Below, in pieces: positions 1 to 64,000 of a DNA stretch of 64,000 nucleotides. Position 1 is the stretch's first letter, and every line of letters begins with the position of its first letter. The notes under the pieces are model-generated. The model made no database searches and was not told the DNA's origin. It worked only from the letters and a program-made list of their open reading frames with translations. Source of the DNA: Lysinibacillus fusiformis (lineage in GTDB: Bacteria; Bacillota; Bacilli; Bacillales_A; Planococcaceae); contig NZ_CP041696.1 in assembly GCF_007362955.1 (NCBI RefSeq), positions 62,001 to 126,000 on the forward strand, read 5' to 3'. Both the position numbers and the translations under genes were made by a program.

Positions 1-492
1 ACCAAAGCGGGCGCCAAATAAATCAACTGGAATTGTTTTTTGCACATCCGAAGCCGTGGTTATTATTGGGTTTGCACCAAGCGCAGCAGCGACTTCATGT
101 GTAAGCTCATTGGCACCACCTAAATGACCTGATAGTACACTTATCACATTTTCCCCACGGTCATCAATGACCACCACACCAGGGTCTGTCTTCTTATCCT
201 GTAAAATTGGCGCAATCATACGCACAACCGCACCGAGTGAAATGATTAAAATTAAGCCTTTATATTGCTTAAATAGTGTAGGCAATAACAGGCGCACTGT
301 GCCAGTAAAAAGCTGAATATGTTTTTCCGCTTCGTCGCCTTGCTCAAATTTACTCATATAATATAAATCACTCGCCGCAAATGTTTGTTGCAGTCTACGT
401 CCAATTTGTACGCCATGCTTTGTAATAGCCACAACTGCATAAGCGTTACGTTGATCAACTTCTGGCAAAACGCCCTCTTGCAATTCAATCAC
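1..492 (-). CDS. cbiG: Cobalt-precorrin-5A hydrolase CbiG, partial (C-terminal part outside window)
   Basis: CbiG opens the delta-lactone of cobalt-precorrin-5A and releases acetaldehyde in the anaerobic cobalamin pathway. The 164 codons seen include the family hallmark stretch LGAVVRMIAPILQDKKTDP followed by VVIDDRGENVISVLSGHLGG, both typical of the N-terminal and central CbiG domains. I chose the GTG start at 492 because it overlaps the cbiF stop and follows an AAAGGTG ribosome site. Family members are about 340-380 residues, so more than half the protein lies beyond base 1. It is the last visible gene of the operon; in Bacillus megaterium the same order continues with cbiA. Confidence 0.93.
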   Translation of the reverse strand, partial: MIELQEGVLPEVDQRNAYAVVAITKHGVQIGRRLQQTFAASDLYYMSKFEQGDEAEKHIQLFTGTVRLLLPTLFKQYKGLILIISLGAVVRMIAPILQDKKTDPGVVVIDDRGENVISVLSGHLGGANELTHEVAAALGANPIITTASDVQKTIPVDLFGARFG

Positions 493-1270
493 TTGTCTTC
501 ACACCTTTTCGGAAACCATGCGTAAAGGTCGCATCATATAATTTTGAACGGTATTCATCTTTATCATGAATGTTCGGATCTAATGCCCAGCCCGCTAAAA
601 TCATGGCATGTTTACGAATGCCGTTGACACGCATTGCTTCATCTAACTCAACTAATGTCGTACGCACAATTTTTTGATCTGGCCAAGAAGCACGTTGAAT
701 CACTGCCACCGGTGTATCATCAGCCCATCCTGCATTTTGCAATTCTTTGACGATTTTCTTTGTTAATGTCGCACTTAGGAATAACGCAATCGTACAATGA
801 TGGCTCGCCAAATCACGGAGCTTTTCAAATTCTGGCACAGGTGTACGACCTTCAGCACGTGTTAAAATAAGCGTTTGCGTTAAATCAGGGATTGTCAGTT
901 CTGCTCCGATTGCCGCCGCGGCTGCAAATACTGAGCTAACACCAGGAATAACCTCATAGCTAATGCCTTCTTTTTTCAATAGTGCAACTTGTTCCATGAT
1001 TGCACCGTACATAGCAGGGTCGCCTGTATGCATACGTGCTACTACTTTGCCAGCATTGACACGATCTACCATCACCGCAACCATTTCCTCTAAGTGCATA
1101 CCTGCTGTACGAATAACCTCTGCATCAGGTTTTGCTTTGGCAATGAGATCTTCATTTACCAAAGAATCTGTATACATAACAACGTCCGCTGTTTGTAACA
1201 TATGTAAACCCTTCACCGTAATTAAATCTGGATCACCAGGGCCAGCACCGACAATATATATTTTCTTCAT
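485..1270 (-). CDS. cbiF: Cobalt-precorrin-4 C11-methyltransferase CbiF
   Basis: A 261-residue SAM-dependent tetrapyrrole methylase that methylates C11 of cobalt-precorrin-4. The N-terminus has the family glycine-rich loop VGAGPGDPDL, the MHTGDPAMYG motif and PGVSSVFAAAA, all diagnostic of CbiF/CobM among the corrin methylases. Length is normal. The start codon shares one base with the stop of cbiL (TAATG) and the stop overlaps the start of cbiG, so translation is probably coupled. It acts after CbiH and before CbiG in the cytoplasm. Confidence 0.95.
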   Translation of the reverse strand: MKKIYIVGAGPGDPDLITVKGLHMLQTADVVMYTDSLVNEDLIAKAKPDAEVIRTAGMHLEEMVAVMVDRVNAGKVVARMHTGDPAMYGAIMEQVALLKKEGISYEVIPGVSSVFAAAAAIGAELTIPDLTQTLILTRAEGRTPVPEFEKLRDLASHHCTIALFLSATLTKKIVKELQNAGWADDTPVAVIQRASWPDQKIVRTTLVELDEAMRVNGIRKHAMILAGWALDPNIHDKDEYRSKLYDATFTHGFRKGVKTSD

Positions 1271-1977
1271 TATTTACGCACCACCATTAACGTTAAATAT
1301 TCTAAATCGACACCATCTAATTCTTGCACATCCCAAATAATTTCCTCATCTGATGTTACCTTTGTCACAACCGATGCCTTATCCAGTAAGTCTAAATCGC
1401 GCAGTACTTTCAGCATTAAGTCAATAACCTTTGCGACTTTAATAAAAACAACCGCATCATGACTTTCAATTGCTTCACGCATAGCATCATAATCGTCATG
1501 TGCTGGAATAATTGCTACACGATCATCGCCATCCGCAAGCGCAATACCTAGTCGCGAAGCTGAACCATTGAATGATGAAATACCAGGCACTGTACGGATT
1601 TCTACTTCTGGATGCATATCCTGCATAAGCTTCATCATATGGATGAACGTACTATATAATAGTGGGTCCCCTTCAGTCACGAACGCTACGTCCTTACCCT
1701 CTTGCAGTTTGCCATAAACAAGCTCCACGGATTTTGTCCATTCACGCTCTAACACAGCCTCATCCTTTGTCATAGGGAACACGAGACCGAGCATATCTTT
1801 CTCTTCTGGGTTAATATACACATCTACGATACGATGCGCATAACTTTTACTGCCCTTCAATTTTTTCGGATACGCAATAACTGGCGACTCCTGAATGACA
1901 CGGAATGCCTTAACTGTAATTAACTCTGGATCGCCAGGGCCTACGCCTAAGCCATATAAAATACCAAGATTACTCAT
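1270..1977 (-). CDS. cbiL: Cobalt-factor II C20-methyltransferase CbiL
   Basis: A 235-residue tetrapyrrole methylase that adds the C20 methyl group to cobalt-factor II or cobalt-precorrin-2. It shows [13 protein letters not shown] at the N-terminus, [11 protein letters not shown] in the middle and [15 protein letters not shown], the usual order of CbiL/CobI. A good AAAGGAAG ribosome site precedes the ATG, and the gene overlaps the end of cbiET by 8 bases. CbiL works on the product of CbiX (cobalt insertion), encoded upstream in the same operon. Confidence 0.94.
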
Positions 1978-3190
1978 GATTATCTTCCTTTCGATGTGCC
2001 GAAATAATATAAATCGGATTTAATGGGACAAAACGGGTCATATCCAGAATCGGTTTACTACGTGCAAGCTGCGCCTGCAAAATATCGACAGCAAAGCCAC
2101 ATGCTTTAAACGCTTCAACCGCCTTATATAAATTTTCTATTGTTGCTGCATTTAAGACAATACGTCCATTCGGTTTCAATCGTGTACAGCACAACTGTAA
2201 TAGCTCCACCATTTCTCCACCTGTACCACCAATAAAAATCGCATCTGGATCAGGGAAATTTTCAAGTCCTGTCGGTGCTTTACTATGAATCGCGGTTATA
2301 TCCACACGGAATTTCTGCTGATTTTGCATGCAGTTTTCTAAATCAGGTGCATTTTTTTCCACCGCGAATACTTGCCCTTCTGGTGATAGTTTGCCAGCCT
2401 CAATAGCCATTGATCCTGTACAAGTTCCCACATCCCAAATGATGCTATCCTTTTGTAACTGCATTGCCTGTAGACTTAACACACGAATTTCCTTCTTAGT
2501 AATAAGCCCTTTATCTGGCTTACGCTGTGAAAATTCTTCATCATCAATGCCTAGAGGATAGCGTTTTGGTGCGGATGTTTGCTGTAAAATAACCACATTC
2601 AGTGGTGAAAATATAGCCGTTTGTAATTCATCTAGGGAATACCAACCATATTTTTCATCATTGCCTTGTAAATTTTCTGCGACAAATGCGCGGTATTCTG
2701 TCATCCCAAAATGCTTTAGATAACGTGCCAGTGCATTTGGATTATTTTCAGCGTCTGTAAGAAGCGCTATTTTCTTTTTACTGTCAATGCGCTGTGCTAA
2801 GCCCTTCATTGGTCGCCCATGAATACTTGTTACATAGGCATCCTGCCAGCTCTCACCCATTTTCGAAAATGCTAGCTGCACAGAGCTCATATATGGATAA
2901 ACCTCGATGTCTAGCTTTTTCGCTAAATAACCACCGATGCCATAAAATAATGGATCACCCGTCGCTAAAATAACGGTTTTTCGTGTTTCTGCTGATAACC
3001 TTTCAACCAGCACTGAAAGACCACCCTTAATGACAATTTTTTCACCTGTAAAGCTCGGGAAAAAATCAAGGACACGCTCACCACCAACAAGTACCTCGCA
3101 GTCTTCAATCCACTGTACGTACTGTGGCAATAAGCTTTCCTGTCCGTTATCCCCTATCCCAATTAATTTCATCGATCGATGCAATATCAT
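1970..3190 (-). CDS. cbiET: Bifunctional cobalt-precorrin-7 C5-methyltransferase / C15-methyltransferase-decarboxylase CbiET
   Basis: A 406-residue fusion. Residues 7 to about 200 are a CbiE-type tetrapyrrole methylase ([10 protein letters not shown], then [16 protein letters not shown]). Residues from about 215 are the CbiT Rossmann methyltransferase ([15 protein letters not shown] as the SAM loop, then [12 protein letters not shown]). Together they methylate C5 and C15 and remove the acetate carboxyl of ring C, as CobL does in the aerobic route. The ATG at 3190 has an AGGAAGG site. An in-frame ATG at 3172 matches the usual CbiE N-terminus better but lacks a close site, so the start is uncertain by six codons. 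It overlaps cbiD by 44 bases. Confidence 0.93.
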
Positions 3191-4280
3191 CAGCCCTTCC
3201 TAATAATTGTCCCTGCATCGAGTAAATCGATGTGGAGAGCGTCAAACCGCCCCTTGTGTGGTGCAATGAAGAATAACAGCATGCCTCACATAAATGATCA
3301 AAAAAGGCTTGATAGCCCTTGTCCGCCATGATTTCACCGACTTGTGAAGCCGTATTGGCTTCTCTAACTTCGGACACTGTGTCTTCATCTGCACCAATAT
3401 CCACTGCCAATTGTGCCAAAAAATTAAAATCAATAGCTGCACTTTTTGAATGCACCATCATGACACCCTGAGCAACCTTTGAAAATTTCCCCATCATACC
3501 AACGAGCGATACTTGCTTTATGCCGAGCCGTTTACAATGCTTTAACGTAAAGCCGACAAAATCACCCATCTCAATAAATGCTTCCTCTGACAGTTCAGGA
3601 TACTGTGCCATCGCAAACTTTTCACTGCGTCCACCTGTTGTTACCACTATATGGTCACAGCCGGCGGCCTTTGCCACACTAATCGCTTGGACAATACTTG
3701 CCATATAGGCGGAACTCGAAAAAGGCACGACGGTTCCCCTTGTGCCTAAAATGGAAATGCCCCCGATAATGCCTAACCTTCCATTTAATGTTTTTTTAGC
3801 AATTTCCTCACCCTCCGGTACGGAAATTACGACATTCACACCACGTTCAATTTGAAAGTCGTCAAGCACGCTTTGTACAGTACTATGTATCATTTTGCGT
3901 GGAACAGGATTAATAGCTGCTTCACCAACTGCAACTGGTAAGCCGGGCTTCGTAACTCGCCCGACTCCAATTCCTCCGTCTAAATGAATACCTGGTGTAT
4001 CGGCCCAGCTTACTGTGCCAATAATGAGCGCCTTATGTGTTGCATCTGGATCATCACCAGCATCCTTTATCGTTTCACAGCTTACTGCGTTGCTATCAAA
4101 TGTACATTTTTCAATTGTAAACGTTGCATCACGCCCGATTGGCAAATGAATGGTAGTCGTTTCCTGTTCTTCATTTGTAATCAGTGCTAGTAATGCGGCT
4201 TTTGTTACAGCAGTTGCACAGGCTCCCGTTGTATAACCGTGACGCATGTCCTTGGGATCCTTTTTTGGCTTCCGCTCCAT
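3147..4280 (-). CDS. cbiD: Cobalt-precorrin-5B C1-methyltransferase CbiD
   Basis: A 377-residue CbiD, the enzyme that methylates C1 in the anaerobic route; it is absent from the aerobic pathway and so fixes which pathway is present. The N-terminal [17 protein letters not shown] motif and [10 protein letters not shown] in the middle are characteristic. The ATG shares a base with the cbiC stop (TAATG), so the genes are translationally coupled. Length is typical (about 360-380). Confidence 0.95.
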
Positions 4281-4939
4281 TATTTTTTCGCCTGTTCGTC
4301 CGCTAGAATAGAAATGGCATTCAATGCGGCAACCGTCACTGTACTACCGCCTTTACGGCCAACATTCGTAATATAAGGAATACCCTCTAGCTTTAATAGT
4401 TCCTCTTTGGATTCAGCAGCTGATACGAAGCCAACTGGCATACCGATAATTAAATCCGGTTTTGCTAAACCTTCTTTAATTAAGCGAATTAGCTCAAGTA
4501 ATGCTGTCGGTGCATTACCGATTGCGTAAATCCCACCTTCGTGTAATGTTGTGGCCTTTTGCATCGAAATAATGGCACGCGTTGTATTTTGTTTTTTCGC
4601 TTCAATGGAAACATCTTCATCTGCGATATAGCAGTGTAAATCCCCGCCATGCTTTTGGAAACGTTTCTTCCCTGAGCCACTTTCAATCATTTGTACGTCA
4701 GCAATTACGTGACGACCTGCAAGGATAGACTTAACCCCGGCTTCTAATGCTCCTGGTGTAATGATGACACTGCGACCTAACTCAAAGTCAGCAGATGCAT
4801 GAATAATACGACGAACAACTTTCCACTCGTCTTCTGTGAAGTTATGTTCACCCATTTCCTCTGCAATAATTGCGAAACTGTAATCATAAATTTTATCTGG
4901 GTCTACTGTTAATGGTTTGAAATCTGTTTTAAAATCCAT
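4280..4939 (-). CDS. cbiC: Cobalt-precorrin-8 methylmutase CbiC
   Basis: A 219-residue precorrin-8X methylmutase that moves the C11 methyl to C12 to give cobyrinate. It has RRIIHASADFE with the catalytic histidine, IGNAPTALLEL and GMPVGFVSAAESKE, all family signatures. A GGAGG ribosome site precedes the ATG by seven bases. It lies 12 bases after cbiJ, consistent with one polycistronic message. Confidence 0.95.
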   Translation of the reverse strand: MDFKTDFKPLTVDPDKIYDYSFAIIAEEMGEHNFTEDEWKVVRRIIHASADFELGRSVIITPGALEAGVKSILAGRHVIADVQMIESGSGKKRFQKHGGDLHCYIADEDVSIEAKKQNTTRAIISMQKATTLHEGGIYAIGNAPTALLELIRLIKEGLAKPDLIIGMPVGFVSAAESKEELLKLEGIPYITNVGRKGGSTVTVAALNAISILADEQAKK

Positions 4940-4951
4940 TTGTCCTGCCTC

Positions 4952-5713
4952 CTAAAGTGTGTTGTGAACAGCCTGTAGTACACCCTCGAATGTGGAATAC
5001 TGTTGGCCGTATTGTATATTTGGTCGAGCAATTAAAATCGTTTCAATGCCACATGCAAGTGCAGCCTCAAGCTTTTCATCAACTGAACCAACTTTGCCGC
5101 TTTCTTTTGTAATCATCAGTGTCACGTCATATTGGCGGAAAAGTGCCTCATTTAATTCTTTTGAAAATGGTCCTTGGATCGCCACAATATCTCTTTGGGC
5201 CACACCAAGTGCCTCACATTTTTCCATATTATCGAGACGAGGAAGCATACGCGCAATAACACGCGTATTTTCCAGACCTTGTAATACTTTTGTAAACGTC
5301 GCTAGTGTTTTACTGCCTGTTGTCAACATAATGACACCGCGTTTTTCTGCTGCTAGGTAAGCCGCTTCCTCATAATCTTTCACGACTGTAATGAGCGGAT
5401 GTGCGTAATGCTCATGGGCACGTTCATAGCGAATATAAGGTACACCTGCTTGTTCAGCTGCTGCCATCGCATTTTTAGAAGCCTCCTCGGCAAACGGATG
5501 GGAGGCGTCTACAACAAGTTGATAGCCCTGTTGTGTTAAAATCGTGGCCATTTCGTCAGCTGTCAAGCGACCAACTAAATGTGAAAGGCCTACTTCTGTC
5601 AGGCTCGTAGCTGCTGAATCCGTAACTACCGTTGCTGTCACCTGATGACCGGCAGATTGCAATTCCAGTGCTAGATTTCTTGCATCACTCGTCCCCGCTA
5701 ACATGAAAATCAT
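4952..5713 (-). CDS. cbiJ: Cobalt-precorrin-6A reductase CbiJ
   Basis: A 253-residue NAD(P)H-dependent reductase (CobK/CbiJ family) that reduces cobalt-precorrin-6A. The N-terminal LAGTSDARNLA nucleotide-binding loop and VVDASHPFAEEASKNA are family motifs, and TTGSKTLATF and RMLPR follow in the usual order. The ATG overlaps the cbiX stop in an ATGA, so the two are coupled. Confidence 0.93.
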   Translation of the reverse strand: MIFMLAGTSDARNLALELQSAGHQVTATVVTDSAATSLTEVGLSHLVGRLTADEMATILTQQGYQLVVDASHPFAEEASKNAMAAAEQAGVPYIRYERAHEHYAHPLITVVKDYEEAAYLAAEKRGVIMLTTGSKTLATFTKVLQGLENTRVIARMLPRLDNMEKCEALGVAQRDIVAIQGPFSKELNEALFRQYDVTLMITKESGKVGSVDEKLEAALACGIETILIARPNIQYGQQYSTFEGVLQAVHNTL

Positions 5714-6603
5714 TTCACCGGCTCCTCTTCAGGGTGATGGTGATGGTCGTGATCATGTCCATGATCGTGGTCGTGGTGGTGATGATGATGCGCATGACCA
5801 TGCACCGCGGCATAAGCTCGGTAGTTTTCTAAATCTTGCATACCTGTTGATGTCCCATTCACGGCTTGCTCAATACGCTCTAATAGCACATTTTGTAGAC
5901 GCTCATGATAGCCAAAATAATTAGCAATTTCGATATCGCAATCAGGGTATTTTTCGTTAAATTGTTGGCTCATGCCATGCATACGTTCCATCAGGATGCC
6001 CGTAAATAAAAAGTACGGCAACATAATAATTTTTTTCGCACCTAGCTTCACGCAACGCTCAATGCCTTCTTCAACACGCGGATCTGTTACACCCATAAAG
6101 GCACTTTCCACGATTGGTACCGGAAGCTTTTCCCATAGCAAACGTGTAATTTTATAAAAATCACCGTTCGCATATGGATCACTACCGCCACGAGCAATTA
6201 ATAGAATTGCTGTGTCTTTATGCTCATCTTCTGAATTGAAACCGATTTCTGCAAGACGATCTTCCAGTATTGTAAATATTTCATCATGAATACCAATCGT
6301 TTGTGCATAGGTGAATGTAATGTTTGGATAATGTTCACGCGCGTGCTCAATTTCTGCCGGGATATGCATCTTAGAATGTCCAGCGTGCAGTAAAATAATT
6401 GGAATAACATGTACCTCTGTTGCGCCCTTCTTCACACAATTCGTAATGCCCTCTTCAATGTTTGGCGAAGCAAACTCAAGGAAGCAAGTTTCTACCAAAA
6501 AGCTGTCATCAATCCGAGGAGTCATTTGTTCAATAAATGTACGCACCTCATCATTTCCTGCTGCTAAACGGCTGCCATGGCCGACAAATAAAATAGCTTT
6601 CAT
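5710..6603 (-). CDS. cbiX: Sirohydrochlorin cobaltochelatase CbiX (long form, His-rich tail)
   Basis: Inserts cobalt into sirohydrochlorin, the committing step of the anaerobic pathway. Two chelatase halves are visible: LFVGHGSRLAAGNDEV with IILLHAGHSKMHIP in the first, and LLIARGGSDPYANGDF with MLPYFLFTGILMERM in the second, so this is the long CbiX rather than the small archaeal form. The last 30 residues are dominated by histidine and aspartate, a probable metal store or delivery tail. I use the ATG at 6603, which has an AGGAGAAAAG site; an upstream in-frame GTG at 6630 has none. It starts 14 bases after cbiH60. Confidence 0.94.
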   Translation of the reverse strand: MKAILFVGHGSRLAAGNDEVRTFIEQMTPRIDDSFLVETCFLEFASPNIEEGITNCVKKGATEVHVIPIILLHAGHSKMHIPAEIEHAREHYPNITFTYAQTIGIHDEIFTILEDRLAEIGFNSEDEHKDTAILLIARGGSDPYANGDFYKITRLLWEKLPVPIVESAFMGVTDPRVEEGIERCVKLGAKKIIMLPYFLFTGILMERMHGMSQQFNEKYPDCDIEIANYFGYHERLQNVLLERIEQAVNGTSTGMQDLENYRAYAAVHGHAHHHHHHDHDHGHDHDHHHHPEEEPVK

Positions 6604-6617
6604 CTCTTTTCTCCTCA

Positions 6618-8288
6618 CTAGTCGCCGCACGGAGCTGGCTCTACTTTTATTTTTGAAGACATATCTTGATACGTAAAATGCAATATTTTTTTCACACGTT
6701 TGAAATATTTAAACAAGCGTTCATTTGGATGCGCGTTAGCTTTGTACTCTTCAATAATTTCTGTAATAAGTGGCATAAGTTGTTCAGGTTCTAAGCCTTC
6801 TACAACAGGTTGTGCAGCATGCGCTGTTCGCCCAACTGGTTTTGCCCCGATAAAGACATCAAATTTACTTTTACGATAGACGATACCAATATCGTCAAAC
6901 ACTGCACGATAGCATGCCATACCACAGCCATTAAAGCCGATATTCAGCGTTTTGGGTAAAGATAAACCACCTAGTTTTGCTTGAATTTCCTCGGCATATG
7001 GAATAGAGTCAGCTTTTTCACCATAACAGAAGTCACATGCTTTTAATGACAGTACATCACCGATTGGTGCTAGCAAAAAACCGACTTCACGTAGTTTTGC
7101 TGTAATTTCATCGGGCTCCGACGTTGGAATTTTCAAATGAATCTGATGATCCGGTGTATATTCCATCGTTCCTTCTTCCCCTACAACTTGTGCTAAAGCC
7201 GTCATTTGTTGCGGCGTGAAAAACTTATTAGCCACCCCAGGACTTACCGCAAGTTCAAAAATAGATTCCATTTTTTGTTGGACAAGCTTAGGTGTTACTT
7301 GCCCAGTACTTGTCCCTTTTGCCATTGCAAGAGCAGTTGCAGCCATCTCAAGGGATGATTTTTTCAACGTTGCCATAGGCGTTATCGCTATACTGGGCTT
7401 ACTGCGCCCTGCATTCGGGTCTGCCGCAAAATCGGCACGCGCTGTTCCTGTTTCTTGATTCATCGCCCACGGTTCATTTTCTTCTTTCAGACGCTGATGT
7501 GGACGTAGTGGCTGTTTTTCATCCCCAAGCGTATATTTCCGTTGATAGCCACGCGGTGTAATCATTTTATTGTCATAGAAAAATGTAGATGAATTTCCGA
7601 TCACAACTGTTGTAAGCATTCCGATATCATGTTCTAGCATTTCTGCTAATGTTGTCATCGTAACTTCCTGGCGATCACGATAGGCACTTTTCACGAGACC
7701 CACTGGTGTATCTGGCGATCGATATTCTAGTAGAATGCGTTGTGCTTCTACGATTTGACGTGTGCGACGACCACTTTTCGGGTTGTAAAGGGCGATAACA
7801 AAATCCGCCATTGCTGCAGCTTCCACACGCTTAGCTATTAAATTCCATGGCGTTAAATGGTCACTTAAACTAATTGTGCACGAGTCATGCATAATCGGCG
7901 CACCTAGTAAACTTGCACACGAGTTAATAGCAGAAATTCCAGGTACAATCTCGACTTCCACACCAGTTGCTTCTGTCCATCCAAGTTCGATTAATACCTC
8001 ATAGACGAGACCAGCCATTCCGTATACGCCAGAGTCTCCACTAGAAATAACAGACACGATATTCCCTGCCTCTGCCTGACGCACAGCTTCCTGTGCCCTT
8101 GAAACTTCTTCGGTCATTCCTGTACTAACAATCGACTTTGCAGTCACTAAATCTTGAATGAGCTCGACATACGTTTTATAGCCGATGATAAAATCACTCT
8201 GTTGTAGTGCTTCTACAGCTCGTGTTGTAATATGTTTAAAATCACCGGGGCCAAAGCCCACAACGAAAATCTTACCTTTTTGCGCCAT
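6618..8288 (-). CDS. cbiH: Cobalt-factor III methyltransferase with C-terminal Fe-S domain (CbiH60 type)
   Basis: Residues 1 to about 250 form a CbiH/CobJ tetrapyrrole methylase (VGFGPGDFKHITT, SSGDSGVYGMAG, ALYNPKSGRR) that methylates C17 and contracts the ring. About residues 320-530 resemble the ferredoxin-like half-domain of nitrite/sulfite reductases, with cysteines C418, C421, C455 and C459 in the spacing expected for a 4Fe-4S centre (ACDFCYG and NGCGMACYR). At 556 residues it matches the CbiH60 form known from Bacillus megaterium rather than the short CbiH. It has a GAGGGG site placed in the last codons of cbiW. Confidence 0.93.
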   Translation of the reverse strand: MAQKGKIFVVGFGPGDFKHITTRAVEALQQSDFIIGYKTYVELIQDLVTAKSIVSTGMTEEVSRAQEAVRQAEAGNIVSVISSGDSGVYGMAGLVYEVLIELGWTEATGVEVEIVPGISAINSCASLLGAPIMHDSCTISLSDHLTPWNLIAKRVEAAAMADFVIALYNPKSGRRTRQIVEAQRILLEYRSPDTPVGLVKSAYRDRQEVTMTTLAEMLEHDIGMLTTVVIGNSSTFFYDNKMITPRGYQRKYTLGDEKQPLRPHQRLKEENEPWAMNQETGTARADFAADPNAGRSKPSIAITPMATLKKSSLEMAATALAMAKGTSTGQVTPKLVQQKMESIFELAVSPGVANKFFTPQQMTALAQVVGEEGTMEYTPDHQIHLKIPTSEPDEITAKLREVGFLLAPIGDVLSLKACDFCYGEKADSIPYAEEIQAKLGGLSLPKTLNIGFNGCGMACYRAVFDDIGIVYRKSKFDVFIGAKPVGRTAHAAQPVVEGLEPEQLMPLITEIIEEYKANAHPNERLFKYFKRVKKILHFTYQDMSSKIKVEPAPCGD

Positions 8289-8292
8289 TTTG

Positions 8293-8664
8293 TTACCCCT
8301 CTTTCACCTTTTCGATGCCTTTAATCGCTGTTGTTTGTGCCGTTCGCTGTAACAGTCCTTCACGAAGTGTAAACACGTGTTCACTTTGTAAAGACTCGTG
8401 GTGTACGTCTTGCACGAGTGCCCTCGCATGCTCTGTCGTTGGCACGCGATACCAGTTTCCTTGCGGATAAGCGATGACAACACATGCATCCTTACATCTG
8501 CCGTTGCAGCGTGTTCTTGTCGTATGTATTTCCTTGTCAAGTGCTTGTATCTGTATTTCATCACGTATTGCTTGGGTAATTTCCTCGCCATCTTTTTTCA
8601 TACAGCTACTGCCATTGCAGATAAAAAGATGCGTTTTCATTCCTTCTAAGTTCCAAGTTGTCAT
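8293..8664 (-). CDS. cbiW: Thioredoxin-like ferredoxin-type protein, CbiW-like
   Basis: A 123-residue protein with the cysteine pattern C-x4-C near residue 20 and C-x3-C-x3-C near residue 60 (FICNGSSCMKK, then TRCNGRCKDAC), followed by YPQGNWYRV. This is the pattern of thioredoxin-fold 2Fe-2S ferredoxins. It is the first gene of the operon, the place held by cbiW in Bacillus megaterium, where it is thought to supply electrons during corrin synthesis. The ATG at 8664 has a GGGGAG site. Longer in-frame starts would run back through the riboswitch terminator and are rejected. Confidence 0.85.
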   Translation of the reverse strand: MTTWNLEGMKTHLFICNGSSCMKKDGEEITQAIRDEIQIQALDKEIHTTRTRCNGRCKDACVVIAYPQGNWYRVPTTEHARALVQDVHHESLQSEHVFTLREGLLQRTAQTTAIKGIEKVKEG

Positions 8665-8689
8665 TGTATTTCTCCCCTCATTTGCTTTT

Positions 8690-8734
8690 AGGAAAAAGAA
8701 AAGACCTTCACTCTTGACGAAGAGTAAAGGTCTT
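8690..8734 (-). terminator. Riboswitch-controlled intrinsic terminator before cbiW
   Basis: The arms at 8701-8715 and 8720-8734 pair almost perfectly over 15 bases (AAGACCTTTACTCTT with AAGAGTGAAGGTCTT in the transcript). They are followed on the minus strand by a T-rich run with one C. It lies between the cobalamin aptamer and the cbiW ribosome site, so it is the likely off-switch when B12 binds. Confidence 0.85.
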
Positions 8735-8811
8735 GTAGAAGCCAAATAAAAACGAATAGTATCAGGTACTCGCTCTCGCTTCAACTTCTCCCTCCGAAAA
8801 GTTTGCATGCC

Positions 8812-8978
8812 ATCAACTAAGCAGGTTTCCTGACTTAAGCTTCTTTTTTACTTTCGCGCCTTCCCAGGTTACACTAGTGGCATTTGCGATTTCATCAGCT
8901 ATTACAGTAGCGGGGGCTGTATCGGATTCGCACCGATTTCCCTATTATCTCGAATAATATCGAGCACTTATAGATGTA
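8812..8978 (-). promoter_or_regulatory. Cobalamin riboswitch for the cbi synthesis operon
   Basis: The minus strand carries the conserved B12 box AAGTCAGGAAACCTGC (8821-8836) and, upstream, the core GGTGCGAATCCGAT followed by GCCCCCGCTACTGTAA, which are the hallmark segments of the adenosylcobalamin aptamer. The downstream terminator at 8690-8734 is the expression platform. B12 binding should stop transcription of cbiW to cbiG. Confidence 0.95.
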
Positions 8979-9025
8979 TCTATATGAAATTTAGATTGTA
9001 TAAAACGTAATTGAAAACTGTTTCT

Positions 9026-9053
9026 ATCATAGCTTATTATTTATAAATTTCAA
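9026..9053 (-). promoter_or_regulatory. SigA-type promoter for the cbi operon
   Basis: On the minus strand TTGAAA (9053-9048) and TATGAT (9031-9026) are separated by 16 bases, close to the housekeeping consensus. This would start the transcript about 40 bases upstream of the riboswitch aptamer. Confidence 0.55.
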
Positions 9054-9150
9054 CAATTCTTTTTTAATTTGTGAAATTTTTAGTAATATTTCTATAAATA
9101 ATCCCTACTAAAATGTTGTTTTACCCTTTTATTTATCAGAATTTTCTTGA

Positions 9151-9180
9151 TTGAAGCTCAATTGAAAATTTTTTTATATA
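9151..9180 (+). promoter_or_regulatory. Possible promoter for cbiMNQO
   Basis: TTGAAG at 9151 and TATATA at 9175 are 18 bases apart, upstream of the plus-strand aptamer. The surrounding DNA is very AT-rich, so other -10 placements are possible. Confidence 0.35.
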
Positions 9181-9243
9181 AAAGAGATAGCTTATTTATG
9201 GAAAATCATGTTACACTTTGTCGTGAAATCTCACAACTTCATC

Positions 9244-9412
9244 TTTTTTCGGTGCGAAGTGTAGTCATTTCGCTTAAAAGGGAAGCCGGTTCAAGTCCGG
9301 CGCGGTCCCGCCACTGTAATAGGGAGTTTTATAGAGTATGTCACTGTCCAAAGGATGGGAAGGCCTATAAAATGGAGAACTAAAGCCAGGAGACCTGCCG
9401 AAAAATACGTGA
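9244..9412 (+). promoter_or_regulatory. Cobalamin riboswitch for the cobalt transporter operon
   Basis: The closing stem pairs TTTTTTCGG near 9244 with CCGAAAAA near 9398. Inside are AAGGGAAGCCGGTTCAAG, CCGGCGCGGTCCCGCCACTG and the B12 box AGCCAGGAGACCTGCC at 9384-9399, a near-consensus adenosylcobalamin aptamer. It precedes a terminator at 9480 and the cbiM start at 9556, so B12 is expected to lower cobalt import. Confidence 0.96.
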
Positions 9413-9479
9413 TCGTTTCAACCTACGAGGATAGGTGTGCGGCTTGGCAGATTATTATTCTATTTGCTTTTTCAGCTAT

Positions 9480-9512
9480 GCACTTTTCCTAATTGGAGAA
9501 GTGCTTTTTTAT
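9480..9512 (+). terminator. Riboswitch terminator before cbiM
   Basis: GCACTTTTCC (from 9480) pairs with GGAGAAGTGC across a four-base loop with one G-U pair, and is followed by TTTTTT. It sits between the aptamer and the cbiM ribosome site and is the probable expression platform. Confidence 0.88.
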
Positions 9513-9555
9513 TGCGCACGCTACATTCTAAAATTTAATTTAAGGAGGAGCCGTT

Positions 9556-10302
9556 TTGAAATTTTCTTGTTGGAAGCTTAGTTATTTCTTACTGGCATTT
9601 TTACTCGTGCCAAATCGGGCATTTGCCATGCACATTATGGAAGGATTTTTGCCGATTGAATGGGCCATTTTCTGGTGGGTCATTTCGATTCCATTTATTA
9701 TTTTAGGATTACGTTCAATCCGTAAAACAATCGATGAAAACCCTGAAACAAAAATGATACTTGGTCTTTCAGGTGCTTTTGCATTCGTCTTATCCGCACT
9801 CAAAATCCCATCTGTAACAGGAAGTTGCTCACATCCAACTGGTGTTGGCCTGGGAACTGTATTATTCGGTCCATTAGCAATGAGTGTGATTGGAACAATC
9901 GTATTATTATTCCAGTCTTTACTTTTAGCACATGGTGGCATTACAACATTAGGCGCAAATGCCTTTTCGATGGCAATTGTGGGACCATTCATCGCGTACT
10001 TTGTTTTTAAAGGATCTCAAAAAATCGGTCTATCGTTCTCACTGGCCGTATTTTTTGCAGCAATGCTTGGTGATTTAGGTACATATGTTGTGACTTCTGT
10101 TCAACTTGCACTTGCCTTCCCATCAGAAGTAGGCGGCTTTATGGCTTCCTTTACGAAATTCGCTGGGATTTTTGCATTAACACAAATTCCACTTGCTATT
10201 AGCGAAGGAATTTTAACAGTCATCGTCATGAATTTCCTGAAAAAATATAATGTTAGTGAATTAAAAGCTTTACGTGTTTTCTCAGCAAGGGAGGCACACT
10301 AA
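9556..10302 (+). CDS. cbiM: Cobalt ECF transporter substrate-binding subunit CbiM
   Basis: The membrane S-component that recognises cobalt in the CbiMNQO importer. After a signal-like segment ending AFA, the processed N-terminus MHIMEGFLP contains the metal-binding histidine conserved in CbiM/NikM. About six further hydrophobic segments follow, with [15 protein letters not shown] in the second conserved region. The TTG start is supported by a GGAGGAG site six bases upstream. It is the first gene of the riboswitch-controlled operon. Confidence 0.95.
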
Positions 10303-10303
10303 A

Positions 10304-10576
10304 ATGAAAAAAAATTTACTGTTATTAGCAATTGTAGTGCTGTTGGCCATTATTCCGCTATTTGTACAAAAAGGTGCAGAATTCGGTGGCGCTGATGGAG
10401 AGGCGGAAGCAGCAATTGGTGAAATTAACGCAGAGTATGAGCCATGGTTTGAAAGTTTCTGGGAGCCACCAAGTGGTGAAATTGAGAGCTTGTTATTCGT
10501 TCTTCAAGCCGCAATTGGTGCTGGTTTTATTGGCTATTTTATCGGCTTCATGCGTGGCAAACATAAAGAAGGTTAA
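10304..10576 (+). CDS. cbiN: Cobalt transporter accessory subunit CbiN
   Basis: A 90-residue two-helix membrane protein that assists CbiM in cobalt uptake. Hydrophobic helices at about residues 4-20 and 62-80 flank an external segment with AEFGGADGEAE and EYEPWFESFWEPPSGEIES, which is the CbiN signature. The ATG at 10304 has a GGGAGG site inside the end of cbiM. Length is typical. Confidence 0.95.
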   Translation: MKKNLLLLAIVVLLAIIPLFVQKGAEFGGADGEAEAAIGEINAEYEPWFESFWEPPSGEIESLLFVLQAAIGAGFIGYFIGFMRGKHKEG

Positions 10577-10579
10577 GCG

Positions 10580-11353
10580 ATGTTACTCATCGATAAGTAT
10601 GCTTATATGAATAAACTAGCGTCTGTTCATCCGCTAGAAAAAATGACGTTTTCCCTTGGTCTTCTACTACTGTCGCTTATCATGAGAGATGAACATATTT
10701 CACTCATTACATTTATTGTAATGAGTGCTTTTATCATTTTAGGTGCACAAATTCCCTTTACGTATTATGCAAAGTTATTATTGTTACCAGGGTTTTTTCT
10801 ATTGTCGAGTTTAGTATCGATATTAGTTTCTATTGCGCCAACATCAAGTGTCATCCCTGCACATATTTGGGCATTTCAGCTGAAAACATGGACTATTTTT
10901 GTGGGCACTGCAAGCCTACAGACAGCGCAAGAACTCTTTTTTATCGTACTTGGCAGTATTAGCTGTTTATACTTTTTAATATTAACGACATCCGTGCAAT
11001 CTATCTGCCATGTGCTGCGACAGTGGCATCTGCCAGTACTATTTGTAGAGCTCGTGGAACTAACGTATCGCTTTATTTTCATTTTTTTAGACAGTATGCA
11101 AAAAATACATTTAGCACAGCAAGCAAGGCTCGGCTACCTTTCTCCGATGCAATGGCTCCGTTCAGTATCTATGCTAATCGCTGCATTATTTGCAGAAATG
11201 TTCCAGCGTAGTCGTGAACTCAATAATGCGATGCAGGCACGCGGCGGTGAACCTGTCTATTGGCCAGAGAATGTTAGCTATAGTCAGAAAAACTGGCTCG
11301 GTATTACGAGTATTTTTGTATTCCTCATCATTTATGGAGGGTTTTTCTCATGA
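10580..11353 (+). CDS. cbiQ: Cobalt ECF transporter T-component CbiQ
   Basis: A 257-residue transmembrane coupling subunit that links CbiM to the ATPase. It starts LLIDKYAYMNKLASVHPLEK, typical of CbiQ, and near the C-terminus has the helix motif QRSRELNNAMQARGG, the Ala-Arg-Gly coupling motif that contacts the ABC subunit. Several hydrophobic segments lie between. It follows cbiN by three bases and overlaps cbiO by four. Confidence 0.94.
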   Translation: MLLIDKYAYMNKLASVHPLEKMTFSLGLLLLSLIMRDEHISLITFIVMSAFIILGAQIPFTYYAKLLLLPGFFLLSSLVSILVSIAPTSSVIPAHIWAFQLKTWTIFVGTASLQTAQELFFIVLGSISCLYFLILTTSVQSICHVLRQWHLPVLFVELVELTYRFIFIFLDSMQKIHLAQQARLGYLSPMQWLRSVSMLIAALFAEMFQRSRELNNAMQARGGEPVYWPENVSYSQKNWLGITSIFVFLIIYGGFFS

Positions 11354-12186
11354 CAGAACTTTACTTTGATCTCCAAAATTTATCTTATAGCTACACAGAT
11401 GGTACCCATGCTTTAAAGGATATTACGTTACAAATTCCTAAGGGTCAAAAAATCGCAATACTTGGGCATAATGGTGCCGGAAAATCAACATTATTCCAGC
11501 ATTTAAACGGCATTTTACGACCAACTACAGGTAATATTTCCTTTTGCGATGTAGCAATGAGCTATAATCGACAAGCTTTAAAATCTTTGCGTCAACAAGT
11601 TGGCATTGTATTTCAAGATGCGGACAATCAACTTTTTTCTGGTACGGTCAAACAAGACATTGCCTTCGGACCACTCAATCTTGGTTGGACAAGTGAAAAA
11701 ATGGAAGAAAAAATTGCCTGGGCAGTTGCTCAAACTGAGGTGGCAACATTGCTCGACAAACCCATTCACTTTTTAAGTGTTGGACAGAAAAAACGTGTAG
11801 CAATGGCGGGAGTTTTAGCGATGGAACCGTCTGTTTTACTATTAGATGAACCAACTGCAGGACTAGATAATTATTATGCTGCACAAGTATTACAAACCCT
11901 TGCAAAGTTGGAAAATGGTGAACGAACAATCTTACTCGCTACGCATGATATTCCACTTGCTTATGAATGGGCAGATCAAATTATTGTTATGGAAGCTGGG
12001 CAAATCATCTACAATGGTGATCCTATTGCATTGTTCTATCAACAAGATATACTTGACCGTGCCCACCTCGAACGCCCTTGGGTATTTGAAATGGCCATCT
12101 CGTTACAAAACAAGAAGCTATTTGAGAAAAATATTACAATCCCTCGTTCGAAGGAAGAATTACAAAGACTTATTGAACAGCTTTAA
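11350..12186 (+). CDS. cbiO: Cobalt ECF transporter ATPase CbiO
   Basis: A 278-residue ABC ATPase powering cobalt import. Walker A is GHNGAGKST at residues 39-47, the Q-loop is VFQDADNQLF as in ECF ATPases, the signature is LSVGQKKRVAMAG, Walker B is LLLDEP and the switch histidine is in ATHDIP. The start overlaps the cbiQ stop (ATGA). It is the last gene of the operon; I see no clear terminator in the following 60 bases. Confidence 0.95.
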   Translation: MTELYFDLQNLSYSYTDGTHALKDITLQIPKGQKIAILGHNGAGKSTLFQHLNGILRPTTGNISFCDVAMSYNRQALKSLRQQVGIVFQDADNQLFSGTVKQDIAFGPLNLGWTSEKMEEKIAWAVAQTEVATLLDKPIHFLSVGQKKRVAMAGVLAMEPSVLLLDEPTAGLDNYYAAQVLQTLAKLENGERTILLATHDIPLAYEWADQIIVMEAGQIIYNGDPIALFYQQDILDRAHLERPWVFEMAISLQNKKLFEKNITIPRSKEELQRLIEQL

Positions 12187-12261
12187 GATAATGTTTTAGT
12201 GACATAGCATTTCTTGGACTAAAATTGCGTGCTTTTCATTTGTGGCTGAATCAACTCTCCG

Positions 12262-12435
12262 TGACTCTAATCTCTCAAACTGAGTAAAAGAGGATGACTA
12301 ATCCCCCACCGTAAGTACGGTTCCAATTAAGGCGGGTTCCATGAAGTCTGATGGACTGTTGCCTCAAGGATGTGAAGTCGGTCTGTTTTAGATATGGACT
12401 CTTTATTAGTCCAGGGGTTTGACCTTCTTTACAAC
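12262..12435 (-). mobile_element. Possible 3' remnant of a group II intron (domain V/VI-like)
   Basis: On the minus strand GGAACCGTACTTACGGTGG, followed by a GGATTAGTCATCC hairpin and TTTTACTCAG, closely resembles the domain V and VI end of the intron remnant at 48.1 kb (GGAACCGTACGTACGGTGG ... CCTACTCGATT). No maturase coding survives. An insertion-sequence end with a similar hairpin is an alternative. The rest of the 12187-12586 gap holds no gene that I can support. Confidence 0.42.
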
Positions 12436-12586
12436 TTTTTTATCATAGATTTAAAAGAACAAACAATAGAGTTCGAAAATCTTGGAAAAATATTCACTTA
12501 TATCCTTATATTACGAAACTTTTCGATCGTTCATTCGTATCAGTATAGATGTGACTTAAAATAAAACACTCAAGGAGAGAAAACAA

Positions 12587-15500
12587 TTGAACAATTGGCT
12601 TAAGAAATCAATGGCTGTAGTAACATCTGCAGCACTAATCGTTCCTGCTGCTTCCGCCTTTGCAGAAGCACCTCAAAACGCAGCGATGAACTCAGAGTTA
12701 GTGAAGATTGCTGTCGCTAGCAAACAGGAACAAACATTAAAGCAATTCAACAATCAAAAAGAATGGATCAGTCAGGATAAAATTATCGTCAAGCATTCAG
12801 GTCTTGCTAAGAATGCACATCAAAAAATTGGCTCAAAAGTAATCCGATCTATCCCTTCATTAGGTTACGATGTTATCCAACTTAACAAAGGAGTAACTCT
12901 TGAAAAAGCAGTTTCCTATTATGCCAAGCAACAAGGAGTTAAAAGTGTATCTCCAAGCTACGTGTATCATGCCTTTGACACCGGAGAAGATCCAAAGAAA
13001 AAGGATATGTATCATTTAAATCTGCTTCAAATTGATAAGGCCCTTGAATTAGCGGGCAATCACGAGGTAAAAGTAGCAGTTATCGATTCTGGTGTGGATT
13101 TTAAACATCCCGAACTAAAATCTCAAGTGCTTCCACCCTATAATGCTGCAGCACCTGCCAATTCTACTTATCCTGGTGACCATGGAACACATGTAGCTGG
13201 AATTATTGGCGCAGCAAAGGATAATGCTATAGGAGGACATGGGGTTAATCCAAAAGCTAAGCTTCTTCCCATTGATGTATTCAACGGAAAAGATGGTGCC
13301 AATGATTTCGTCATTGCGCAAGGAATCCTTTATGCCATTGAACAGGGCGCTGATGTTATTAATATGAGCCTTGGCGGCTATGGCGAATCTCCATTAATGA
13401 AGGAAGCCGTTCAGAAAGCGATTGATAATGGCATTACCGTTGTAGCAGCTGCTGGAAATGAATCGACAGATAATTACTCCTTCCCTGCTTCTTTCGAAGG
13501 TGTCATTAGCGTAGGTTCTACGAATGATAGAAATAAACTATCAAGCTATTCAAACTACGGTCCATCAGTTGACGTGGTAGCACCAGGTGAAGATGTATAT
13601 AGCACAGTTTATGATGAGAAAAAAGGATCATCCTTTGTAAAATTTAGCGGGACATCAATGGCATCTCCTGTTGTTGCAGGTGTGGCGTCCCTACTAAAAT
13701 CAAAATATCCAAATTTAATGCCTCATGAAATTGAAGCTATTCTCGAAATGACCGCAAAGGATTTAGGGGAGAAAGGCTATGATCTTACATATGGACATGG
13801 TCTTATTGATCCTTTAAAAGCATTACAGTTTGATATAAAAAATCTACCTAAACAGTATACAGAAACAAAAGATGAGCGAATGGAAAACGCAAAAGACCTT
13901 CAAAAGACTGTATTGAATACAGAAAAAGGTGAATTCAAGCAGCCGGATGAAAAAAAATGGTACAAGGTTGATTTAGAATCAGATGAATATGCTCAACTGA
14001 CATTAAAAGGTGCCAACAAATTCGATTATGCATTTGATTTGTATTTCTACCCTAAAGGTCATAAAGATGAAGTAGAACCAATCAACGTGAATGATGTCCG
14101 TGTAGGAAAGCAAGAAGGATACCTATTTAAAGCAGATCAAGAAGGAACGCTACTTATTGGCGTAAAAGATCATAATGGCAGCTATAGTTTAAAGGGCGAA
14201 TCTAACTACATCTTTACAGCTCAAACGACAAAGGAATTACCAATTGATTCATTGAATATGGACAATATGGAGAAAATTCAACAGTTCCCATACAGCACAG
14301 CAGGGAAAAACTATACCCTACTTTCTAAAGATCAACAAAGAGACCAAGATTATTTTACATTTACAGTAAAAGAACCAACAACGCTAAAATTTGATTTATC
14401 GGGTATCCCAGGTGTTACAGCATCCATGGAACTTTATCTAAAAGAAGACTTAAATAATGTACCGACAGAAAAACTTAATGATGAGGAATTGGATGAGACA
14501 TTGGATGAGGCTTATCCAATTCAAACATCCTACGGTACGGATAAAGGAGACGGTGTAAGCCTTATTGTAGATGCTATCCCCGATGAGGAGTATGTACTAA
14601 GCGTATCAAATGAAAGCGAGATCGATTTTTCACTTGACATGTTCTTTAGCGGAGGCATTGAAGTTCAAGAGAGTATAAGTGAATCAATGATTCCTTACAC
14701 ATTAAAAGGAGAAGTTGTTACCCTTCCTGAAGATGAAGACGGACTTCCATTAAATGAGGAAATAATAGTAGACAACGAACAAAATGATTATTTACCTTTA
14801 ACTCCATATAAAGCTAAAAAAAATAATCAAGCAAATGATTTAATGAGTATGTTCATGAGTCCAGATGGTATGGGGAGTCTGGAAAACGTGGATGTAATTA
14901 TGGAGAATGCGATTCGTTTTGATATTGGAGTAGATCAAAAAGCATACTTCCAAACAGAATATGATGAAGATTACTTCTTATTTGAAACTAAAGAAGATGC
15001 CATATATGGTTTCCATATTAATAAAGGCATGAACCAATCACCAACTGGAACCATATTTGAATATGATAAGGATACTAATGAATTATTACCAGTTTCTTCA
15101 TTAACTAATGATATGGGACTAATGAGTCTACTTCTTGGAACAACAATTGATGAAGACGAGGCAAAGACAGTTGCCTTGAAAAAGGACAAAACCTATGTTG
15201 TAAGTGTAGTCAATTATGGTAACCGTTCTTCTGAACCATACACACTTAAAACAAGTAAAATGGCAGATATTCCAACAGATCATAATAAAGATAATAATAC
15301 ACCAATAAATGCTCAAACGATTCAACCTGGTATCACCTATAAAAACCATCTCATTTATAAAGATGATACTGATTTCTACTATTATAAACAACGAGGCAAA
15401 GATGAAGTCATGAGTCTTCTTGTTTCTTCAGTACCATTGACAAATGAACAGCTAAATCAATTACCTAAAGAACTTCAAAAAGAATTTAAATTTTCAGGCT

Positions 15501-16111
15501 CCATTATTGAAGACACAAATGGTAATATGGAAATCGATCCAAAAGAAATGGAAACAGAAATTCAATTTGGGCAAGGTGAAAACTTAATTGAAATATTACT
15601 CGGTATTTCAGGCACAATAGATGTCAATACTTCATTTAAAGCGAAAAAGGATCGCGGTTATTTTATTGTTGTTAATGGAGCGAACCTTGGACAAGTATCG
15701 ATTGAACCATATACTTTAACTATGTTTGATCATAATAGAGTAGATGAAGATGCAGATTCTGAGTTAGTCAATGGTGTACCAACAAAGCCATCTCAACTTA
15801 CAAAAAAAGACGACAAATGGGTAGCTACTCAATATCTTAATGCAGGAGTCCCATTTGGAGATAAGGACTATTTTGAATTTACCAATGACAGCAAACGCGA
15901 TGTGTTCTTCTCTCTACAAACAGAAAAAGCACTGGATGGCGTCATCCGCATTATCGATGCAAAAGGAAAAACAGTAGAAACCTTAGATCTTTACGGTGCT
16001 GAAGATGCTGAAGTAGGTACGGTCGAACTCGATAAAGGAACATATTATATTGAAGTAAGTGAATTATACGGCAAAGCTAGTACACAGCCATATACACTTG
16101 AAGTAAAATAA
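12587..16111 (+). CDS. Secreted subtilisin-family (S8) serine protease with long C-terminal extension
   Basis: An 1174-residue extracellular endopeptidase. It has a signal peptide to about residue 27 (AASAFAEA), a propeptide to about 130 and a S8 catalytic domain at about 140-415. The triad is D167 (VIDSGVD), H199 (GDHGTHVAG) and S357 (SGTSMASP), with oxyanion N291. The remaining 760 residues are acidic, repetitive beta-rich blocks reminiscent of pre-peptidase C-terminal (PPC-like) domains, each ending in stretches such as YTLKTS or YTLEVK. The TTG start has an AAGGAGAG site. It stands alone and is flanked by intron-like remnants. Confidence 0.92.
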   Translation: MNNWLKKSMAVVTSAALIVPAASAFAEAPQNAAMNSELVKIAVASKQEQTLKQFNNQKEWISQDKIIVKHSGLAKNAHQKIGSKVIRSIPSLGYDVIQLNKGVTLEKAVSYYAKQQGVKSVSPSYVYHAFDTGEDPKKKDMYHLNLLQIDKALELAGNHEVKVAVIDSGVDFKHPELKSQVLPPYNAAAPANSTYPGDHGTHVAGIIGAAKDNAIGGHGVNPKAKLLPIDVFNGKDGANDFVIAQGILYAIEQGADVINMSLGGYGESPLMKEAVQKAIDNGITVVAAAGNESTDNYSFPASFEGVISVGSTNDRNKLSSYSNYGPSVDVVAPGEDVYSTVYDEKKGSSFVKFSGTSMASPVVAGVASLLKSKYPNLMPHEIEAILEMTAKDLGEKGYDLTYGHGLIDPLKALQFDIKNLPKQYTETKDERMENAKDLQKTVLNTEKGEFKQPDEKKWYKVDLESDEYAQLTLKGANKFDYAFDLYFYPKGHKDEVEPINVNDVRVGKQEGYLFKADQEGTLLIGVKDHNGSYSLKGESNYIFTAQTTKELPIDSLNMDNMEKIQQFPYSTAGKNYTLLSKDQQRDQDYFTFTVKEPTTLKFDLSGIPGVTASMELYLKEDLNNVPTEKLNDEELDETLDEAYPIQTSYGTDKGDGVSLIVDAIPDEEYVLSVSNESEIDFSLDMFFSGGIEVQESISESMIPYTLKGEVVTLPEDEDGLPLNEEIIVDNEQNDYLPLTPYKAKKNNQANDLMSMFMSPDGMGSLENVDVIMENAIRFDIGVDQKAYFQTEYDEDYFLFETKEDAIYGFHINKGMNQSPTGTIFEYDKDTNELLPVSSLTNDMGLMSLLLGTTIDEDEAKTVALKKDKTYVVSVVNYGNRSSEPYTLKTSKMADIPTDHNKDNNTPINAQTIQPGITYKNHLIYKDDTDFYYYKQRGKDEVMSLLVSSVPLTNEQLNQLPKELQKEFKFSGSIIEDTNGNMEIDPKEMETEIQFGQGENLIEILLGISGTIDVNTSFKAKKDRGYFIVVNGANLGQVSIEPYTLTMFDHNRVDEDADSELVNGVPTKPSQLTKKDDKWVATQYLNAGVPFGDKDYFEFTNDSKRDVFFSLQTEKALDGVIRIIDAKGKTVETLDLYGAEDAEVGTVELDKGTYYIEVSELYGKASTQPYTLEVK

Positions 16112-16120
16112 AATATAAAT

Positions 16121-16194
16121 CCTCTACACTGAAAAATGAATTTAGTAGAAGGTCAGAAATTTCGGTTGAAGGTAGTGTAGTAGAGGCATTTTTT
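16121..16194 (+). terminator. Possible terminator of the protease gene
   Basis: CCTCTAC at 16121 pairs with GTAGAGG at 16180-16186, followed by a run of six Ts. The loop is long (about 50 bases), so this is less certain than the hairpin at 16294. Confidence 0.45.
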
Positions 16195-16291
16195 CAGCTC
16201 TGTCTTTTCAAGAAAGTGAAGCATGTTGTATTCGCTTCTAAGCCAACATAAATGCTCAGATAATCTTCTACCAATTAATAAGTGAAGGAAT

Positions 16292-16328
16292 GTCCCCTAG
16301 ATGCTCGAAAATCTAGGGGATTTTTTTA
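16292..16328 (+). terminator. Strong intrinsic terminator
   Basis: CCCCTAGAT (16294-16302) pairs with ATCTAGGGG (16311-16319) around an eight-base loop, followed by seven Ts. It would stop transcripts from the protease side. Apart from this hairpin and the intron remnant, 16195-16619 has no gene that I can see. Confidence 0.85.
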
Positions 16329-16429
16329 TTAATGTTTTAAACTATTCGATATTATTTAAATGATATGACCTTCGACAGAAAGAACTTTCTGTTATTTAGC
16401 ACATTCATCCAATCCTACCTAACCTTCCA

Positions 16430-16577
16430 TTAAGTTGTTCCTTAGACCTGAGATTTTTTACCTGCTTCCCTCCCGATGCCACATCATCCCGGACACCCAT
16501 GCACTTGGCTAGCCACTGACTCTATTTTCATGGTTCGGGAATTGCCCCTATCCCGATTACGTCCGCGCTGGGCGCAC
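16430..16577 (-). mobile_element. 5' remnant of a group II intron
   Basis: Reading the minus strand from 16577, the sequence opens GTGCGCCCAGC, the standard 5' end of bacterial group II introns. It continues with GCATGGGTGTCC, GGGAGGGAAGC and GGTCTAAGGAACAAC, which match conserved blocks of intron domain I. It begins directly after the T-run of the terminator at 16578-16615. No reverse transcriptase is present, so it is a dead fragment. Confidence 0.72.
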
Positions 16578-16616
16578 AAAAAAAAGCATCTTCATCCGAG
16601 ATGGATGAGATACTTT
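16578..16616 (-). terminator. Terminator of the GNAT gene
   Basis: On the minus strand AGTATCTCATCC pairs with GGATGAAGATGCT with one bulge and a G-U pair, followed by eight Ts. It ends exactly where the intron remnant starts. Confidence 0.75.
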
Positions 16617-16619
16617 TTC

Positions 16620-17060
16620 TTAATTGAAATATTTAACATAGTTACTATATTGATCTTGCATCATTTCAAGCTTTTCGTATAGCTTACGTGCATTTACATT
16701 ATCTGTTGCCGTTTGCAGCGTCACATAGCGAGCATACTGTTGCTCACAATATTGAAATACCTGTTCCATCAATGTCTTGCCCACCCCTAGGCCCCTAGCA
16801 TCTTCAGTGACATAGATATCATTTAAAATATACGCACGTTGTAAAGCAATAGAAGAATATGTCGGATATAATTGTACAAAGCCAATTGTTTTGCCATTTT
16901 CCACAGCTATAAAAATGACTGATTCTTTTAATGCTATTCGTAATTGTAAAAATGCCTTCGCACTGCTTATATCTGACTCAATCCCATAAAACTGGCGATA
17001 TTCATCAAAAAGCACTGTTAACTCCTCTAGTTCATCCAATGTTGCTTGAAGTATTTCCAT
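16620..17060 (-). CDS. GNAT family N-acetyltransferase
   Basis: A 146-residue single-domain acetyltransferase. The acetyl-CoA loop is visible as DARGLGVGKTLMEQV at about residues 92-106, after the beta-4 strand LNDIYVTE, and NVNARKLYEKL gives the C-terminal alpha-4 motif. The substrate is unknown. The ATG has a GGGGAG site. It is a single-gene unit ending at the hairpin 16578-16616. Confidence 0.9.
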   Translation of the reverse strand: MEILQATLDELEELTVLFDEYRQFYGIESDISSAKAFLQLRIALKESVIFIAVENGKTIGFVQLYPTYSSIALQRAYILNDIYVTEDARGLGVGKTLMEQVFQYCEQQYARYVTLQTATDNVNARKLYEKLEMMQDQYSNYVKYFN

Positions 17061-17177
17061 CCTATTCTCCCCTTGTGTCTACCCATGGTTGTCTAAAATT
17101 ATGAATCTAGTTTTCATTATAAAGGAAATAATGGAATAAAGAAAAGAATACCACTCAAATTCAAGCAAAACTACACT

Positions 17178-18275
17178 TTAGCTTGGCTTTTCATGTAAAT
17201 GTTCTGCAACTTTTTGCACAATATGCTTCCAGTTTAATTCCGCTCTAGCGAATGCTTGGAGGTGCTCACATGTATCAGCCAATAACGCTTCCTGCTTTGT
17301 TACTTGCTGCAATGTCCGCCCTACACTTTGCCAATCATGTGTCGGATGAATCATCCCGAAGCGTTGATGATGGGTAATATCAGCAGCACCGTCAACATCG
17401 GTCGTAACGATATAACAGCCATTCTTAGCTGCTTCAGCAAATACATGCGCATAACACTCTACTAACGAGGTAAGGCAAAAAATTTTAGCTTGCCTATACT
17501 CTTCCTCTAATTGATATTTATCGAAAATGGGTCCTAATATCCTTACTTGAGAAGCGAACGGATTTCCTTTAAGGGTTTCGTGTAACTCTTTCTTAAATTC
17601 ATCTGACATTGGGCCAACTAAACGGAATTCCCAATCTAAGAGCTCGGCGGCTAAAAACGCTTTTACAGCCAGTAGAATTTGTTTTTCAGGCGCATCTAAA
17701 CGTCCTACTGTCAGTATTCTATTTTTTTTCTCGTTAAACAAGACAGGCTCTGTATGGAACAGTTCATAAAAGCCATTTGGTATATGTTTAATATCTAAAT
17801 TCACAAATTGATGAAGAGACTTTTGAATGGCTCCAGATTCAGAGGAAAGAACATCACAAAGTTGGAGCAATTCAACAAAATAAGGATAGGTCTTTAATCG
17901 ATTTAACCAAAATCGATTAACATCCAGCTTCATATAGATTTTACCGCTCGGATTGAATTTCTTATACGTCTTGAGTATGGATAAATAAGATGGATATGGT
18001 CCAATTGCAAATGCGATATCAATATCTTGCGCATGTTCGATTAAGTAAGAATTCATATTCGCTACATAATCATCTTGAAAAGGAATAGGTTGAAAAGTCA
18101 CTGAAGGAAATGCTTGTTTGAGTAGCGTTTCATTCATTTCAGTTGTTAAAATCGTTACATCATAGCCTAAATATTCACCTAGTAAAATAGGAACAAGACA
18201 AAGGTCTTTGAAAATATGTGCGTCAGAGAGCTTATACGATTCCACACTACAGATAAATGCTATTTTTTTAGACAT
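17178..18275 (-). CDS. Family 4-type glycosyltransferase
   Basis: A 365-residue GT-B fold protein. The C-terminal half has RILTVGRLDAPEKQILLAVK, VRILGPIFDKYQLEEEYRQA and FCLTSLVECYAHVFAEAAKNG with a conserved acidic residue, the pattern of GT4 (glycosyltransferase group 1) enzymes. The N-terminal half binds an unknown acceptor. The ATG has a GGGG site. It diverges from the sugar genes at 18.6-21.1 kb and probably serves cell-surface polysaccharide or glycoprotein synthesis, which is inference. Confidence 0.85.
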   Translation of the reverse strand: MSKKIAFICSVESYKLSDAHIFKDLCLVPILLGEYLGYDVTILTTEMNETLLKQAFPSVTFQPIPFQDDYVANMNSYLIEHAQDIDIAFAIGPYPSYLSILKTYKKFNPSGKIYMKLDVNRFWLNRLKTYPYFVELLQLCDVLSSESGAIQKSLHQFVNLDIKHIPNGFYELFHTEPVLFNEKKNRILTVGRLDAPEKQILLAVKAFLAAELLDWEFRLVGPMSDEFKKELHETLKGNPFASQVRILGPIFDKYQLEEEYRQAKIFCLTSLVECYAHVFAEAAKNGCYIVTTDVDGAADITHHQRFGMIHPTHDWQSVGRTLQQVTKQEALLADTCEHLQAFARAELNWKHIVQKVAEHLHEKPS

Positions 18276-18587
18276 TGTATCCCCCTTATAAAAACTCTAT
18301 ATATAGCATATGCCGCTTCCGAAAATAAGGTGAAAAAATCATCATTCATTGATGCCTGGAACAATATCCTTGTGTAATTGTTGTTCCCTTACGAGGTTTA
18401 GTTTTATAAGATGTTCCCCCTAAAAAAATGCCTCATTTAATATTTAAACTGTAATTTCAAAACGCTTTTTTCAAAATGAACAATAGCCTACAGAGCAATA
18501 CATTATATGCATATTGTAAAAAAGGAAGTCTTTATGTGGATTATTAACATGCATTGTAATGAATTGAACAAAGAATTGAGGGTTCTC
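18276..18587. other. Intergenic region between divergent glycosyltransferase genes
   Basis: About 310 AT-rich bases separating divergently oriented genes. It should hold both promoters, but I cannot pick a convincing -35/-10 pair. No gene or repeat is seen. Confidence 0.5.
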
Positions 18588-19187
18588 ATGAATATTAGTT
18601 TTTTAACACCCGCTTACAATAGTGAAGAATGGATAATAACCATGCTCGATAGTATTCCTAAAGAATATGCCTATGAAATTATTATTTGTGATGATGGATC
18701 AACCGACAAAACATTAGCAATTTTACAAGAATATCAAAAAACCTGTCCTGCGTTAAAATTATTAGTCAATCAAACCAATTTAGGAGCTAGTGATTCCTAT
18801 AATCGATGCATCGCTGCAGCAACAGGCGATTATGTAGCTATCATTGATAGTGATGATCATTACTTGCCCGCTATCACAGATGTTTTAGCACAAGTAGACG
18901 GTCAATTTGACATCTATTACTACAACATGTTAACAAAAGCTGGCTATACATTTATTAAAAATGAAGCAAATCGTTATTCATTGCCAGGGCAATTTAAAAT
19001 CATTCGCAGAACTTTAATAGGTGAAGCACAGTTTACGAAAAGAAAAGATATTGCGGGGGATTGGGACTTTAATTGCGCACTCATGAATAAAAATCCTACA
19101 TGTAAATACACAGATATAGTAGCGTATTGGTACAACTTTCCAAGAGAAAATTCTGAATACGATTTACATCTAAGAGGTTTGAAATAA
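18588..19187 (+). CDS. Family 2 glycosyltransferase
   Basis: A 199-residue GT-A glycosyltransferase. The N-terminus ISFLTPAYNSEEWI, then IIICDDGSTDKTLAIL and the metal-binding DSDDHYLP are GT2 signatures. I start at the ATG at 18588 (GAGGG site) because the nucleotide-sugar fold begins there; the open frame extends 27 codons upstream without similarity. The protein is short for GT2 and ends soon after the catalytic domain, so it may lack the usual C-terminal part. It leads a three-gene sugar cluster. Confidence 0.85.
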   Translation: MNISFLTPAYNSEEWIITMLDSIPKEYAYEIIICDDGSTDKTLAILQEYQKTCPALKLLVNQTNLGASDSYNRCIAAATGDYVAIIDSDDHYLPAITDVLAQVDGQFDIYYYNMLTKAGYTFIKNEANRYSLPGQFKIIRRTLIGEAQFTKRKDIAGDWDFNCALMNKNPTCKYTDIVAYWYNFPRENSEYDLHLRGLK

Positions 19188-19230
19188 ATGCTTGCGCTTT
19201 ATGTCATAAGGAGGAGTAAAATACAATACG

Positions 19231-20259
19231 ATGTTTAAAGATAAAATACTATTGATAACTGGAGGCACCGGATCTTTTGGCAATGCGGTCTTACAACGAT
19301 TTTTGAATACTGATATAAAGGAAATTCGAATTTTTTCAAGAGATGAAAAAAAGCAAGAGGATATGCGCATTCTATATCAAAATAACAAAATCAAGTTTTA
19401 TATCGGTGATGTTCGCGACATCCAAAGCATTCACAATGCCATGTATAATGTAGACTTTGTATTCCATGCAGCTGCGCTTAAGCAAGTCCCCTCCTGCGAG
19501 TTTTTCCCACTTGAAGCCGTCAAAACGAATATTCTAGGAACCGAGAATGTATTGACCGCAGCTATTCAGGCAGGCGTAAAAAAGATAATTTGCCTATCCA
19601 CCGATAAAGCCGCCTACCCTGTCAATGCAATGGGCATTTCGAAAGCAATGATGGAGAAAACATTCATTGCGAAGTCAAGGATGGTTCACGCCGATAACAC
19701 GTTAATTTGCGGTACGAGATATGGTAACGTTATGGCTTCACGCGGCTCCGTCATCCCCCTATTCATCGAACAAATTAAGACTGGTAAACCACTAACCATT
19801 ACTGATCCAAAAATGACGCGTTTTATGATGAGCCTAGATGAAGCAGTTGAATTAGTATTATATGCCTTCATACATGCCGAAAATGGGGATATTATGGTAC
19901 AAAAATCTCCCTCAGCTTACATTGAAGATTTAGCACAAGCACTACTGGATATTTTTCAAGCTCAACATACAATTCAAATTATTGGCACACGGCATGGAGA
20001 AAAAAAATATGAGGTCCTCTTAACAAAGGAAGAAGCAGCTAAAGCGATTGACATGGGTGATTTTTATAGAATACCAGCAGACAATCGCGATTTAAATTAT
20101 GGTAAATACCTTGATGAGGGCTCTCCTAAAATTACTTTAACAGATGAATATAACTCGAATAATACTAAAATACTTTCCCTACAAGAAATAAAGGAAAAGT
20201 TATTAAAGCTCTCGCTTATTCAAGAAGAACTACATAATTGGACGGGAGGAAAACCTTGA
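19231..20259 (+). CDS. UDP-N-acetylglucosamine 4,6-dehydratase (CapE/FnlA/PseB-like)
   Basis: A 342-residue SDR enzyme. It has the NAD loop LLITGGTGSFGNAVL, HAAALKQVPSCEFFP, and an unusual catalytic region around STDKAAYPVNAMGISKAM with the SDR Tyr/Met-x3-Lys variant seen in this family. RYGNVMASRGSVIPLF follows. Length equals that of capsule CapE. These enzymes convert UDP-GlcNAc to a 4-keto-6-deoxy sugar, with or without 5-epimerisation. The next gene would reduce the product, so the pair likely makes an N-acetyl-6-deoxyhexosamine for surface glycans. Confidence 0.88.
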   Translation: MFKDKILLITGGTGSFGNAVLQRFLNTDIKEIRIFSRDEKKQEDMRILYQNNKIKFYIGDVRDIQSIHNAMYNVDFVFHAAALKQVPSCEFFPLEAVKTNILGTENVLTAAIQAGVKKIICLSTDKAAYPVNAMGISKAMMEKTFIAKSRMVHADNTLICGTRYGNVMASRGSVIPLFIEQIKTGKPLTITDPKMTRFMMSLDEAVELVLYAFIHAENGDIMVQKSPSAYIEDLAQALLDIFQAQHTIQIIGTRHGEKKYEVLLTKEEAAKAIDMGDFYRIPADNRDLNYGKYLDEGSPKITLTDEYNSNNTKILSLQEIKEKLLKLSLIQEELHNWTGGKP

Positions 20260-21107
20260 AGTTTTTAGTTCTTGGCGCAACAGGGATGGCTGGCCACACA
20301 ATCTCCTTGTTTTTAAGTATGCAGGGGCATGATGTCACAACCTATTCAAAATTGGCCTTTCCCTATGTAAAAAACATCACTGGTGATATTACGGATTATG
20401 CTTTTTTACAGCAGCTTGTGCTAGATAACTATGATGTTATCATCAATTGCATAGGCATTTTAAATGAAGCATGTAATGATAACCGAGCAAAAGCAGTCTA
20501 TTTGAATAGTTATTTACCACATGCCATTGTTGCCCTACTGAAGAATACCAATACAAAGCTATTTCATATGAGTACGGATTGTGTGTTTTCGGGCAAAGCA
20601 GCACCTTATAGTGAAAACAGTTTTCGAGACGGTGAAACCTTTTATGATCGCACAAAGGGTTTGGGAGAAATTGATAGTATGCGGCATTTAACATTTCGAA
20701 ACTCCATCATCGGTCCGGATATGAAAGAGCATGGTATTGGACTCTTTAATTGGTTTATGAAACAAAAAGGGCCCGTTAACGGTTATACAGGTGCTATTTG
20801 GACGGGTGTCACAACCTTGACATTAGCTAAAGCAATGGAGCGAGCAGCTATTGAAGGAACAACCGGCCTCTACCATCTTGTAAATTCTGGAAATATAAAT
20901 AAGTTTGATTTACTACAATTGTTCAATAAACACTTTAAAGGGTATCAGATTACGATTAACCCCTCTCCATTAGTAAATTTAGATAAAACTTTAATCAATA
21001 CTCGCAAAGATTTCTCCTACGAGGTTCCTAGCTACGAAGAAATGATTATAGAAATGAAGGACTGGATCTTGACGCATAAAGCGTTATATCCACACTATTT
21101 TAAATAA
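20256..21107 (+). CDS. RmlD-like sugar nucleotide reductase
   Basis: A 283-residue SDR protein with FLVLGATGMAGHTISL at the N-terminus, DVIINCIGILNEAC, FHMSTDCVFSGKAAPYSE and YDRTKGLGE, as in dTDP-4-dehydrorhamnose reductases and the FnlB/CapF group. The start is the TTG at 20256 in a TTGA overlap with the preceding stop, with GGGAGG six bases upstream; an earlier TTG at 20238 lacks a site. It probably reduces the 4-keto sugar made by the upstream dehydratase. Confidence 0.85.
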   Translation: MKFLVLGATGMAGHTISLFLSMQGHDVTTYSKLAFPYVKNITGDITDYAFLQQLVLDNYDVIINCIGILNEACNDNRAKAVYLNSYLPHAIVALLKNTNTKLFHMSTDCVFSGKAAPYSENSFRDGETFYDRTKGLGEIDSMRHLTFRNSIIGPDMKEHGIGLFNWFMKQKGPVNGYTGAIWTGVTTLTLAKAMERAAIEGTTGLYHLVNSGNINKFDLLQLFNKHFKGYQITINPSPLVNLDKTLINTRKDFSYEVPSYEEMIIEMKDWILTHKALYPHYFK

Positions 21108-21109
21108 TT

Positions 21110-21148
21110 TAAAAAAGTCGAATCCTCTTTTAGGTCGGCTTTTTTCAG
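21110..21148 (+). terminator. Terminator of the sugar gene cluster
   Basis: AAAAAAGTCG pairs with CGGCTTTTTT around a short loop, ending in six Ts just after the stop codon at 21107. Confidence 0.75.
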
Positions 21149-21214
21149 TCATTTTTTATGGCGCCCGGAACTTTCCATTCTATTCTTATCCCCGCATTTT
21201 TATCGTCACTTTCT

Positions 21215-21360
21215 CTACCCTACCATCCGTATCCCATCGTTCATAAACATTATGCGCTTAGATTGCGCCGCCACCTTTGCGTCATGACTTACAAGCATAA
21301 CAGAATGAGCGTACCGACGATGTTGAGGAATTCCATCACCTGAAAATCATCGACAAGTTT
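21215..21360 (-). pseudogene. ABC-transporter ATPase relic
   Basis: On the minus strand a frame ending at 21215 reads LVSHDAKVAAQSKRIMFMND, the switch-histidine region and following strand of an export-type ABC ATPase. A second frame just upstream reads FQVMEFLNIVGTL, so at least one frameshift or deletion separates the pieces. No start, Walker motifs or ribosome site remain. A hydrophobic frame near 21440-21560 on the same strand may be a permease remnant. Confidence 0.5.
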
Positions 21361-22047
21361 TGCCCTACAAAAGATGTAGTTGCGTCAAATCATTTTCACC
21401 GAATGCATCTACAAAAAATTGGGCGTTTTAGCCTGTTTCATAAGCGAATCTAGCGCCTCCAAAAGACGCGTATCGCCGTGAGCGAAACAAGCGTAGCTGA
21501 GGCAGCAACAAATTGCAGTGTTGTCAGCGTAATTGCTTTGCTCTTTAAAATAGCGATAAGGATTATTCGGTTACACTTAAATACACTTAAATACACTTAA
21601 ATCACCTCTATATTCAAGCTTTTTAGCAGATCCGTTACTTTTTACAGAGCCCTTCGATTATCTTCTAGGGATGCTTTTAGCAGTTATGTCATGAGGTCAA
21701 ATGTTCGAGTCGCCAACACTTTTTGGTAAAGGGCTTTTGGGTCGATTTTCCCGTGTTTTCAGTATTTGCACTAAAGCGTAGTCGAACATCATTACTACCT
21801 AAATCGACTTTTTCACAAACTGACCAGCGGACAACGCAATTATGCAAAGTGCGAATCTAGTTTCGCGAAAATCCATACTGTATTTCCCAGGCAATACAAG
21901 TTAAATTACCGCCTTCGCCCTGATTAATAGACACATGCTTCTATATATTTTACTAATTTATATATAACAACATGCATTCCTTTTGTCTAACGGCCATCTT
22001 GTCAATTTTAGAGATCCGAAAAGCTACTAATACCCTTCTATCTGGCA
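21361..22047. other. Decayed intergenic region with a 10 bp triple repeat
   Basis: No intact gene. ACACTTAAAT is repeated three times head to tail at 21573-21602. Base composition is mixed and several short out-of-frame hydrophobic stretches suggest former coding DNA, but I cannot name it beyond the neighbouring ABC relic. Confidence 0.5.
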
Positions 22048-22218
22048 TTAAAGCTTTCCCATGAAACCTTTCCTTGACTCAAACTGAATTTTTCTATCAC
22101 AGTCTTCACAAGAAAATTTCCCCTGCATATTTTGTTTGTATAGTTTATATTTCCTTGTCCCTTCTATAACTTCAAATATTTCTTTACAAAAAATACAGCG
22201 AAGCGAATAGGTAATCAT
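22048..22218 (-). CDS. Small CxxC zinc-ribbon-like protein (DUF2197/YlaI-like)
   Basis: A 56-residue protein starting MITYSLRCIFCKEIFE and containing a second pair FSCEDCDRKI, giving C8-x2-C11 and a distal C-x2-C. This is the layout of small zinc-binding YlaI/DUF2197 proteins of Bacillaceae. A consensus GGAGGAAG site sits six bases before the ATG, which strongly supports translation. Function is unknown. Confidence 0.75.
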   Translation of the reverse strand: MITYSLRCIFCKEIFEVIEGTRKYKLYKQNMQGKFSCEDCDRKIQFESRKGFMGKL

Positions 22219-22437
22219 AATGCTTCCTCCTCTAATTCTAAGCGAAACTTTTTACAATACAGTAAGCTTTTTCCGTTAGAGTCACCACCCTTCACGCCAA
22301 TCAAGTGAATCTATACACACATTTTGTACTATGGAAAAACAAACAGTGTTACTTACATTCTCCCTATGAAATCGAACATTCCCCATTTTTTTCTAAAACT
22401 TACTGTCCTTTGAACTAAAATTAAAGGGACAAACATA

Positions 22438-23673
22438 TTATTTATGCTCATCCCAAAAATCCTTACTAAAACTCGTATTCGCATGATGTTTCCCTACTGG
22501 CTTGGCTATATCTGAACCACGAATAATTGCCCCTTTTCCAAACTTCTGCTCAATTTGATCAACAAGTTTAATAATTGGCTCCTCTTTCACATGTTCTTCG
22601 AAGTTAAAGAACGTTAACTGCTGTGTCATTTCTTTAATATCACTGACATTCGATACGGTAACACCTAGTAATCTTACCGGCTCTTCATTCCAATGCTTAT
22701 TAAATAAATTCCACGCTTGCTCGACGATATCCTCTTTTGCATTAAGCGCATTATTCATGGACTTACTTCGTGTATAAGTCTCCCAATCAGCTGTACGAAT
22801 CATAATACTTACGGTAACGCCTGCAAGTTTCTTTGCCTTTAATCTTCCAGCAACCTTTTCAGAAAGCATCGAAATTATTTCATATAATTCATCTCTGTCC
22901 GTCACATCGTGAGATAACGTTGTTGAATTGCCAACACTTTTCGTATCATATATTGCTTCTGGATCCACAGGTCTGTCATCTTCGCCATTCGCTTTTTGCT
23001 TCATACGAGGACCATTGATACCAAAATTTTGCTTTAATACATATTCATCAGCAACAGCGAGCTCCCCAATTGTTTGAATGCCTAACTTTTTCAACTTCTC
23101 TGCTGTACTTTTGCCAATTCCATGCATCTCAATTACATTCATCGGCCACAATACTGCAGGTACGTCTCGTTTTCGTAGTATTGTAATACCCATCGGTTTT
23201 TTCAAATCACTTGCCATTTTCGCCAAGAATTTATTCGGGGCAATGCCGATTGAACATGGCAGTTGAAGTTCGGTCCATATCCTATCTTGTAGTTTTTGTA
23301 CATGTTGCAAAACATTTTGCCCCTCAATGATTGGAAGTTGCAAATACCCTTCATCAATTGAAACTGGTTGGAGTATTTCGCTATATTCCTTTAATAAATT
23401 AAAAAAAGACTTCGATGCTGTCCGATATCGATCAAAATTAGGAGGTCGTACGATAAGCTCTGGGCATTTTCGCCGTGCTTCTCCGACATTCATCGTTGTA
23501 TAAACACCTCGTGCCCTTGCTTCGTAGCTACATGTAATAATTATACCTCGACGTTCTTTAGGATTACCCGCGATTGCTACTGGCTTACCTTTTAAAGAAG
23601 GATCATAAATTTGTTCAACAGAGGCATAAAAGCAATTAAGGTCAATATGTAAAATGATTCTGCCTTTATGCAT
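22438..23673 (-). CDS. dinB: DNA polymerase IV (Y family)
   Basis: A 411-residue translesion polymerase. The catalytic carboxylates are D11 (ILHIDLNCFYASVE) and D107/E108 (PVSIDEGYL). KPVAIAGNP, a helix-hairpin-helix region MHGIGKSTAEKLKKLGI and a little-finger domain follow. Near the C-terminus QQLTFFNF is a plausible sliding-clamp binding motif. Length fits DinB/YqjH. I see no LexA box next to the start, so SOS control is not shown. It lies 19 bases downstream of the FGE-like gene. Confidence 0.94.
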   Translation of the reverse strand: MHKGRIILHIDLNCFYASVEQIYDPSLKGKPVAIAGNPKERRGIIITCSYEARARGVYTTMNVGEARRKCPELIVRPPNFDRYRTASKSFFNLLKEYSEILQPVSIDEGYLQLPIIEGQNVLQHVQKLQDRIWTELQLPCSIGIAPNKFLAKMASDLKKPMGITILRKRDVPAVLWPMNVIEMHGIGKSTAEKLKKLGIQTIGELAVADEYVLKQNFGINGPRMKQKANGEDDRPVDPEAIYDTKSVGNSTTLSHDVTDRDELYEIISMLSEKVAGRLKAKKLAGVTVSIMIRTADWETYTRSKSMNNALNAKEDIVEQAWNLFNKHWNEEPVRLLGVTVSNVSDIKEMTQQLTFFNFEEHVKEEPIIKLVDQIEQKFGKGAIIRGSDIAKPVGKHHANTSFSKDFWDEHK

Positions 23674-23692
23674 ATACTTTCACCCCATTTAC

Positions 23693-24475
23693 CTACTTAG
23701 AATTATAACCTAGCGAGTTATGCTCTTCAAAAGCAATTGATCTAGCAATTCTAAACCCGATATCATCTATATAAAAATCAGGCATACTTTTGCGGCGACA
23801 AGTTGCGCCACATCCGCGTTGTTCTTCTGCCCAGCTTCCTCCACGAATTATTCTGTAAGTACCAAAGGTCTCAGTGTCATACAGGTCCCAGCACCACTCC
23901 CAAACATTCCCAATCATATCGTGCAAGCCCCAATCATTCGGCATTTTCTCTCCAACTTCGTGTACTCGTTCTTCAGAGTTATTTTTATACCAAGCAATTT
24001 CATCTATTTCACCATAGCGATATCCTTTTGAATGTGCCTGACATGCATATTGCCATTCTGCATCTGTCGGTAATCGGAAACCATTCGTACCATATTTACA
24101 AACAACATCTTTACTTTCATTATCCAAATCATAAAACTTGTCATAACCCAACGCTTCAGATAGTAAATTACAAAAATTCACTGCATCTATCCATGAAATA
24201 TTTACTATTGGTTTGCGAGTGACATTCTTTATTGCAGTTTTCTGTCCCATAATCATGTCATAAAATTCTTCTGTCACCGTATATTTGGCAAGATAAAACG
24301 GCTCTATGTCAACATTCCAAATAATTTCCTTTAAATTCTTTCTAATTCCTGGTAGTGCAAATTTATAGTTTGAACTAATCCATTTTTGCTCGTTCCGAAA
24401 ATCGCGTAAGCAAGTCACACCTTCAGGGATATACACCATTACATCTCTTAAGTAGTCATCTACGTTAGTTAACAT
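23693..24475 (-). CDS. Formylglycine-generating-enzyme-like (SUMF1 domain) protein
   Basis: A 260-residue protein with the FGE-sulfatase fold: FYLAKYTVTEEFYD, VNISWIDAVNFCNLL, NGFRLPTDAEWQYAC, MIGNVWEWCWD and RGGSWAEE, ending GFRIARS. True FGE enzymes bind copper through two cysteines spaced C-x4-C; here C222 and C226 are spaced C-x3-C, so the catalytic role is doubtful. There is no sulfatase gene nearby. A GGGGTG site precedes the ATG. Function is therefore not assigned beyond the fold. Confidence 0.82.
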   Translation of the reverse strand: MLTNVDDYLRDVMVYIPEGVTCLRDFRNEQKWISSNYKFALPGIRKNLKEIIWNVDIEPFYLAKYTVTEEFYDMIMGQKTAIKNVTRKPIVNISWIDAVNFCNLLSEALGYDKFYDLDNESKDVVCKYGTNGFRLPTDAEWQYACQAHSKGYRYGEIDEIAWYKNNSEERVHEVGEKMPNDWGLHDMIGNVWEWCWDLYDTETFGTYRIIRGGSWAEEQRGCGATCRRKSMPDFYIDDIGFRIARSIAFEEHNSLGYNSK

Positions 24476-24645
24476 TGTTCACCCCTTGTCTTGAATTAAT
24501 GTTGTTATATATTGGATTTAGCCTTCGCTTTGTTTCATAAATTAAATGATTGAATGTTTGTTTCTTGTTCGAATTCATGCATATGTGAAAAAGTTTCATT
24601 TTGATAGTCATTTATCGTTTAATCAAACACTGTTGCAATTGTTAG

Positions 24646-26049
24646 TTAATCGACAAATGCATAGTCACCATCACTTTCGAGTAAGTCCTTTAATATTGTT
24701 AAGGCTTGCTCAAGTTGCGCACTATTTTCTGGCGCCGTTATTGCTAAGCGCACCGCATTTACCGGTTTCGCGTTTCCTACGGCAAAGCGTTCTGCCGCAT
24801 ATACTTGTACGCCTGCCTTGGATGCCAGCAATTCAAACTGCACACCTGTAAATTTATTTGGTAGCATAAGCCATCGAAAAATACATTCCCCATTCCCTAA
24901 AACTGTGTAATCCTGTAAATACTGATCCACAAGTGCATTTTGTTGCTTCGCATACACACGATGTTTCTCTAATATCGTGCGTGCAACACCATCTTGAATC
25001 AGCCGTGCCGTTAGTTCCACCATAACAGGAGATACAGAAATATTAATATTATAAAGTGTCTCCATAATTTTCTTTCGAAGACCTGTAGGTGTGACAATAA
25101 AGGATAGTCTTAACCCAGGAGAAATGGCCTTTGATACACTAGCAATATAAATCACCTTATTAGGTGCATAGGAAGCAATCGGTGCAAGGGGTTGCTCCTT
25201 CAGCAAGCTATAGATGGCATCCTCAATTACGATTAAACCCGTTTGCCTTGCTACTTCCGCAATCATTTTCCTTGTTTCCAACGACATCGTATGCGTGGTT
25301 GGATTATGAAAATCTGGTATCACATAAAGACCCTTAATATGCTCATTCTTGCAAGCATATAATAACCCCTCTCTTGTCATCTCTCCATTTCTTTGTTGAA
25401 TGGCTACAAGTTGAATACCAAGCATATTGGCCGCTGTTTTAATACCCGCATATGTCATAGGATCCGTGCCAATTCGGTCCCCAGGCTGAAATAATGCCGC
25501 TAATGTGCCGACGATTGCATTTTGACCTCCTGCTGCAAGCAATACAGGTTGATTGGTTTGATAGCCGACCTTTTCTAGTAGTTTCGTTGCCGCCTCGGTT
25601 TGCCATGCATTTCCCTCTGGTCGCCCGTACTGAAATAACTTACTGAAGTTAGGATCATTCAGCATTTTTTTCATGTAACGTGTAATTTCTTCGTTCGCAT
25701 GATTTTCCGGCAACACAGAACCCATTTCAATAATATGCGAGGAATTACTAGTCGGTAATAAAATTTTATTCGTTGCTGCATCTGATGAAACGAACGTGCC
25801 ACTCCCAATCGAAGCATAAATAAGTCCTTTCTGCCCACAAAGTTTAAACGCTCGCGTAATCGTGCTTAAGTTAACATCTAAAAAATCGGCTAACTCTCGT
25901 TGTGGAGGTAGTTTCGTCCCTGGAGATAATTTTCCATCTTTAATATCTTGTTCAAGCTGCTCGGCTATTGCTATATATAATGGCGCTGAAATATTGCTGA
26001 TATCTGGCTTCCAGCTCATTGGATATTCCTCAAATGAATTAACTGGCAT
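24646..26049 (-). CDS. MocR-type transcriptional regulator (GntR HTH plus aminotransferase fold)
   Basis: A 467-residue regulator. Residues about 20-90 are a GntR winged helix (LPPQRELADFLDVNLSTITRAF and GLIYASIGSGTFV). Residues 110-460 are a type I aminotransferase fold with LLAAGGQNAIVGTLAAL, DAIYSLL and a PLP lysine in SVSKAISPGLRL. Such proteins sense PLP or an amine and control a neighbouring gene. It diverges from the aminotransferase at 26183 across a palindromic operator. The ATG at 26049 and one ten codons later (GAGG site) are both possible starts. Confidence 0.9.
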   Translation of the reverse strand: MPVNSFEEYPMSWKPDISNISAPLYIAIAEQLEQDIKDGKLSPGTKLPPQRELADFLDVNLSTITRAFKLCGQKGLIYASIGSGTFVSSDAATNKILLPTSNSSHIIEMGSVLPENHANEEITRYMKKMLNDPNFSKLFQYGRPEGNAWQTEAATKLLEKVGYQTNQPVLLAAGGQNAIVGTLAALFQPGDRIGTDPMTYAGIKTAANMLGIQLVAIQQRNGEMTREGLLYACKNEHIKGLYVIPDFHNPTTHTMSLETRKMIAEVARQTGLIVIEDAIYSLLKEQPLAPIASYAPNKVIYIASVSKAISPGLRLSFIVTPTGLRKKIMETLYNINISVSPVMVELTARLIQDGVARTILEKHRVYAKQQNALVDQYLQDYTVLGNGECIFRWLMLPNKFTGVQFELLASKAGVQVYAAERFAVGNAKPVNAVRLAITAPENSAQLEQALTILKDLLESDGDYAFVD

Positions 26050-26076
26050 TATTCAAGCCCCTTCTTTCTCTTCGTC

Positions 26077-26149
26077 CATTTGCATACAATATTATAATTG
26101 TCTTGCATACAATGATAATATTGTATGCAAATGATTACAATGATATAAT
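26077..26149. promoter_or_regulatory. Palindromic operator and promoter between MocR regulator and aminotransferase
   Basis: A perfect 18 bp inverted repeat: CATTTGCATACAATATTA at 26077-26094 and its complement at 26116-26133. A third TTGCATACAAT copy lies at 26103-26113. The downstream arm contains TTGTAT (26121), which with TATAAT (26144-26149) at 17 bp spacing forms a good promoter for the aminotransferase, so the regulator would cover the -35 box. Confidence 0.75.
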
Positions 26150-26182
26150 TTTTAAAAAATCAGAAAAAAGGACCGATAAATT

Positions 26183-27346
26183 ATGCAATATTCAGAAAGA
26201 ATCTTAAAAACACCATCATCATTCATCCGAAACATTTTGAAAGTAACCGATGCAGTGGATGTCATTTCCTTTGCGGGCGGACTTCCGAACCCAATCTCTT
26301 TCCCAATCGATGCTTTACAGGCATCTGTTGACCATGCAATTAGTGAAAACGGTAGTAAACTGTTCCAATATTCATCTACTCAAGGCTATGCGCCACTTCG
26401 CGAATATATCGCTGCCAAATACCAACGTCTTCACGGTTTAGATATCAACGCAGATGATGTATTCATTACAACTGGTTCACAGCAAGCGCTTGAACTCATC
26501 GGCAAAGTACTCATTAACAAAGGTGATGGCATTGTCATCGAGGAACCTGGCTACTTGGGCGCTATTCAAGCATTCACATTAAGTGAGCCAACTTTCTATG
26601 GTGTAACGCTTGAAAATGATGGTCTTAATTTAGAAGAATTAGAGAATGCTTTACAGCAACCAAATGTAAAATTCATCTATACTGTACCAAACTTCCAAAA
26701 TCCAACTGGGCTTACGTATTCTAAGGAAAAACGTGAACAAATTTACGAGATTATTTCAAAATATGACGTAGCATTAATCGAGGATGATCCGTATGGAGAA
26801 TTACGCTTCCAAGGTGAGCCACTTCCTTACATCGGCGCTGGTAAATTAGAAAATAGTATTCTATTAGGTTCTTTCTCTAAAACGGTCACACCAGGTATGC
26901 GTCTTGGCTTCATCATTACAAAGAACAAAGAATTAATGCAACATATCGAAACAGCGAAACAAGCAACTGACCTACACACAAATATTTTTTCTCAATATGT
27001 CATTTATGATTACTTAGCAAACAATGACTATACAGAGCACGTAAAAAAAATTATTTCATTATATAAAAATCAAGCAGATGCTATGCTAGAAGCTATACAT
27101 GAATTCTTCCCAGCGCACGTTGATTACACACGACCAGATGGCGGGATGTTTATTTGGGCTACTATGAATAATGGTGCTTCATCTTTAGACGTGTTCCAAA
27201 AAGCGATGGAACAAAAGGTTGCCTTCGTTCCTGGTGACCCATTCTACACTTCTAAAACAGGTGTGAACACAATGCGTCTTAACTATACGAACGCAACACC
27301 TGAAGTCATTCGTGAAGGTATTAAACGATTAGGTAGTATTTTATAA
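26183..27346 (+). CDS. PLP-dependent aminotransferase (class I/II, LysN-like)
   Basis: A 387-residue fold-type I aminotransferase. It has ISFAGGLPNPISFP, TTGSQQALELIGKVL, VPNFQNPTGLTYS, EDDPYGELRF and the PLP lysine in GSFSKTVTPGMRLG, with LNYTNATPE near the C-terminus. This resembles 2-aminoadipate/valine-type transaminases often paired with MocR regulators. The substrate cannot be read from sequence. Its promoter overlaps the operator at 26077-26149, implying control by the divergent regulator. Confidence 0.9.
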   Translation: MQYSERILKTPSSFIRNILKVTDAVDVISFAGGLPNPISFPIDALQASVDHAISENGSKLFQYSSTQGYAPLREYIAAKYQRLHGLDINADDVFITTGSQQALELIGKVLINKGDGIVIEEPGYLGAIQAFTLSEPTFYGVTLENDGLNLEELENALQQPNVKFIYTVPNFQNPTGLTYSKEKREQIYEIISKYDVALIEDDPYGELRFQGEPLPYIGAGKLENSILLGSFSKTVTPGMRLGFIITKNKELMQHIETAKQATDLHTNIFSQYVIYDYLANNDYTEHVKKIISLYKNQADAMLEAIHEFFPAHVDYTRPDGGMFIWATMNNGASSLDVFQKAMEQKVAFVPGDPFYTSKTGVNTMRLNYTNATPEVIREGIKRLGSIL

Positions 27347-27357
27347 GCAAGTAATCA

Positions 27358-27399
27358 AAAACCGTATGAGCGCTGTGAACGCTTATACGGTTTTTTTCC
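27358..27399 (+). terminator. Terminator of the aminotransferase gene
   Basis: ACCGTATGAGCG (27361-27372) pairs with CGCTTATACGGT (27380-27391) with one mismatch, followed by seven Ts. Confidence 0.85.
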
Positions 27400-27485
27400 A
27401 TGGTATTAATTTTTTAATAGAAAAAAATGCTTGCTTAAATGGATTCTTTTCATCCTAAATCCCCTTTAATGACAGAACACCACAG

Positions 27486-28040
27486 TTAGCTTGGATAATA
27501 AATGGTCATGCTTAATCGGGTCAATGTTTCCCCAGGATTACAATATATGTGGGGTCGATCGGCTTTAAATCTAATGGAATCTCCACTTTTTAATTTATAT
27601 GCGCTTTCATTGACACGAATAGTTACCCCACCATCAAAAACTGTGATGAATTCCTCAGTACCTTCTCTATGGGCATCTGCACTTAATTTTCCGTTCTTTT
27701 CAATTTCGATAGTGTAAATTTCAAAGCGACTATCTTCTTGGAAAGGAAAATAAGGATAAACTTTATATCTTCCATTGTCTTCAGACAATACTTGAACATC
27801 ATCCCTTAGAATAACTTTCGTATCAGGCTGTGGATTATTTATTAGTGCCGTAAAAGAGATCTTTAGTCCATTCGCTATCTTCCATATCGTTGTAAGAGTT
27901 GGGCTTGACTCCCCTCTTTCGATTTGACCTATCATCGTTTTACTTACGCCACTTAATTGAGAAACTTTTTCTAAACTTAATTTCTCTTTCTCTCTAATCG
28001 CTTTTAGATTTCTTGCAAGAATAAGATGAATTTCTTCCAT
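27486..28040 (-). CDS. XRE-family regulator with C-terminal cupin
   Basis: A 184-residue protein. Residues about 5-60 are a helix-turn-helix (LSLEKVSQLSGVSKTMIGQIERG). Residues about 105-180 are a cupin (HREGTEEFITVFDGGVTIRV, then GDSIRFKADRPHIYCNPG). This architecture senses a small ligand to control an adjacent metabolic or export gene. It diverges from the LysE exporter at 28154, the probable target. The ATG has an AGGAGTG site. Confidence 0.9.
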   Translation of the reverse strand: MEEIHLILARNLKAIREKEKLSLEKVSQLSGVSKTMIGQIERGESSPTLTTIWKIANGLKISFTALINNPQPDTKVILRDDVQVLSEDNGRYKVYPYFPFQEDSRFEIYTIEIEKNGKLSADAHREGTEEFITVFDGGVTIRVNESAYKLKSGDSIRFKADRPHIYCNPGETLTRLSMTIYYPS

Positions 28041-28064
28041 AAACTCACTCCTGTAATTCGTACA

Positions 28065-28106
28065 ATATAACGGTCGATGTGTATAATAAAAAGACTATCG
28101 TTATAT
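28065..28106. promoter_or_regulatory. Possible operator between XRE-cupin regulator and LysE exporter
   Basis: ATATAACG at 28065-28072 and CGTTATAT at 28099-28106 form an 8 bp inverted repeat with 26 bases between arms, in the gap between the divergent genes. The arms are short, so this is tentative. Confidence 0.35.
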
Positions 28107-28153
28107 CGTCCTTTTCGGTCATTATAACATACAAAATAATAGGAGGATCAAAT

Positions 28154-28738
28154 ATGCCTGTATTTTCATTTTTGTTATTTGTTGTTATAACGAGTTTTAC
28201 GCCAGGTCCCAACAATATCATGGCAATGGCTTTGGCAAATAAACATGGATTAAAGAAAAGCATTGTATTTTGTCTAGGTGTGGGCATAGGATTTTTCGTC
28301 ATTACCTTACTATGTAGTCTTTTTAATATTGCCCTAACAAAGGTTATGCCTATTATTGAACGTCCTTTAACAATTGTGGGGGTAGGTTATATGCTATATC
28401 TAGCCTATAAAATCCTTACTAGCAAAGACAGCGACAACGAAAACACTGTAAGTACGAACAATTTATTGCTAATAGGTATGTTGTTACAGTTTGTTAATCC
28501 GAAAGGCATTTTATTTGCTATTACTGTAGTAGCAACCTTCATCCTTCCATATCATTCTTCTTACTTAAGCTATTTTCTTTTTTCATTATTTTTAGGAATG
28601 GTCGGTATGATGAGTACATATAGCTGGGGTCTATTTGGTAGTGCATTTCAAAAGCTTTTGTTGCAATATAGACGGCAGTTTAATATCGTCATGGCCATTT
28701 TATTAGTGTACAGTGCTTTTTCGATTCTTGTGAACTAG
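28154..28738 (+). CDS. LysE-family amino acid exporter
   Basis: A 194-residue membrane protein with the RhtB/LysE N-terminal motif TSFTPGPNNIMAMALANKHG and about five further hydrophobic segments; NPKGILFAITV is the second family motif. I use the ATG at 28154 with AGGAGG upstream; the open frame begins earlier at 28079 without a site. These proteins export amino acids or related metabolites. The divergent XRE-cupin gene is the likely regulator. Confidence 0.9.
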   Translation: MPVFSFLLFVVITSFTPGPNNIMAMALANKHGLKKSIVFCLGVGIGFFVITLLCSLFNIALTKVMPIIERPLTIVGVGYMLYLAYKILTSKDSDNENTVSTNNLLLIGMLLQFVNPKGILFAITVVATFILPYHSSYLSYFLFSLFLGMVGMMSTYSWGLFGSAFQKLLLQYRRQFNIVMAILLVYSAFSILVN

Positions 28739-28937
28739 GTAGAAAAAACAAGGGGGTATGATGACAAAAAAACTGCCAGTTTTCGACGGGAGCATGAACA
28801 GGAAACTTCTACAGATGCTCAGGCTCTGAAGGCGTTTGCTGTTTACCGCGGAAATCTAGCAGAATATTGTTGTTTAGCATATTATGTTTACCTTAAGTCA
28901 CAGGACATTCCCAATCGACAGAACATCCAATGATGAA

Positions 28938-29060
28938 TTATTTTGTATATGTTAAAACCGCATTTTTCTTAAATTTAGCTAAAGCTTTTGTCGCCTCAAC
29001 TTTATCTGTGTATTCAAAAATACGAACATCCTTTTTCTCAAAAACTGTAATAACCCACAT
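28938..29060 (-). CDS. Small conserved-looking protein, unknown function
   Basis: A 40-residue reading frame starting MWVITVFEKKDVRIFEY and ending VLTYTK, with a GAAGGGAG ribosome site nine bases before the ATG. The charged, helix-prone composition and good site suggest a real gene resembling small hypothetical proteins of Bacillaceae, but I cannot assign a role. Confidence 0.6.
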   Translation of the reverse strand: MWVITVFEKKDVRIFEYTDKVEATKALAKFKKNAVLTYTK

Positions 29061-29194
29061 TGTAAAATCTCCCTTCAAATTTGTTTTTAATATAACAATC
29101 ATCTAGAAATATGATGCTTCAATCAAACTGTCTTATCTTGCTTAATTCCTATTCTACGCCGATTTTTCTAAAAAGAAATAGGTATGTGAAGCCC

Positions 29195-29257
29195 TTCACA
29201 AACTGTTCATATTCAAAACGCTTTCTTTGAACAATTTGTGAAAACCAGCTTTTTTTA
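29195..29257 (+). terminator. Long inverted repeat, possible terminator
   Basis: TTCACAAACTGTTCA (29195-29209) pairs at 14 of 15 bases with TGAACAATTTGTGAA (29228-29242), and a run of seven Ts starts eight bases later. It is not directly behind a plus-strand gene, so it may instead be an operator or a mobile-element remnant. Confidence 0.4.
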
Positions 29258-29299
29258 GGCATAACGTGTATATGTTTCATCGCCATGACTATGCCTCTT

Positions 29300-29394
29300 T
29301 TCTATCCGTCACTTTGGAGATTCTATCCGTCATTTCCAGCGTTCTATCCGTCACTTTAAGCATTCTATCCGTCATTTCCTCGTTTCTATCCGTC
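29300..29394. repeat. Five tandem copies of a 21 bp unit
   Basis: The 11-mer TTCTATCCGTC starts at 29300, 29321, 29342, 29363 and 29384, an exact 21 bp period. The following bases alternate between ACTTT and ATTTCC types. It lies in a gap with no supported gene between the small protein and bioB. Confidence 0.9.
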
Positions 29395-29513
29395 TGCCAT
29401 CATAAAAGACCATATGCACCCCTTTTCCACGACGCACATACGGCCTTTCCATGTTGATGATAATTAAATTAGTTGTAGTAGTAATAATTTTTCAATAAGG
29501 TTGGTTATCTTGA

Positions 29514-30509
29514 TCAGCACAGTACTTCTTCTTGCTTTTGTGTTAACTCAATTTCAAAACCTAATTCTTCGAGCATACGATAATCACTATTCGCTTCTTG
29601 CCCTTCCGTAGTTAAGTAATCTCCAACAAAAATGCTATTTGCAGCATACATACCTAGTGGCTGAAGTGACCCAAGATTAACCTCACGACCACCAGAAATA
29701 CGAATTTCTTTTGTTGGATTTATATAGCGGAATAATGCTAATACTTTTAAGCAATAGCGAGGATTTAATTCCTTTGTACCCTCCAGCTTCGTACCATCGA
29801 TGGCATTTAAAAAATTGACAGGTATCGAATCCGCATCTAATTGATGGAGGGCACGTGCGATATCCACCACATCATCTTTCGTTTCCTTCATGCCAATAAT
29901 CGCACCGGAGCAAGGAGAAATCCCATGTTTCTTAGCAATTTCAACTGTATTAATACGATCCTCATACGTATGGGAAGTTGTGATGTAAGAGTGGTGGCGC
30001 TCAGATGTATTTAAGTTATGATTGTAACGATCAACCCCCGCTTCTTTTAACTGTTGCGCCTGTTCTTCTTTCAATAAGCCAAGACAGGCACAAACTTTTA
30101 AGCCGTATTTTTCTTTAATTTCTTCAACCGCTTCACTGACTACATTGACATCCTTTCGCGTTGGACCTCGTCCACTCGCAACGATGCAATATGTACCAAT
30201 TTTATTTTCAAATGCTCGTTTCGCACCTGCTAAAATTTCCTCTTTTGTAATGAAGGGATATTTATCAATCGGTGCAGTTGATTTGGATGACTGTGAGCAA
30301 TAACCACAATCCTCTGGGCAATAACCACTTTTTGCATTCATAATCATATTTAATTTCACTTTTTTACCATAATAATGTTTACGAATAGCAAAGGCTCCGT
30401 CCATTAGCTTTAATAGTTCGTCATCATCACTATTTAAAATGGCCAATGCCTCCTCCTTGCTAATAATCTTTCCTGCAATGACTTCTTCTGCTAGCTGTAA
30501 CCAATCCAC
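29514..30509 (-). CDS. bioB: Biotin synthase BioB
   Basis: A 331-residue radical-SAM enzyme that inserts sulfur into dethiobiotin. The radical-SAM cluster cysteines are C64, C68 and C71 (GYCPEDCGYCSQ). YNHNLNTSERHHSYI and SGGREVNLGSLQPLGM are BioB signatures, the latter carrying the arginine near the 2Fe-2S cluster. The GTG start has an AAGGGGAA site. It is the distal gene of bioD-bioA-bioY-bioB, 187 bases after bioY. Confidence 0.96.
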   Translation of the reverse strand: MDWLQLAEEVIAGKIISKEEALAILNSDDDELLKLMDGAFAIRKHYYGKKVKLNMIMNAKSGYCPEDCGYCSQSSKSTAPIDKYPFITKEEILAGAKRAFENKIGTYCIVASGRGPTRKDVNVVSEAVEEIKEKYGLKVCACLGLLKEEQAQQLKEAGVDRYNHNLNTSERHHSYITTSHTYEDRINTVEIAKKHGISPCSGAIIGMKETKDDVVDIARALHQLDADSIPVNFLNAIDGTKLEGTKELNPRYCLKVLALFRYINPTKEIRISGGREVNLGSLQPLGMYAANSIFVGDYLTTEGQEANSDYRMLEELGFEIELTQKQEEVLC

Positions 30510-30696
30510 TATACATTCCCCTTTTCAAACTGTTCTATTTTTAGCATTATTCAGCAGAGATTTTGTGACGAAAAAGTGAGTCAACGACACATGTCCCTAT
30601 ACGCTACGCTTTGGTGAAGGATTTGCCTGCTCAAAAGCTAACTGACAACACTAGCGGCATACTTATACCGCACCGTCAGCAAAGAACCAGGATCCA

Positions 30697-31272
30697 TTAC
30701 GCTGAGGCATAATGGATTGACCTTGCTGATTGAAATACTTTATAAAGTCGTTCAGCTAAAAGTGCAGAAGCAATTGCTAGGCAAAAGTCTGCGACAATGC
30801 TATTCAAAAAACCAACTAAGAAAATATGAGTCCAGCTCGTTTTCATGTGTAGCCAGAAGTTCAATGATACATATAAATACGGTACTGCTACCGCATAAAT
30901 AATGATGAGCCCTACGATATTAGCGCCGATAAAATGCTTTTTCGTCGGCACCTCAACTCTTTCTAGCATTAAACCAATGACAAATGCTGCAAGGGCAAAG
31001 CCGATTAGATAACCAAAAGTGGGCTGCAATACATATGTGATGCCTCCTCCTTGTGTAAAAACAGGTAAACCAACCAAACCAATACCAATATAAACGAGCT
31101 GACTTTGAAAACCATGACGACTTCCAAGCAAACATCCTGCCAAAAAGACGAATACTATTTGTAATGTAAACGGCACTACTGGTAGCGGCACTTTAATAAA
31201 TGCGCCTATGGCTGTTAAAGCAGCAAACATCGCAATCATAACGAGTGACAGTGTTGATCGTCGTTGTAGCAT
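30697..31272 (-). CDS. bioY: Biotin transporter BioY
   Basis: A 191-residue ECF S-component for biotin uptake with about six membrane segments. It shows TAIGAFIKVPLPVVPFTLQ at the N-terminus and GCLLGSRHGFQSQLVYIGIG, the usual BioY motifs, then QPTFGYLIGFALAAF. No dedicated ATPase is next to it, so it probably uses the shared EcfAAT module or works alone. It starts three bases after bioA with a GGGAGGG site. Confidence 0.95.
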   Translation of the reverse strand: MLQRRSTLSLVMIAMFAALTAIGAFIKVPLPVVPFTLQIVFVFLAGCLLGSRHGFQSQLVYIGIGLVGLPVFTQGGGITYVLQPTFGYLIGFALAAFVIGLMLERVEVPTKKHFIGANIVGLIIIYAVAVPYLYVSLNFWLHMKTSWTHIFLVGFLNSIVADFCLAIASALLAERLYKVFQSARSIHYASA

Positions 31273-31275
31273 ACC

Positions 31276-32643
31276 TTATCCCTCCCGTTCCGCAAAAAAT
31301 TGCACGATTGTATCTTTTGCTGTTTCAATCATGAAATGCATTTCCTCATCGGTTATGATGTATGGAGGCATAAAATACAAAACATTGCCAAGAGGACGAA
31401 TCAGTAATCCTTTTGATAAAGCTCTTTTATAAATTTGATAGCCAATCCGTTCTTCACTTGGCAGCGGTACCTTCGTCACCGCATTCGCTACAAGTTCAAT
31501 GGCCCCCACAAGCCCTGCCTGCCGATATTCTCCAACATATGGCAGATGATTAAATGCTTCCATGGCTAGCTTATACATGCGTTCACCTTTTTCTTGCACA
31601 ATGTCGATATACTGTTCCTCCTCAAACATTGTCAATACTTCTAATGCAACGCGGCAAGCCAATGTATTACCGGTATAGCTATGTGAGTGTAAAAATGCTT
31701 TCATTGTCCCGTAATCATCGTAAAAAGCGTTATAGACCTCATCCGAAGTTAGGACAACAGAAAGTGGCAAATAACCACCAGTAAGCCCCTTCGATAAGCA
31801 CATAAAATCTGGGGTAATGGCGGCTTGTTCGCAGGCAAACATCGTCCCAGTACGGCCAAAACCAACAGCAATTTCATCGGCAATGAGATGCACATTATAC
31901 TGTGTACATAACGCTCGTAATTGCTTCAAATATATAGGTGGATACATTTTCATGCCTGCCGCTGCCTGAATGAGCGGTTCAATAATGACGGCTGTAATTT
32001 CTGCATGGTGCATTGCGAGTTCGTCTTTGACAAAGCTAATACATTGGGCTTGGCATGAATCCGGACGATCATGAAAAGGACAACGGTAACAATCGGGCCC
32101 CTGTGCACGCACTGTATCCAGTAAAAGTGGCTGATACAGCTCGTTATATAGATCTACGCCACCAACCGATAGAGCACCTAGTGTTTCACCATGATAAGCA
32201 TCCGTTAATGCTAGAAATCGTTTTTTAGATGTTTTTCCAGTTTGCATATGATATTGGAAACTCATTTTTAATGCAACTTCAATGGCTGCTGAGCCGTTAT
32301 CTGCAAAAAATACTTTATTTAAACCTTCTGGCGTTAAAGCTACTAACTTTTCTGCGACCTGAATAGCCGGCTCATGGGTGAAATTAGCAAAAATCGCATG
32401 CTCTAATGTAAATGCTTGCTCGCTTAAAGCTTGACTAATACGGGGGTTAGCATGTCCAAATAAATTAACCCACCAAGAAGACACTGCATCCAAATAGCGC
32501 TGATTATTTTCATCATAAAGCCATACGCCTTGTCCTTTTTTAATAACAATTGGTGGAAACTGCTCATAATCCTTCATTTGTGAACATGGGTGCCAGACAT
32601 GTTGCAAATCTCTTGTTTGTAATTCAGTTAATGCTTGTCTCAT
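31276..32643 (-). CDS. bioA: Adenosylmethionine-8-amino-7-oxononanoate transaminase BioA
   Basis: A 455-residue class III aminotransferase converting KAPA to DAPA with SAM as amino donor. It has [17 protein letters not shown] at the N-terminus, [52 protein letters not shown] and PLP lysine K285 in [13 protein letters not shown], all diagnostic of BioA. It overlaps the end of bioD by 20 bases. Confidence 0.96.
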
Positions 32644-33328
32644 GTCTGGTCAGCCTTTCGAACAATGATGTGTCTGTGATGGGATATTCCACAATCTCCG
32701 AAATATTCTGGAGTTTTGGAATGGTCGCAAATGGTAAAGCATGATGTTGCAATATCGTTTCTTCGTTATTTTGCTCGATTAGGCTACCTGTATCGCCATT
32801 AAATACGATACCTAGTACTTCAATAGCACGTGTCCGTAAAGCCTCTAATGTCAAAAGCGTATGATTTATCGTTCCGAGTGTTGTCCGTGTCACGACCACA
32901 ACCGGTAGTTTACTTTGGACAATAACATCTAGGAGTGTCGTTTCTCCGATTGTATCTAGTGGGACAAAAAGACCTCCGGCACCTTCACAAATAACGACAT
33001 CATTTGATTGCTGTAAATACTGCATTTGCTTTAATAAGTAATGGGTATTTATTTGCTGCCCCTCCAGTTGTGCAGCAAAATGTGGTGATGCAGCCTCTTT
33101 AAACGAAAACCCATTCAAATTCATTGGTTCAAGCATTTGCAACGAATACTTTTCATACATTGTTGTATCGTGGTAATAGGATTTTCCATTCTGATACATT
33201 TCACCAGTTTGTACAGGTTTGTATGGTGTGACACGAAGACCCTGCTTCTGTAATTGGCGCATCAATAATGTGGTAATACACGTTTTACCAACTTCCGTAT
33301 CTGTTCCGACAATCCAAAAATGTTGCAT
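32624..33328 (-). CDS. bioD: Dethiobiotin synthetase BioD
   Basis: A 234-residue ATP-dependent carboxylase that closes the ureido ring of dethiobiotin. The P-loop is GTDTEVGKT at residues 8-16, followed by [10 protein letters not shown] and [21 protein letters not shown] ribosome site precedes the ATG by six bases. It is the first gene behind the BirA-type operator. bioF, bioW, bioC and bioH are not in this operon. Confidence 0.95.
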
Positions 33329-33349
33329 CGTTAACCTCCCCCCTTTTGA

Positions 33350-33399
33350 GTTAACTAACTACACAAATTAAGTTAACACATTTATTTTCACTTTGTAAA
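33350..33399 (-). promoter_or_regulatory. BirA-type operator and promoter of the biotin operon
   Basis: Two GTTAAC half-sites at 33350-33355 and 33372-33377 are 16 bases apart, matching the BirA operator pattern of Gram-positive biotin operons. On the minus strand TTTACA (33399-33394) and TTAACT (33376-33371) at 17 bp spacing form a promoter whose -10 lies in the upstream half-site. A third GTTAAC (33330-33335) overlaps the bioD start region. Confidence 0.75.
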
Positions 33400-33758
33400 T
33401 GCTCTTTCATTTTTTCTACAAAAACACTTCATTTCTTTGTAAAATATAGCGAATTTTGCGATAACTTATCGTAATCTTTTTTATCATCTTAAAAAATATA
33501 AGAAAATTCCTATGCAGGTGGGAGCCTATCTGCGTATTTCTTAGTTCTATCAGGAATATTTGTCATCTTATCAGCGCGAATACATTATCTATCAGCGATT
33601 CTCACCTTTCTACTTCTAAAGGCGAAGCTCAATAAACGGCGAAAGACACTCCTAAAGTCTGACCGGTACCCAATTTCCCTAATTTGAGAACATTTTAATC
33701 TGCTATAGAAAGGATTTTGAACTTCATCTGTAGTATTTAAATACATGGAGGTGGCAGT
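33400..33758. other. Intergenic region without a supported gene
   Basis: About 360 bases between the biotin promoter and the next plus-strand gene. Only short frames lacking ribosome sites are present, and I see no repeat or hairpin with a T-run. Confidence 0.5.
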
Positions 33759-34223
33759 ATGTTTGGCATATTTAAAGAATCTGAAAAGGTCATCGATACA
33801 TATGAGCATGTTGGTTTTATTCTTAAATCCTTGCTTACTTACGAACTCAAGGATTTACCCTTGCGTTATGAATTTTGGTACCGTGTGGCCATTCGCCAGG
33901 AGGAATTTCGAATATTACAGGCCGAACATCGCGTGAAAAGCTCCATGAACAGTGCAATTGGGCGTTTTCATCAAACACAGTATGAGGCGACAAAACAAAA
34001 GTGTACAAAGCTCGCGCGTCTTGCAGATATGTATAAGTATTTTTGTATCGAAGATGAGCGAGAATCCTTAAATCATCGACTTCTTTTTTACAAAGAAACG
34101 ATTGCTGAAATCTATGACCATGTACAAAATAAAGAACTCTATGCTTATTGTGACTCGGTTCAACAGCAATTTTGGGAGGCAGTAAGTGAAGACATACTAA
34201 ATGCATTAGCCCATCTAGATTAA
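33759..34223 (+). CDS. Uncharacterised soluble protein
   Basis: A 154-residue mainly helical protein (MFGIFKESEKVIDTYEHV at the N-terminus), rich in charged and aromatic residues, without signal peptide or membrane segment. A GGAGG site lies seven bases before the ATG, so it is very likely translated. I do not recognise the family. Confidence 0.75.
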   Translation: MFGIFKESEKVIDTYEHVGFILKSLLTYELKDLPLRYEFWYRVAIRQEEFRILQAEHRVKSSMNSAIGRFHQTQYEATKQKCTKLARLADMYKYFCIEDERESLNHRLLFYKETIAEIYDHVQNKELYAYCDSVQQQFWEAVSEDILNALAHLD

Positions 34224-34435
34224 TGACTAGAAGGGCTATTATCTTAATAGTCAACCCTGTTTCATCAGCACAAAGCCCTCGTTTATAGCGTGTAAATTAT
34301 TGCTTTTGTCTTGCACAGCAATCACTTCTTTGCGTAAATTTTCCTACTGCAAAGTGGGTGAGTGTGACATATGGTGCTTTTTGCTACTATAGGGTATTTT
34401 AGAGAATATAAGTGTAGTAAAAAAGGAGAGAATTT

Positions 34436-34960
34436 ATGATTGCTTGGATTATTTCGGCGGAAATCGCCTTTTGGATTGTCATTATAGTAGGACTGATTTG
34501 TAGGTATGTCTTTAAAAAGCCTAAACTTAGTATTTTCTTTTTTGCTCTTACACCAGTTATTGATTTACTCCTTGTGCTTCTTACAGCAATGGACTTAAAA
34601 GCGGGTACACCAGCATCGACAGCTCACGGTATCGCTGCCATTTATATAGGCGTTTCCATTGCTTATGGCAAAACTATGATCTCTTGGGCGGATGTAAAAT
34701 TCCAACAGTGGATTTTAAAAGCCTCAATTCAAAAAGAAACATTAACAGGTTTGGCGAAAGGCAAGCATGAAATGAAATTGCTTGGTCGCCATATTGTAGC
34801 CTACATCATTGGCGCTGGATTATTATATGCCATGACGCTGTTTATTGGATCGAACACGGATACATCTCCCTTACTTCAAGTAATGAAAGTCTGGGGAATC
34901 GTTTTAACGGTTGATGCTATTATCAGTATTTCTTATGTGATTTTTCCTAGTCAAAAATAA
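34436..34960 (+). CDS. Uncharacterised membrane protein (YmcC-like)
   Basis: A 174-residue protein with about four hydrophobic segments, at residues 5-22, 30-50, 65-85 and 120-165. The loop TAMDLKAGTPASTAHGIAAI between the second and third resembles Bacillus YmcC-type membrane proteins. An AAGGAGAG site precedes the ATG. Function is unknown. Confidence 0.7.
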   Translation: MIAWIISAEIAFWIVIIVGLICRYVFKKPKLSIFFFALTPVIDLLLVLLTAMDLKAGTPASTAHGIAAIYIGVSIAYGKTMISWADVKFQQWILKASIQKETLTGLAKGKHEMKLLGRHIVAYIIGAGLLYAMTLFIGSNTDTSPLLQVMKVWGIVLTVDAIISISYVIFPSQK

Positions 34961-35038
34961 CAGGTATCCTCCGGATTTTAATTCCCATTTTATACAAAAA
35001 TTAGTATACTTAATATTGTAGAAAGGAGATTCCTAGGT

Positions 35039-35429
35039 ATGATAAATGAACTAATTTTAATTGCAAGCATTACTAACTCGTATTCAAGCATATTTAAAAA
35101 GAAAGATTCCTAGCCAAAAAGAAAATACTTTACATATTGCTAATTTATCCATACACGATGATGAAAAAAATGTCTATAAAGACGGTGAATTATTAAATTT
35201 TTTTATCAAAGAAAAACTGTTATTATTCTTTCTTATTGAACAGACAAAAAAAGTAGTGAATATTGAACAACTTATCAGCCATGTATGGGGTTATAATGGC
35301 GTAGCAGAATCTAAAACTGACTCCGTTCATATTAGTACGTTACGACGTAAAATGGAGGACATACCTGCTAAACCAAAATGGATCCAAACAGTTAGAGGGT
35401 TCGGTTATCCATTTGTCTCTCAAAAATAA
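35039..35429 (+). pseudogene. OmpR-family response regulator lacking its receiver domain
   Basis: From TTG 35061 the frame encodes the linker LQALLTRIQAYLKRK and a complete winged-helix effector domain (KEKLLLFFLIEQ, VWGYNGVAESKTDSVHIS, TVRGFGYPF). No phosphoacceptor domain precedes it. Instead a good AAGGAG site drives ATG 35039, which reads MINELILI, the normal start of such a regulator, and then runs into the linker in the wrong frame. This looks like an internal deletion of about 110 codons joined near a short ATTG/TTG match. Residual expression of the DNA-binding domain from the TTG is possible. Confidence 0.72.
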
Positions 35430-35520
35430 AATGCTGATACTTGCAAGCATCGATGACTAGCGACACTATAAAAGAAATTCATTGATTTCGCCTGACTAGA
35501 TTACTTATTTTTCATCGCAT

Positions 35521-35559
35521 TAAAAACAAACAGGTGCCTGCTTTGATTGCGGCACCTGT
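35521..35559 (-). terminator. Terminator of the membrane protein gene
   Basis: ACAGGTGCC (35530-35538) pairs with GGCACCTGT (35551-35559). On the minus strand it is followed by a T-rich run. Confidence 0.75.
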
Positions 35560-35572
35560 GATGTGTATCCAA

Positions 35573-36619
35573 TTAAAGTTTCACTTGATTACTTTCCATT
35601 CCTCTCACAAGCATTGCTCTAAATTCTGATACTTGATCGGCTTTAATAGCCACTTTTGTATACCTCTTTTTAGGGCCAAACATAAATGTTACTTCAATCG
35701 GTTCTTTCATTTTCAAAATAAAGTGAGGGTATGCCTCACCAAAATCACGTGCTATAAAATCAATTGTATCTTTGGTCAATTTTCCTTGTAAAAGTTCTTT
35801 ATCTTCAACAAGTTCCGCAATATTTTCAAAGCGAAGTTCCGTGCGTTTCATTAAACCTAAAGACAAATACAGCTTATCGTGAGTTGCATAAACAGGATTT
35901 AAGCGAACTGCCTGTATATCTGCCATAAAGAAAATCACTGAGTATACATTTAAAATAAGCAATAGTATTGAAAGTAGCATAGACTTCTCATGAAGCCACC
36001 AGTGGATTCCAATTGTTTCAATAACGATGCCATGAATCAGCATGATTTGAAAGGCAAGATAGCTAGAGTTTTTATGCAAGGTTAATCCTGTCCGTTCTTT
36101 CCTCTTCCAACTAGCGAAACCGTAATAAAGAACTAAAAAATCGCTACAAAGCATTTGAATTATTGGGTGTTTTGCTGTATGGCTTGCAACAGCTTTAGGA
36201 AAAGAAAACAAATCTGGTAATGCACTGTCCTTTACATCCGCTATAATTTTTGGCATATACCGTACGAGTGAAACAATCAGTAGTATCTCTAATACGATGA
36301 TTGTCGCTTCAATCGCAAATCCGATCCAAGTTACCGCTACAAATGGCTGTAAATGCTCAAGCGGAATGATGAAGCGTGCTGCAATGCAACCAGTAGCTGC
36401 TAAAAGAATCGCTTGCTTTACAGAAAATTTACGTTTATAAAGCATAAATAAGACCGGCATAACAATGAGAAAATCAATGAGTGATCCGATGACAACTCCT
36501 TTGGATTCAGCTGGTAAAATCGACAGACCAATCCCTGTGTTATATAGAGTGTAATTACTTGCTAACACCACTAATAAAAATGCTAGCCATCTATTTTGCC
36601 TCTTGTTTAAAGCAATCAT
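35573..36619 (-). CDS. Uncharacterised integral membrane protein with cytoplasmic C-terminal domain
   Basis: A 348-residue protein with about seven hydrophobic segments in the first 235 residues. A soluble C-terminal part of about 110 residues follows (ELRFENIAELVEDKELL, FILKMKEPIEVTFMFGPKKRY), which looks like a small beta-rich PH-like domain. A GGAG site precedes the ATG. Similar Bacillus proteins have been labelled beta-carotene monooxygenase, but I see no support for that activity. Confidence 0.7.
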   Translation of the reverse strand: MIALNKRQNRWLAFLLVVLASNYTLYNTGIGLSILPAESKGVVIGSLIDFLIVMPVLFMLYKRKFSVKQAILLAATGCIAARFIIPLEHLQPFVAVTWIGFAIEATIIVLEILLIVSLVRYMPKIIADVKDSALPDLFSFPKAVASHTAKHPIIQMLCSDFLVLYYGFASWKRKERTGLTLHKNSSYLAFQIMLIHGIVIETIGIHWWLHEKSMLLSILLLILNVYSVIFFMADIQAVRLNPVYATHDKLYLSLGLMKRTELRFENIAELVEDKELLQGKLTKDTIDFIARDFGEAYPHFILKMKEPIEVTFMFGPKKRYTKVAIKADQVSEFRAMLVRGMESNQVKL

Positions 36620-36774
36620 TTCCCATTGCTCCTTTCAACTCTTTACTTCAAATGAAATATTAGTAAATTGAGCTCTATAAAAAAACTTTACAATGAATGG
36701 TATTATTTATCAATATCTAACAAGTGAATATTCATTGTTTTACTATCTTTGTGATGAAACTTTCATTAAATCAC

Positions 36775-37677
36775 TTAATTAGTTATATTTCCATCTTTCA
36801 TAAAAAACTTTTTACGATAGACGTGAGGACTATATCCAGTATATTCCTTAAATCGCTCAATATAATAACTAACCGTACTAAATCCTGTGATGGTAGCAAT
36901 AGTCGTTACGGATTGCTCGCTATCGCGTAACAGCTCCATACTTTTACGAAGTCGGTAATGTAAAAGGTATGTGAACGGTGTTAATCCCACTATTTTCTTA
37001 AAAAAGCGACTACATTCTGCTCTACTTAAAAAAACGTGCGCGGCTAATTTTTCAAGCGTTATCTTCTCCTGATAATGGTAATGTAAATAATCAAGCATTT
37101 CCTTAGCGCAATCATGCTGCACAATCATCGATGGGCTCATTATCTGCTCTGTTAGTAAAGACTGTGCCAAAATTGTTTCCCAAATGGCTAACAGTTCTTG
37201 CCAAACCTTTATCTCAAAAAATAGATCTCGCTTTTTCAATAAAATCGCTACACTTTCAACTGATTGTGCCAATTCCCCAGAAAACTTTACAAATGGTAGC
37301 CTATTGGTCACCACATAGGGGAGAACATATTTTGTAGTAATAATACTCTCCTCATGACCCCCTAACAGTATCGGATCAACATTGACACAGTAAGTCTTTG
37401 CTTGCTTTACCCTATAAGGTTTCGCTTCATGTAAGCCAGATGCATTAACAAAGACTCCATCCCCCTGCTCAAGCACAAATACATCAGCCCCTACACGATA
37501 CTGCACACTTCCTTCTTTTACGTAGACAAATTGAATCTCCTTATGCCAATGTAAAGGTAAAAAATCCATACGATCTAAACGAAGTATCGTTTCGTACATT
37601 GCTACTGGAAACGCCTTCGTGCCGTGCAACGTTAATTCTTGTAAATCCTTCGCTACTCTAATATGTGTTAACGCCAC
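36775..37677 (-). CDS. AraC-family transcriptional regulator with N-terminal cupin
   Basis: A 300-residue regulator. Residues about 35-100 form a cupin (LPLHWHKEIQFVYVKEGSVQ, LEQGDGVFVN). Residues about 205-295 are the double helix-turn-helix DNA-binding domain (TLEKLAAHVFLSRAECSRFF and VTTIATITGFSTVSYYIERF ending YSPHVYRKKF). It diverges from the EamA transporter at 37785, the likely target. A GTG start follows GAGGTG. Confidence 0.9.
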   Translation of the reverse strand: MALTHIRVAKDLQELTLHGTKAFPVAMYETILRLDRMDFLPLHWHKEIQFVYVKEGSVQYRVGADVFVLEQGDGVFVNASGLHEAKPYRVKQAKTYCVNVDPILLGGHEESIITTKYVLPYVVTNRLPFVKFSGELAQSVESVAILLKKRDLFFEIKVWQELLAIWETILAQSLLTEQIMSPSMIVQHDCAKEMLDYLHYHYQEKITLEKLAAHVFLSRAECSRFFKKIVGLTPFTYLLHYRLRKSMELLRDSEQSVTTIATITGFSTVSYYIERFKEYTGYSPHVYRKKFFMKDGNITN

Positions 37678-37695
37678 TCACATCACCTCAATATA

Positions 37696-37734
37696 TTGAT
37701 ATTTTCAACCATATAATTCGATATTTTTTACCAT
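37696..37734. promoter_or_regulatory. Direct repeats, possible AraC-type binding sites
   Basis: TTGATATTTTCAACCAT (37696-37712) and TCGATATTTTTTACCAT (37718-37734) repeat with a 22 bp period, about two helical turns, in the gap between regulator and transporter. AraC proteins commonly bind such direct repeats. Confidence 0.42.
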
Positions 37735-37784
37735 CAATACGCTTTATAATTACTTTATATTGATAGTTTAGGAGATGTTGTAGT

Positions 37785-38708
37785 ATGAATCAACAAGTAC
37801 CGAAAAATCGCACAGTGGGTATTATACTTGTCATCCTTGGTGCAAGTTTTTGGGGTATTGGGGGTACTGTCGCTCAAAAGCTCTTCCAGCAGGCAAATAT
37901 TGAGGTTGGCTGGCTCGTATCCAGTCGTCTTCTTTTAGCAGGGATATTACTAATTACCGTTTATAAAATAACACATCGTAAAGAATCCATTTTTGTGATT
38001 TGGGAAACAAAGTATAGTGCTTTTAGACAAATTCTATTTAGCTTACTTGGTATGCTCGCTGTACAATATACCTATATGATGTCCATTGCTTTAGGGAATT
38101 CTGCTGTAGCGACATTGTTGCAATATTTAGCACCTCTTTTCATCATGGGCTTTTATTTCATCACGAAGCAAAGCCTACTGACAAAACAGGATGGTATAGC
38201 TGTGTCACTTACACTTATCGGCACATTTTTATTGCTAACGAATGGCTCATTGTCCACACTTTCAGTTCCAGTAATGGCGGTGTTTTGGGGTGTACTATCT
38301 GGTCTTTCGGCAGCCTTTTATACATTATATGCTGTGCCGCTTTTACAACAGTTTCATTCATTGCTTGTTGTAGGGTGGTCAATGCTGATTGGTGGTTTAG
38401 TCATGAGTTTATTCTATCAACCATGGCACATCAGTATTTCAATTTGGTCGCTTTCAACGACAATTTATTTTTTCTTTATCGTTATTTTCGGGACAATGCT
38501 TGCATTTTGGCTTTATATTGAGAGTCTACAGTATTTATCGCCTAAGGAAACAAGTTTACTTGGTAGCCTCGAACCATTAACAGCTGTTATCACAAGTGTC
38601 CTTTGGCTACAAATTTCATTTGGAGGTTTCCAAGTAATTGGAACATTACTCATTCTATGTATGATTTTATATCTCACTGTGTTTCAGAAAAAACGTATGA
38701 ACGTTTAA
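37785..38708 (+). CDS. EamA/DMT-family transporter
   Basis: A 307-residue membrane protein with ten hydrophobic helices arranged as two EamA repeats. The first starts ILGASFWGIGGTVAQKLF and the second GVLSGLSAAFYTLY; the final ETSLLGSLEPLTAVI is the family motif before the last helices. These transporters move small metabolites such as amino acids; the substrate is unknown. The divergent AraC regulator suggests inducible expression. Confidence 0.9.
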   Translation: MNQQVPKNRTVGIILVILGASFWGIGGTVAQKLFQQANIEVGWLVSSRLLLAGILLITVYKITHRKESIFVIWETKYSAFRQILFSLLGMLAVQYTYMMSIALGNSAVATLLQYLAPLFIMGFYFITKQSLLTKQDGIAVSLTLIGTFLLLTNGSLSTLSVPVMAVFWGVLSGLSAAFYTLYAVPLLQQFHSLLVVGWSMLIGGLVMSLFYQPWHISISIWSLSTTIYFFFIVIFGTMLAFWLYIESLQYLSPKETSLLGSLEPLTAVITSVLWLQISFGGFQVIGTLLILCMILYLTVFQKKRMNV

Positions 38709-38892
38709 CTAATTTTTTATTTAATAGTAAGGAGGAACAAAATTCAGATAATTCCAATAAGTAATGGTCATAAATTCCTATAATAGCAATATTAAACTAA
38801 GAATTTATACATAAAATTTACATAATTCATATATCTTTTCTCCTTGTTTGTCCATTATACTGAAATTATCATCATATGAAGGAGGCAAGTAT

Positions 38893-39939
38893 ATGGATAA
38901 AAAAGTGATTTTCTTCGAAGTACAAGGCGGTAATGACAAAGGACCAGATGGCTACCGAAAAGATACAATGCCAATGGTTAATGCGCTAAAACAACGAGGA
39001 CAAGATGCTGAAGTGATTTTCTTTGATGTAACTAAAAAGGATGAAATTTTTAACTATGTAAAAGAACAAGGGATCGCCTATGTATCACGCATTAATCCAG
39101 GAAACTTACAGCACGAGGCAGAATATTTTGAGATGCTACGTGAGTTATGTGCAGAAGGTGTTATTGGGATGCCTCATCCTGATGCAATGATTGGCTACGG
39201 CTCTAAAGATGTTTTATCAAAATTAACATCCACTAATCTAGTTCCAGATGATACTTTCGCTTATTATACGACTGAAGCATTTAAAGCACAATTCCCTACT
39301 TCTCTTGCCATTAATGAGCGTGTCTTAAAACAAAATCGCGGTTCAACAGGCGAAGGCATTTGGCGTGTGAAGTTAGTCAATCCACTTGCAAAAAGGGTAA
39401 CAGAAGTGCCACTTGATGCAGAGATTAAATGTACAGAAGCCAAAGATAATCACGTAGAATATTGGAAACTCGGTGAATTCATGACTTTTTGTGAACAGTA
39501 CATTACTGGTGCAAATGGTATGTTAATTGATATGCGTTTCCTCCCTCGTATTACAGAAGGTGAAATCCGCTTATTTATGTTGCGCGATAAACCAGTTCAT
39601 GTAGTACATAAAAAACCAGCAGATTCTGAGGACGCCTTTAGTGCGACACTATTTTCAGGTGCCCAATATCGCTATGATGCACCTGAGGATTGGGCAGAAC
39701 TTGTACAAAACTTTTTGATACAATTACCACTTGTCACAAGCTTATTGGGCAATTATGATCTGCCTCTCATTTGGACAGCCGATTTCATGCTAGATACAAA
39801 CGGAGCAGGTGAAGACTGCTACATTTTAGGTGAAATGAACTGCTCATGTGTGGGCTTCACATCTGAGCTTACATTAGCTCATCAAGTGGCCGAAGAAATT
39901 TTAGCCTGTATCAAAGAGCAAACAGAAATTTTAGCGTAA
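38893..39939 (+). CDS. Cj0069-family protein (ATP-grasp-like)
   Basis: A 348-residue protein beginning IFFEVQGGNDKGPDGYRK, with HPDAMIGYGSKDVLSKL, VLKQNRGSTGEGIWRV and LGEMNCSCVGFTSELTL. This set is typical of the Cj0069 family, whose layout resembles ATP-grasp ligases. The reaction is not established. I start at the ATG at 38893, which has GGAGG nine bases upstream; the open frame begins 15 codons earlier without a site. It is a single-gene unit ending at a strong terminator. Confidence 0.85.
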   Translation: MDKKVIFFEVQGGNDKGPDGYRKDTMPMVNALKQRGQDAEVIFFDVTKKDEIFNYVKEQGIAYVSRINPGNLQHEAEYFEMLRELCAEGVIGMPHPDAMIGYGSKDVLSKLTSTNLVPDDTFAYYTTEAFKAQFPTSLAINERVLKQNRGSTGEGIWRVKLVNPLAKRVTEVPLDAEIKCTEAKDNHVEYWKLGEFMTFCEQYITGANGMLIDMRFLPRITEGEIRLFMLRDKPVHVVHKKPADSEDAFSATLFSGAQYRYDAPEDWAELVQNFLIQLPLVTSLLGNYDLPLIWTADFMLDTNGAGEDCYILGEMNCSCVGFTSELTLAHQVAEEILACIKEQTEILA

Positions 39940-39941
39940 AT

Positions 39942-39975
39942 AAAAAAAGTGCGACATTTCTGTCGCACTTTTTTT
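39942..39975. terminator. Bidirectional terminator between convergent genes
   Basis: GTGCGACA (39949-39956) pairs with TGTCGCAC (39961-39968) over a four-base loop, with a run of As before and Ts after. It can therefore stop transcription from both sides. Confidence 0.9.
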
Positions 39976-40606
39976 ACATATAGATCTTTATACCCTGAAT
40001 AAATTCATAAATAAAGTAACCAGCAAATCCAATCAATAATACGCCGGATATCATGGTAAGCGATTTGATCATTTTACGACTCATCGCCCTACGTGTTACA
40101 GAGACAATCGTCATTAGACCGATATCGTGTAGTAAAATACCACTCAGTACACCTGCAGCAATTACTAAAAAGTTTGTCGACTCCGCTTGATCATATGACT
40201 TTGCTAGTACGACACCAAAAACATTCACCCAAAACACTAGATTTCCTGGTGATATCGCTACGAGTAATCCATTGCGATAGGATTTAAAAAAAGACTTCGT
40301 CACCTTTTCACCAGCCAATGTAATATCATGGTCGGCATTCTTAATAGAATCAATCCCTAATAACAATAAGAACCCTGCCCCAATAATCCACATTGGCAAT
40401 TGAATCAACGGCATTGCTAAAATCGAAGCAAGCCCCATATACAAACCGAAAATTAATGCAATGTCGATTGTCATACCACCCAGCCCTACTGCCCAGCCGT
40501 GCACAAAACCATTTTTTAATCCTTGCTTCGTCATTTCCACCGTAATGGCACCTACAGGCATGGCAATTGCTAACCCTACCATGACATACGCTACATACAA
40601 ACTCAA
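39974..40606 (-). CDS. LysE-family translocator
   Basis: A 210-residue membrane protein with six hydrophobic segments. It has AIAMPVGAITVEMTKQGLKN near the N-terminus and ISPGNLVFWVNVFGVVLA in the centre, both typical of LysE-type exporters. The start is a TTG at 40606 with a modest AAAGAAG site. The substrate is unknown. It converges on the Cj0069-family gene. Confidence 0.85.
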   Translation of the reverse strand: MSLYVAYVMVGLAIAMPVGAITVEMTKQGLKNGFVHGWAVGLGGMTIDIALIFGLYMGLASILAMPLIQLPMWIIGAGFLLLLGIDSIKNADHDITLAGEKVTKSFFKSYRNGLLVAISPGNLVFWVNVFGVVLAKSYDQAESTNFLVIAAGVLSGILLHDIGLMTIVSVTRRAMSRKMIKSLTMISGVLLIGFAGYFIYEFIQGIKIYM

Positions 40607-40765
40607 AGAAACACTTCTTTCATGCTATAAAATAAGTTTCATTCGTCCGTTTATAGTATAATTCTAGCATAAAAATACGGAAATATCTCCATTTTTTTAT
40701 AATTATTCATTAAGATGAACTCAATTACCATGTTAGCATAACCCAAACAACATACCCTATAAGGT

Positions 40766-40865
40766 ATAAAAGATTGGCAAATTGTGGATATCCGCGAAAT
40801 CGAAGAATTTAAGGAAGGGCTTTCCCGATGCACTTAACGTTCCTCTGTCCTATAAAAGATGCTGA
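40766..40865 (+). pseudogene. Rhodanese-domain relic with frameshift
   Basis: The frame from 40766 reads KDWQIVDIREIEEFKEG, a typical rhodanese segment. After one extra base at about 40820 the next frame reads FPDALNVPLSYKR, the expected continuation (compare family pattern HIPGAxNVPL). There is no start, catalytic cysteine loop or ribosome site, so this is a degraded fragment. Confidence 0.6.
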
Positions 40866-40917
40866 GTAGAAATCTAATTGTGCTGTCCTAAATGTTAACA
40901 AAATATCATGTAATACA

Positions 40918-41112
40918 ACAAGAGGCTGACCCAAAAGTAAAAATTCGCGTAGACTCCTGCGGGTAAACAAGAGCACGAGACCCAGTAGGGTGCGTTAAGT
41001 GGAACGAAGACTAAAGTCGTCACGTCCTGTGACAACGCCTTCGTGACCAACATCCTGTTGCCCTGATTCGGCTCGAGTCTTGCCCGCGGAAAGCGTAGCG
41101 GATTTTTACCAT
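40918..41112. repeat. Bacillaceae-type dispersed intergenic repeat
   Basis: Markedly more GC-rich than its surroundings. It runs from GAGGCTGACCCAAAAG through GTAGACTCCTGCGGG to GCCCGCGGAAAGCGTAGCGG, ends that recur widely in Bacillaceae intergenic repeats and can pair (CTCCTGCGGG-type with CCCGCGGAAAG-type). Frames through it lack ribosome sites and are not taken as genes. Confidence 0.6.
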
Positions 41113-41167
41113 ATAGGAAGATAACCATTATTGTTTGAAGGGCTTCTTAGACAGCTCCCCTTCCTTC

Positions 41168-41908
41168 TTATAACATTTGCTTTTTCCACTGTACTAGGAG
41201 ATCTTCAGATTTCGCAATATCAATCTTTAACGCAACCTGTTTGGCATTACAGCGTTTCTTCGCTTTATCCCAGGCTTCCTCTAAAGTAGGCAAATAGCTT
41301 AAATTTTTTGAGGTTGCTACAAGCTGTAATAAAATATTGCCCTGAATATAGTACCAACGAGCGTTCATGCTATCTAAGTGAATCGCTTCCTCAATAAGTC
41401 GCAGTGCTAAATACGGACTCGCTTCAATTCGATTTATAAACTGCGCAAAGGTACCCCAATAAAGTGCTGTATTGGGCTGTAATTTAATAGCCTCTGCATA
41501 TTGCGCCATTGCTTTATCATGTTCCTTTGCAAGTACAAAATACTCAGCCATTGTATAGTAAGCGTTCGCCTGTGCCTCAATTGGTCCTGCCAGTAATTCA
41601 TCAATCACTTTAGTGAATTGTTCCTCATCCTGACTGCCTAAATAGCCTGCAAGTACATCACCTTCTGGATACGATCCATCCGTACGTTCGACACTTTGTT
41701 TCACCTTATCACCTGTAGGGGCTGGCATATTGGCGTAGCCATTGGCCTCTAAAAGTGCGACATGCTGCTGAACAGTTGAAAATGAAGCGTCTGCTGCAAA
41801 CAATTCATTCACTAATAATGCTTTCGCTAAAGTATAGCTTTCTTTGACTCTACCATTTACAAATAACTCATTTATTTGTTGAACTTGCTCATCAAATTGT
41901 TTTATCAC
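41168..41908 (-). CDS. TPR-containing protein, unknown function
   Basis: A 246-residue helical protein. TPR-like repeats are visible at about residues 120-200 (ANAYYTMAEYFVLAKEHDKAMAQ is the clearest region, followed by an AIKLQPNTALYWG unit and AIHLDSMNARWYYIQGN). The frame is open further upstream to 42019, but the GTG at 41908 has a GGTGAGG site and the longer N-terminus has no family pattern. It lies behind the chemoreceptor gene and may be co-transcribed with it. Confidence 0.75.
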   Translation of the reverse strand: MIKQFDEQVQQINELFVNGRVKESYTLAKALLVNELFAADASFSTVQQHVALLEANGYANMPAPTGDKVKQSVERTDGSYPEGDVLAGYLGSQDEEQFTKVIDELLAGPIEAQANAYYTMAEYFVLAKEHDKAMAQYAEAIKLQPNTALYWGTFAQFINRIEASPYLALRLIEEAIHLDSMNARWYYIQGNILLQLVATSKNLSYLPTLEEAWDKAKKRCNAKQVALKIDIAKSEDLLVQWKKQML

Positions 41909-42027
41909 TATTATAATCCTCACCTTCACCAAAAGAAAAAGTCTTACAGGTAGTTTACCATCTTTAGCAGGGAAAATAGCTAATATCGTAAAAAACCGTA
42001 GCGAAACATTGATCTCCATGACATTTA

Positions 42028-43740
42028 CTACTCTTTCAATTTAAAGGTTTCTACATATTTATGAAGTTCTTTTGCCATTTGACTTGTTGCATTTGAGCCA
42101 TTTGCTACTTCATCAATACTTGCCGTCGTTTGTTGAGCAGCTGCAGTAATATTATTCATCGTCTCTTCGATTTCACGAATAGCCTCTGTTAATTGCTGAA
42201 TCATGTGTACGACATGATCGGATTTCACTGTTTCTAAAGTCATTAAATTAGAAATACCTGTTATTTCCTCTACCGTTTCTTCCACTGCAGATGAAATGTC
42301 GCTTAATGACTGTGCTGTTAAACGTACAGTATCAGTACCTTTTTCAATATATTTCGTATTGTCGTTCGTGGAAGTAATCACATGTTGAATACGGACCATA
42401 ATGTCTTGTACAAGCTTTTCAACTTCTAATACTTCTTGATTTGATTGTTCAGCAAGTTTACGTACTTCCTCAGCAACAACTGCAAAGCCTTTGCCATGCT
42501 CTCCAGCCCTTGCAGCTTCGATAGATGCATTTAGCGCTAAAAGGTTTGTTTGGGCAGCGATGCCAGCAATGGAATTCGTAATATCTTGAATTTTCGTTGC
42601 CGATACCACTAAATTTTGAACCGTATGACTGACTTCATCAGAACCTTTACGTATTAACGCCATATCGTTATTTATGTCCTTCGCACGCTGCTCGCCCTCG
42701 GTTGCAATTTTCATGGTGTCATGTGAAATTGCAACGCTATTATCCGCCTTCACTTTCATATTTTGTAAATCCTCTGCTAATGACGTAAGTGCTCCTGTAG
42801 CATTTTCTGCATGATGCATACCTTCCGTCACTGCCGTGGTAACCTCACCAATATTCGTCGCAACGATTTGGACTGTATTGGTCATTTCGTTAAGTGTATT
42901 AGATGTTTCAACCGCATTGGCTGTTAATGAATCAGATGTGGAACGCATTGTTAAAATCATATTTTGTAAACTCTTCGTCATACGATTTAAAGTCTTGGCT
43001 AAATCGCCTACCTCATCATGACTTTTTACATCCGTTCCCTGAATTGCCAAATTGCCATCCGCAATTTGTTTCGCTTGTTCTATCAAAAGGCTAATCGGTC
43101 TTACTTTTCGACGAATTAAAAAGCCTGTAATAATCGAAGCTAAAAGCATGGGAATGATGCTTATTAAAATACCATTCCGCACAACAGCCCACGTTCGTTC
43201 TTTCACGATATTGGCATCGAAATCAATAACACTAATGGCTATAACTTCTTTACTAGAATCATGATCCTTAAAAATAGGTGCATACCCTGAAAGTCGGTTC
43301 ATCCCACCAAATGTATAAGGTTCAGAATAAGTTGGATGCTTCATGTCAAGTAACATCGAAATAGCGTCTTCGTCGATATAAAAATCATCTCCGGGCGCAA
43401 ACCCCTTTTCCGCTAAGTGCTCATCAAGGGCCAGTAATGTTCCATCTAACGTTAAAATGTACTGTGTTTGGAATATATCTTTATGATTGGTAGTCCAATT
43501 TAAATCGTTCCCGATGCTTTCCATTGCTTGTCGATCCCCATTAAGTGCTTTTTCGATATCTGCTGGACCTATCAATCCTGTTGTAATATTGGCACAACCA
43601 TATGCCTCAACGCCAGCAGCATCATATAGCTTATTATAAGCCGTTATGTATGTAGCAATCGAAGTAATACCTAGCATCACCACTAAGATGCCAGCAATAA
43701 TCGTTCCCAGTTGAAAAGTTAATGAATTTCGTAAATTCAC
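42028..43740 (-). CDS. Methyl-accepting chemotaxis protein
   Basis: A 570-residue chemoreceptor. It has a first membrane helix at about 12-35, an extracellular sensor domain to about 190, a second helix to about 212, a HAMP domain ([20 protein letters not shown]) and a long signalling coiled coil. The hairpin tip is [20 protein letters not shown] followed by [18 protein letters not shown]. The ligand is unknown. The GTG start has a GGGGAG site. A cheW-like gene occurs 5 kb downstream but is not adjacent. Confidence 0.94.
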
Positions 43741-43937
43741 GATTCATACTCTCCCCTTCCTTGTAAAAATCTATGAAAATTCATCTATCTCAACCATCAT
43801 ACTATAATAAGATGTATTTAAAAAGCATCTTTTAATCTTAAACTTTAGTAAAATCCTTGGATATTTATCTGAATTATGAGATAATTGAAATGTATTTCTT
43901 ATCTGAGAGGCATGATTATATTTAAGGGGGGCTTGCT

Positions 43938-44147
43938 ATGAATAGACGTTTTCATTTAGTGACACTTATTATTATGGGAAATCTGTTAACACTAGGCGCT
44001 ATTTTCGTTTATGCCATACAAAGCCAAGTACAGGTCGCCCTTAGTACCTATGGTCTCGTGATGGGATTTTTAAGCACGCTATTAATTTTTATTTTTTATT
44101 TATGGGGAAATGACAAGCCACATGTATCAAACCGATTTTTCAAATAG
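43938..44147 (+). CDS. Small membrane protein
   Basis: A 69-residue protein with two hydrophobic helices, about residues 6-26 and 36-55, and a short charged tail (GNDKPHVSNRFFK). A GGGGGG ribosome site precedes the ATG. It is followed by a terminator at 44159, so it looks like an independent gene. Family unknown. Confidence 0.7.
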   Translation: MNRRFHLVTLIIMGNLLTLGAIFVYAIQSQVQVALSTYGLVMGFLSTLLIFIFYLWGNDKPHVSNRFFK

Positions 44148-44158
44148 TGGAAATGACT

Positions 44159-44206
44159 AAAGGTTGTAGTGCGTGCCAATGCTACAATCTTTATTACTTT
44201 TTATAC
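44159..44206 (+). terminator. Terminator after the small membrane protein
   Basis: AAAGGTTGTAG pairs with CTACAATCTTT across a loop of about 12 bases with one G-U pair, followed by a T-rich run. The remainder of the gap to 44427 holds no gene that I can support. Confidence 0.7.
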
Positions 44207-44427
44207 TAGTTAAAAAAGTATAGCTTTCTCCCCTATTTCTCATTAGAAATCACCTCCATATGGCCACCATCTCAATTAGGTTAGCTACAAAAAGTCTTCC
44301 AACACCCTCTTGAGAAAACACTAGCAAGAACATAGACAATTCTCTTCAATATTCAGGGTAATTACTGTTGAAAATGGCTGATGATTGTAGAAAAATAAAA
44401 TTTTTTGTAGAAATTTAAAAACAATGA

Positions 44428-44456
44428 TTGAGTAGTAAATCAATTTTCTGTATAAT
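44428..44456 (+). promoter_or_regulatory. SigA promoter of the polyamine operon
   Basis: TTGAGT (44428-44433) and a perfect TATAAT (44451-44456) are 17 bases apart. This places transcription start near 44463 and rules out the earlier in-frame starts of the next gene. Confidence 0.75.
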
Positions 44457-44499
44457 CAGCTTGTTTGACAATACTTTATATGAACTTGGGGGTAGACAA

Positions 44500-45729
44500 T
44501 TGGGTAAAGCATTGATTATAGGAGCTGGCGGAGTTGCCAGTGTTGTGGTACACAAGTGTGTTCAAAATTCGGACGTATTTGAGGAAATTTGTATCGCAAG
44601 TAGAACTGTTTCAAAATGTGACGCTCTAAAAGAAAAACTGGACGGCGGAAAAACAAAGATTCAGACTGCACAGGTAGACGCAGATAATACGGACGAGGTT
44701 ATTGAGCTTATTAAAGCCTTTGGACCAGATGTAGTTATAAATGTTGCACTACCTTATCAAGACCTAACGATTATGGATGCTTGCTTAGCGACAGGTGTGC
44801 ACTATGTGGATACTGCAAACTACGAGCCACCTGAAACGGCAAAATTTGAATATAAATGGCAATGGGCTTATAAAGAAAAATTCGAGAAGGCTGGCTTAAC
44901 TGCACTACTAGGTAGTGGTTTTGATCCAGGTGTAACGGGCGTTTTCACAGCACATGCACAAAAACATGAATTCGATGAAATTCATTACATTGATATTGTG
45001 GATGCCAATGCTGGTGATCATGGTTATCATTTCGCAACGAACTTCAATCCAGAAATCAATATCCGTGAAATCACAGCAAATGGCCGTTACTGGAAAGAAG
45101 GCAAGTGGATTGAAACAGCACCACTTGAGAAAAAAGAAGTGTATAACTTACCAGAAATCGGTCCAAAAGATATTTACCTGCTATACCATGAAGAATTAGA
45201 ATCAATTGCTAAAAACATTAAAGGCTTAAAACAAATCCGCTTCTGGATGACTTTCTCTGAGAAATACTTAACACACTTAAAAGTATTAGAGAATGTTGGC
45301 ATGACGTCTATTGAACCAATCGAATTCGAAGGACAAATGATTCAGCCAATCCACTTCCTTAAAGCAGTATTACCGGATCCAGCATCTCTTGGACCACGCA
45401 CAAAAGGAAAAACAAATATCGGCTGTATCATCCGCGGATTAAAAGATGGCAAAGAGAAAACTTACTACGTGTACAACATCTGTGATCACGAAGAATGTTA
45501 CAATGAGGTAGGTTCACAAGCAATTTCATATACAACAGGTGTACCAGCAATGATTGGTGCCATGCTTGTGATGAATGGCAAGTGGCAAAAACCTGGTGTT
45601 TGGAACGTTGAAGAGTTCGATCCAGATCCATTCATGGACGCATTGAACAAATGGGGTCTACCATGGCAAGAAAGCCATAATCCAGAATTACTTGACCTAG
45701 AAGTAGACACAAAGGAACTAAGCCGATGA
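44500..45729 (+). CDS. Carboxy(nor)spermidine dehydrogenase, saccharopine dehydrogenase family
   Basis: A 409-residue oxidoreductase that condenses a diamine (putrescine or diaminopropane) with aspartate semialdehyde and reduces the product to a carboxy-polyamine. It shows LIIGAGGVASVVVHK as the nucleotide loop, YVDTANYEPPE, LLGSGFDPGVTGVFTAH and GDHGYHFATNFNPEINIRE. The TTG at 44500 has a GGGGGT site and lies 40 bases after the promoter. It overlaps nspC by four bases, which supports this role over lysine metabolism. Confidence 0.88.
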   Translation: MGKALIIGAGGVASVVVHKCVQNSDVFEEICIASRTVSKCDALKEKLDGGKTKIQTAQVDADNTDEVIELIKAFGPDVVINVALPYQDLTIMDACLATGVHYVDTANYEPPETAKFEYKWQWAYKEKFEKAGLTALLGSGFDPGVTGVFTAHAQKHEFDEIHYIDIVDANAGDHGYHFATNFNPEINIREITANGRYWKEGKWIETAPLEKKEVYNLPEIGPKDIYLLYHEELESIAKNIKGLKQIRFWMTFSEKYLTHLKVLENVGMTSIEPIEFEGQMIQPIHFLKAVLPDPASLGPRTKGKTNIGCIIRGLKDGKEKTYYVYNICDHEECYNEVGSQAISYTTGVPAMIGAMLVMNGKWQKPGVWNVEEFDPDPFMDALNKWGLPWQESHNPELLDLEVDTKELSR

Positions 45730-46865
45730 TTCCAATTGATTTCACAAAGGTTCCATCCCCTTCTTACATTGTGGATGAACGATTATTAACAAAAAATCTA
45801 GAGCTTTTAAAATCAATTCAAGATCGTACAGGCTGTCGTATTTTGCTTGCCCTTAAAGGATTCTCGATGCATTCGACATTCCCTTTAGTTGGTGAATACC
45901 TAGCCGGGATTACATCAAGCTCCTTATTTGAAGCGCGTCTTGGCTATGAAAAAATGGGCAAGGAAGTTCACGTTTATGCACCTGCCTATGTAGAGCATGA
46001 ATTAGACGAGCTGCTTGGCTATGTCGATCACATGGTTTTTAACTCATTTAACCAATGGGCACAGTTCAAAGACAAGGTAAAAGCAGCTGGTAAAACAATT
46101 GAATGTGGAATTCGTGTTAATCCTGAATACTCTGAAATTGAAACAGCACTTTATGATCCTTGTTATACAAACTCACGCCTTGGTACAACATTAGCTAATT
46201 TCGACAAATCACAACTTGACGGTATCGATGGCTTACACTTCCATGCGATGTGTGAGCAAAACTCTGACACGTTAGAACGTATTATCAAAGTGGTCGAAGA
46301 AAAATTTGGCGATGTTTTACACAAAATGAAATGGTTAAACTTCGGTGGTGGTCACCATATTACACGTGAAGATTACGATGTAGAAAAGCTTGTAAACATT
46401 ATTAATTACATCCAAGACAAGTATGACCTTCTTGTTTATTTAGAACCTGGTGAAGCAGTAGCATTAAATACAGGCTACCTTGTGGCAACTGTTCTTGATG
46501 TACAGAAAAACGGTATGGATCTAGCAATTTTAGATACATCTGCAACATGCCATATGCCAGACGTTCTAGAAATGCCTTACCGCCCCGTTATTATCGGTGC
46601 AGGTCAGCCAAATGAACTTGCATACACATATCGCTTAGGTGGGCTTACATGCCTTGCAGGTGATGTTATTGGTGATTATTCATTTGAAAAACCATTACAA
46701 CCTGGTGATCGTCTTGTTTTCACAGATATGGCACATTACTCTATGGTGAAAAACCATATGTTTAATGGTGTAAACCTTCCTTCTATCGTTTCTTATAATG
46801 ATGAAGAAGGCATTAAAGTCATTCGTGAATTTAAGTTTGAAGATTATAGCGGTAGACTTTCTTAA
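45726..46865 (+). CDS. nspC: Carboxynorspermidine/carboxyspermidine decarboxylase NspC
   Basis: A 379-residue fold-type III PLP decarboxylase that forms norspermidine or spermidine. The PLP lysine is K44 (LLALKGFSM), and SSLFEARLGYEKMGKEVHVY, LHFHAMCEQNSDTLE, LNFGGGHHITREDYD and EPGEAVALNTGYLVATV are NspC signatures. Together with the preceding gene it forms the alternative spermidine pathway that does not need decarboxylated SAM. The ATG overlaps the upstream stop. Confidence 0.92.
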   Translation: MIPIDFTKVPSPSYIVDERLLTKNLELLKSIQDRTGCRILLALKGFSMHSTFPLVGEYLAGITSSSLFEARLGYEKMGKEVHVYAPAYVEHELDELLGYVDHMVFNSFNQWAQFKDKVKAAGKTIECGIRVNPEYSEIETALYDPCYTNSRLGTTLANFDKSQLDGIDGLHFHAMCEQNSDTLERIIKVVEEKFGDVLHKMKWLNFGGGHHITREDYDVEKLVNIINYIQDKYDLLVYLEPGEAVALNTGYLVATVLDVQKNGMDLAILDTSATCHMPDVLEMPYRPVIIGAGQPNELAYTYRLGGLTCLAGDVIGDYSFEKPLQPGDRLVFTDMAHYSMVKNHMFNGVNLPSIVSYNDEEGIKVIREFKFEDYSGRLS

Positions 46866-46870
46866 CAACA

Positions 46871-46905
46871 AAGAGCCCCTCCAACTGGTGGGGCTCTTAA
46901 CTATT
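46871..46905 (+). terminator. Terminator of the polyamine operon
   Basis: AAGAGCCCC (46871-46879) pairs perfectly with GGGGCTCTT (46890-46898); the following T-run is weak. Confidence 0.65.
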
Positions 46906-46921
46906 TACAAATGTTATTAAC

Positions 46922-46968
46922 TCGAAAATACAGGACTCTTCCCACGCTGAGGAAGTACTGTATTTTTC
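46922..46968 (-). terminator. Terminator of the secreted protein gene
   Basis: AATACAG near 46926 pairs with CTGTATT near 46958, and the stem extends inward through ACTCTTCC and GGAAGTA with bulges. The transcript would end in TTTTCG on the minus strand and TTTTTC on the plus strand. Confidence 0.6.
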
Positions 46969-46969
46969 T

Positions 46970-47884
46970 TTAAGGTAACATTGTCATCCAGCTACCCATA
47001 TGATGAATGGCAATACCCTTGTAACTTTCTGAATTCGCATAATGATGTTGAATGAGCACTAATTGCTTATTCATAAAGTCTTCTCCTTCTTCATAGAAGG
47101 TAATATTTTGCCCTTCACTAGAAGATCCTGTTTCAACGCCTACAACTATTGATTTATTTACTTTGTTTCCATATGCTATCTCATTTTCAATAATTTTGAT
47201 AATCTCTTCAGCGGTATCACGATATGCCATAATCGTAACACTTTCTACTTCGTCAATAACCCATTCAGCTAGAGTTCCGGTCCCATATTGATTGCTATAG
47301 GTGATTTCATCAAACCAAAATGGCATATCTGCCTCAAGAGGAACTTGTAATTGATGTGCCTCCTCTTTTGCTTTGATGAGTATTGCTTGATAAGCTTGGA
47401 TTGTTTTTGCTTGATTTCTCTCCCACCCTGTATTTAAATAAGGCTCTACATCCAGATGAATACCTACAAATCGCTCTGATGTTGTGGCCTTACTATTATA
47501 GGATTTTAACCAATCCATGAACTGATCCAACTCTTTATAGCCTTTAGCTGAAACCCAACTTGAAGCACCATCCAATGCGTACACTTTGATGCCTCTTGCT
47601 GTTGCTTTTTCGATAAAACTTCTATAAGTACTATATGTAATATCATAATTAATTTGTAAATATACTTTGAAAATGTATTTCTCTTCTAAAAAGTTAAGGA
47701 CACCCGCTTCATCTTCGATAAGCATCGCAGTATCCCATACCCATGTCATTCTTTCTTGCATTGGCATCGCATCAGCCTTTCCAAATGAAACACCCAATAT
47801 ACTTACAATAGTTACAACAAAAATAATGACTGATATTAATAGTATTGGCCTTACCATTTCTTGCATCTTCATTCCGTTCGCCAA
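46970..47884 (-). CDS. Secreted or membrane-anchored TIM-barrel-like protein, unknown function
   Basis: A 304-residue protein with one N-terminal hydrophobic helix (RPILLISVIIFVVTIVSILG), then a body with RMTWVWDT, ARGIKVYALDGASSW, FVGIHLDVEPYLN, EADMPFWFDEI and SVTIMAYRDTAEEII. The DxE-type strand and the MAYRD strand resemble glycoside hydrolase-like (GH18-type) barrels, but the enzyme class is not clear. The start may be TTG 47884 or the ATGs at 47872 or 47866; no strong ribosome site is seen. A probable c-di-GMP riboswitch precedes it. Confidence 0.75.
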   Translation of the reverse strand: MANGMKMQEMVRPILLISVIIFVVTIVSILGVSFGKADAMPMQERMTWVWDTAMLIEDEAGVLNFLEEKYIFKVYLQINYDITYSTYRSFIEKATARGIKVYALDGASSWVSAKGYKELDQFMDWLKSYNSKATTSERFVGIHLDVEPYLNTGWERNQAKTIQAYQAILIKAKEEAHQLQVPLEADMPFWFDEITYSNQYGTGTLAEWVIDEVESVTIMAYRDTAEEIIKIIENEIAYGNKVNKSIVVGVETGSSSEGQNITFYEEGEDFMNKQLVLIQHHYANSESYKGIAIHHMGSWMTMLP

Positions 47885-47887
47885 GGC

Positions 47888-47990
47888 TCATAGAATAGAA
47901 CCTGGTAACCTGACAATCCTGTACTTAAAAGTGTTTAGACTCTTGGCTTTGCGTCCTTCCCTTTCGCTGAAGTTTGCCTTTATCAGTAGA
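47888..47990 (-). promoter_or_regulatory. Probable cyclic-di-GMP-I (GEMM) riboswitch
   Basis: The minus strand reads AAGGCAAAC, CAGCGAAAGGGAAGGACGC, AAAGCC, GTCTAAAC and finally AGGTTACCAGG in the order and approximate spacing of the GEMM-I aptamer, including the GCGAAA tetraloop, the GACGCAAAGCC block and the GGTTACC tetraloop receptor. It lies just upstream of the secreted protein gene. I see no clear terminator, so control may be at translation. Confidence 0.82.
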
Positions 47991-48120
47991 TTTTCACTTC
48001 AAATATTACACGGTTAAATTGTCCATGTCTGTAGTACAAATGAATAATTATCTATATAGTAAAAACAAAAATTTCATTCACACAGGTAGAATGATTTATT
48101 TCCCCTAGATTAAAAGAAAT

Positions 48121-48949
48121 AATCGAGTAGGAGGGAGTGATTAACTCCCGACCTCTCGCACCACCGTACGTACGGTTCCGTATACGGCGGTTCAATTAAG
48201 ATGAAAAACGCAAAGTTTCGTAACGCACTTGCAGACTTTTCAGCCCTTGGTTTTCCCAATAGAAATTGCCGAGGGTTCTGTGTAATATGGGGCTATTCGA
48301 AATGCGCCAGTACCCTTTTCGGGTATTTCCCCATTCGTATGCTTTTCTGTAAGGAACTTTAAAACGAATGAGATTTTTGACTCTTGTTCGGGGCTTCTTC
48401 CAATTCTTCCAAAGACACATTCGCAATCTTCTTATAATCCAGCTATCTAATGCCTTAAAGATAGTTGGTGTATCCGCTAACGCAAAATATCCACACCAGC
48501 CAATTAGATATTGGATTAATTTTCGGTCCCGATATTCCATTGGAAATGGCATCTTTCTAGAGGTAATTTCTCGTATTTTCTTCTTCATTCGCTCCAGGCT
48601 TGTTTTCGCAATCCGGACCTTAGTTTCTTTATGCTTCGAGAAACTAAAACCTAGTAACTTTCGGTTCCATGGTCGGTCAACTGCTGATTTCTTTTCATTT
48701 ACTTTTAATCGCAGTTTCTCTTCTATAAATCGCTGCACACTTGCGATTGTACGTTCTCCTGCACGTTTGCTCTTCACATAAATATTGCAGTCATCTGCGT
48801 AGCGAACAAATTTAAAATCGCACTCCGCCGTCTGGTTTCAGGATTTCGACACGACGTACCGGTTGCGGTTTATAGGTTCCCGCTAGAATTTGTGCCTTCT
48901 TCGGGATTAAGGACTTGCACCCTATAGTTCATGCGCATGCCGGGCGCAC
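48121..48949 (-). mobile_element. Degenerate group II intron
   Basis: The minus strand begins GTGCGCCCGGC at 48949 and continues to GGGTGCAAGTCC, a bacterial group II intron 5' end. It ends with the domain V region GGAACCGTACGTACGGTGG (about 48160-48180) and CCTACTCGATT at 48121. Most of domain I and of the maturase gene is missing, leaving about 830 bases instead of about 2 kb. It follows directly the T-run of the cheW-like gene terminator, the insertion preference known for group IIC introns. Confidence 0.88.
48196..48889 (-). pseudogene. Group II intron reverse transcriptase/maturase, internally deleted
   Basis: Residual N-terminal coding near 48889-48820 reads ILAGTYKPQPVRRVEILKPD, the start of the reverse transcriptase domain. 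It then jumps to FKFVRYADDCNIYVKSK, which carries the YADD catalytic motif, and from 48777 runs intact through the thumb and maturase domain (LLGFSFSKHK, YLIGWCGYFALADTP, KGYWRISNSPILHR) to the stop. The junction at 48818-48826 shares GAGTGCGA between both sides and changes the reading frame, so the enzyme is dead. Confidence 0.85.
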
Positions 48950-48983
48950 ATTGAAAAAACGTAGAGGCTCAGGCCTCTACGTT
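48950..48983 (-). terminator. Terminator of the cheW-like gene
   Basis: AACGTAGAGGC pairs with GCCTCTACGTT (arms 48958-48968 and 48973-48983) over a four-base loop, followed on the minus strand by TTTTTTC. The upstream arm lies in the last cheW codons and the stop codon TGA falls in the loop region. The intron begins right after. Confidence 0.88.
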
Positions 48984-49457
48984 TTCTTCTTCATTTTTAA
49001 GCATCTTGTGTAAATAATTAATAATTTCGCGGATACCGTCCAATGAGTTGACAAGTACTTTAGGGTCAACGTATGTAATCATACGATTTTCAAGATTAGC
49101 CACAGCTGTAAAGTAACGTGTTTTTGAATAATTGACAAGCCCCATCTGCTTTAATACCGACTCATCAAAATCAAGAATTTCACGAGCCTCCGTTACGAGT
49201 AACCCATAATTCACAACATCCGTATTTAATACGATGACACGTGCCGATTGTGAATTTGAAGAACGATTGTATAATATACGTTCAAAATCTAGCACAGGTA
49301 CAAGTTCTCCACGGATTCTTGTAAAGCCTAGTAAATAATTAGGTAAATGAGGAATCGGCGTAACATGCTCTAATTTTTCAATCGAGATCGCTTGTTCAAC
49401 TGGAACTGCATACTCCTCTGTTCCACAAGCAAAAACCACTGCCTTTACACTTTCCAT
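48969..49457 (-). CDS. CheW-like chemotaxis adaptor
   Basis: A 162-residue single CheW domain: VVFACGTEEYAVPVEQ, TPIPHLPNYLLGFTRIRGE, VPVLDFERIL and YGLLVTEAREILDFDES. It would couple chemoreceptors to the CheA kinase; it lacks a CheV receiver domain. A GGA site precedes the ATG. It is 25 bases downstream of the peptidase gene, so co-transcription is possible. Confidence 0.9.
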   Translation of the reverse strand: MESVKAVVFACGTEEYAVPVEQAISIEKLEHVTPIPHLPNYLLGFTRIRGELVPVLDFERILYNRSSNSQSARVIVLNTDVVNYGLLVTEAREILDFDESVLKQMGLVNYSKTRYFTAVANLENRMITYVDPKVLVNSLDGIREIINYLHKMLKNEEENVEA

Positions 49458-49481
49458 GCGGTCACTTCCTTTGATTCTGTG

Positions 49482-50597
49482 TTATTTTTTCACCGTCTCT
49501 TTGACTACTTCGACAAGCAAATCTGCTAATTTTTCTAATTCTTCTACTGGGATTTTTTCATTTGTCGTATGGATATCTTCATAACCAACAGATAAATTCA
49601 CCGTAGGAATACCAAATCCTGCAATGACATTGGCATCCGAGCCACCACCAGAAATGCCAAGCTGTGGTGTACGATTAATGTTCCGCGCTGCAGCCATAGC
49701 TACTTGCACTACTTTATCAGCTTCTGTCACACGGAAGCCAGGGTACATCAGCTTCACATCTACTTCAGCACGCGCACCCATCGCAGCAGCAACTTGCTCA
49801 AAAGTATCCTTCATATGCTTTGTTTGAGCATCTAATTTGGAACAATCAATAGAACGTGCTTCTGCTAAAATCGTCACTTCATCACAGACAATATTAGTTG
49901 CCTGACCACCTTCAAAACGACCAATATTTGCAGTTGTTTCTTCGTCTAAACGACCAAGTTTCATTTGTGCTATACATTTTGAAGCAACCGTAATTGCTGA
50001 TATCCCTTTTTCTGGTGCAACACCTGCATGAGCTGTTTTACCAATGATCTTTGCGAAAACTTTTGCTTGGAATGGAGCTGCTGTTACGATGCCACCAACC
50101 TTTCCATCACTGTCCACTGCAAAGCCATATTTTGCTTTAATTTTCGAAGAATCTAGTTCTTTTGCTCCCACTAGGCCGCTCTCTTCTCCTGCTGTAATGA
50201 TAAATTCAATATCACCATGTTCAATATTTTGCTCTTTTAAGCGCTTTACCATTTCAAATAATGCCGCAAGACCAGCTTTATCATCCGCACCTAAAATTGT
50301 TGTGCCATCAGAAACGATATAGCCGTCTTCACGAATCGATGGCTTAATGCCTTTCCCTGGCACGACTGTATCCATATGAGCAGTGAAATAGATTGGCTCT
50401 ACATCAAGAATACCTTTCAAAGTAGCAATTAAATTCCCTGCACCGTGTCCATTACGTGTATGTGCATCATCTTGCTCTACTGTAAATCCAAGTGCCGTTA
50501 ACTTATCAATTAAAATCGGTGCAATCACCTGTTCATGTTTTGTTTCTGAATCGATTTGTACGAGTTCAAAAAACTCTTCTACTAAACGACTTGTCAT
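49482..50597 (-). CDS. M20-family peptidase (PepT/YqjE-like)
   Basis: A 371-residue zinc aminopeptidase. Metal ligands appear in FTAHMDTVVPGKG and ILGADDKAG, the catalytic glutamates in TAGEESGLVGAKEL, and LGISGGGSDANVIAG with a late VGYEDIHTTNEK supplies further ligands. The dimerisation domain starts near KVFAKIIGKTAHAG. It is most like peptidase-T-type enzymes, including Bacillus YqjE, which sits in the same neighbourhood as yqjC and yqjD homologues. Confidence 0.88.
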   Translation of the reverse strand: MTSRLVEEFFELVQIDSETKHEQVIAPILIDKLTALGFTVEQDDAHTRNGHGAGNLIATLKGILDVEPIYFTAHMDTVVPGKGIKPSIREDGYIVSDGTTILGADDKAGLAALFEMVKRLKEQNIEHGDIEFIITAGEESGLVGAKELDSSKIKAKYGFAVDSDGKVGGIVTAAPFQAKVFAKIIGKTAHAGVAPEKGISAITVASKCIAQMKLGRLDEETTANIGRFEGGQATNIVCDEVTILAEARSIDCSKLDAQTKHMKDTFEQVAAAMGARAEVDVKLMYPGFRVTEADKVVQVAMAAARNINRTPQLGISGGGSDANVIAGFGIPTVNLSVGYEDIHTTNEKIPVEELEKLADLLVEVVKETVKK

Positions 50598-50725
50598 GTT
50601 GTAAGACTCCCTTAGTTTACGTGTTTTTCCACGTCATAGTATATGTATTATTTTAGCACAACCACTGTATAGTTGAAATAATTCGCATGAGATATCTTCC
50701 CTATTATGGGGAAGAACAAAAAATT

Positions 50726-50762
50726 GCCTGTGAAAAGAGGTGTGATTCCCTTTCCACAGGTA
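50726..50762 (-). terminator. Terminator of the coiled-coil protein gene
   Basis: CCTGTGGAAAGG pairs with CCTCTTTTCACAGG with small bulges, followed on the minus strand by CAATTTTTTG. Confidence 0.7.
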
Positions 50763-50765
50763 CCT

Positions 50766-51719
50766 TTATAATTGTAAAATAGCTGTCTTTTCTTCTTGTA
50801 ATGACGCCAAATATTCAAGTGCCTTATTATGCTTATCTTGCAATCGCCACACCGTATTATGTACATCATCCTGTACACGTGATACCTGCTCTCTTGCTGT
50901 TGATATTTTTGAATGCACAGACCATGCTGAAAAAATATCGTCGAAGAAATAATCCGCAAATTTCACAAAACCATCCGTCTCAACATGTAGCGATTTAGTA
51001 GACATATCTTGTACGTCTAATAGTTCATTTTGAAAACGTTGTAATGCGATTTGTGCATTATGAAGATAGCTTTCGGTTTTATCGAGTGCATCATGTTTTA
51101 AATGAGTAGCAATAAGACCGCCACCGAAAAACGTATCCCATGTCGAATAACCGCTTGCTGAGTGCAATGAAGCTGCTGCTTGACCAAGTTTAGTAAGAGC
51201 GACATCTCCTGCTTCTTCAGCTTCTTTTATTTCTAGCATGAGTTGCTTTGTTAGCATCTCTTCATTTGCTAATTGTTCTAATCTCTGCGATTTTTCAGGA
51301 GCATGTAATTGGAAATAGCCTTTCTTTTTTGCATTTAATTGTGAAAGGGCTTCTTGAAGCTGTTGTTCATTGATTTGAGTTAATTTTGCATGTACCTGAC
51401 CTAGATCCTCCTTCAAGTCTTGTTGGATATTTTTTGCTTCTTTAATTTTTAGCTCTAGGATTGCCGCTTTATCAATTTTCTCTGTACGTAGCTCATCTTG
51501 TTGTCCAGTCCATGTACGGATCATATTCATAAACGAAAAACCTTCCAATTTGTCGAGCCTGCTACGAATATGATCGAGTGCTGTTGAATGATTGTAAATT
51601 TCTTGTTGAGCACGGTCAATTTGCCCTTCAATTAAAAGCTTTTGTTCTCTTAATCTGCTAGCATTTCTTAATTGTGCATGAATCATTTCTTGTTCTTTCT
51701 GTAATTGTTGCCATTCCAT
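50766..51719 (-). CDS. Coiled-coil protein, unknown function
   Basis: A 317-residue, strongly helical protein. Long heptad-like stretches cover residues 1-60 and 85-170, and a middle block SGYSTWDTFFGGGLIATHLKH interrupts the helices. There is no signal peptide or membrane helix. A GGGAG site precedes the ATG. I do not recognise the family. It is separated from the carboxylase gene and has its own terminator. Confidence 0.75.
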   Translation of the reverse strand: MEWQQLQKEQEMIHAQLRNASRLREQKLLIEGQIDRAQQEIYNHSTALDHIRSRLDKLEGFSFMNMIRTWTGQQDELRTEKIDKAAILELKIKEAKNIQQDLKEDLGQVHAKLTQINEQQLQEALSQLNAKKKGYFQLHAPEKSQRLEQLANEEMLTKQLMLEIKEAEEAGDVALTKLGQAAASLHSASGYSTWDTFFGGGLIATHLKHDALDKTESYLHNAQIALQRFQNELLDVQDMSTKSLHVETDGFVKFADYFFDDIFSAWSVHSKISTAREQVSRVQDDVHNTVWRLQDKHNKALEYLASLQEEKTAILQL

Positions 51720-51853
51720 TCATCTCAACTCCCCTCTTATAGTTGTACGGATGAACGAGAAAAATGTTTCAATAATCTGTCATTTTATGCGGTTTTTTTC
51801 TTGTCTTGCACAGAAAAACCCAGTAACCAAATGGTTACCAGGCTTGTCCATAC

Positions 51854-53410
51854 TTATAGTGGAATGTTTCCGTGTTTTTTCTCCGGACGTGTTTCGTGTT
51901 TATTTGATAACATATCTAAAGCTTGGATTAGCTTAATTCGTGTATCACGAGGATCGATAACATCATCTACCATACCGCGAGATGCTGCCACGTAAGGGTT
52001 TGCAAACTTTTCTTTATATTCTTCGATTTTTGCTGCACGTGTTGCTTCTGGATCATCAGATTTCGCAATTTCACGTGCGAAGATGATGTTTGCTGCACCT
52101 GCTGCACCCATAACAGCGATTTCAGCGTTTGGCCAAGAGAATACAAGGTCAGCACCAATCGATTTAGAGTTAAGTGCAACATACGCACCACCGTAAGCTT
52201 TACGAAGAATCACTGTAATTTTTGGAACAGTTGCTTCTGAGTATGCATAAAGGATTTTCGCACCATGACGGATGATACCACCATGTTCTTGTTTTACACC
52301 TGGGAAGAAGCCAGAAACGTCTTCAAATGTGATGATTGGGACATTGTATGCATCACAAGTACGAATGAAACGAGCCGCTTTGTCTGAAGAGTCGATATCA
52401 AGTCCACCAGCTAATACTTTTGGTTGGTTACATACAAGACCCACTGATTCCCCAGCGATACGTGCAAAACCAACAACTACGTTTTTCGCAAATTCAGAGT
52501 GAACTTCCATGAATGAACCTTCGTCTACTACTTGTTCTACTACTTTACGCACGTCGTATGGACGAGTTGTTTCAATCGGCACAGTGTCTACGATTTCAGG
52601 ACGGTAGTCGTCACCCTCTGGCTTCGCTTGACGAGGTGCTTTCTCTTTATTGTTTTGCGGTAAATAGCTTAATAATTGTTTAATTTGGTCAACAGCTGCT
52701 TCTTCAGAAGGAGCACGGAAGTGAGCGTTACCACTGATTGCATTATTTACTTTTGAACCACCAAGGTCTTCAGCAGAGATTTTTTCACCTGTTACAGTTT
52801 CGATTACTTTTGGTCCAGTAATAAACATTTGTGATGTTTTATCTACCATAAGGATAAAGTCTGTGATTGCTGGAGAATACACAGCACCACCCGCACATGG
52901 ACCCATAATCACTGAGATTTGTGGAATTACACCAGAATAGATTGCATTACGGTAGAAAATATGACCGTAGCCATCAAGTGAAAGTACACCCTCTTGAATA
53001 CGAGCGCCACCTGAATCGTTAATACCAATGAATGGTGTACCGTTTTTCGCGGCAAGATCCATTACTGTCGCCATCTTTTTCGCGTGCATTTCACCAAGAG
53101 CTCCACCGAATACTGTGAAATCTTGAGAGAATAAGTATACTGGACGTCCGTTAATTTTACCGAAACCAGTTACTACACCGTCACCAGGGCCTTCCATTTT
53201 GTCCATGCCGAAGTCTACAGTACGATGTGTAATGAATGGGTTAATCTCGAAAAATGTACCTTCGTCAAGTAATAATTCAATACGTTCACGCGCCGTTAAT
53301 TTTCCTTTTTCATGTTGCTTCTCGATGCGCTCATAGCCGCCACCAAGTTCAATTACCGTCTTACGGTCATACAAGTCATTAATTTTGTCGAACATATCCA
53401 TACTGATCAC
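51854..53410 (-). CDS. Acyl-CoA carboxylase carboxyltransferase (propionyl-CoA carboxylase beta type)
   Basis: A 518-residue biotin-dependent carboxyltransferase subunit. It has GKLTARERIELLLDEGTF, VYLFSQDFTVFGGALGE, GINDSGGARIQEGV, GPCAGGAVYSPAITDF and SKSIGADLVFSWPNAEIAVM, as in PccB/MmdA/YqjD. It would transfer CO2 to or from propionyl/methylmalonyl-CoA. The GTG at 53410 overlaps the epimerase stop; an ATG three codons later is equally possible. No biotin carboxylase gene is adjacent, so its partner is elsewhere or the enzyme acts as a decarboxylase subunit. Confidence 0.9.
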   Translation of the reverse strand: MISMDMFDKINDLYDRKTVIELGGGYERIEKQHEKGKLTARERIELLLDEGTFFEINPFITHRTVDFGMDKMEGPGDGVVTGFGKINGRPVYLFSQDFTVFGGALGEMHAKKMATVMDLAAKNGTPFIGINDSGGARIQEGVLSLDGYGHIFYRNAIYSGVIPQISVIMGPCAGGAVYSPAITDFILMVDKTSQMFITGPKVIETVTGEKISAEDLGGSKVNNAISGNAHFRAPSEEAAVDQIKQLLSYLPQNNKEKAPRQAKPEGDDYRPEIVDTVPIETTRPYDVRKVVEQVVDEGSFMEVHSEFAKNVVVGFARIAGESVGLVCNQPKVLAGGLDIDSSDKAARFIRTCDAYNVPIITFEDVSGFFPGVKQEHGGIIRHGAKILYAYSEATVPKITVILRKAYGGAYVALNSKSIGADLVFSWPNAEIAVMGAAGAANIIFAREIAKSDDPEATRAAKIEEYKEKFANPYVAASRGMVDDVIDPRDTRIKLIQALDMLSNKHETRPEKKHGNIPL

Positions 53411-53820
53411 TTATCCCCTTTTCCACTTTTATCGCATAATTCATACAACACACCGAAAGATGATTTAGGATGCATGAAAGCTACCTCTGCACCACCAGCA
53501 CCTGGGCCTGGCTCATCAGATAAAAGACGTACGCCTTTTTCACGAAGTTCTGCCATACGCTCACGAATCCCTGTTACACCGAATGCAACATGATGAATAC
53601 CTTCACCACGTTTTTCGATGAATCCGTGAATGGCGCTTTTCTCACTCATTGGTTCTAATAACTCAATTTTCACGTTGCCAGCGTCGATGAATGCAACGCG
53701 AACCTGTTGAGATTCAACTTCTTCAACTTTCAGTAACTTTAACCCTAAAGTTTCTGTATAATATGTAATGCGTTCATCAAGATCACGCACCGCAATCCCG
53801 ATATGGTCTACTTTCTCCAT
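53407..53820 (-). CDS. mce: Methylmalonyl-CoA epimerase
   Basis: A 137-residue glyoxalase-fold (VOC) protein that interconverts the methylmalonyl-CoA epimers between the carboxylase and the mutase. Metal ligands are in VDHIGIAVRDL at the N-terminus, EGIHHVAFGV in the middle and VLYELCD at the end. It overlaps the carboxylase start by four bases, which supports coupled expression and the assignment. Confidence 0.92.
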   Translation of the reverse strand: MEKVDHIGIAVRDLDERITYYTETLGLKLLKVEEVESQQVRVAFIDAGNVKIELLEPMSEKSAIHGFIEKRGEGIHHVAFGVTGIRERMAELREKGVRLLSDEPGPGAGGAEVAFMHPKSSFGVLYELCDKSGKGDK

Positions 53821-53945
53821 GGTGACATCTCCTTCTGTTATGGTACATAATCTATTTTACAGACTTTTTTGTCAAAACTCTACTACTTGAGAAATTTTTC
53901 AGATTTGCTAAACTATTTATAAGAAAAGAAGGAGCGAACGAGCAT

Positions 53946-54041
53946 ATGAGTAATAAAAAATTTCAAAAAATCGTTGTTTATGCAATGATAGTGATTATGT
54001 TAATTTCATCTCTTGCATTCGGTTTATCGGTGCTAGTCTAA
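53946..54041 (+). CDS. prli42: Stressosome-associated small membrane protein Prli42
   Basis: A 31-residue single-helix protein starting MSNKKFQKIVVYAM, with a hydrophobic stretch to the C-terminus. Length, the basic N-terminus and the sequence pattern match Prli42, the miniprotein that anchors the stressosome to the membrane in Listeria and relatives. A GGAG site lies upstream. It is too short for routine gene finders. Confidence 0.85.
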   Translation: MSNKKFQKIVVYAMIVIMLISSLAFGLSVLV

Positions 54042-54061
54042 AGGAATGCTTAGCGTCCACG

Positions 54062-55039
54062 CTACTGTGGGCGCTCTTTCTTTACTTTCAGTCCTTTAAA
54101 TGACTGCTTTATTTCTAAATAACGGTCCATTTCTTCGATAAATTGATAAAGAGCCGCCTGGGCTAAAAATTCTTCATGGTTTATGGGCAATGGTAATTGA
54201 GAAAAATCTCGTTTCACACGCTCTAATTTCTCCCTAAATTTACCTGCCGTATTCCCTGAATGAACATGCTCTCCTAAGTCCTGCAAAAAGTCTGCCACGA
54301 GCGAAGCCTCTTGTACTATAACAGGAAGTGCCGTCACTTTTGGAAGTACTCGTTCAATTATCTCTAGTTGTTGTTCGCGCATATCAAAATACACATAATA
54401 GTCATTTTCTCGTCTCGTAAAATGGTTTTCAACATCTTTAAACGCTAATGATTTAGCACTATTCAATGCTTTGACCACTTGAATTAATTCCTGGCCGTCC
54501 CAAAATGTATCGCCTTCTCTTAAATACTCAGCAATTTCTAAAAAAATCTTGCTGTAAAGCTCCTCGATTTTCACTCGATAATAATTTAATTCTTTTTGAA
54601 TATCTGGCATATACATATTAATCGCAATTCCGGTTCCATAACCAATCGCCATTAAAGCCAACTCATTATAAACAAGAGCTAATGAAAAGCCCTCAGCTGC
54701 GTAGATATGCATAATAATAACCGCACTCGAAACAAAGCCATCTGCTACCTTTAATGACACAATGGTGGGTATAAAAACCACAAGCATGGCTGCTAATGTA
54801 AGCGGATGATACGTAAATAGTTCAAAGCTCAAAAATGCATAGAGCATGGCGATAATGCTCGCGACAAAGCGTGTATAGGCAGCGTGAAGGGATTTTTTCT
54901 TAGTCGGTTGCACACATAATATCGTTAGAATACCAGCTGACGCATAAGAAGCTAATTCGAAATACTGAGCAATGGCAATGGCAATGGCAGCACCGATTGC
55001 TGTTTTTAATGTACGATAGCCGATTGAAAATTTTTTCAA
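54062..55039 (-). CDS. Aromatic acid exporter-family membrane protein (YqjA-like)
   Basis: A 325-residue protein with about five or six hydrophobic helices in the first 140 residues (AIGAAIAIAIAQYF at the start, then ILCVQPTKKKSLHAAYTRF, a family motif). A soluble helical C-terminal part follows. This is the ArAE/DUF939 architecture of Bacillus YqjA. The TTG start has GGGAGG eight bases upstream. Substrate and direction are not established. Confidence 0.85.
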   Translation of the reverse strand: MKKFSIGYRTLKTAIGAAIAIAIAQYFELASYASAGILTILCVQPTKKKSLHAAYTRFVASIIAMLYAFLSFELFTYHPLTLAAMLVVFIPTIVSLKVADGFVSSAVIIMHIYAAEGFSLALVYNELALMAIGYGTGIAINMYMPDIQKELNYYRVKIEELYSKIFLEIAEYLREGDTFWDGQELIQVVKALNSAKSLAFKDVENHFTRRENDYYVYFDMREQQLEIIERVLPKVTALPVIVQEASLVADFLQDLGEHVHSGNTAGKFREKLERVKRDFSQLPLPINHEEFLAQAALYQFIEEMDRYLEIKQSFKGLKVKKERPQ

Positions 55040-55455
55040 GTCGACTGCCTCCCATCCTGCAGGGTTATTAGCGATTTTTTATTCATTAGACTCTGTAAAA
55101 TGTAATCTTTGATTTTTATACCTTTGCAAATTCACTCTCCCGTTGGGCTACCTACCTTGTAAAGTTACTGGGACCAACACACGGTTGCTCATGCAAGCTT
55201 TGACACTCGATGTGCCGATTTTGGTCATCGTTTTTACTTCGCTATATGGCAGGCTCTTAGCTATACTGCTCATGCCCTAGGTCGAAAAAAGGCACTTCAA
55301 TCTCCTTTATCACAAATTGACAAGTAAGCCTAATATAATCATCCACTAATAGCACGGTTAATCTTTCGCGCCTTAAAAAATAGCCAATATTACAAAAATT
55401 CGAAAAGGAATATGACTAAAGTGCACGAGACACCCTAGTCATAGTCATATGAATC
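55040..55455. other. Intergenic region without a supported gene
   Basis: About 415 bases between two minus-strand genes. No frame with a ribosome site is seen. A weak inverted repeat near 55405-55450 (ATGACTA with TTAGTCAT types) may terminate the bacilliredoxin transcript. Confidence 0.5.
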
Positions 55456-55896
55456 TTATAATTCTTCGCAGTATTCTTCAAAGTTTGCTTGCAAATTTGT
55501 CACAACTGACATTGGGTCATGACCTTCGATTTCATAGCGCCCAACTTCTGCTACTACTTGTCCATCTTTTAGCAGAACAAATGACGGAGAAGATGGTAAG
55601 TGATCTTCACCAAAGTGATATCGAGCTGCCGCTGTTGCTTCTTTATCTTGACCTGCAAATACAGTTACAAGGTGGTCTGGACGTTTATCATAATGCACAC
55701 ATTGTGTTGCTGCTGGACGTGCAATGCCTCCAGCACATCCACAAACTGAGTTCACCATAACTAATGTTGTACCTGGGCGGGCAAATGCCTCTTCAACAGC
55801 TTCTGGTGTGCGTAATTGCTCATAACCTGCTGCCTCAATTTCAGCACGTGCTGTTTTTAAAATTTCTTGCATAAATAAATCGTAATCCATATTCAT
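55456..55896 (-). CDS. brxB: Bacilliredoxin BrxB (YqiW family)
   Basis: A 146-residue thioredoxin-like protein that removes bacillithiol from mixed disulfides on proteins. The active site is the unusual CGC motif, C52 and C54, in [14 protein letters not shown], followed by [15 protein letters not shown]. Length is normal. It implies a bacillithiol-producing Firmicute. A GGAG site precedes the ATG. In Bacillus the homologue also lies near acyl-CoA metabolism genes. Confidence 0.93.
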
Positions 55897-56023
55897 AAAG
55901 CGATAGCTCCTTTCAAGTTCGCGCCATCTAAAGCTTTACTTTAGATATTCAACGCTAATACATCTCCTATCATAGCAGTAAGTGGCGATTTTGTGCACCT
56001 ACATGCTCATATAAAAGCGTATA

Positions 56024-57121
56024 TTATTTCTGTGACTGCTCATCGCTAAACAAACGATCTACACCTTGTGTTACCGTTAGTTGTCCATTCAGGATTTGCC
56101 GCTCAAAAAGTTGTACCTGTGCTTTACGATCAGGATCACCATAAAATGTATCAATTAAATGGTCTGTAATCATTGAATGGAACCATTCTTTTGTCTGATT
56201 TTGGCGTCGGATAGACCAGTAATTGTTCGTTTCAACAGTCTCTCTAAATTCGCCTATGGTATCCCAGACTTTGTCGAGCCCTCGTTTTTCCCACGAACTA
56301 ACTGGCATCGCTGTAGACATCCAACCTGGTGTTGCAGGCTGAAGGAAATGCAAAATTTGTTTGTACTCGGAGACAGTCTTTTTCGCGAGACGTACATTAT
56401 CGCCATCAGCCTTATGCACGACAATCGCATCAGCTAATTCCATAATGCCCTTTTTCATGCCTTGCAGCTCATCTCCTGCACCTGTCAACACTAACAGCAA
56501 GAAGAAGTCAACCATACCACGGACATATGTTTCACTCTGTCCAACACCAACCGTCTCAATTAAAATCACATCATAGCCTGCCGCTTCGCAGACAAGCATG
56601 GTCTCACGCGTCTTTTTATGAACACCCCCAAGGGTACCTGCAGACGGTGATGGACGAACGAACGCATTTGGCTTTTTCACAAGCTCTTCCATTCGCGTTT
56701 TATCGCCTAGAATACTGCCGCCTGATAATGAAGAACTCGGGTCGATTGCAAGGACTGCTACCTTTTTCCCCATCTCACAAAGCATCGTTCCGAAAGCTTC
56801 AATGAACGAACTTTTCCCTGCACCAGGTACGCCCGTAATACCTATTCGGACACTATTTCCTGTATGCGCAAGAAGCTCTTGTAATAACTCTTGCGCCTGC
56901 ATTTTATGGGCTGTATTCGAACTCTCAATGAGCGTAATCGCTTTCGACAATTGCGTACGAGAGCCTGCACGTACTTCAAGCGCAAGCTCCTGAATGTCAA
57001 TTTTGTCTGCTTTTTTCTTTCGGAATTTTTTCGGTACACCGTATTGCATACCGTCGTGAGATGCCTCTACGCCACCCATGACAAATAGTGCACTTTCCTG
57101 CGTCCCTTTGTTTTTGTCCAT
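56024..57121 (-). CDS. meaB: Methylmalonyl-CoA mutase-associated GTPase MeaB
   Basis: A 365-residue G3E-type GTPase that protects and loads adenosylcobalamin into the mutase. Walker A is GVPGAGKS at residues 97-104, followed by KVAVLAIDPSSSLSGGSILG, DKTRMEELV and IETVGVGQSE, all family motifs; the specificity motif is VHKAD. The ATG shares a base with the mutB stop (TAATG), so it is translated with the mutase. Confidence 0.95.
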   Translation of the reverse strand: MDKNKGTQESALFVMGGVEASHDGMQYGVPKKFRKKKADKIDIQELALEVRAGSRTQLSKAITLIESSNTAHKMQAQELLQELLAHTGNSVRIGITGVPGAGKSSFIEAFGTMLCEMGKKVAVLAIDPSSSLSGGSILGDKTRMEELVKKPNAFVRPSPSAGTLGGVHKKTRETMLVCEAAGYDVILIETVGVGQSETYVRGMVDFFLLLVLTGAGDELQGMKKGIMELADAIVVHKADGDNVRLAKKTVSEYKQILHFLQPATPGWMSTAMPVSSWEKRGLDKVWDTIGEFRETVETNNYWSIRRQNQTKEWFHSMITDHLIDTFYGDPDRKAQVQLFERQILNGQLTVTQGVDRLFSDEQSQK

Positions 57122-59274
57122 TAGTTAGACACTTCCTCGTAACCTAAACGTTTGTAGATTTCTTCGATAATTTTGATAGCAGATACAGGAATAACTGTTC
57201 CTGGTCCAAAGATTGCAACTGCGCCAGCTTCATATAGGAATTCATAATCTTGTGCTGGAATAACGCCTCCAACAATAATGATAATGTCTTCGCGACCTAA
57301 CTTTGTCAGTTCAGAAACAAGTGCAGGTACTAATGTTTTATGACCTGCTGCTAAAGAAGATACGCCGATACAATGTACATCATTTTCAACTGCCATTTGT
57401 GCTGTTTCCTCTGGCGTCATGAATAGCGGTGATATATCTACATCAAACCCTAGGTCAGCATAGCCTGTTGCAATAACTTTGGCACCACGGTCATGGCCAT
57501 CTTGCCCCATTTTAGCGACTAAAATACGTGGGCGACGTCCTTCATTTTCAAGGAACTCGTCTGTCATATTTTTCACTTCTGTAATTTGCTCTTCGTCAGA
57601 GAAGTTAGCAGAATATACACCAGAGATAGAGCGGATAATCGCCTTATGGCGACCTGATACCACTTCAATCGCATCTGAAATTTCACCTAGTGATGCACGT
57701 GCACGAGCTGCATCAACTGCTACAGCTAGTAAGTTTTCTTCGCCATCTTGTGCTGCTTTTGTTAGACGTGCTAAATGTTTTTGGACTTCGGCTTCATCAC
57801 GAGATGCCTTCATAGCATCTAATTGCTCAATTTGCTTTTGACGAACAAGTGTATTGTCGATGTCAAGAATATCGATAGGTTCTTCTTTGTCTAGCCGATA
57901 TTTATTAACACCAACAATTGTTTCTGATTTTGAGTCGATTTTCGCTTGGCGTTTTGCCGCAGCTTCTTCCACTTTCATTTTTGGAAGACCTGTTTCGATT
58001 GCTTTTGCCATGCCGCCAAGCTCTTCAATCTCTTCGATTAACGCCCAAGCAGATTGTGTAATTTCATCAGTTAATTTCTCAACGTAGTATGAACCACCCC
58101 ATGGATCGATTACTTTCGTCATGGCAGTTTCTTCTTGTAAGAATAACTGTGTATTACGTGCAATACGCGCCGAGAAATCTGTTGGTAAAGCAATGGCTTC
58201 ATCAAGCGCATTTGTATGAAGTGATTGTGTATGACCCATTGATGAGGCATTTGCTTCGATTAAAGTACGTGTCACGTTATTGAATGGATCTTGTTCTGTT
58301 AAAGACCAACCAGAAGTTTGTGAGTGTGTACGTAATGCTAATGTTTTTGGATTTTTCGGATTGAACGTTGACATCATTTGCGCCCAAATACGACGAGCCG
58401 CACGCATTTTCGCAACTTCCATGTAATAGTTCATACCAATTGCCCAGAAGAATGATAAACGTGGCGCAAAGGCATCGATATCAATTCCTGCTTTTAAACC
58501 TGTACGAACATACTCCAGACCATCTGCTAGTGTATATGCCAGCTCGATGTCATTCGTTGCACCTGCTTCTTGAATATGGTAACCAGAAATTGAAATCGAG
58601 TTAAATTTCGGCATGAATTTCGCTGTATATTCGAAAATGTCTGCAATAATTTTCATTGACATTGCTGGTGGGTAAATATATGTGTTACGTACCATGTATT
58701 CTTTTAAAATGTCGTTTTGAATTGTTCCAGCTAGTTGTTCAGGTGTAACGCCTTGTTCTTCAGCCGCAACAATATAGAAGGCAAGCACTGGTAAAACAGC
58801 ACCATTCATTGTCATCGAAACCGACATTTGATCTAAAGGAATTTGATCGAATAAGATTTTCATATCTTCCACAGAGTCAATCGCTACCCCAGCTTTACCA
58901 ACATCCCCTGTTACTCGCGGGTGGTCAGAATCATAGCCGCGGTGTGTTGCTAAGTCAAAGGCAACTGAAAGACCTTTTTGACCCATAGCTAGGTTTCGTT
59001 TGTAGAAAGCATTTGATTCCTCGGCAGTAGAGAAACCAGCATATTGACGTACTGTCCAAGGACGAGCTACATACATAGTAGGGTATGGTCCACGTGTATT
59101 TGGCGCGATACCTGCAACGTCATTTAAGTGTTTTGCATCTTTAATATCTTCTTTTGTATAAATATCTTTAATTTCAATACCCTCGTTCGTCATGAATTTT
59201 TCTTCTGACGCCCCAGGTGCTTCAACTGTTAATACTTTTTCGATTTCAACTGCACTAAAATTTGGCTTACTCAT
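57121..59274 (-). CDS. mutB: Methylmalonyl-CoA mutase large (catalytic) subunit
   Basis: A 717-residue adenosylcobalamin enzyme converting (R)-methylmalonyl-CoA to succinyl-CoA. The N-terminal barrel has [20 protein letters not shown] and [17 protein letters not shown]. The C-terminal B12 domain has D592-x-H594-x2-G597 ([10 protein letters not shown]), with H594 as the cobalt ligand, and later [10 protein letters not shown] and GPGT. A perfect AAGGAGG site and a four-base overlap couple it to mutA. This makes the cell a B12 user as well as a producer. Confidence 0.96.
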
Positions 59275-60974
59275 CGTTGGACCTCCTTCATGCTAACGAA
59301 CACTGAATTTAATTTTTCAATGATGTTTTGTCCTGCGAAAATAAAGCCATTTAAGCCATTTGCTAACCAAGCTTCTTCTTCGTCTTTAAATTTACCTGCA
59401 ACGTCTACAATCACATCTGCTGGCTTACCTGCCAAAATTGCTGGTACTAATTCTTTTGTATTGTCATCATTTGCTGCAATGACAATGTATTTAGCTTCTG
59501 TTGCAGTTAACCAAGCTAAAGCTTCCTCAGCCGTGGCAACAGGTTCGCTTTTTTCTGGTACTAGACCTACTGTATTTAAGAAGCCAGAAACAAAATCAGC
59601 ACGCGGTTTCGAACTTTTCAGTGAGCCTAAAGCTAAAATTCCTGTTTTTACATCAGCCGCAGTCATCTCAGCACGTAATTGCTCAAAAGGTACAGCAATA
59701 CGCTTAATTTCTGCAAATAGTGGGTTTGTTTCATTTTCAAGAACGTCAGCTGGATTTGCATAAATATTCGTACCAATTAATGATTGCTTACGCGTTTGTG
59801 ATGCTTTCAGACGTGCTTGATAAGATGCATCTAGCTCTGTCGCTAATTTACCCGATGCTGTGTATGCATCAATGCCACCAGCTGCTTCGATTTCAAGGAA
59901 TAATGCCCATGCTTCTTTCACGAAATCTGCTGTTAATGATTCAATGAAGTATGAACCACCCGCTGGATCCGTTATTTTCAAGACATTTGTTTCTTCTTTT
60001 AATACTAGTGATACATTGCGAGCAATACGAACAGATTGTTCTGTCGGTTTCGTTAACGCATCGTGAGGGTGAACTGTAAAGACATCCGCACCGCCAATTA
60101 ATCCAGAAAGCGCTTCATTTGCAGCACGAAGTAAGTTTACATAAACGTCTAATTGAGAGAAACTACGAAGTGAAGTTTCTACTACAGTTGGAATTTTTAC
60201 ATTTTCTGTTATCCCATAAGCAGATGTGAACGCTTTCCAAAGTACTTTAAAAGCACGAAGTTTAGCAATTTCAGTAAAGAATTGTGTATCCACTGCAAAT
60301 GAAACGTAAAATTTCTTTGAGAATGTTTCAAAATTTTCTTCTTGATCTGCATATTTTGTGGCAGTTGCAAGCGCATACGCCAATTCTTGCACGGCATTCG
60401 CACCTTCATTGTGATAAACCACTGTGTCAGCCACATAAGTGCGTACATTTGGGAAGTCCGCAAGAGTGATTGGATTTTGAGATACAACGAAACCTGTCAC
60501 TGCTTCACGTTTGTCAGCTGCTATTTTGTCGAATACTGCTAATAATGGGTCATTTGCCTTTTTTAAAGTAATTTTAAATGAATATTCTGAGAAATAAGTC
60601 GCTAATTGTGCCACTACTTCATCAGTCCACTCAAAGTTAACACGACTATCAACTGTCACAAGTTCATTACCACGAGCTAAGCTATCATCAAGCTGCGTAA
60701 AGAATGCTTCGCTTGTATCAGCATAAACTTGCTGTGCCACACGAAATACTTGACTATTTTGTAGGGAACGGATTGTGGCAACTTGTTTATCAAGTTCATC
60801 ACCAAGTTTTGCTACTAAACTTTCTTGTGTGTAAAGCGGTTCTAATGTAATACCTTCACTTGTTTTCGTTAAAAGAGACTCGAATGGTTTCCCTTTTAAA
60901 GCTTTGATTGCTGCATCTTGCCATTCTGAATAGGACGGCTTTTCAAATTCTATATTTTTCATGTTGTTTGACAT
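59271..60974 (-). CDS. mutA: Methylmalonyl-CoA mutase small subunit
   Basis: A 567-residue structural partner of MutB, with the same barrel fold but lacking the catalytic and B12-ligand residues. Its C-terminal half has no DxHxxG. Typical segments are [30 protein letters not shown] and [15 protein letters not shown]. The ATG at 60974 has only a distant purine-rich site, and a second ATG four codons later is also possible. It is the first gene of mutA-mutB-meaB. Confidence 0.92.
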
Positions 60975-61050
60975 GCGGACGCTTAATCAGCTTCCCCCCT
61001 TAGTAGTTTCTATTTGTTATTCTACATGACAAATTGCGACTCGAAAAGCA

Positions 61051-61087
61051 AAAAAAAATCGGAAACCGTTATACAACAGGTTTCCGA
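61051..61087 (-). terminator. Terminator of the bkd operon
   Basis: TCGGAAACC (61059-61067) pairs with GGTTTCCGA (61079-61087), and on the minus strand nine Ts follow. It separates bkdB from mutA. Confidence 0.88.
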
Positions 61088-61094
61088 CAGGTCG

Positions 61095-62426
61095 TCAGTA
61101 GACTGACGTTGAGGATAAATTTGTATTTTCGAGTATTTCTTTTACTCTATTTAGGAATTTACCACAAACTAATCCATCTAAAACACGATGATCTAAAGAT
61201 AAACATAAATTCACAATATCACGTGCTGCAAACATACCACCCGGTAAGAAGACCGGTTTTTTAACAATACTTTCCACTTGTAGAATTGCTGCCTGCGGAT
61301 AATTAATAATACCCATCGACTGTACAGAACCGAAAGCACCCGTATTATTAACAGTAAATGTGCCGCCTTTAATGTCGTCCATTGCTAGTTTTCCTGTACG
61401 AACTTTCGAAGCGAGTTCATGAATATCTCTCGCAATCCCTTTAATGGATTTTTCGTCTGCGTGTTTTATAACAGGGACAAATAATGCATCATCTGTTGCA
61501 ACTGCTATGGAAATATTAATATCATGTTTTTGAATAATTTTGTCATCTGCCCACATGGAATTCATCATTGGGAATTCCTTTAAAGCTTGTGCAACTGCTT
61601 TGACAAAGAACGCAAAGTACGTAAGATTAAAGCCTTCTTTTTGCTTAAATTCTGTCTTAATGCTATCTCGGTAAGCGACTAAATCTGTGACATCAACTTC
61701 CATCATCATCCATGCATGTGGCACTTCTTGTGCACTACGTACCATATTATTTGCGATGGCACGGCGCACCTTCGTTACAGGTATTTCAATATCCCCGGCT
61801 TGAATAACCTGTGCTACGGCTGGTTTTTCCTGTGGTGCTGATGAAGATGGCTGAGCAACAGCAGTAGTAGATACTGGCTCAGAAGACGTTGCCTCTTTCG
61901 TTGGCACATTTCCAGCATCAATCAATTGTTGAAGATCTTTTCTAGTAATGCGTCCACCCTCGCCAGTTCCTGTAACATGCTCCAAAGCAATATCATGCTC
62001 CTGTGCAAGTCGGAGTACGGCTGGTGAATAGCGAACTTTATCTTGTCGTACTGGTTTTTCAGCAGTTATAGTAGCCGGAGTTACCTTAGGCGACTCTTGT
62101 TTTTTTTGTACACCCGCATTTAAAATCGCAGTGCTTACTGCTGATTTTTTCGCAGGCGGTGGCGGAGGTAACTCACTGTCACCCGCTATTTCAATCGAAC
62201 AAACAACCGCCCCAACAGGTAAAGTTTGCCCTTCTTCTGCAAGCAGCTCCGTTATAACCCCTTCAAAGGAAGATGGGACTTCTGCATTTACTTTATCGGT
62301 TACAACTTCTGCTAATGGATCATATTTTTTTACCTTATCGCCTGGTTGGACGAGCCATTTTTCAATTGTGCCCTCTGTCACACTTTCACCAAGCTGTGGC
62401 ATCGTAATATTTTGAATCGCCATCAT
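61095..62426 (-). CDS. bkdB: Branched-chain alpha-keto acid dehydrogenase E2 (lipoamide acyltransferase)
   Basis: A 443-residue E2 core. It has one lipoyl domain with the modified lysine in VVTDKVNAEVPS (K45 counting from the first Met), a Pro/Ala-rich linker, a peripheral subunit-binding domain (YSPAVLRLAQEHDIALEHV), a second linker, and a catalytic domain ending with SLDHRVLDGLVCGKFL. It transfers branched acyl groups to CoA. A GGGAGG site precedes the tandem ATGs. The acyl-CoA products feed into propionyl-CoA and so to the mutase. Confidence 0.94.
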   Translation of the reverse strand: MMAIQNITMPQLGESVTEGTIEKWLVQPGDKVKKYDPLAEVVTDKVNAEVPSSFEGVITELLAEEGQTLPVGAVVCSIEIAGDSELPPPPPAKKSAVSTAILNAGVQKKQESPKVTPATITAEKPVRQDKVRYSPAVLRLAQEHDIALEHVTGTGEGGRITRKDLQQLIDAGNVPTKEATSSEPVSTTAVAQPSSSAPQEKPAVAQVIQAGDIEIPVTKVRRAIANNMVRSAQEVPHAWMMMEVDVTDLVAYRDSIKTEFKQKEGFNLTYFAFFVKAVAQALKEFPMMNSMWADDKIIQKHDINISIAVATDDALFVPVIKHADEKSIKGIARDIHELASKVRTGKLAMDDIKGGTFTVNNTGAFGSVQSMGIINYPQAAILQVESIVKKPVFLPGGMFAARDIVNLCLSLDHRVLDGLVCGKFLNRVKEILENTNLSSTSVY

Positions 62427-62613
62427 CTATTCCTCCCATCAATTACGCCTCGGTGTTTTTCTAGTCCAAATTTTAAATTGTACAGATACAATTCAAAACT
62501 CATGACATCCGCCAAAGGCTTTAACCTTTTCAGTAAACGCCCCTTACGCCCACTGAATAGTATTTATTCATCTCATCATCTATAGAGGTGTAAGACTATT
62601 CAACTGAATATAG

Positions 62614-63597
62614 TTAAAATGCAGCTAGCTCTCGCATTGCCTTTTCTACTTTTTCAGGACTAATCATGAAAAACTTTTCCATCGTAGGTGCATATGGCAT
62701 CGCAGGAACATCCGGACCTGCTAACCGTTGGATTGGCGCATCAAGATCAAATAAGCAATGCTCTGCTATAATCGCTGCAACCTCACTCATAATGCTACCC
62801 TCTTTATTATCCTCAGTGACTAGTAATACTTTACCTGTTTTACTAGCTGCTTCAATGATAGCTTCTTTATCTAGTGGATATACCGTACGTAAATCAAGAA
62901 TATGCGCAGAAATACCATCTGCCGCTAATCTTTCTGCCGCTTGTAGCGCAAAATGAACAGCAAGCCCATACGTAATCACCGTAACATCATCACCTTCGCG
63001 CTTAACATCTGCTTTACCTATTGGAAGGGTATAGTCATCTAATGGCACTTCACCTTTTATCAGTCGATACGCACGCTTATGTTCGAAAAATAATACAGGG
63101 TCTTCGTCGCGAATGGCTGCTTTTAATAAGCCCTTGGCATCATAAGGTGTTGATGGAATGACAATCTTCAAACCTGGAGTGCCTGCAAAAAGTGATTCCA
63201 CTGATTGCGAATGATAGAGTGCTCCGTGAATCCCACCACCAAATGGTGCACGTACTACAATTGGACAAGTCCAGTCATTGTTTGAGCGATAACGTATTTT
63301 CGCTGCCTCCGACACAATTTGATTAACAGCAGGCATGATAAAGTCGGCAAATTGCATTTCTGCAATGGGGCGCATGCCATACATCGCTGCGCCAATTCCA
63401 ACTCCTGCAATCGCACTTTCTGCCAGTGGTGTATCAAGTACTCGATACTCACCAAACTGCTCGTAAAGACCGGTTGTTGCTTTGAAAACGCCGCCTTTAC
63501 GACCAACGTCCTCACCTAAAATGAAAACACGCTCATCGCGTTCCATCTCTTCCTTCATCGCTAATGTAATCGCATCTATATAAGACATTACTGCCAT
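62614..63597 (-). CDS. bkdAB: Branched-chain alpha-keto acid dehydrogenase E1 beta
   Basis: A 327-residue transketolase-like subunit. RVFILGEDVGRKGGVFKATT, RVLDTPLAESAIAGVGIGAA, PFGGGIHGALYHSQSVES and YGLAVHFALQAAERL fit E1 beta of the branched-chain complex. It pairs with the alpha subunit encoded just before it, whose stop shares a base with this start (TAATG). The 187 bases after it, before bkdB, hold no gene. Confidence 0.94.
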   Translation of the reverse strand: MAVMSYIDAITLAMKEEMERDERVFILGEDVGRKGGVFKATTGLYEQFGEYRVLDTPLAESAIAGVGIGAAMYGMRPIAEMQFADFIMPAVNQIVSEAAKIRYRSNNDWTCPIVVRAPFGGGIHGALYHSQSVESLFAGTPGLKIVIPSTPYDAKGLLKAAIRDEDPVLFFEHKRAYRLIKGEVPLDDYTLPIGKADVKREGDDVTVITYGLAVHFALQAAERLAADGISAHILDLRTVYPLDKEAIIEAASKTGKVLLVTEDNKEGSIMSEVAAIIAEHCLFDLDAPIQRLAGPDVPAMPYAPTMEKFFMISPEKVEKAMRELAAF

Positions 63598-64000
63598 TAC
63601 ACGTCACCTCCGTCCACTGGTGCATATACGTATTTCAAGGCCTCTTCTGGCTTAGCATAAGGTGCAGCTTCGGCATAATCTGTCGCTTCATTCACCTCTG
63701 CCATAACACGTTCCTCTATTTCAGTACGCAACGTTTCTGTCATAACACCCACATCTTGTAAGTACTTTTCAAATAATACAATAGGATCTTTAGCCTTTCC
63801 TTCAGCAATATCTTCAGCCGTTCGATATTGACGATCATCATCATCTGAAGAATGTGCGGTTAAACGGAAAGTCACTGTTTCAATTAAACTTGGACCCCCA
63901 CCGCTGCGTGCACGATCGGCAGCCTCTTTAATCACTTTGTATACTTGCAATGGACATTTACCGTCGACAGTCACACCTGGCATACCATAGCCAATGCCAC
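63597..64000 (-). CDS. bkdAA: Branched-chain alpha-keto acid dehydrogenase E1 alpha, partial
   Basis: The C-terminal 134 codons of the E1 alpha subunit. It reads GIGYGMPGVTVDGKCPLQVY, then the phosphorylation-loop equivalent TFRLTAHSSDDDDRQYRT, typical of branched-chain rather than pyruvate E1 alpha. The frame is open to base 64000, so the thiamine-binding part lies outside the window; the ATG at 63983 is internal. Confidence 0.93.
   Translation of the reverse strand, partial: GIGYGMPGVTVDGKCPLQVYKVIKEAADRARSGGGPSLIETVTFRLTAHSSDDDDRQYRTAEDIAEGKAKDPIVLFEKYLQDVGVMTETLRTEIEERVMAEVNEATDYAEAAPYAKPEEALKYVYAPVDGGDV

Follow-up and report, generated by a model that had tools for sequence, protein, structure and literature searches.

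The window analysed here, a stretch of 64,000 nucleotides from Lysinibacillus fusiformis, carries on its minus strand a gene whose product is predicted to be secreted (46970–47857), an aptamer of the c-di-GMP-I (GEMM-I) class with a GAAA tetraloop (47901–47988) directly upstream of it, a likely promoter (48003–48031) and, further upstream, the remnant of a group II intron (48120–48949) that separates this promoter from a CheW-like gene. A terminator-like palindromic hairpin lies after the CheW-like gene (48956–48985); it was listed for the plus strand only, but its palindromic form and T run suggest that it also serves the minus-strand CheW-like gene. Elsewhere in the window, two strong cobalamin riboswitches diverge from each other at 8802–8986 (minus strand) and 9233–9416 (plus strand), ∼250 bases apart, and a member of the Bacillaceae-1 small RNA family occupies 40995–41061 (plus strand). 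Another copy of the Bacillaceae-1 RNA was seen just past the end of the riboswitch-linked gene at locus L034.

The original prediction had placed a cyclic-di-GMP riboswitch at 47866–47990, on the grounds that the GEMM-I blocks appeared in order, and had proposed an Rfam covariance search as a check. All these blocks are there, on the minus strand, and the search returned a match to RF01051 (c-di-GMP-I) at 47988–47901 with 64.8 bits, against a gathering threshold of 35, and an E-value of 2e-10 for the window; the alignment spans the full model (1–87 of 87). The range first proposed corresponds to the aptamer plus the leader as far as the candidate start codons. A second aptamer model, built for this analysis, also matches the site. 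No other c-di-GMP-I match was found in the 4.97-Mb genome when 150 of 309 first-pass candidates were scored. For the c-di-GMP-II class the genome gave no match, in a search that did not recover its controls either. Inspection by eye showed the GNRA tetraloop to be GAAA, and the ligand-contact positions, which we take to be G20, A47 and C92 in Vc2 numbering, to be present as the G before CAAA, the A in GCAAAGCC and the C in GTTACC. A G rather than an A at position 20 argues for c-di-GMP over cGAMP, and the ligand of this aptamer would be c-di-GMP.

The likely promoter, CAGACA - 17 nt - TAATAT, was absent from the sites listed by a generic promoter scan of the window; it was recognised by alignment to Lysinibacillus relatives, in which the counterpart reads CAGACA-N17-TATTAT or CAGACA-N17-TATGAT. 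The intron remnant (minus strand, ends inferred) was delimited from a match to RF00029 (domain V) at 48192–48122, a GIIM (maturase) domain and related copies in the genome, which include eight long matches (72–75% identical) and shorter ones. Its protein is shortened to 193 amino acids, comprising the C-terminal part of a reverse transcriptase with the GIIM domain; domain V and the maturase domain are shared with group II introns, while the window copy is internally deleted. Since the remnant lies upstream of the likely promoter, it would be a neighbour of the switch rather than a part of it. A unit in which c-di-GMP controls splicing, formed by riboswitch and intron together, was considered in view of the adjacent RF00029 match and rejected: the intron protein is truncated, the element precedes the likely promoter, and none of 17 further leaders inspected has an intron in the 170 bases next to the aptamer.

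The open frame of the gene runs from a TTG at 47884 to 46970, although the true start is likely to be the ATG at 47857, which would yield a protein of 295 amino acids; this start was set by alignment to relatives, several of which have GGAG 9 bases before the ATG and an in-frame TAA just upstream, where the window has CAA. By eye, the N terminus is hydrophobic and leads into an AxA-type site, which most of the 26 aligned rows share; the protein is predicted to be secreted. It had been described at first as anchored or secreted and barrel-like: secretion agrees with these features, the sequence shows no C-terminal anchor, and the fold may be a barrel. No Pfam or NCBIfam family scored above cut-off and no PHROG matched. 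The one solved relative found is 10yv (profile E-value 4.6e-17, homologous over ∼170 residues), named by its depositors ‘Putative GH97 from Cellulomonas fimi’, the host being an actinobacterium; the GH97 label is known from that name only. It shares with the window protein the motifs LDVEP, DxPxW and GxET, which in the protein family read LDVEPYL, DxPFWFDE and GVET and are accompanied by a conserved MxYRD. There are 945 relatives with an E-value of at most 1e-5, and none of the 120 listed has a Pfam domain. One of the proteins collected, P0122 from Sporosarcina sp. GW1-11, is tandemly duplicated within a single chain of 553 amino acids.

These features suggest that the protein is a hydrolase of matrix polysaccharides. 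It might instead be some other secreted protein of the matrix or cell wall, a distinctly less favoured but serious alternative: Pfam, NCBIfam and PHROG give no family assignment, and many relatives are named ‘amidase’ in databases, with no supporting Pfam model among those listed. Against this stand the profile match to a putative glycoside hydrolase, the conserved acidic residues in the LDVEP, DxPFWFD and GVET motifs, and the clustering of the gene with a family 2 glycosyltransferase (GT2), described below.

To see how far the arrangement extends, genome contigs were scanned with the 26-row protein alignment; this gave 310 relatives, of which the best 80 were kept. The analysis-built aptamer model, derived from 25 aptamers with the window's and other Lysinibacillus copies included, recognised an aptamer immediately 5′ of the gene in 73 of these 80 loci. 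Tested on 20 gene loci, among them that of the window, the Rfam model found its aptamer at 18; the two misses, L033 and L050, were also without a match to the analysis-built model, as were L052 and L054. The match at L109 has a shortened 3′ end. Among the 80 loci, those without an aptamer were L057, L078, L089, L095, L128, L132 and L133. In L057 and L078 the aptamer has been lost and the platform sequence and the gene have been kept; opening the Shine-Dalgarno (SD) site in these two leaders costs 1.7 and 7.7 kcal/mol, respectively. Across 61 genomes, that of the window included, the aptamer class was present in 47 and the protein in 22 (the match in G054, one of the 22, being weak; E-value 8e-4). 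The pairing of aptamer and gene is not local to the window strain; it is common across related bacilli, as judged from the best 80 of 310 relatives. A chance resemblance to the aptamer, which is extremely improbable, was rejected on the E-value in the window and on the recurrence of the aptamer directly upstream of the same gene.

The leaders 3′ of the aptamer mostly read like CAGG-NNCATTCTGTGAGCC-NN-GGCTNACAGAATGGAGG, and can fold into a hairpin that covers the SD site (the sequestor). Pairing was counted over an alignment of 71 of the 75 leaders, L064 and L083 being dropped as duplicate or near-duplicate and L109 and L112 because of indels, and was compared with shuffles that preserve the make-up of each column, not the relatedness of the leaders. 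In the sequestor, 85.7% of cells were paired, against 80.4% in the shuffles and 32–53% when the partners were slid; two-sided changes were seen in 51 cells, compared with 22 in the shuffles (none of 500 reaching the observed value), and affected 10 of the 12 pairs (reached by 32 of 500). Divergent lineages, such as L106 and L123, rebuild the hairpin with different letters (by eye). In the energy calculations, which took in 73 of the 75 leaders (L109 and L112 left out), opening the SD site cost >3 kcal/mol in 68 of 73. The alignment thus shows the SD-covering hairpin to be conserved and strongly covarying across relatives. The original prediction, having noted no terminator and a short distance to the start codon, had favoured translational control. 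This conserved hairpin speaks for it, as does the window scan, which listed no terminator-like site in the minus-strand interval from aptamer to gene and on which a transcription-terminating riboswitch was rejected; the state of the platform in the window itself, dealt with further on, does not.

A competing fold (the antisequestor) was found in which the 3′ end of the aptamer (like GCCAGGUUC) pairs with GAGCC-N-NGGC, taking the aptamer-closing strand and depriving the SD hairpin of its inner portion. It appears in the minimum-energy fold of 5 of 17 leaders, chosen rather than drawn at random (L058, L060, L065, L067 and that of the window). Its pairing reached 82.3%, against 78.7% in shuffles, with 23 two-sided cells against 11.3, neither value being attained in 500 shuffles. 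Other counts are less favourable: the number of two-sided pairs and that of pair types did not beat the shuffles (242 and 117 of 500 did as well), the outer pairs were at 78.4% compared with 77.9% in shuffles, also not beaten, and sliding the partners by one column gave 24 two-sided cells against 23, though only 62.5% were then paired. When partners were swapped among 19 lineage groups, the antisequestor was not significant (18% of permutations were as good). An alternative pairing of an SD-side GGCUNAC with the aptamer's GUGAGCC, considered by eye, was dropped: wherever the printed folds contained a pairing of this kind, the aptamer contributed its 3′ end.

When the aptamer was taken out of play, the cost of opening the SD site rose by >0.5 kcal/mol in 56 of the 73 leaders and fell by more than that amount in 5 (median change +1.5 kcal/mol); the leaders of opposite sign were L072, L129 and L134 (by >1 kcal/mol), together with L083 and L096. 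Shuffled aptamers gave a median effect of 1.00 kcal/mol, as against 1.46 kcal/mol for the real ones, and in 48 of the 73 leaders the real aptamer lay above the mean of its shuffles (Wilcoxon P = 0.0016). With the whole leader free, the SD hairpin was still costly to open (median 5.8 kcal/mol). Given the effect of shuffled aptamers and the persistent cost of the hairpin, equilibrium energies alone do not describe a clean switch. The first three pairs of P1 were formed in 59 of 74 leaders, and in most leaders P1 abuts the SD hairpin without overlap (by eye). Taken together with the competing fold and the energy effect, this abutment points to c-di-GMP as a repressor, helped by the order in which the elements are transcribed, though less strongly than the comparison speaks for the SD-covering hairpin. 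Binding of c-di-GMP would lock the 3′ end of the aptamer, leaving the SD-covering hairpin to form and repressing translation of the secreted protein; without ligand, the 3′ end of the aptamer would pair with GAGCC-N-NGGC, the SD hairpin would be broken and translation could start.

An ON switch, in which c-di-GMP opens the SD hairpin and induces a factor that builds or processes the matrix alongside the polysaccharide, appears unlikely. The clustering of the gene with a diguanylate cyclase and GT2 in the four clusters read makes co-induction plausible, and in Lysinibacillus P1 could reach a few bases into the 5′ arm of the hairpin (by eye). In 56 of the 73 leaders, however, the modelled effect has the opposite sign, and because P1 adjoins the hairpin without overlap in most leaders, formation of the aptamer would not disrupt it. 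These observations are best explained by a c-di-GMP-I aptamer likely acting, in relatives, as a translational OFF switch of a protein predicted to be secreted and likely to cleave polysaccharides, with a platform that has degraded in the window; we put the probability of this reading, taken as a whole, at about one half. Biologically, cells would make the exopolysaccharide at high c-di-GMP and release its hydrolase as c-di-GMP falls, to trim the matrix or leave it.

The platform of the window differs from that of most relatives in that the SD-covering hairpin is not intact. Its 5′ arm, UUCUAUUCUAU (47890–47900, minus strand), is homologous to the covarying helix of the relatives; the 3′ arm, placed by alignment at 47867–47877 (minus strand), contains the degraded SD position and two broken pairs (by eye). 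Where relatives have GGAG the window has GAAG (47870–47867), and among SD-like hexamers within reach of a start codon the best is ACGGAA (47877–47872). Its pairing with the anti-SD core is worth −3.5 kcal/mol. Of the 72 other leaders scored, 71 lie between −5.4 and −9.5 kcal/mol and L124 is weaker still (−3.3 kcal/mol), which makes the window's SD the second-weakest of 73. Opening the site at ACGGAA costs 0.6 kcal/mol, the lowest of the 73 leaders (median 7.2). The original prediction had seen no clear ribosome site here and, the SD being degraded with respect to the relatives, this reflects a real, local loss. The competing fold persists in the minimum-energy structure of the window leader, its 5′ strand being CCAGGUUC (47898–47905, overlapping the 3′ end of the aptamer) and its 3′ strand GAGCC-U-UGG (47881–47889), both on the minus strand and both assigned from that fold and from the pair counts. 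The degraded platform makes switching in this strain doubtful, the intact aptamer notwithstanding, and control by the riboswitch is probably weak or lost here.

The riboswitch of the window may be vestigial, with an aptamer that folds and a gene that is uncontrolled and constitutively expressed at a low level; the odds on this are about even. This is suggested by the low opening cost and weak SD, by an Rfam score for the aptamer that is the lowest of the 18 matches adjoining the gene (64.8 bits versus 72.6–78.2), by a genome in which no match was found, at the thresholds used, to GT2, the HEAT-repeat protein or the ∼1,070-amino-acid protein that accompany the gene elsewhere, and by the locus of the closest relative (74% identical in protein sequence), where the aptamer has been lost and the gene and platform kept. 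On the other side, the conserved positions of the aptamer are intact and the reading frame is undamaged, the competing fold is still present, and the analysis-built model, trained partly on the window copy, scores the aptamer mid-range at 75.0 bits. In addition, genome G014 has no GT2 and yet its aptamer scores 74.3 bits, so that the switch need not decay where the synthase is missing. The question concerns the window strain, and a vestigial copy is compatible with an OFF switch as the best explanation for the family.

The link to the biofilm matrix suspected from the start is supported by the neighbours of the gene in relatives, where a diguanylate cyclase and a glycosyltransferase accompany it in four genomes of three genera. 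Thirteen of the 80 loci (nine Planococcus, three Jeotgalibacillus and one Niallia) have a GGDEF gene next, in the same orientation; its frame opens ≤300 bases from the gene in 12 of these and ∼600 bases away in L116, and in L115 and L129 only the response-regulator part was matched. L069, with a distant GGDEF piece, was left out of the 13, and neighbours differ in the other genera scanned. Four of the 13 loci, from Planococcus, Jeotgalibacillus and Niallia, were read further, and all four show one gene order: the putative barrel gene, a GGDEF-REC gene, the gene for a HEAT protein, and GT2. In Lysinibacillus the GT2 locus is mostly away from the gene (by contig or coordinates), the exceptions being G001 and G006, in which it adjoins a riboswitch-free copy of the gene; among five same-genus GT2 stretches read, two had the gene and three did not. 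GT2 was found in 19 of 22 gene-bearing genomes versus 7 of 39 others (P = 2.7e-7; 61 genomes, relatedness uncorrected) and, within the genus, in 17 of 19 versus 3 of 13 (P = 2e-4). The ∼1,070-amino-acid partner, for which no solved relative was found by sequence, was present in 19 of 22 gene-bearing genomes and in 5 of 39 others. At L151, L152, L153, L154, L155 and L157 the set consists of a match to the GGDEF-REC query, a HEAT-repeat protein, GT2 and the ∼1,070-amino-acid protein without Pfam domain. We regard this set as a candidate exopolysaccharide locus of Lysinibacillus and a related genus, a proposal drawn from gene content. In the window genome GGDEF was matched 18 times and EAL in 11 frames.

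A more tentative extension, to which we would give lower odds than to the OFF switch itself, joins these parts into a device that either makes or cuts the matrix. In many Bacillales c-di-GMP would hold off, at translation, a new family of secreted glycoside hydrolases, in some of them clustered with a diguanylate cyclase and a polysaccharide synthase, so that a single signal would start synthesis and stop cutting; a lineage that loses the synthase, like that of the window, could let the switch decay. For a large protein family, the riboswitch offers a putative specific regulator, along with a likely source of substrate; candidates for both an enzyme that cuts the matrix and an exopolysaccharide locus can be named in bacilli. 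L057 and L078, together with the degraded platform of the window, offer natural variants for studying translational switches of the c-di-GMP-I class.

The riboswitch class is a known one, but no description of the target family or its matrix context was found. Among the openly licensed papers searched, none joins the term ‘c-di-GMP riboswitch’ with Lysinibacillus, or c-di-GMP and riboswitch with Planococcus; the association may nonetheless have been published elsewhere. Switches of the c-di-GMP-I class are described as acting on termination or, through sequesters, on translation initiation, and those of Bacillus thuringiensis as including terminators as well as a ribosome site that enters a stem-loop on addition of c-di-GMP (PMC11218506). 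The switches Bc1 to Bc5 of that species belong to the same aptamer class and likewise have a host in the Bacillales (PMC11218506, PMC4759541, PMC4933901). Bc1 is described there as having two terminators and preceding mcpE (PMC11218506), whereas none is listed at the window locus and the target is different; the target also differs from that of Bc2, which is reported to precede a collagen adhesion gene.

The exopolysaccharide associated with PssZ of Listeria is linked to c-di-GMP, and we know of no riboswitch for pssZ. PssZ itself is a GH126 exopolysaccharide glycosidase (PMC7479077), a role like that proposed for the window protein, which, unlike PssZ, has given no match to any hydrolase family. 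With respect to the RF01051 class as a whole, the window locus stands apart in its degraded platform, and in a target family and a conserved SD hairpin that were not found described; with that class it shares the sequence blocks, the GAAA tetraloop, the covariance score and the position in a 5′ leader.
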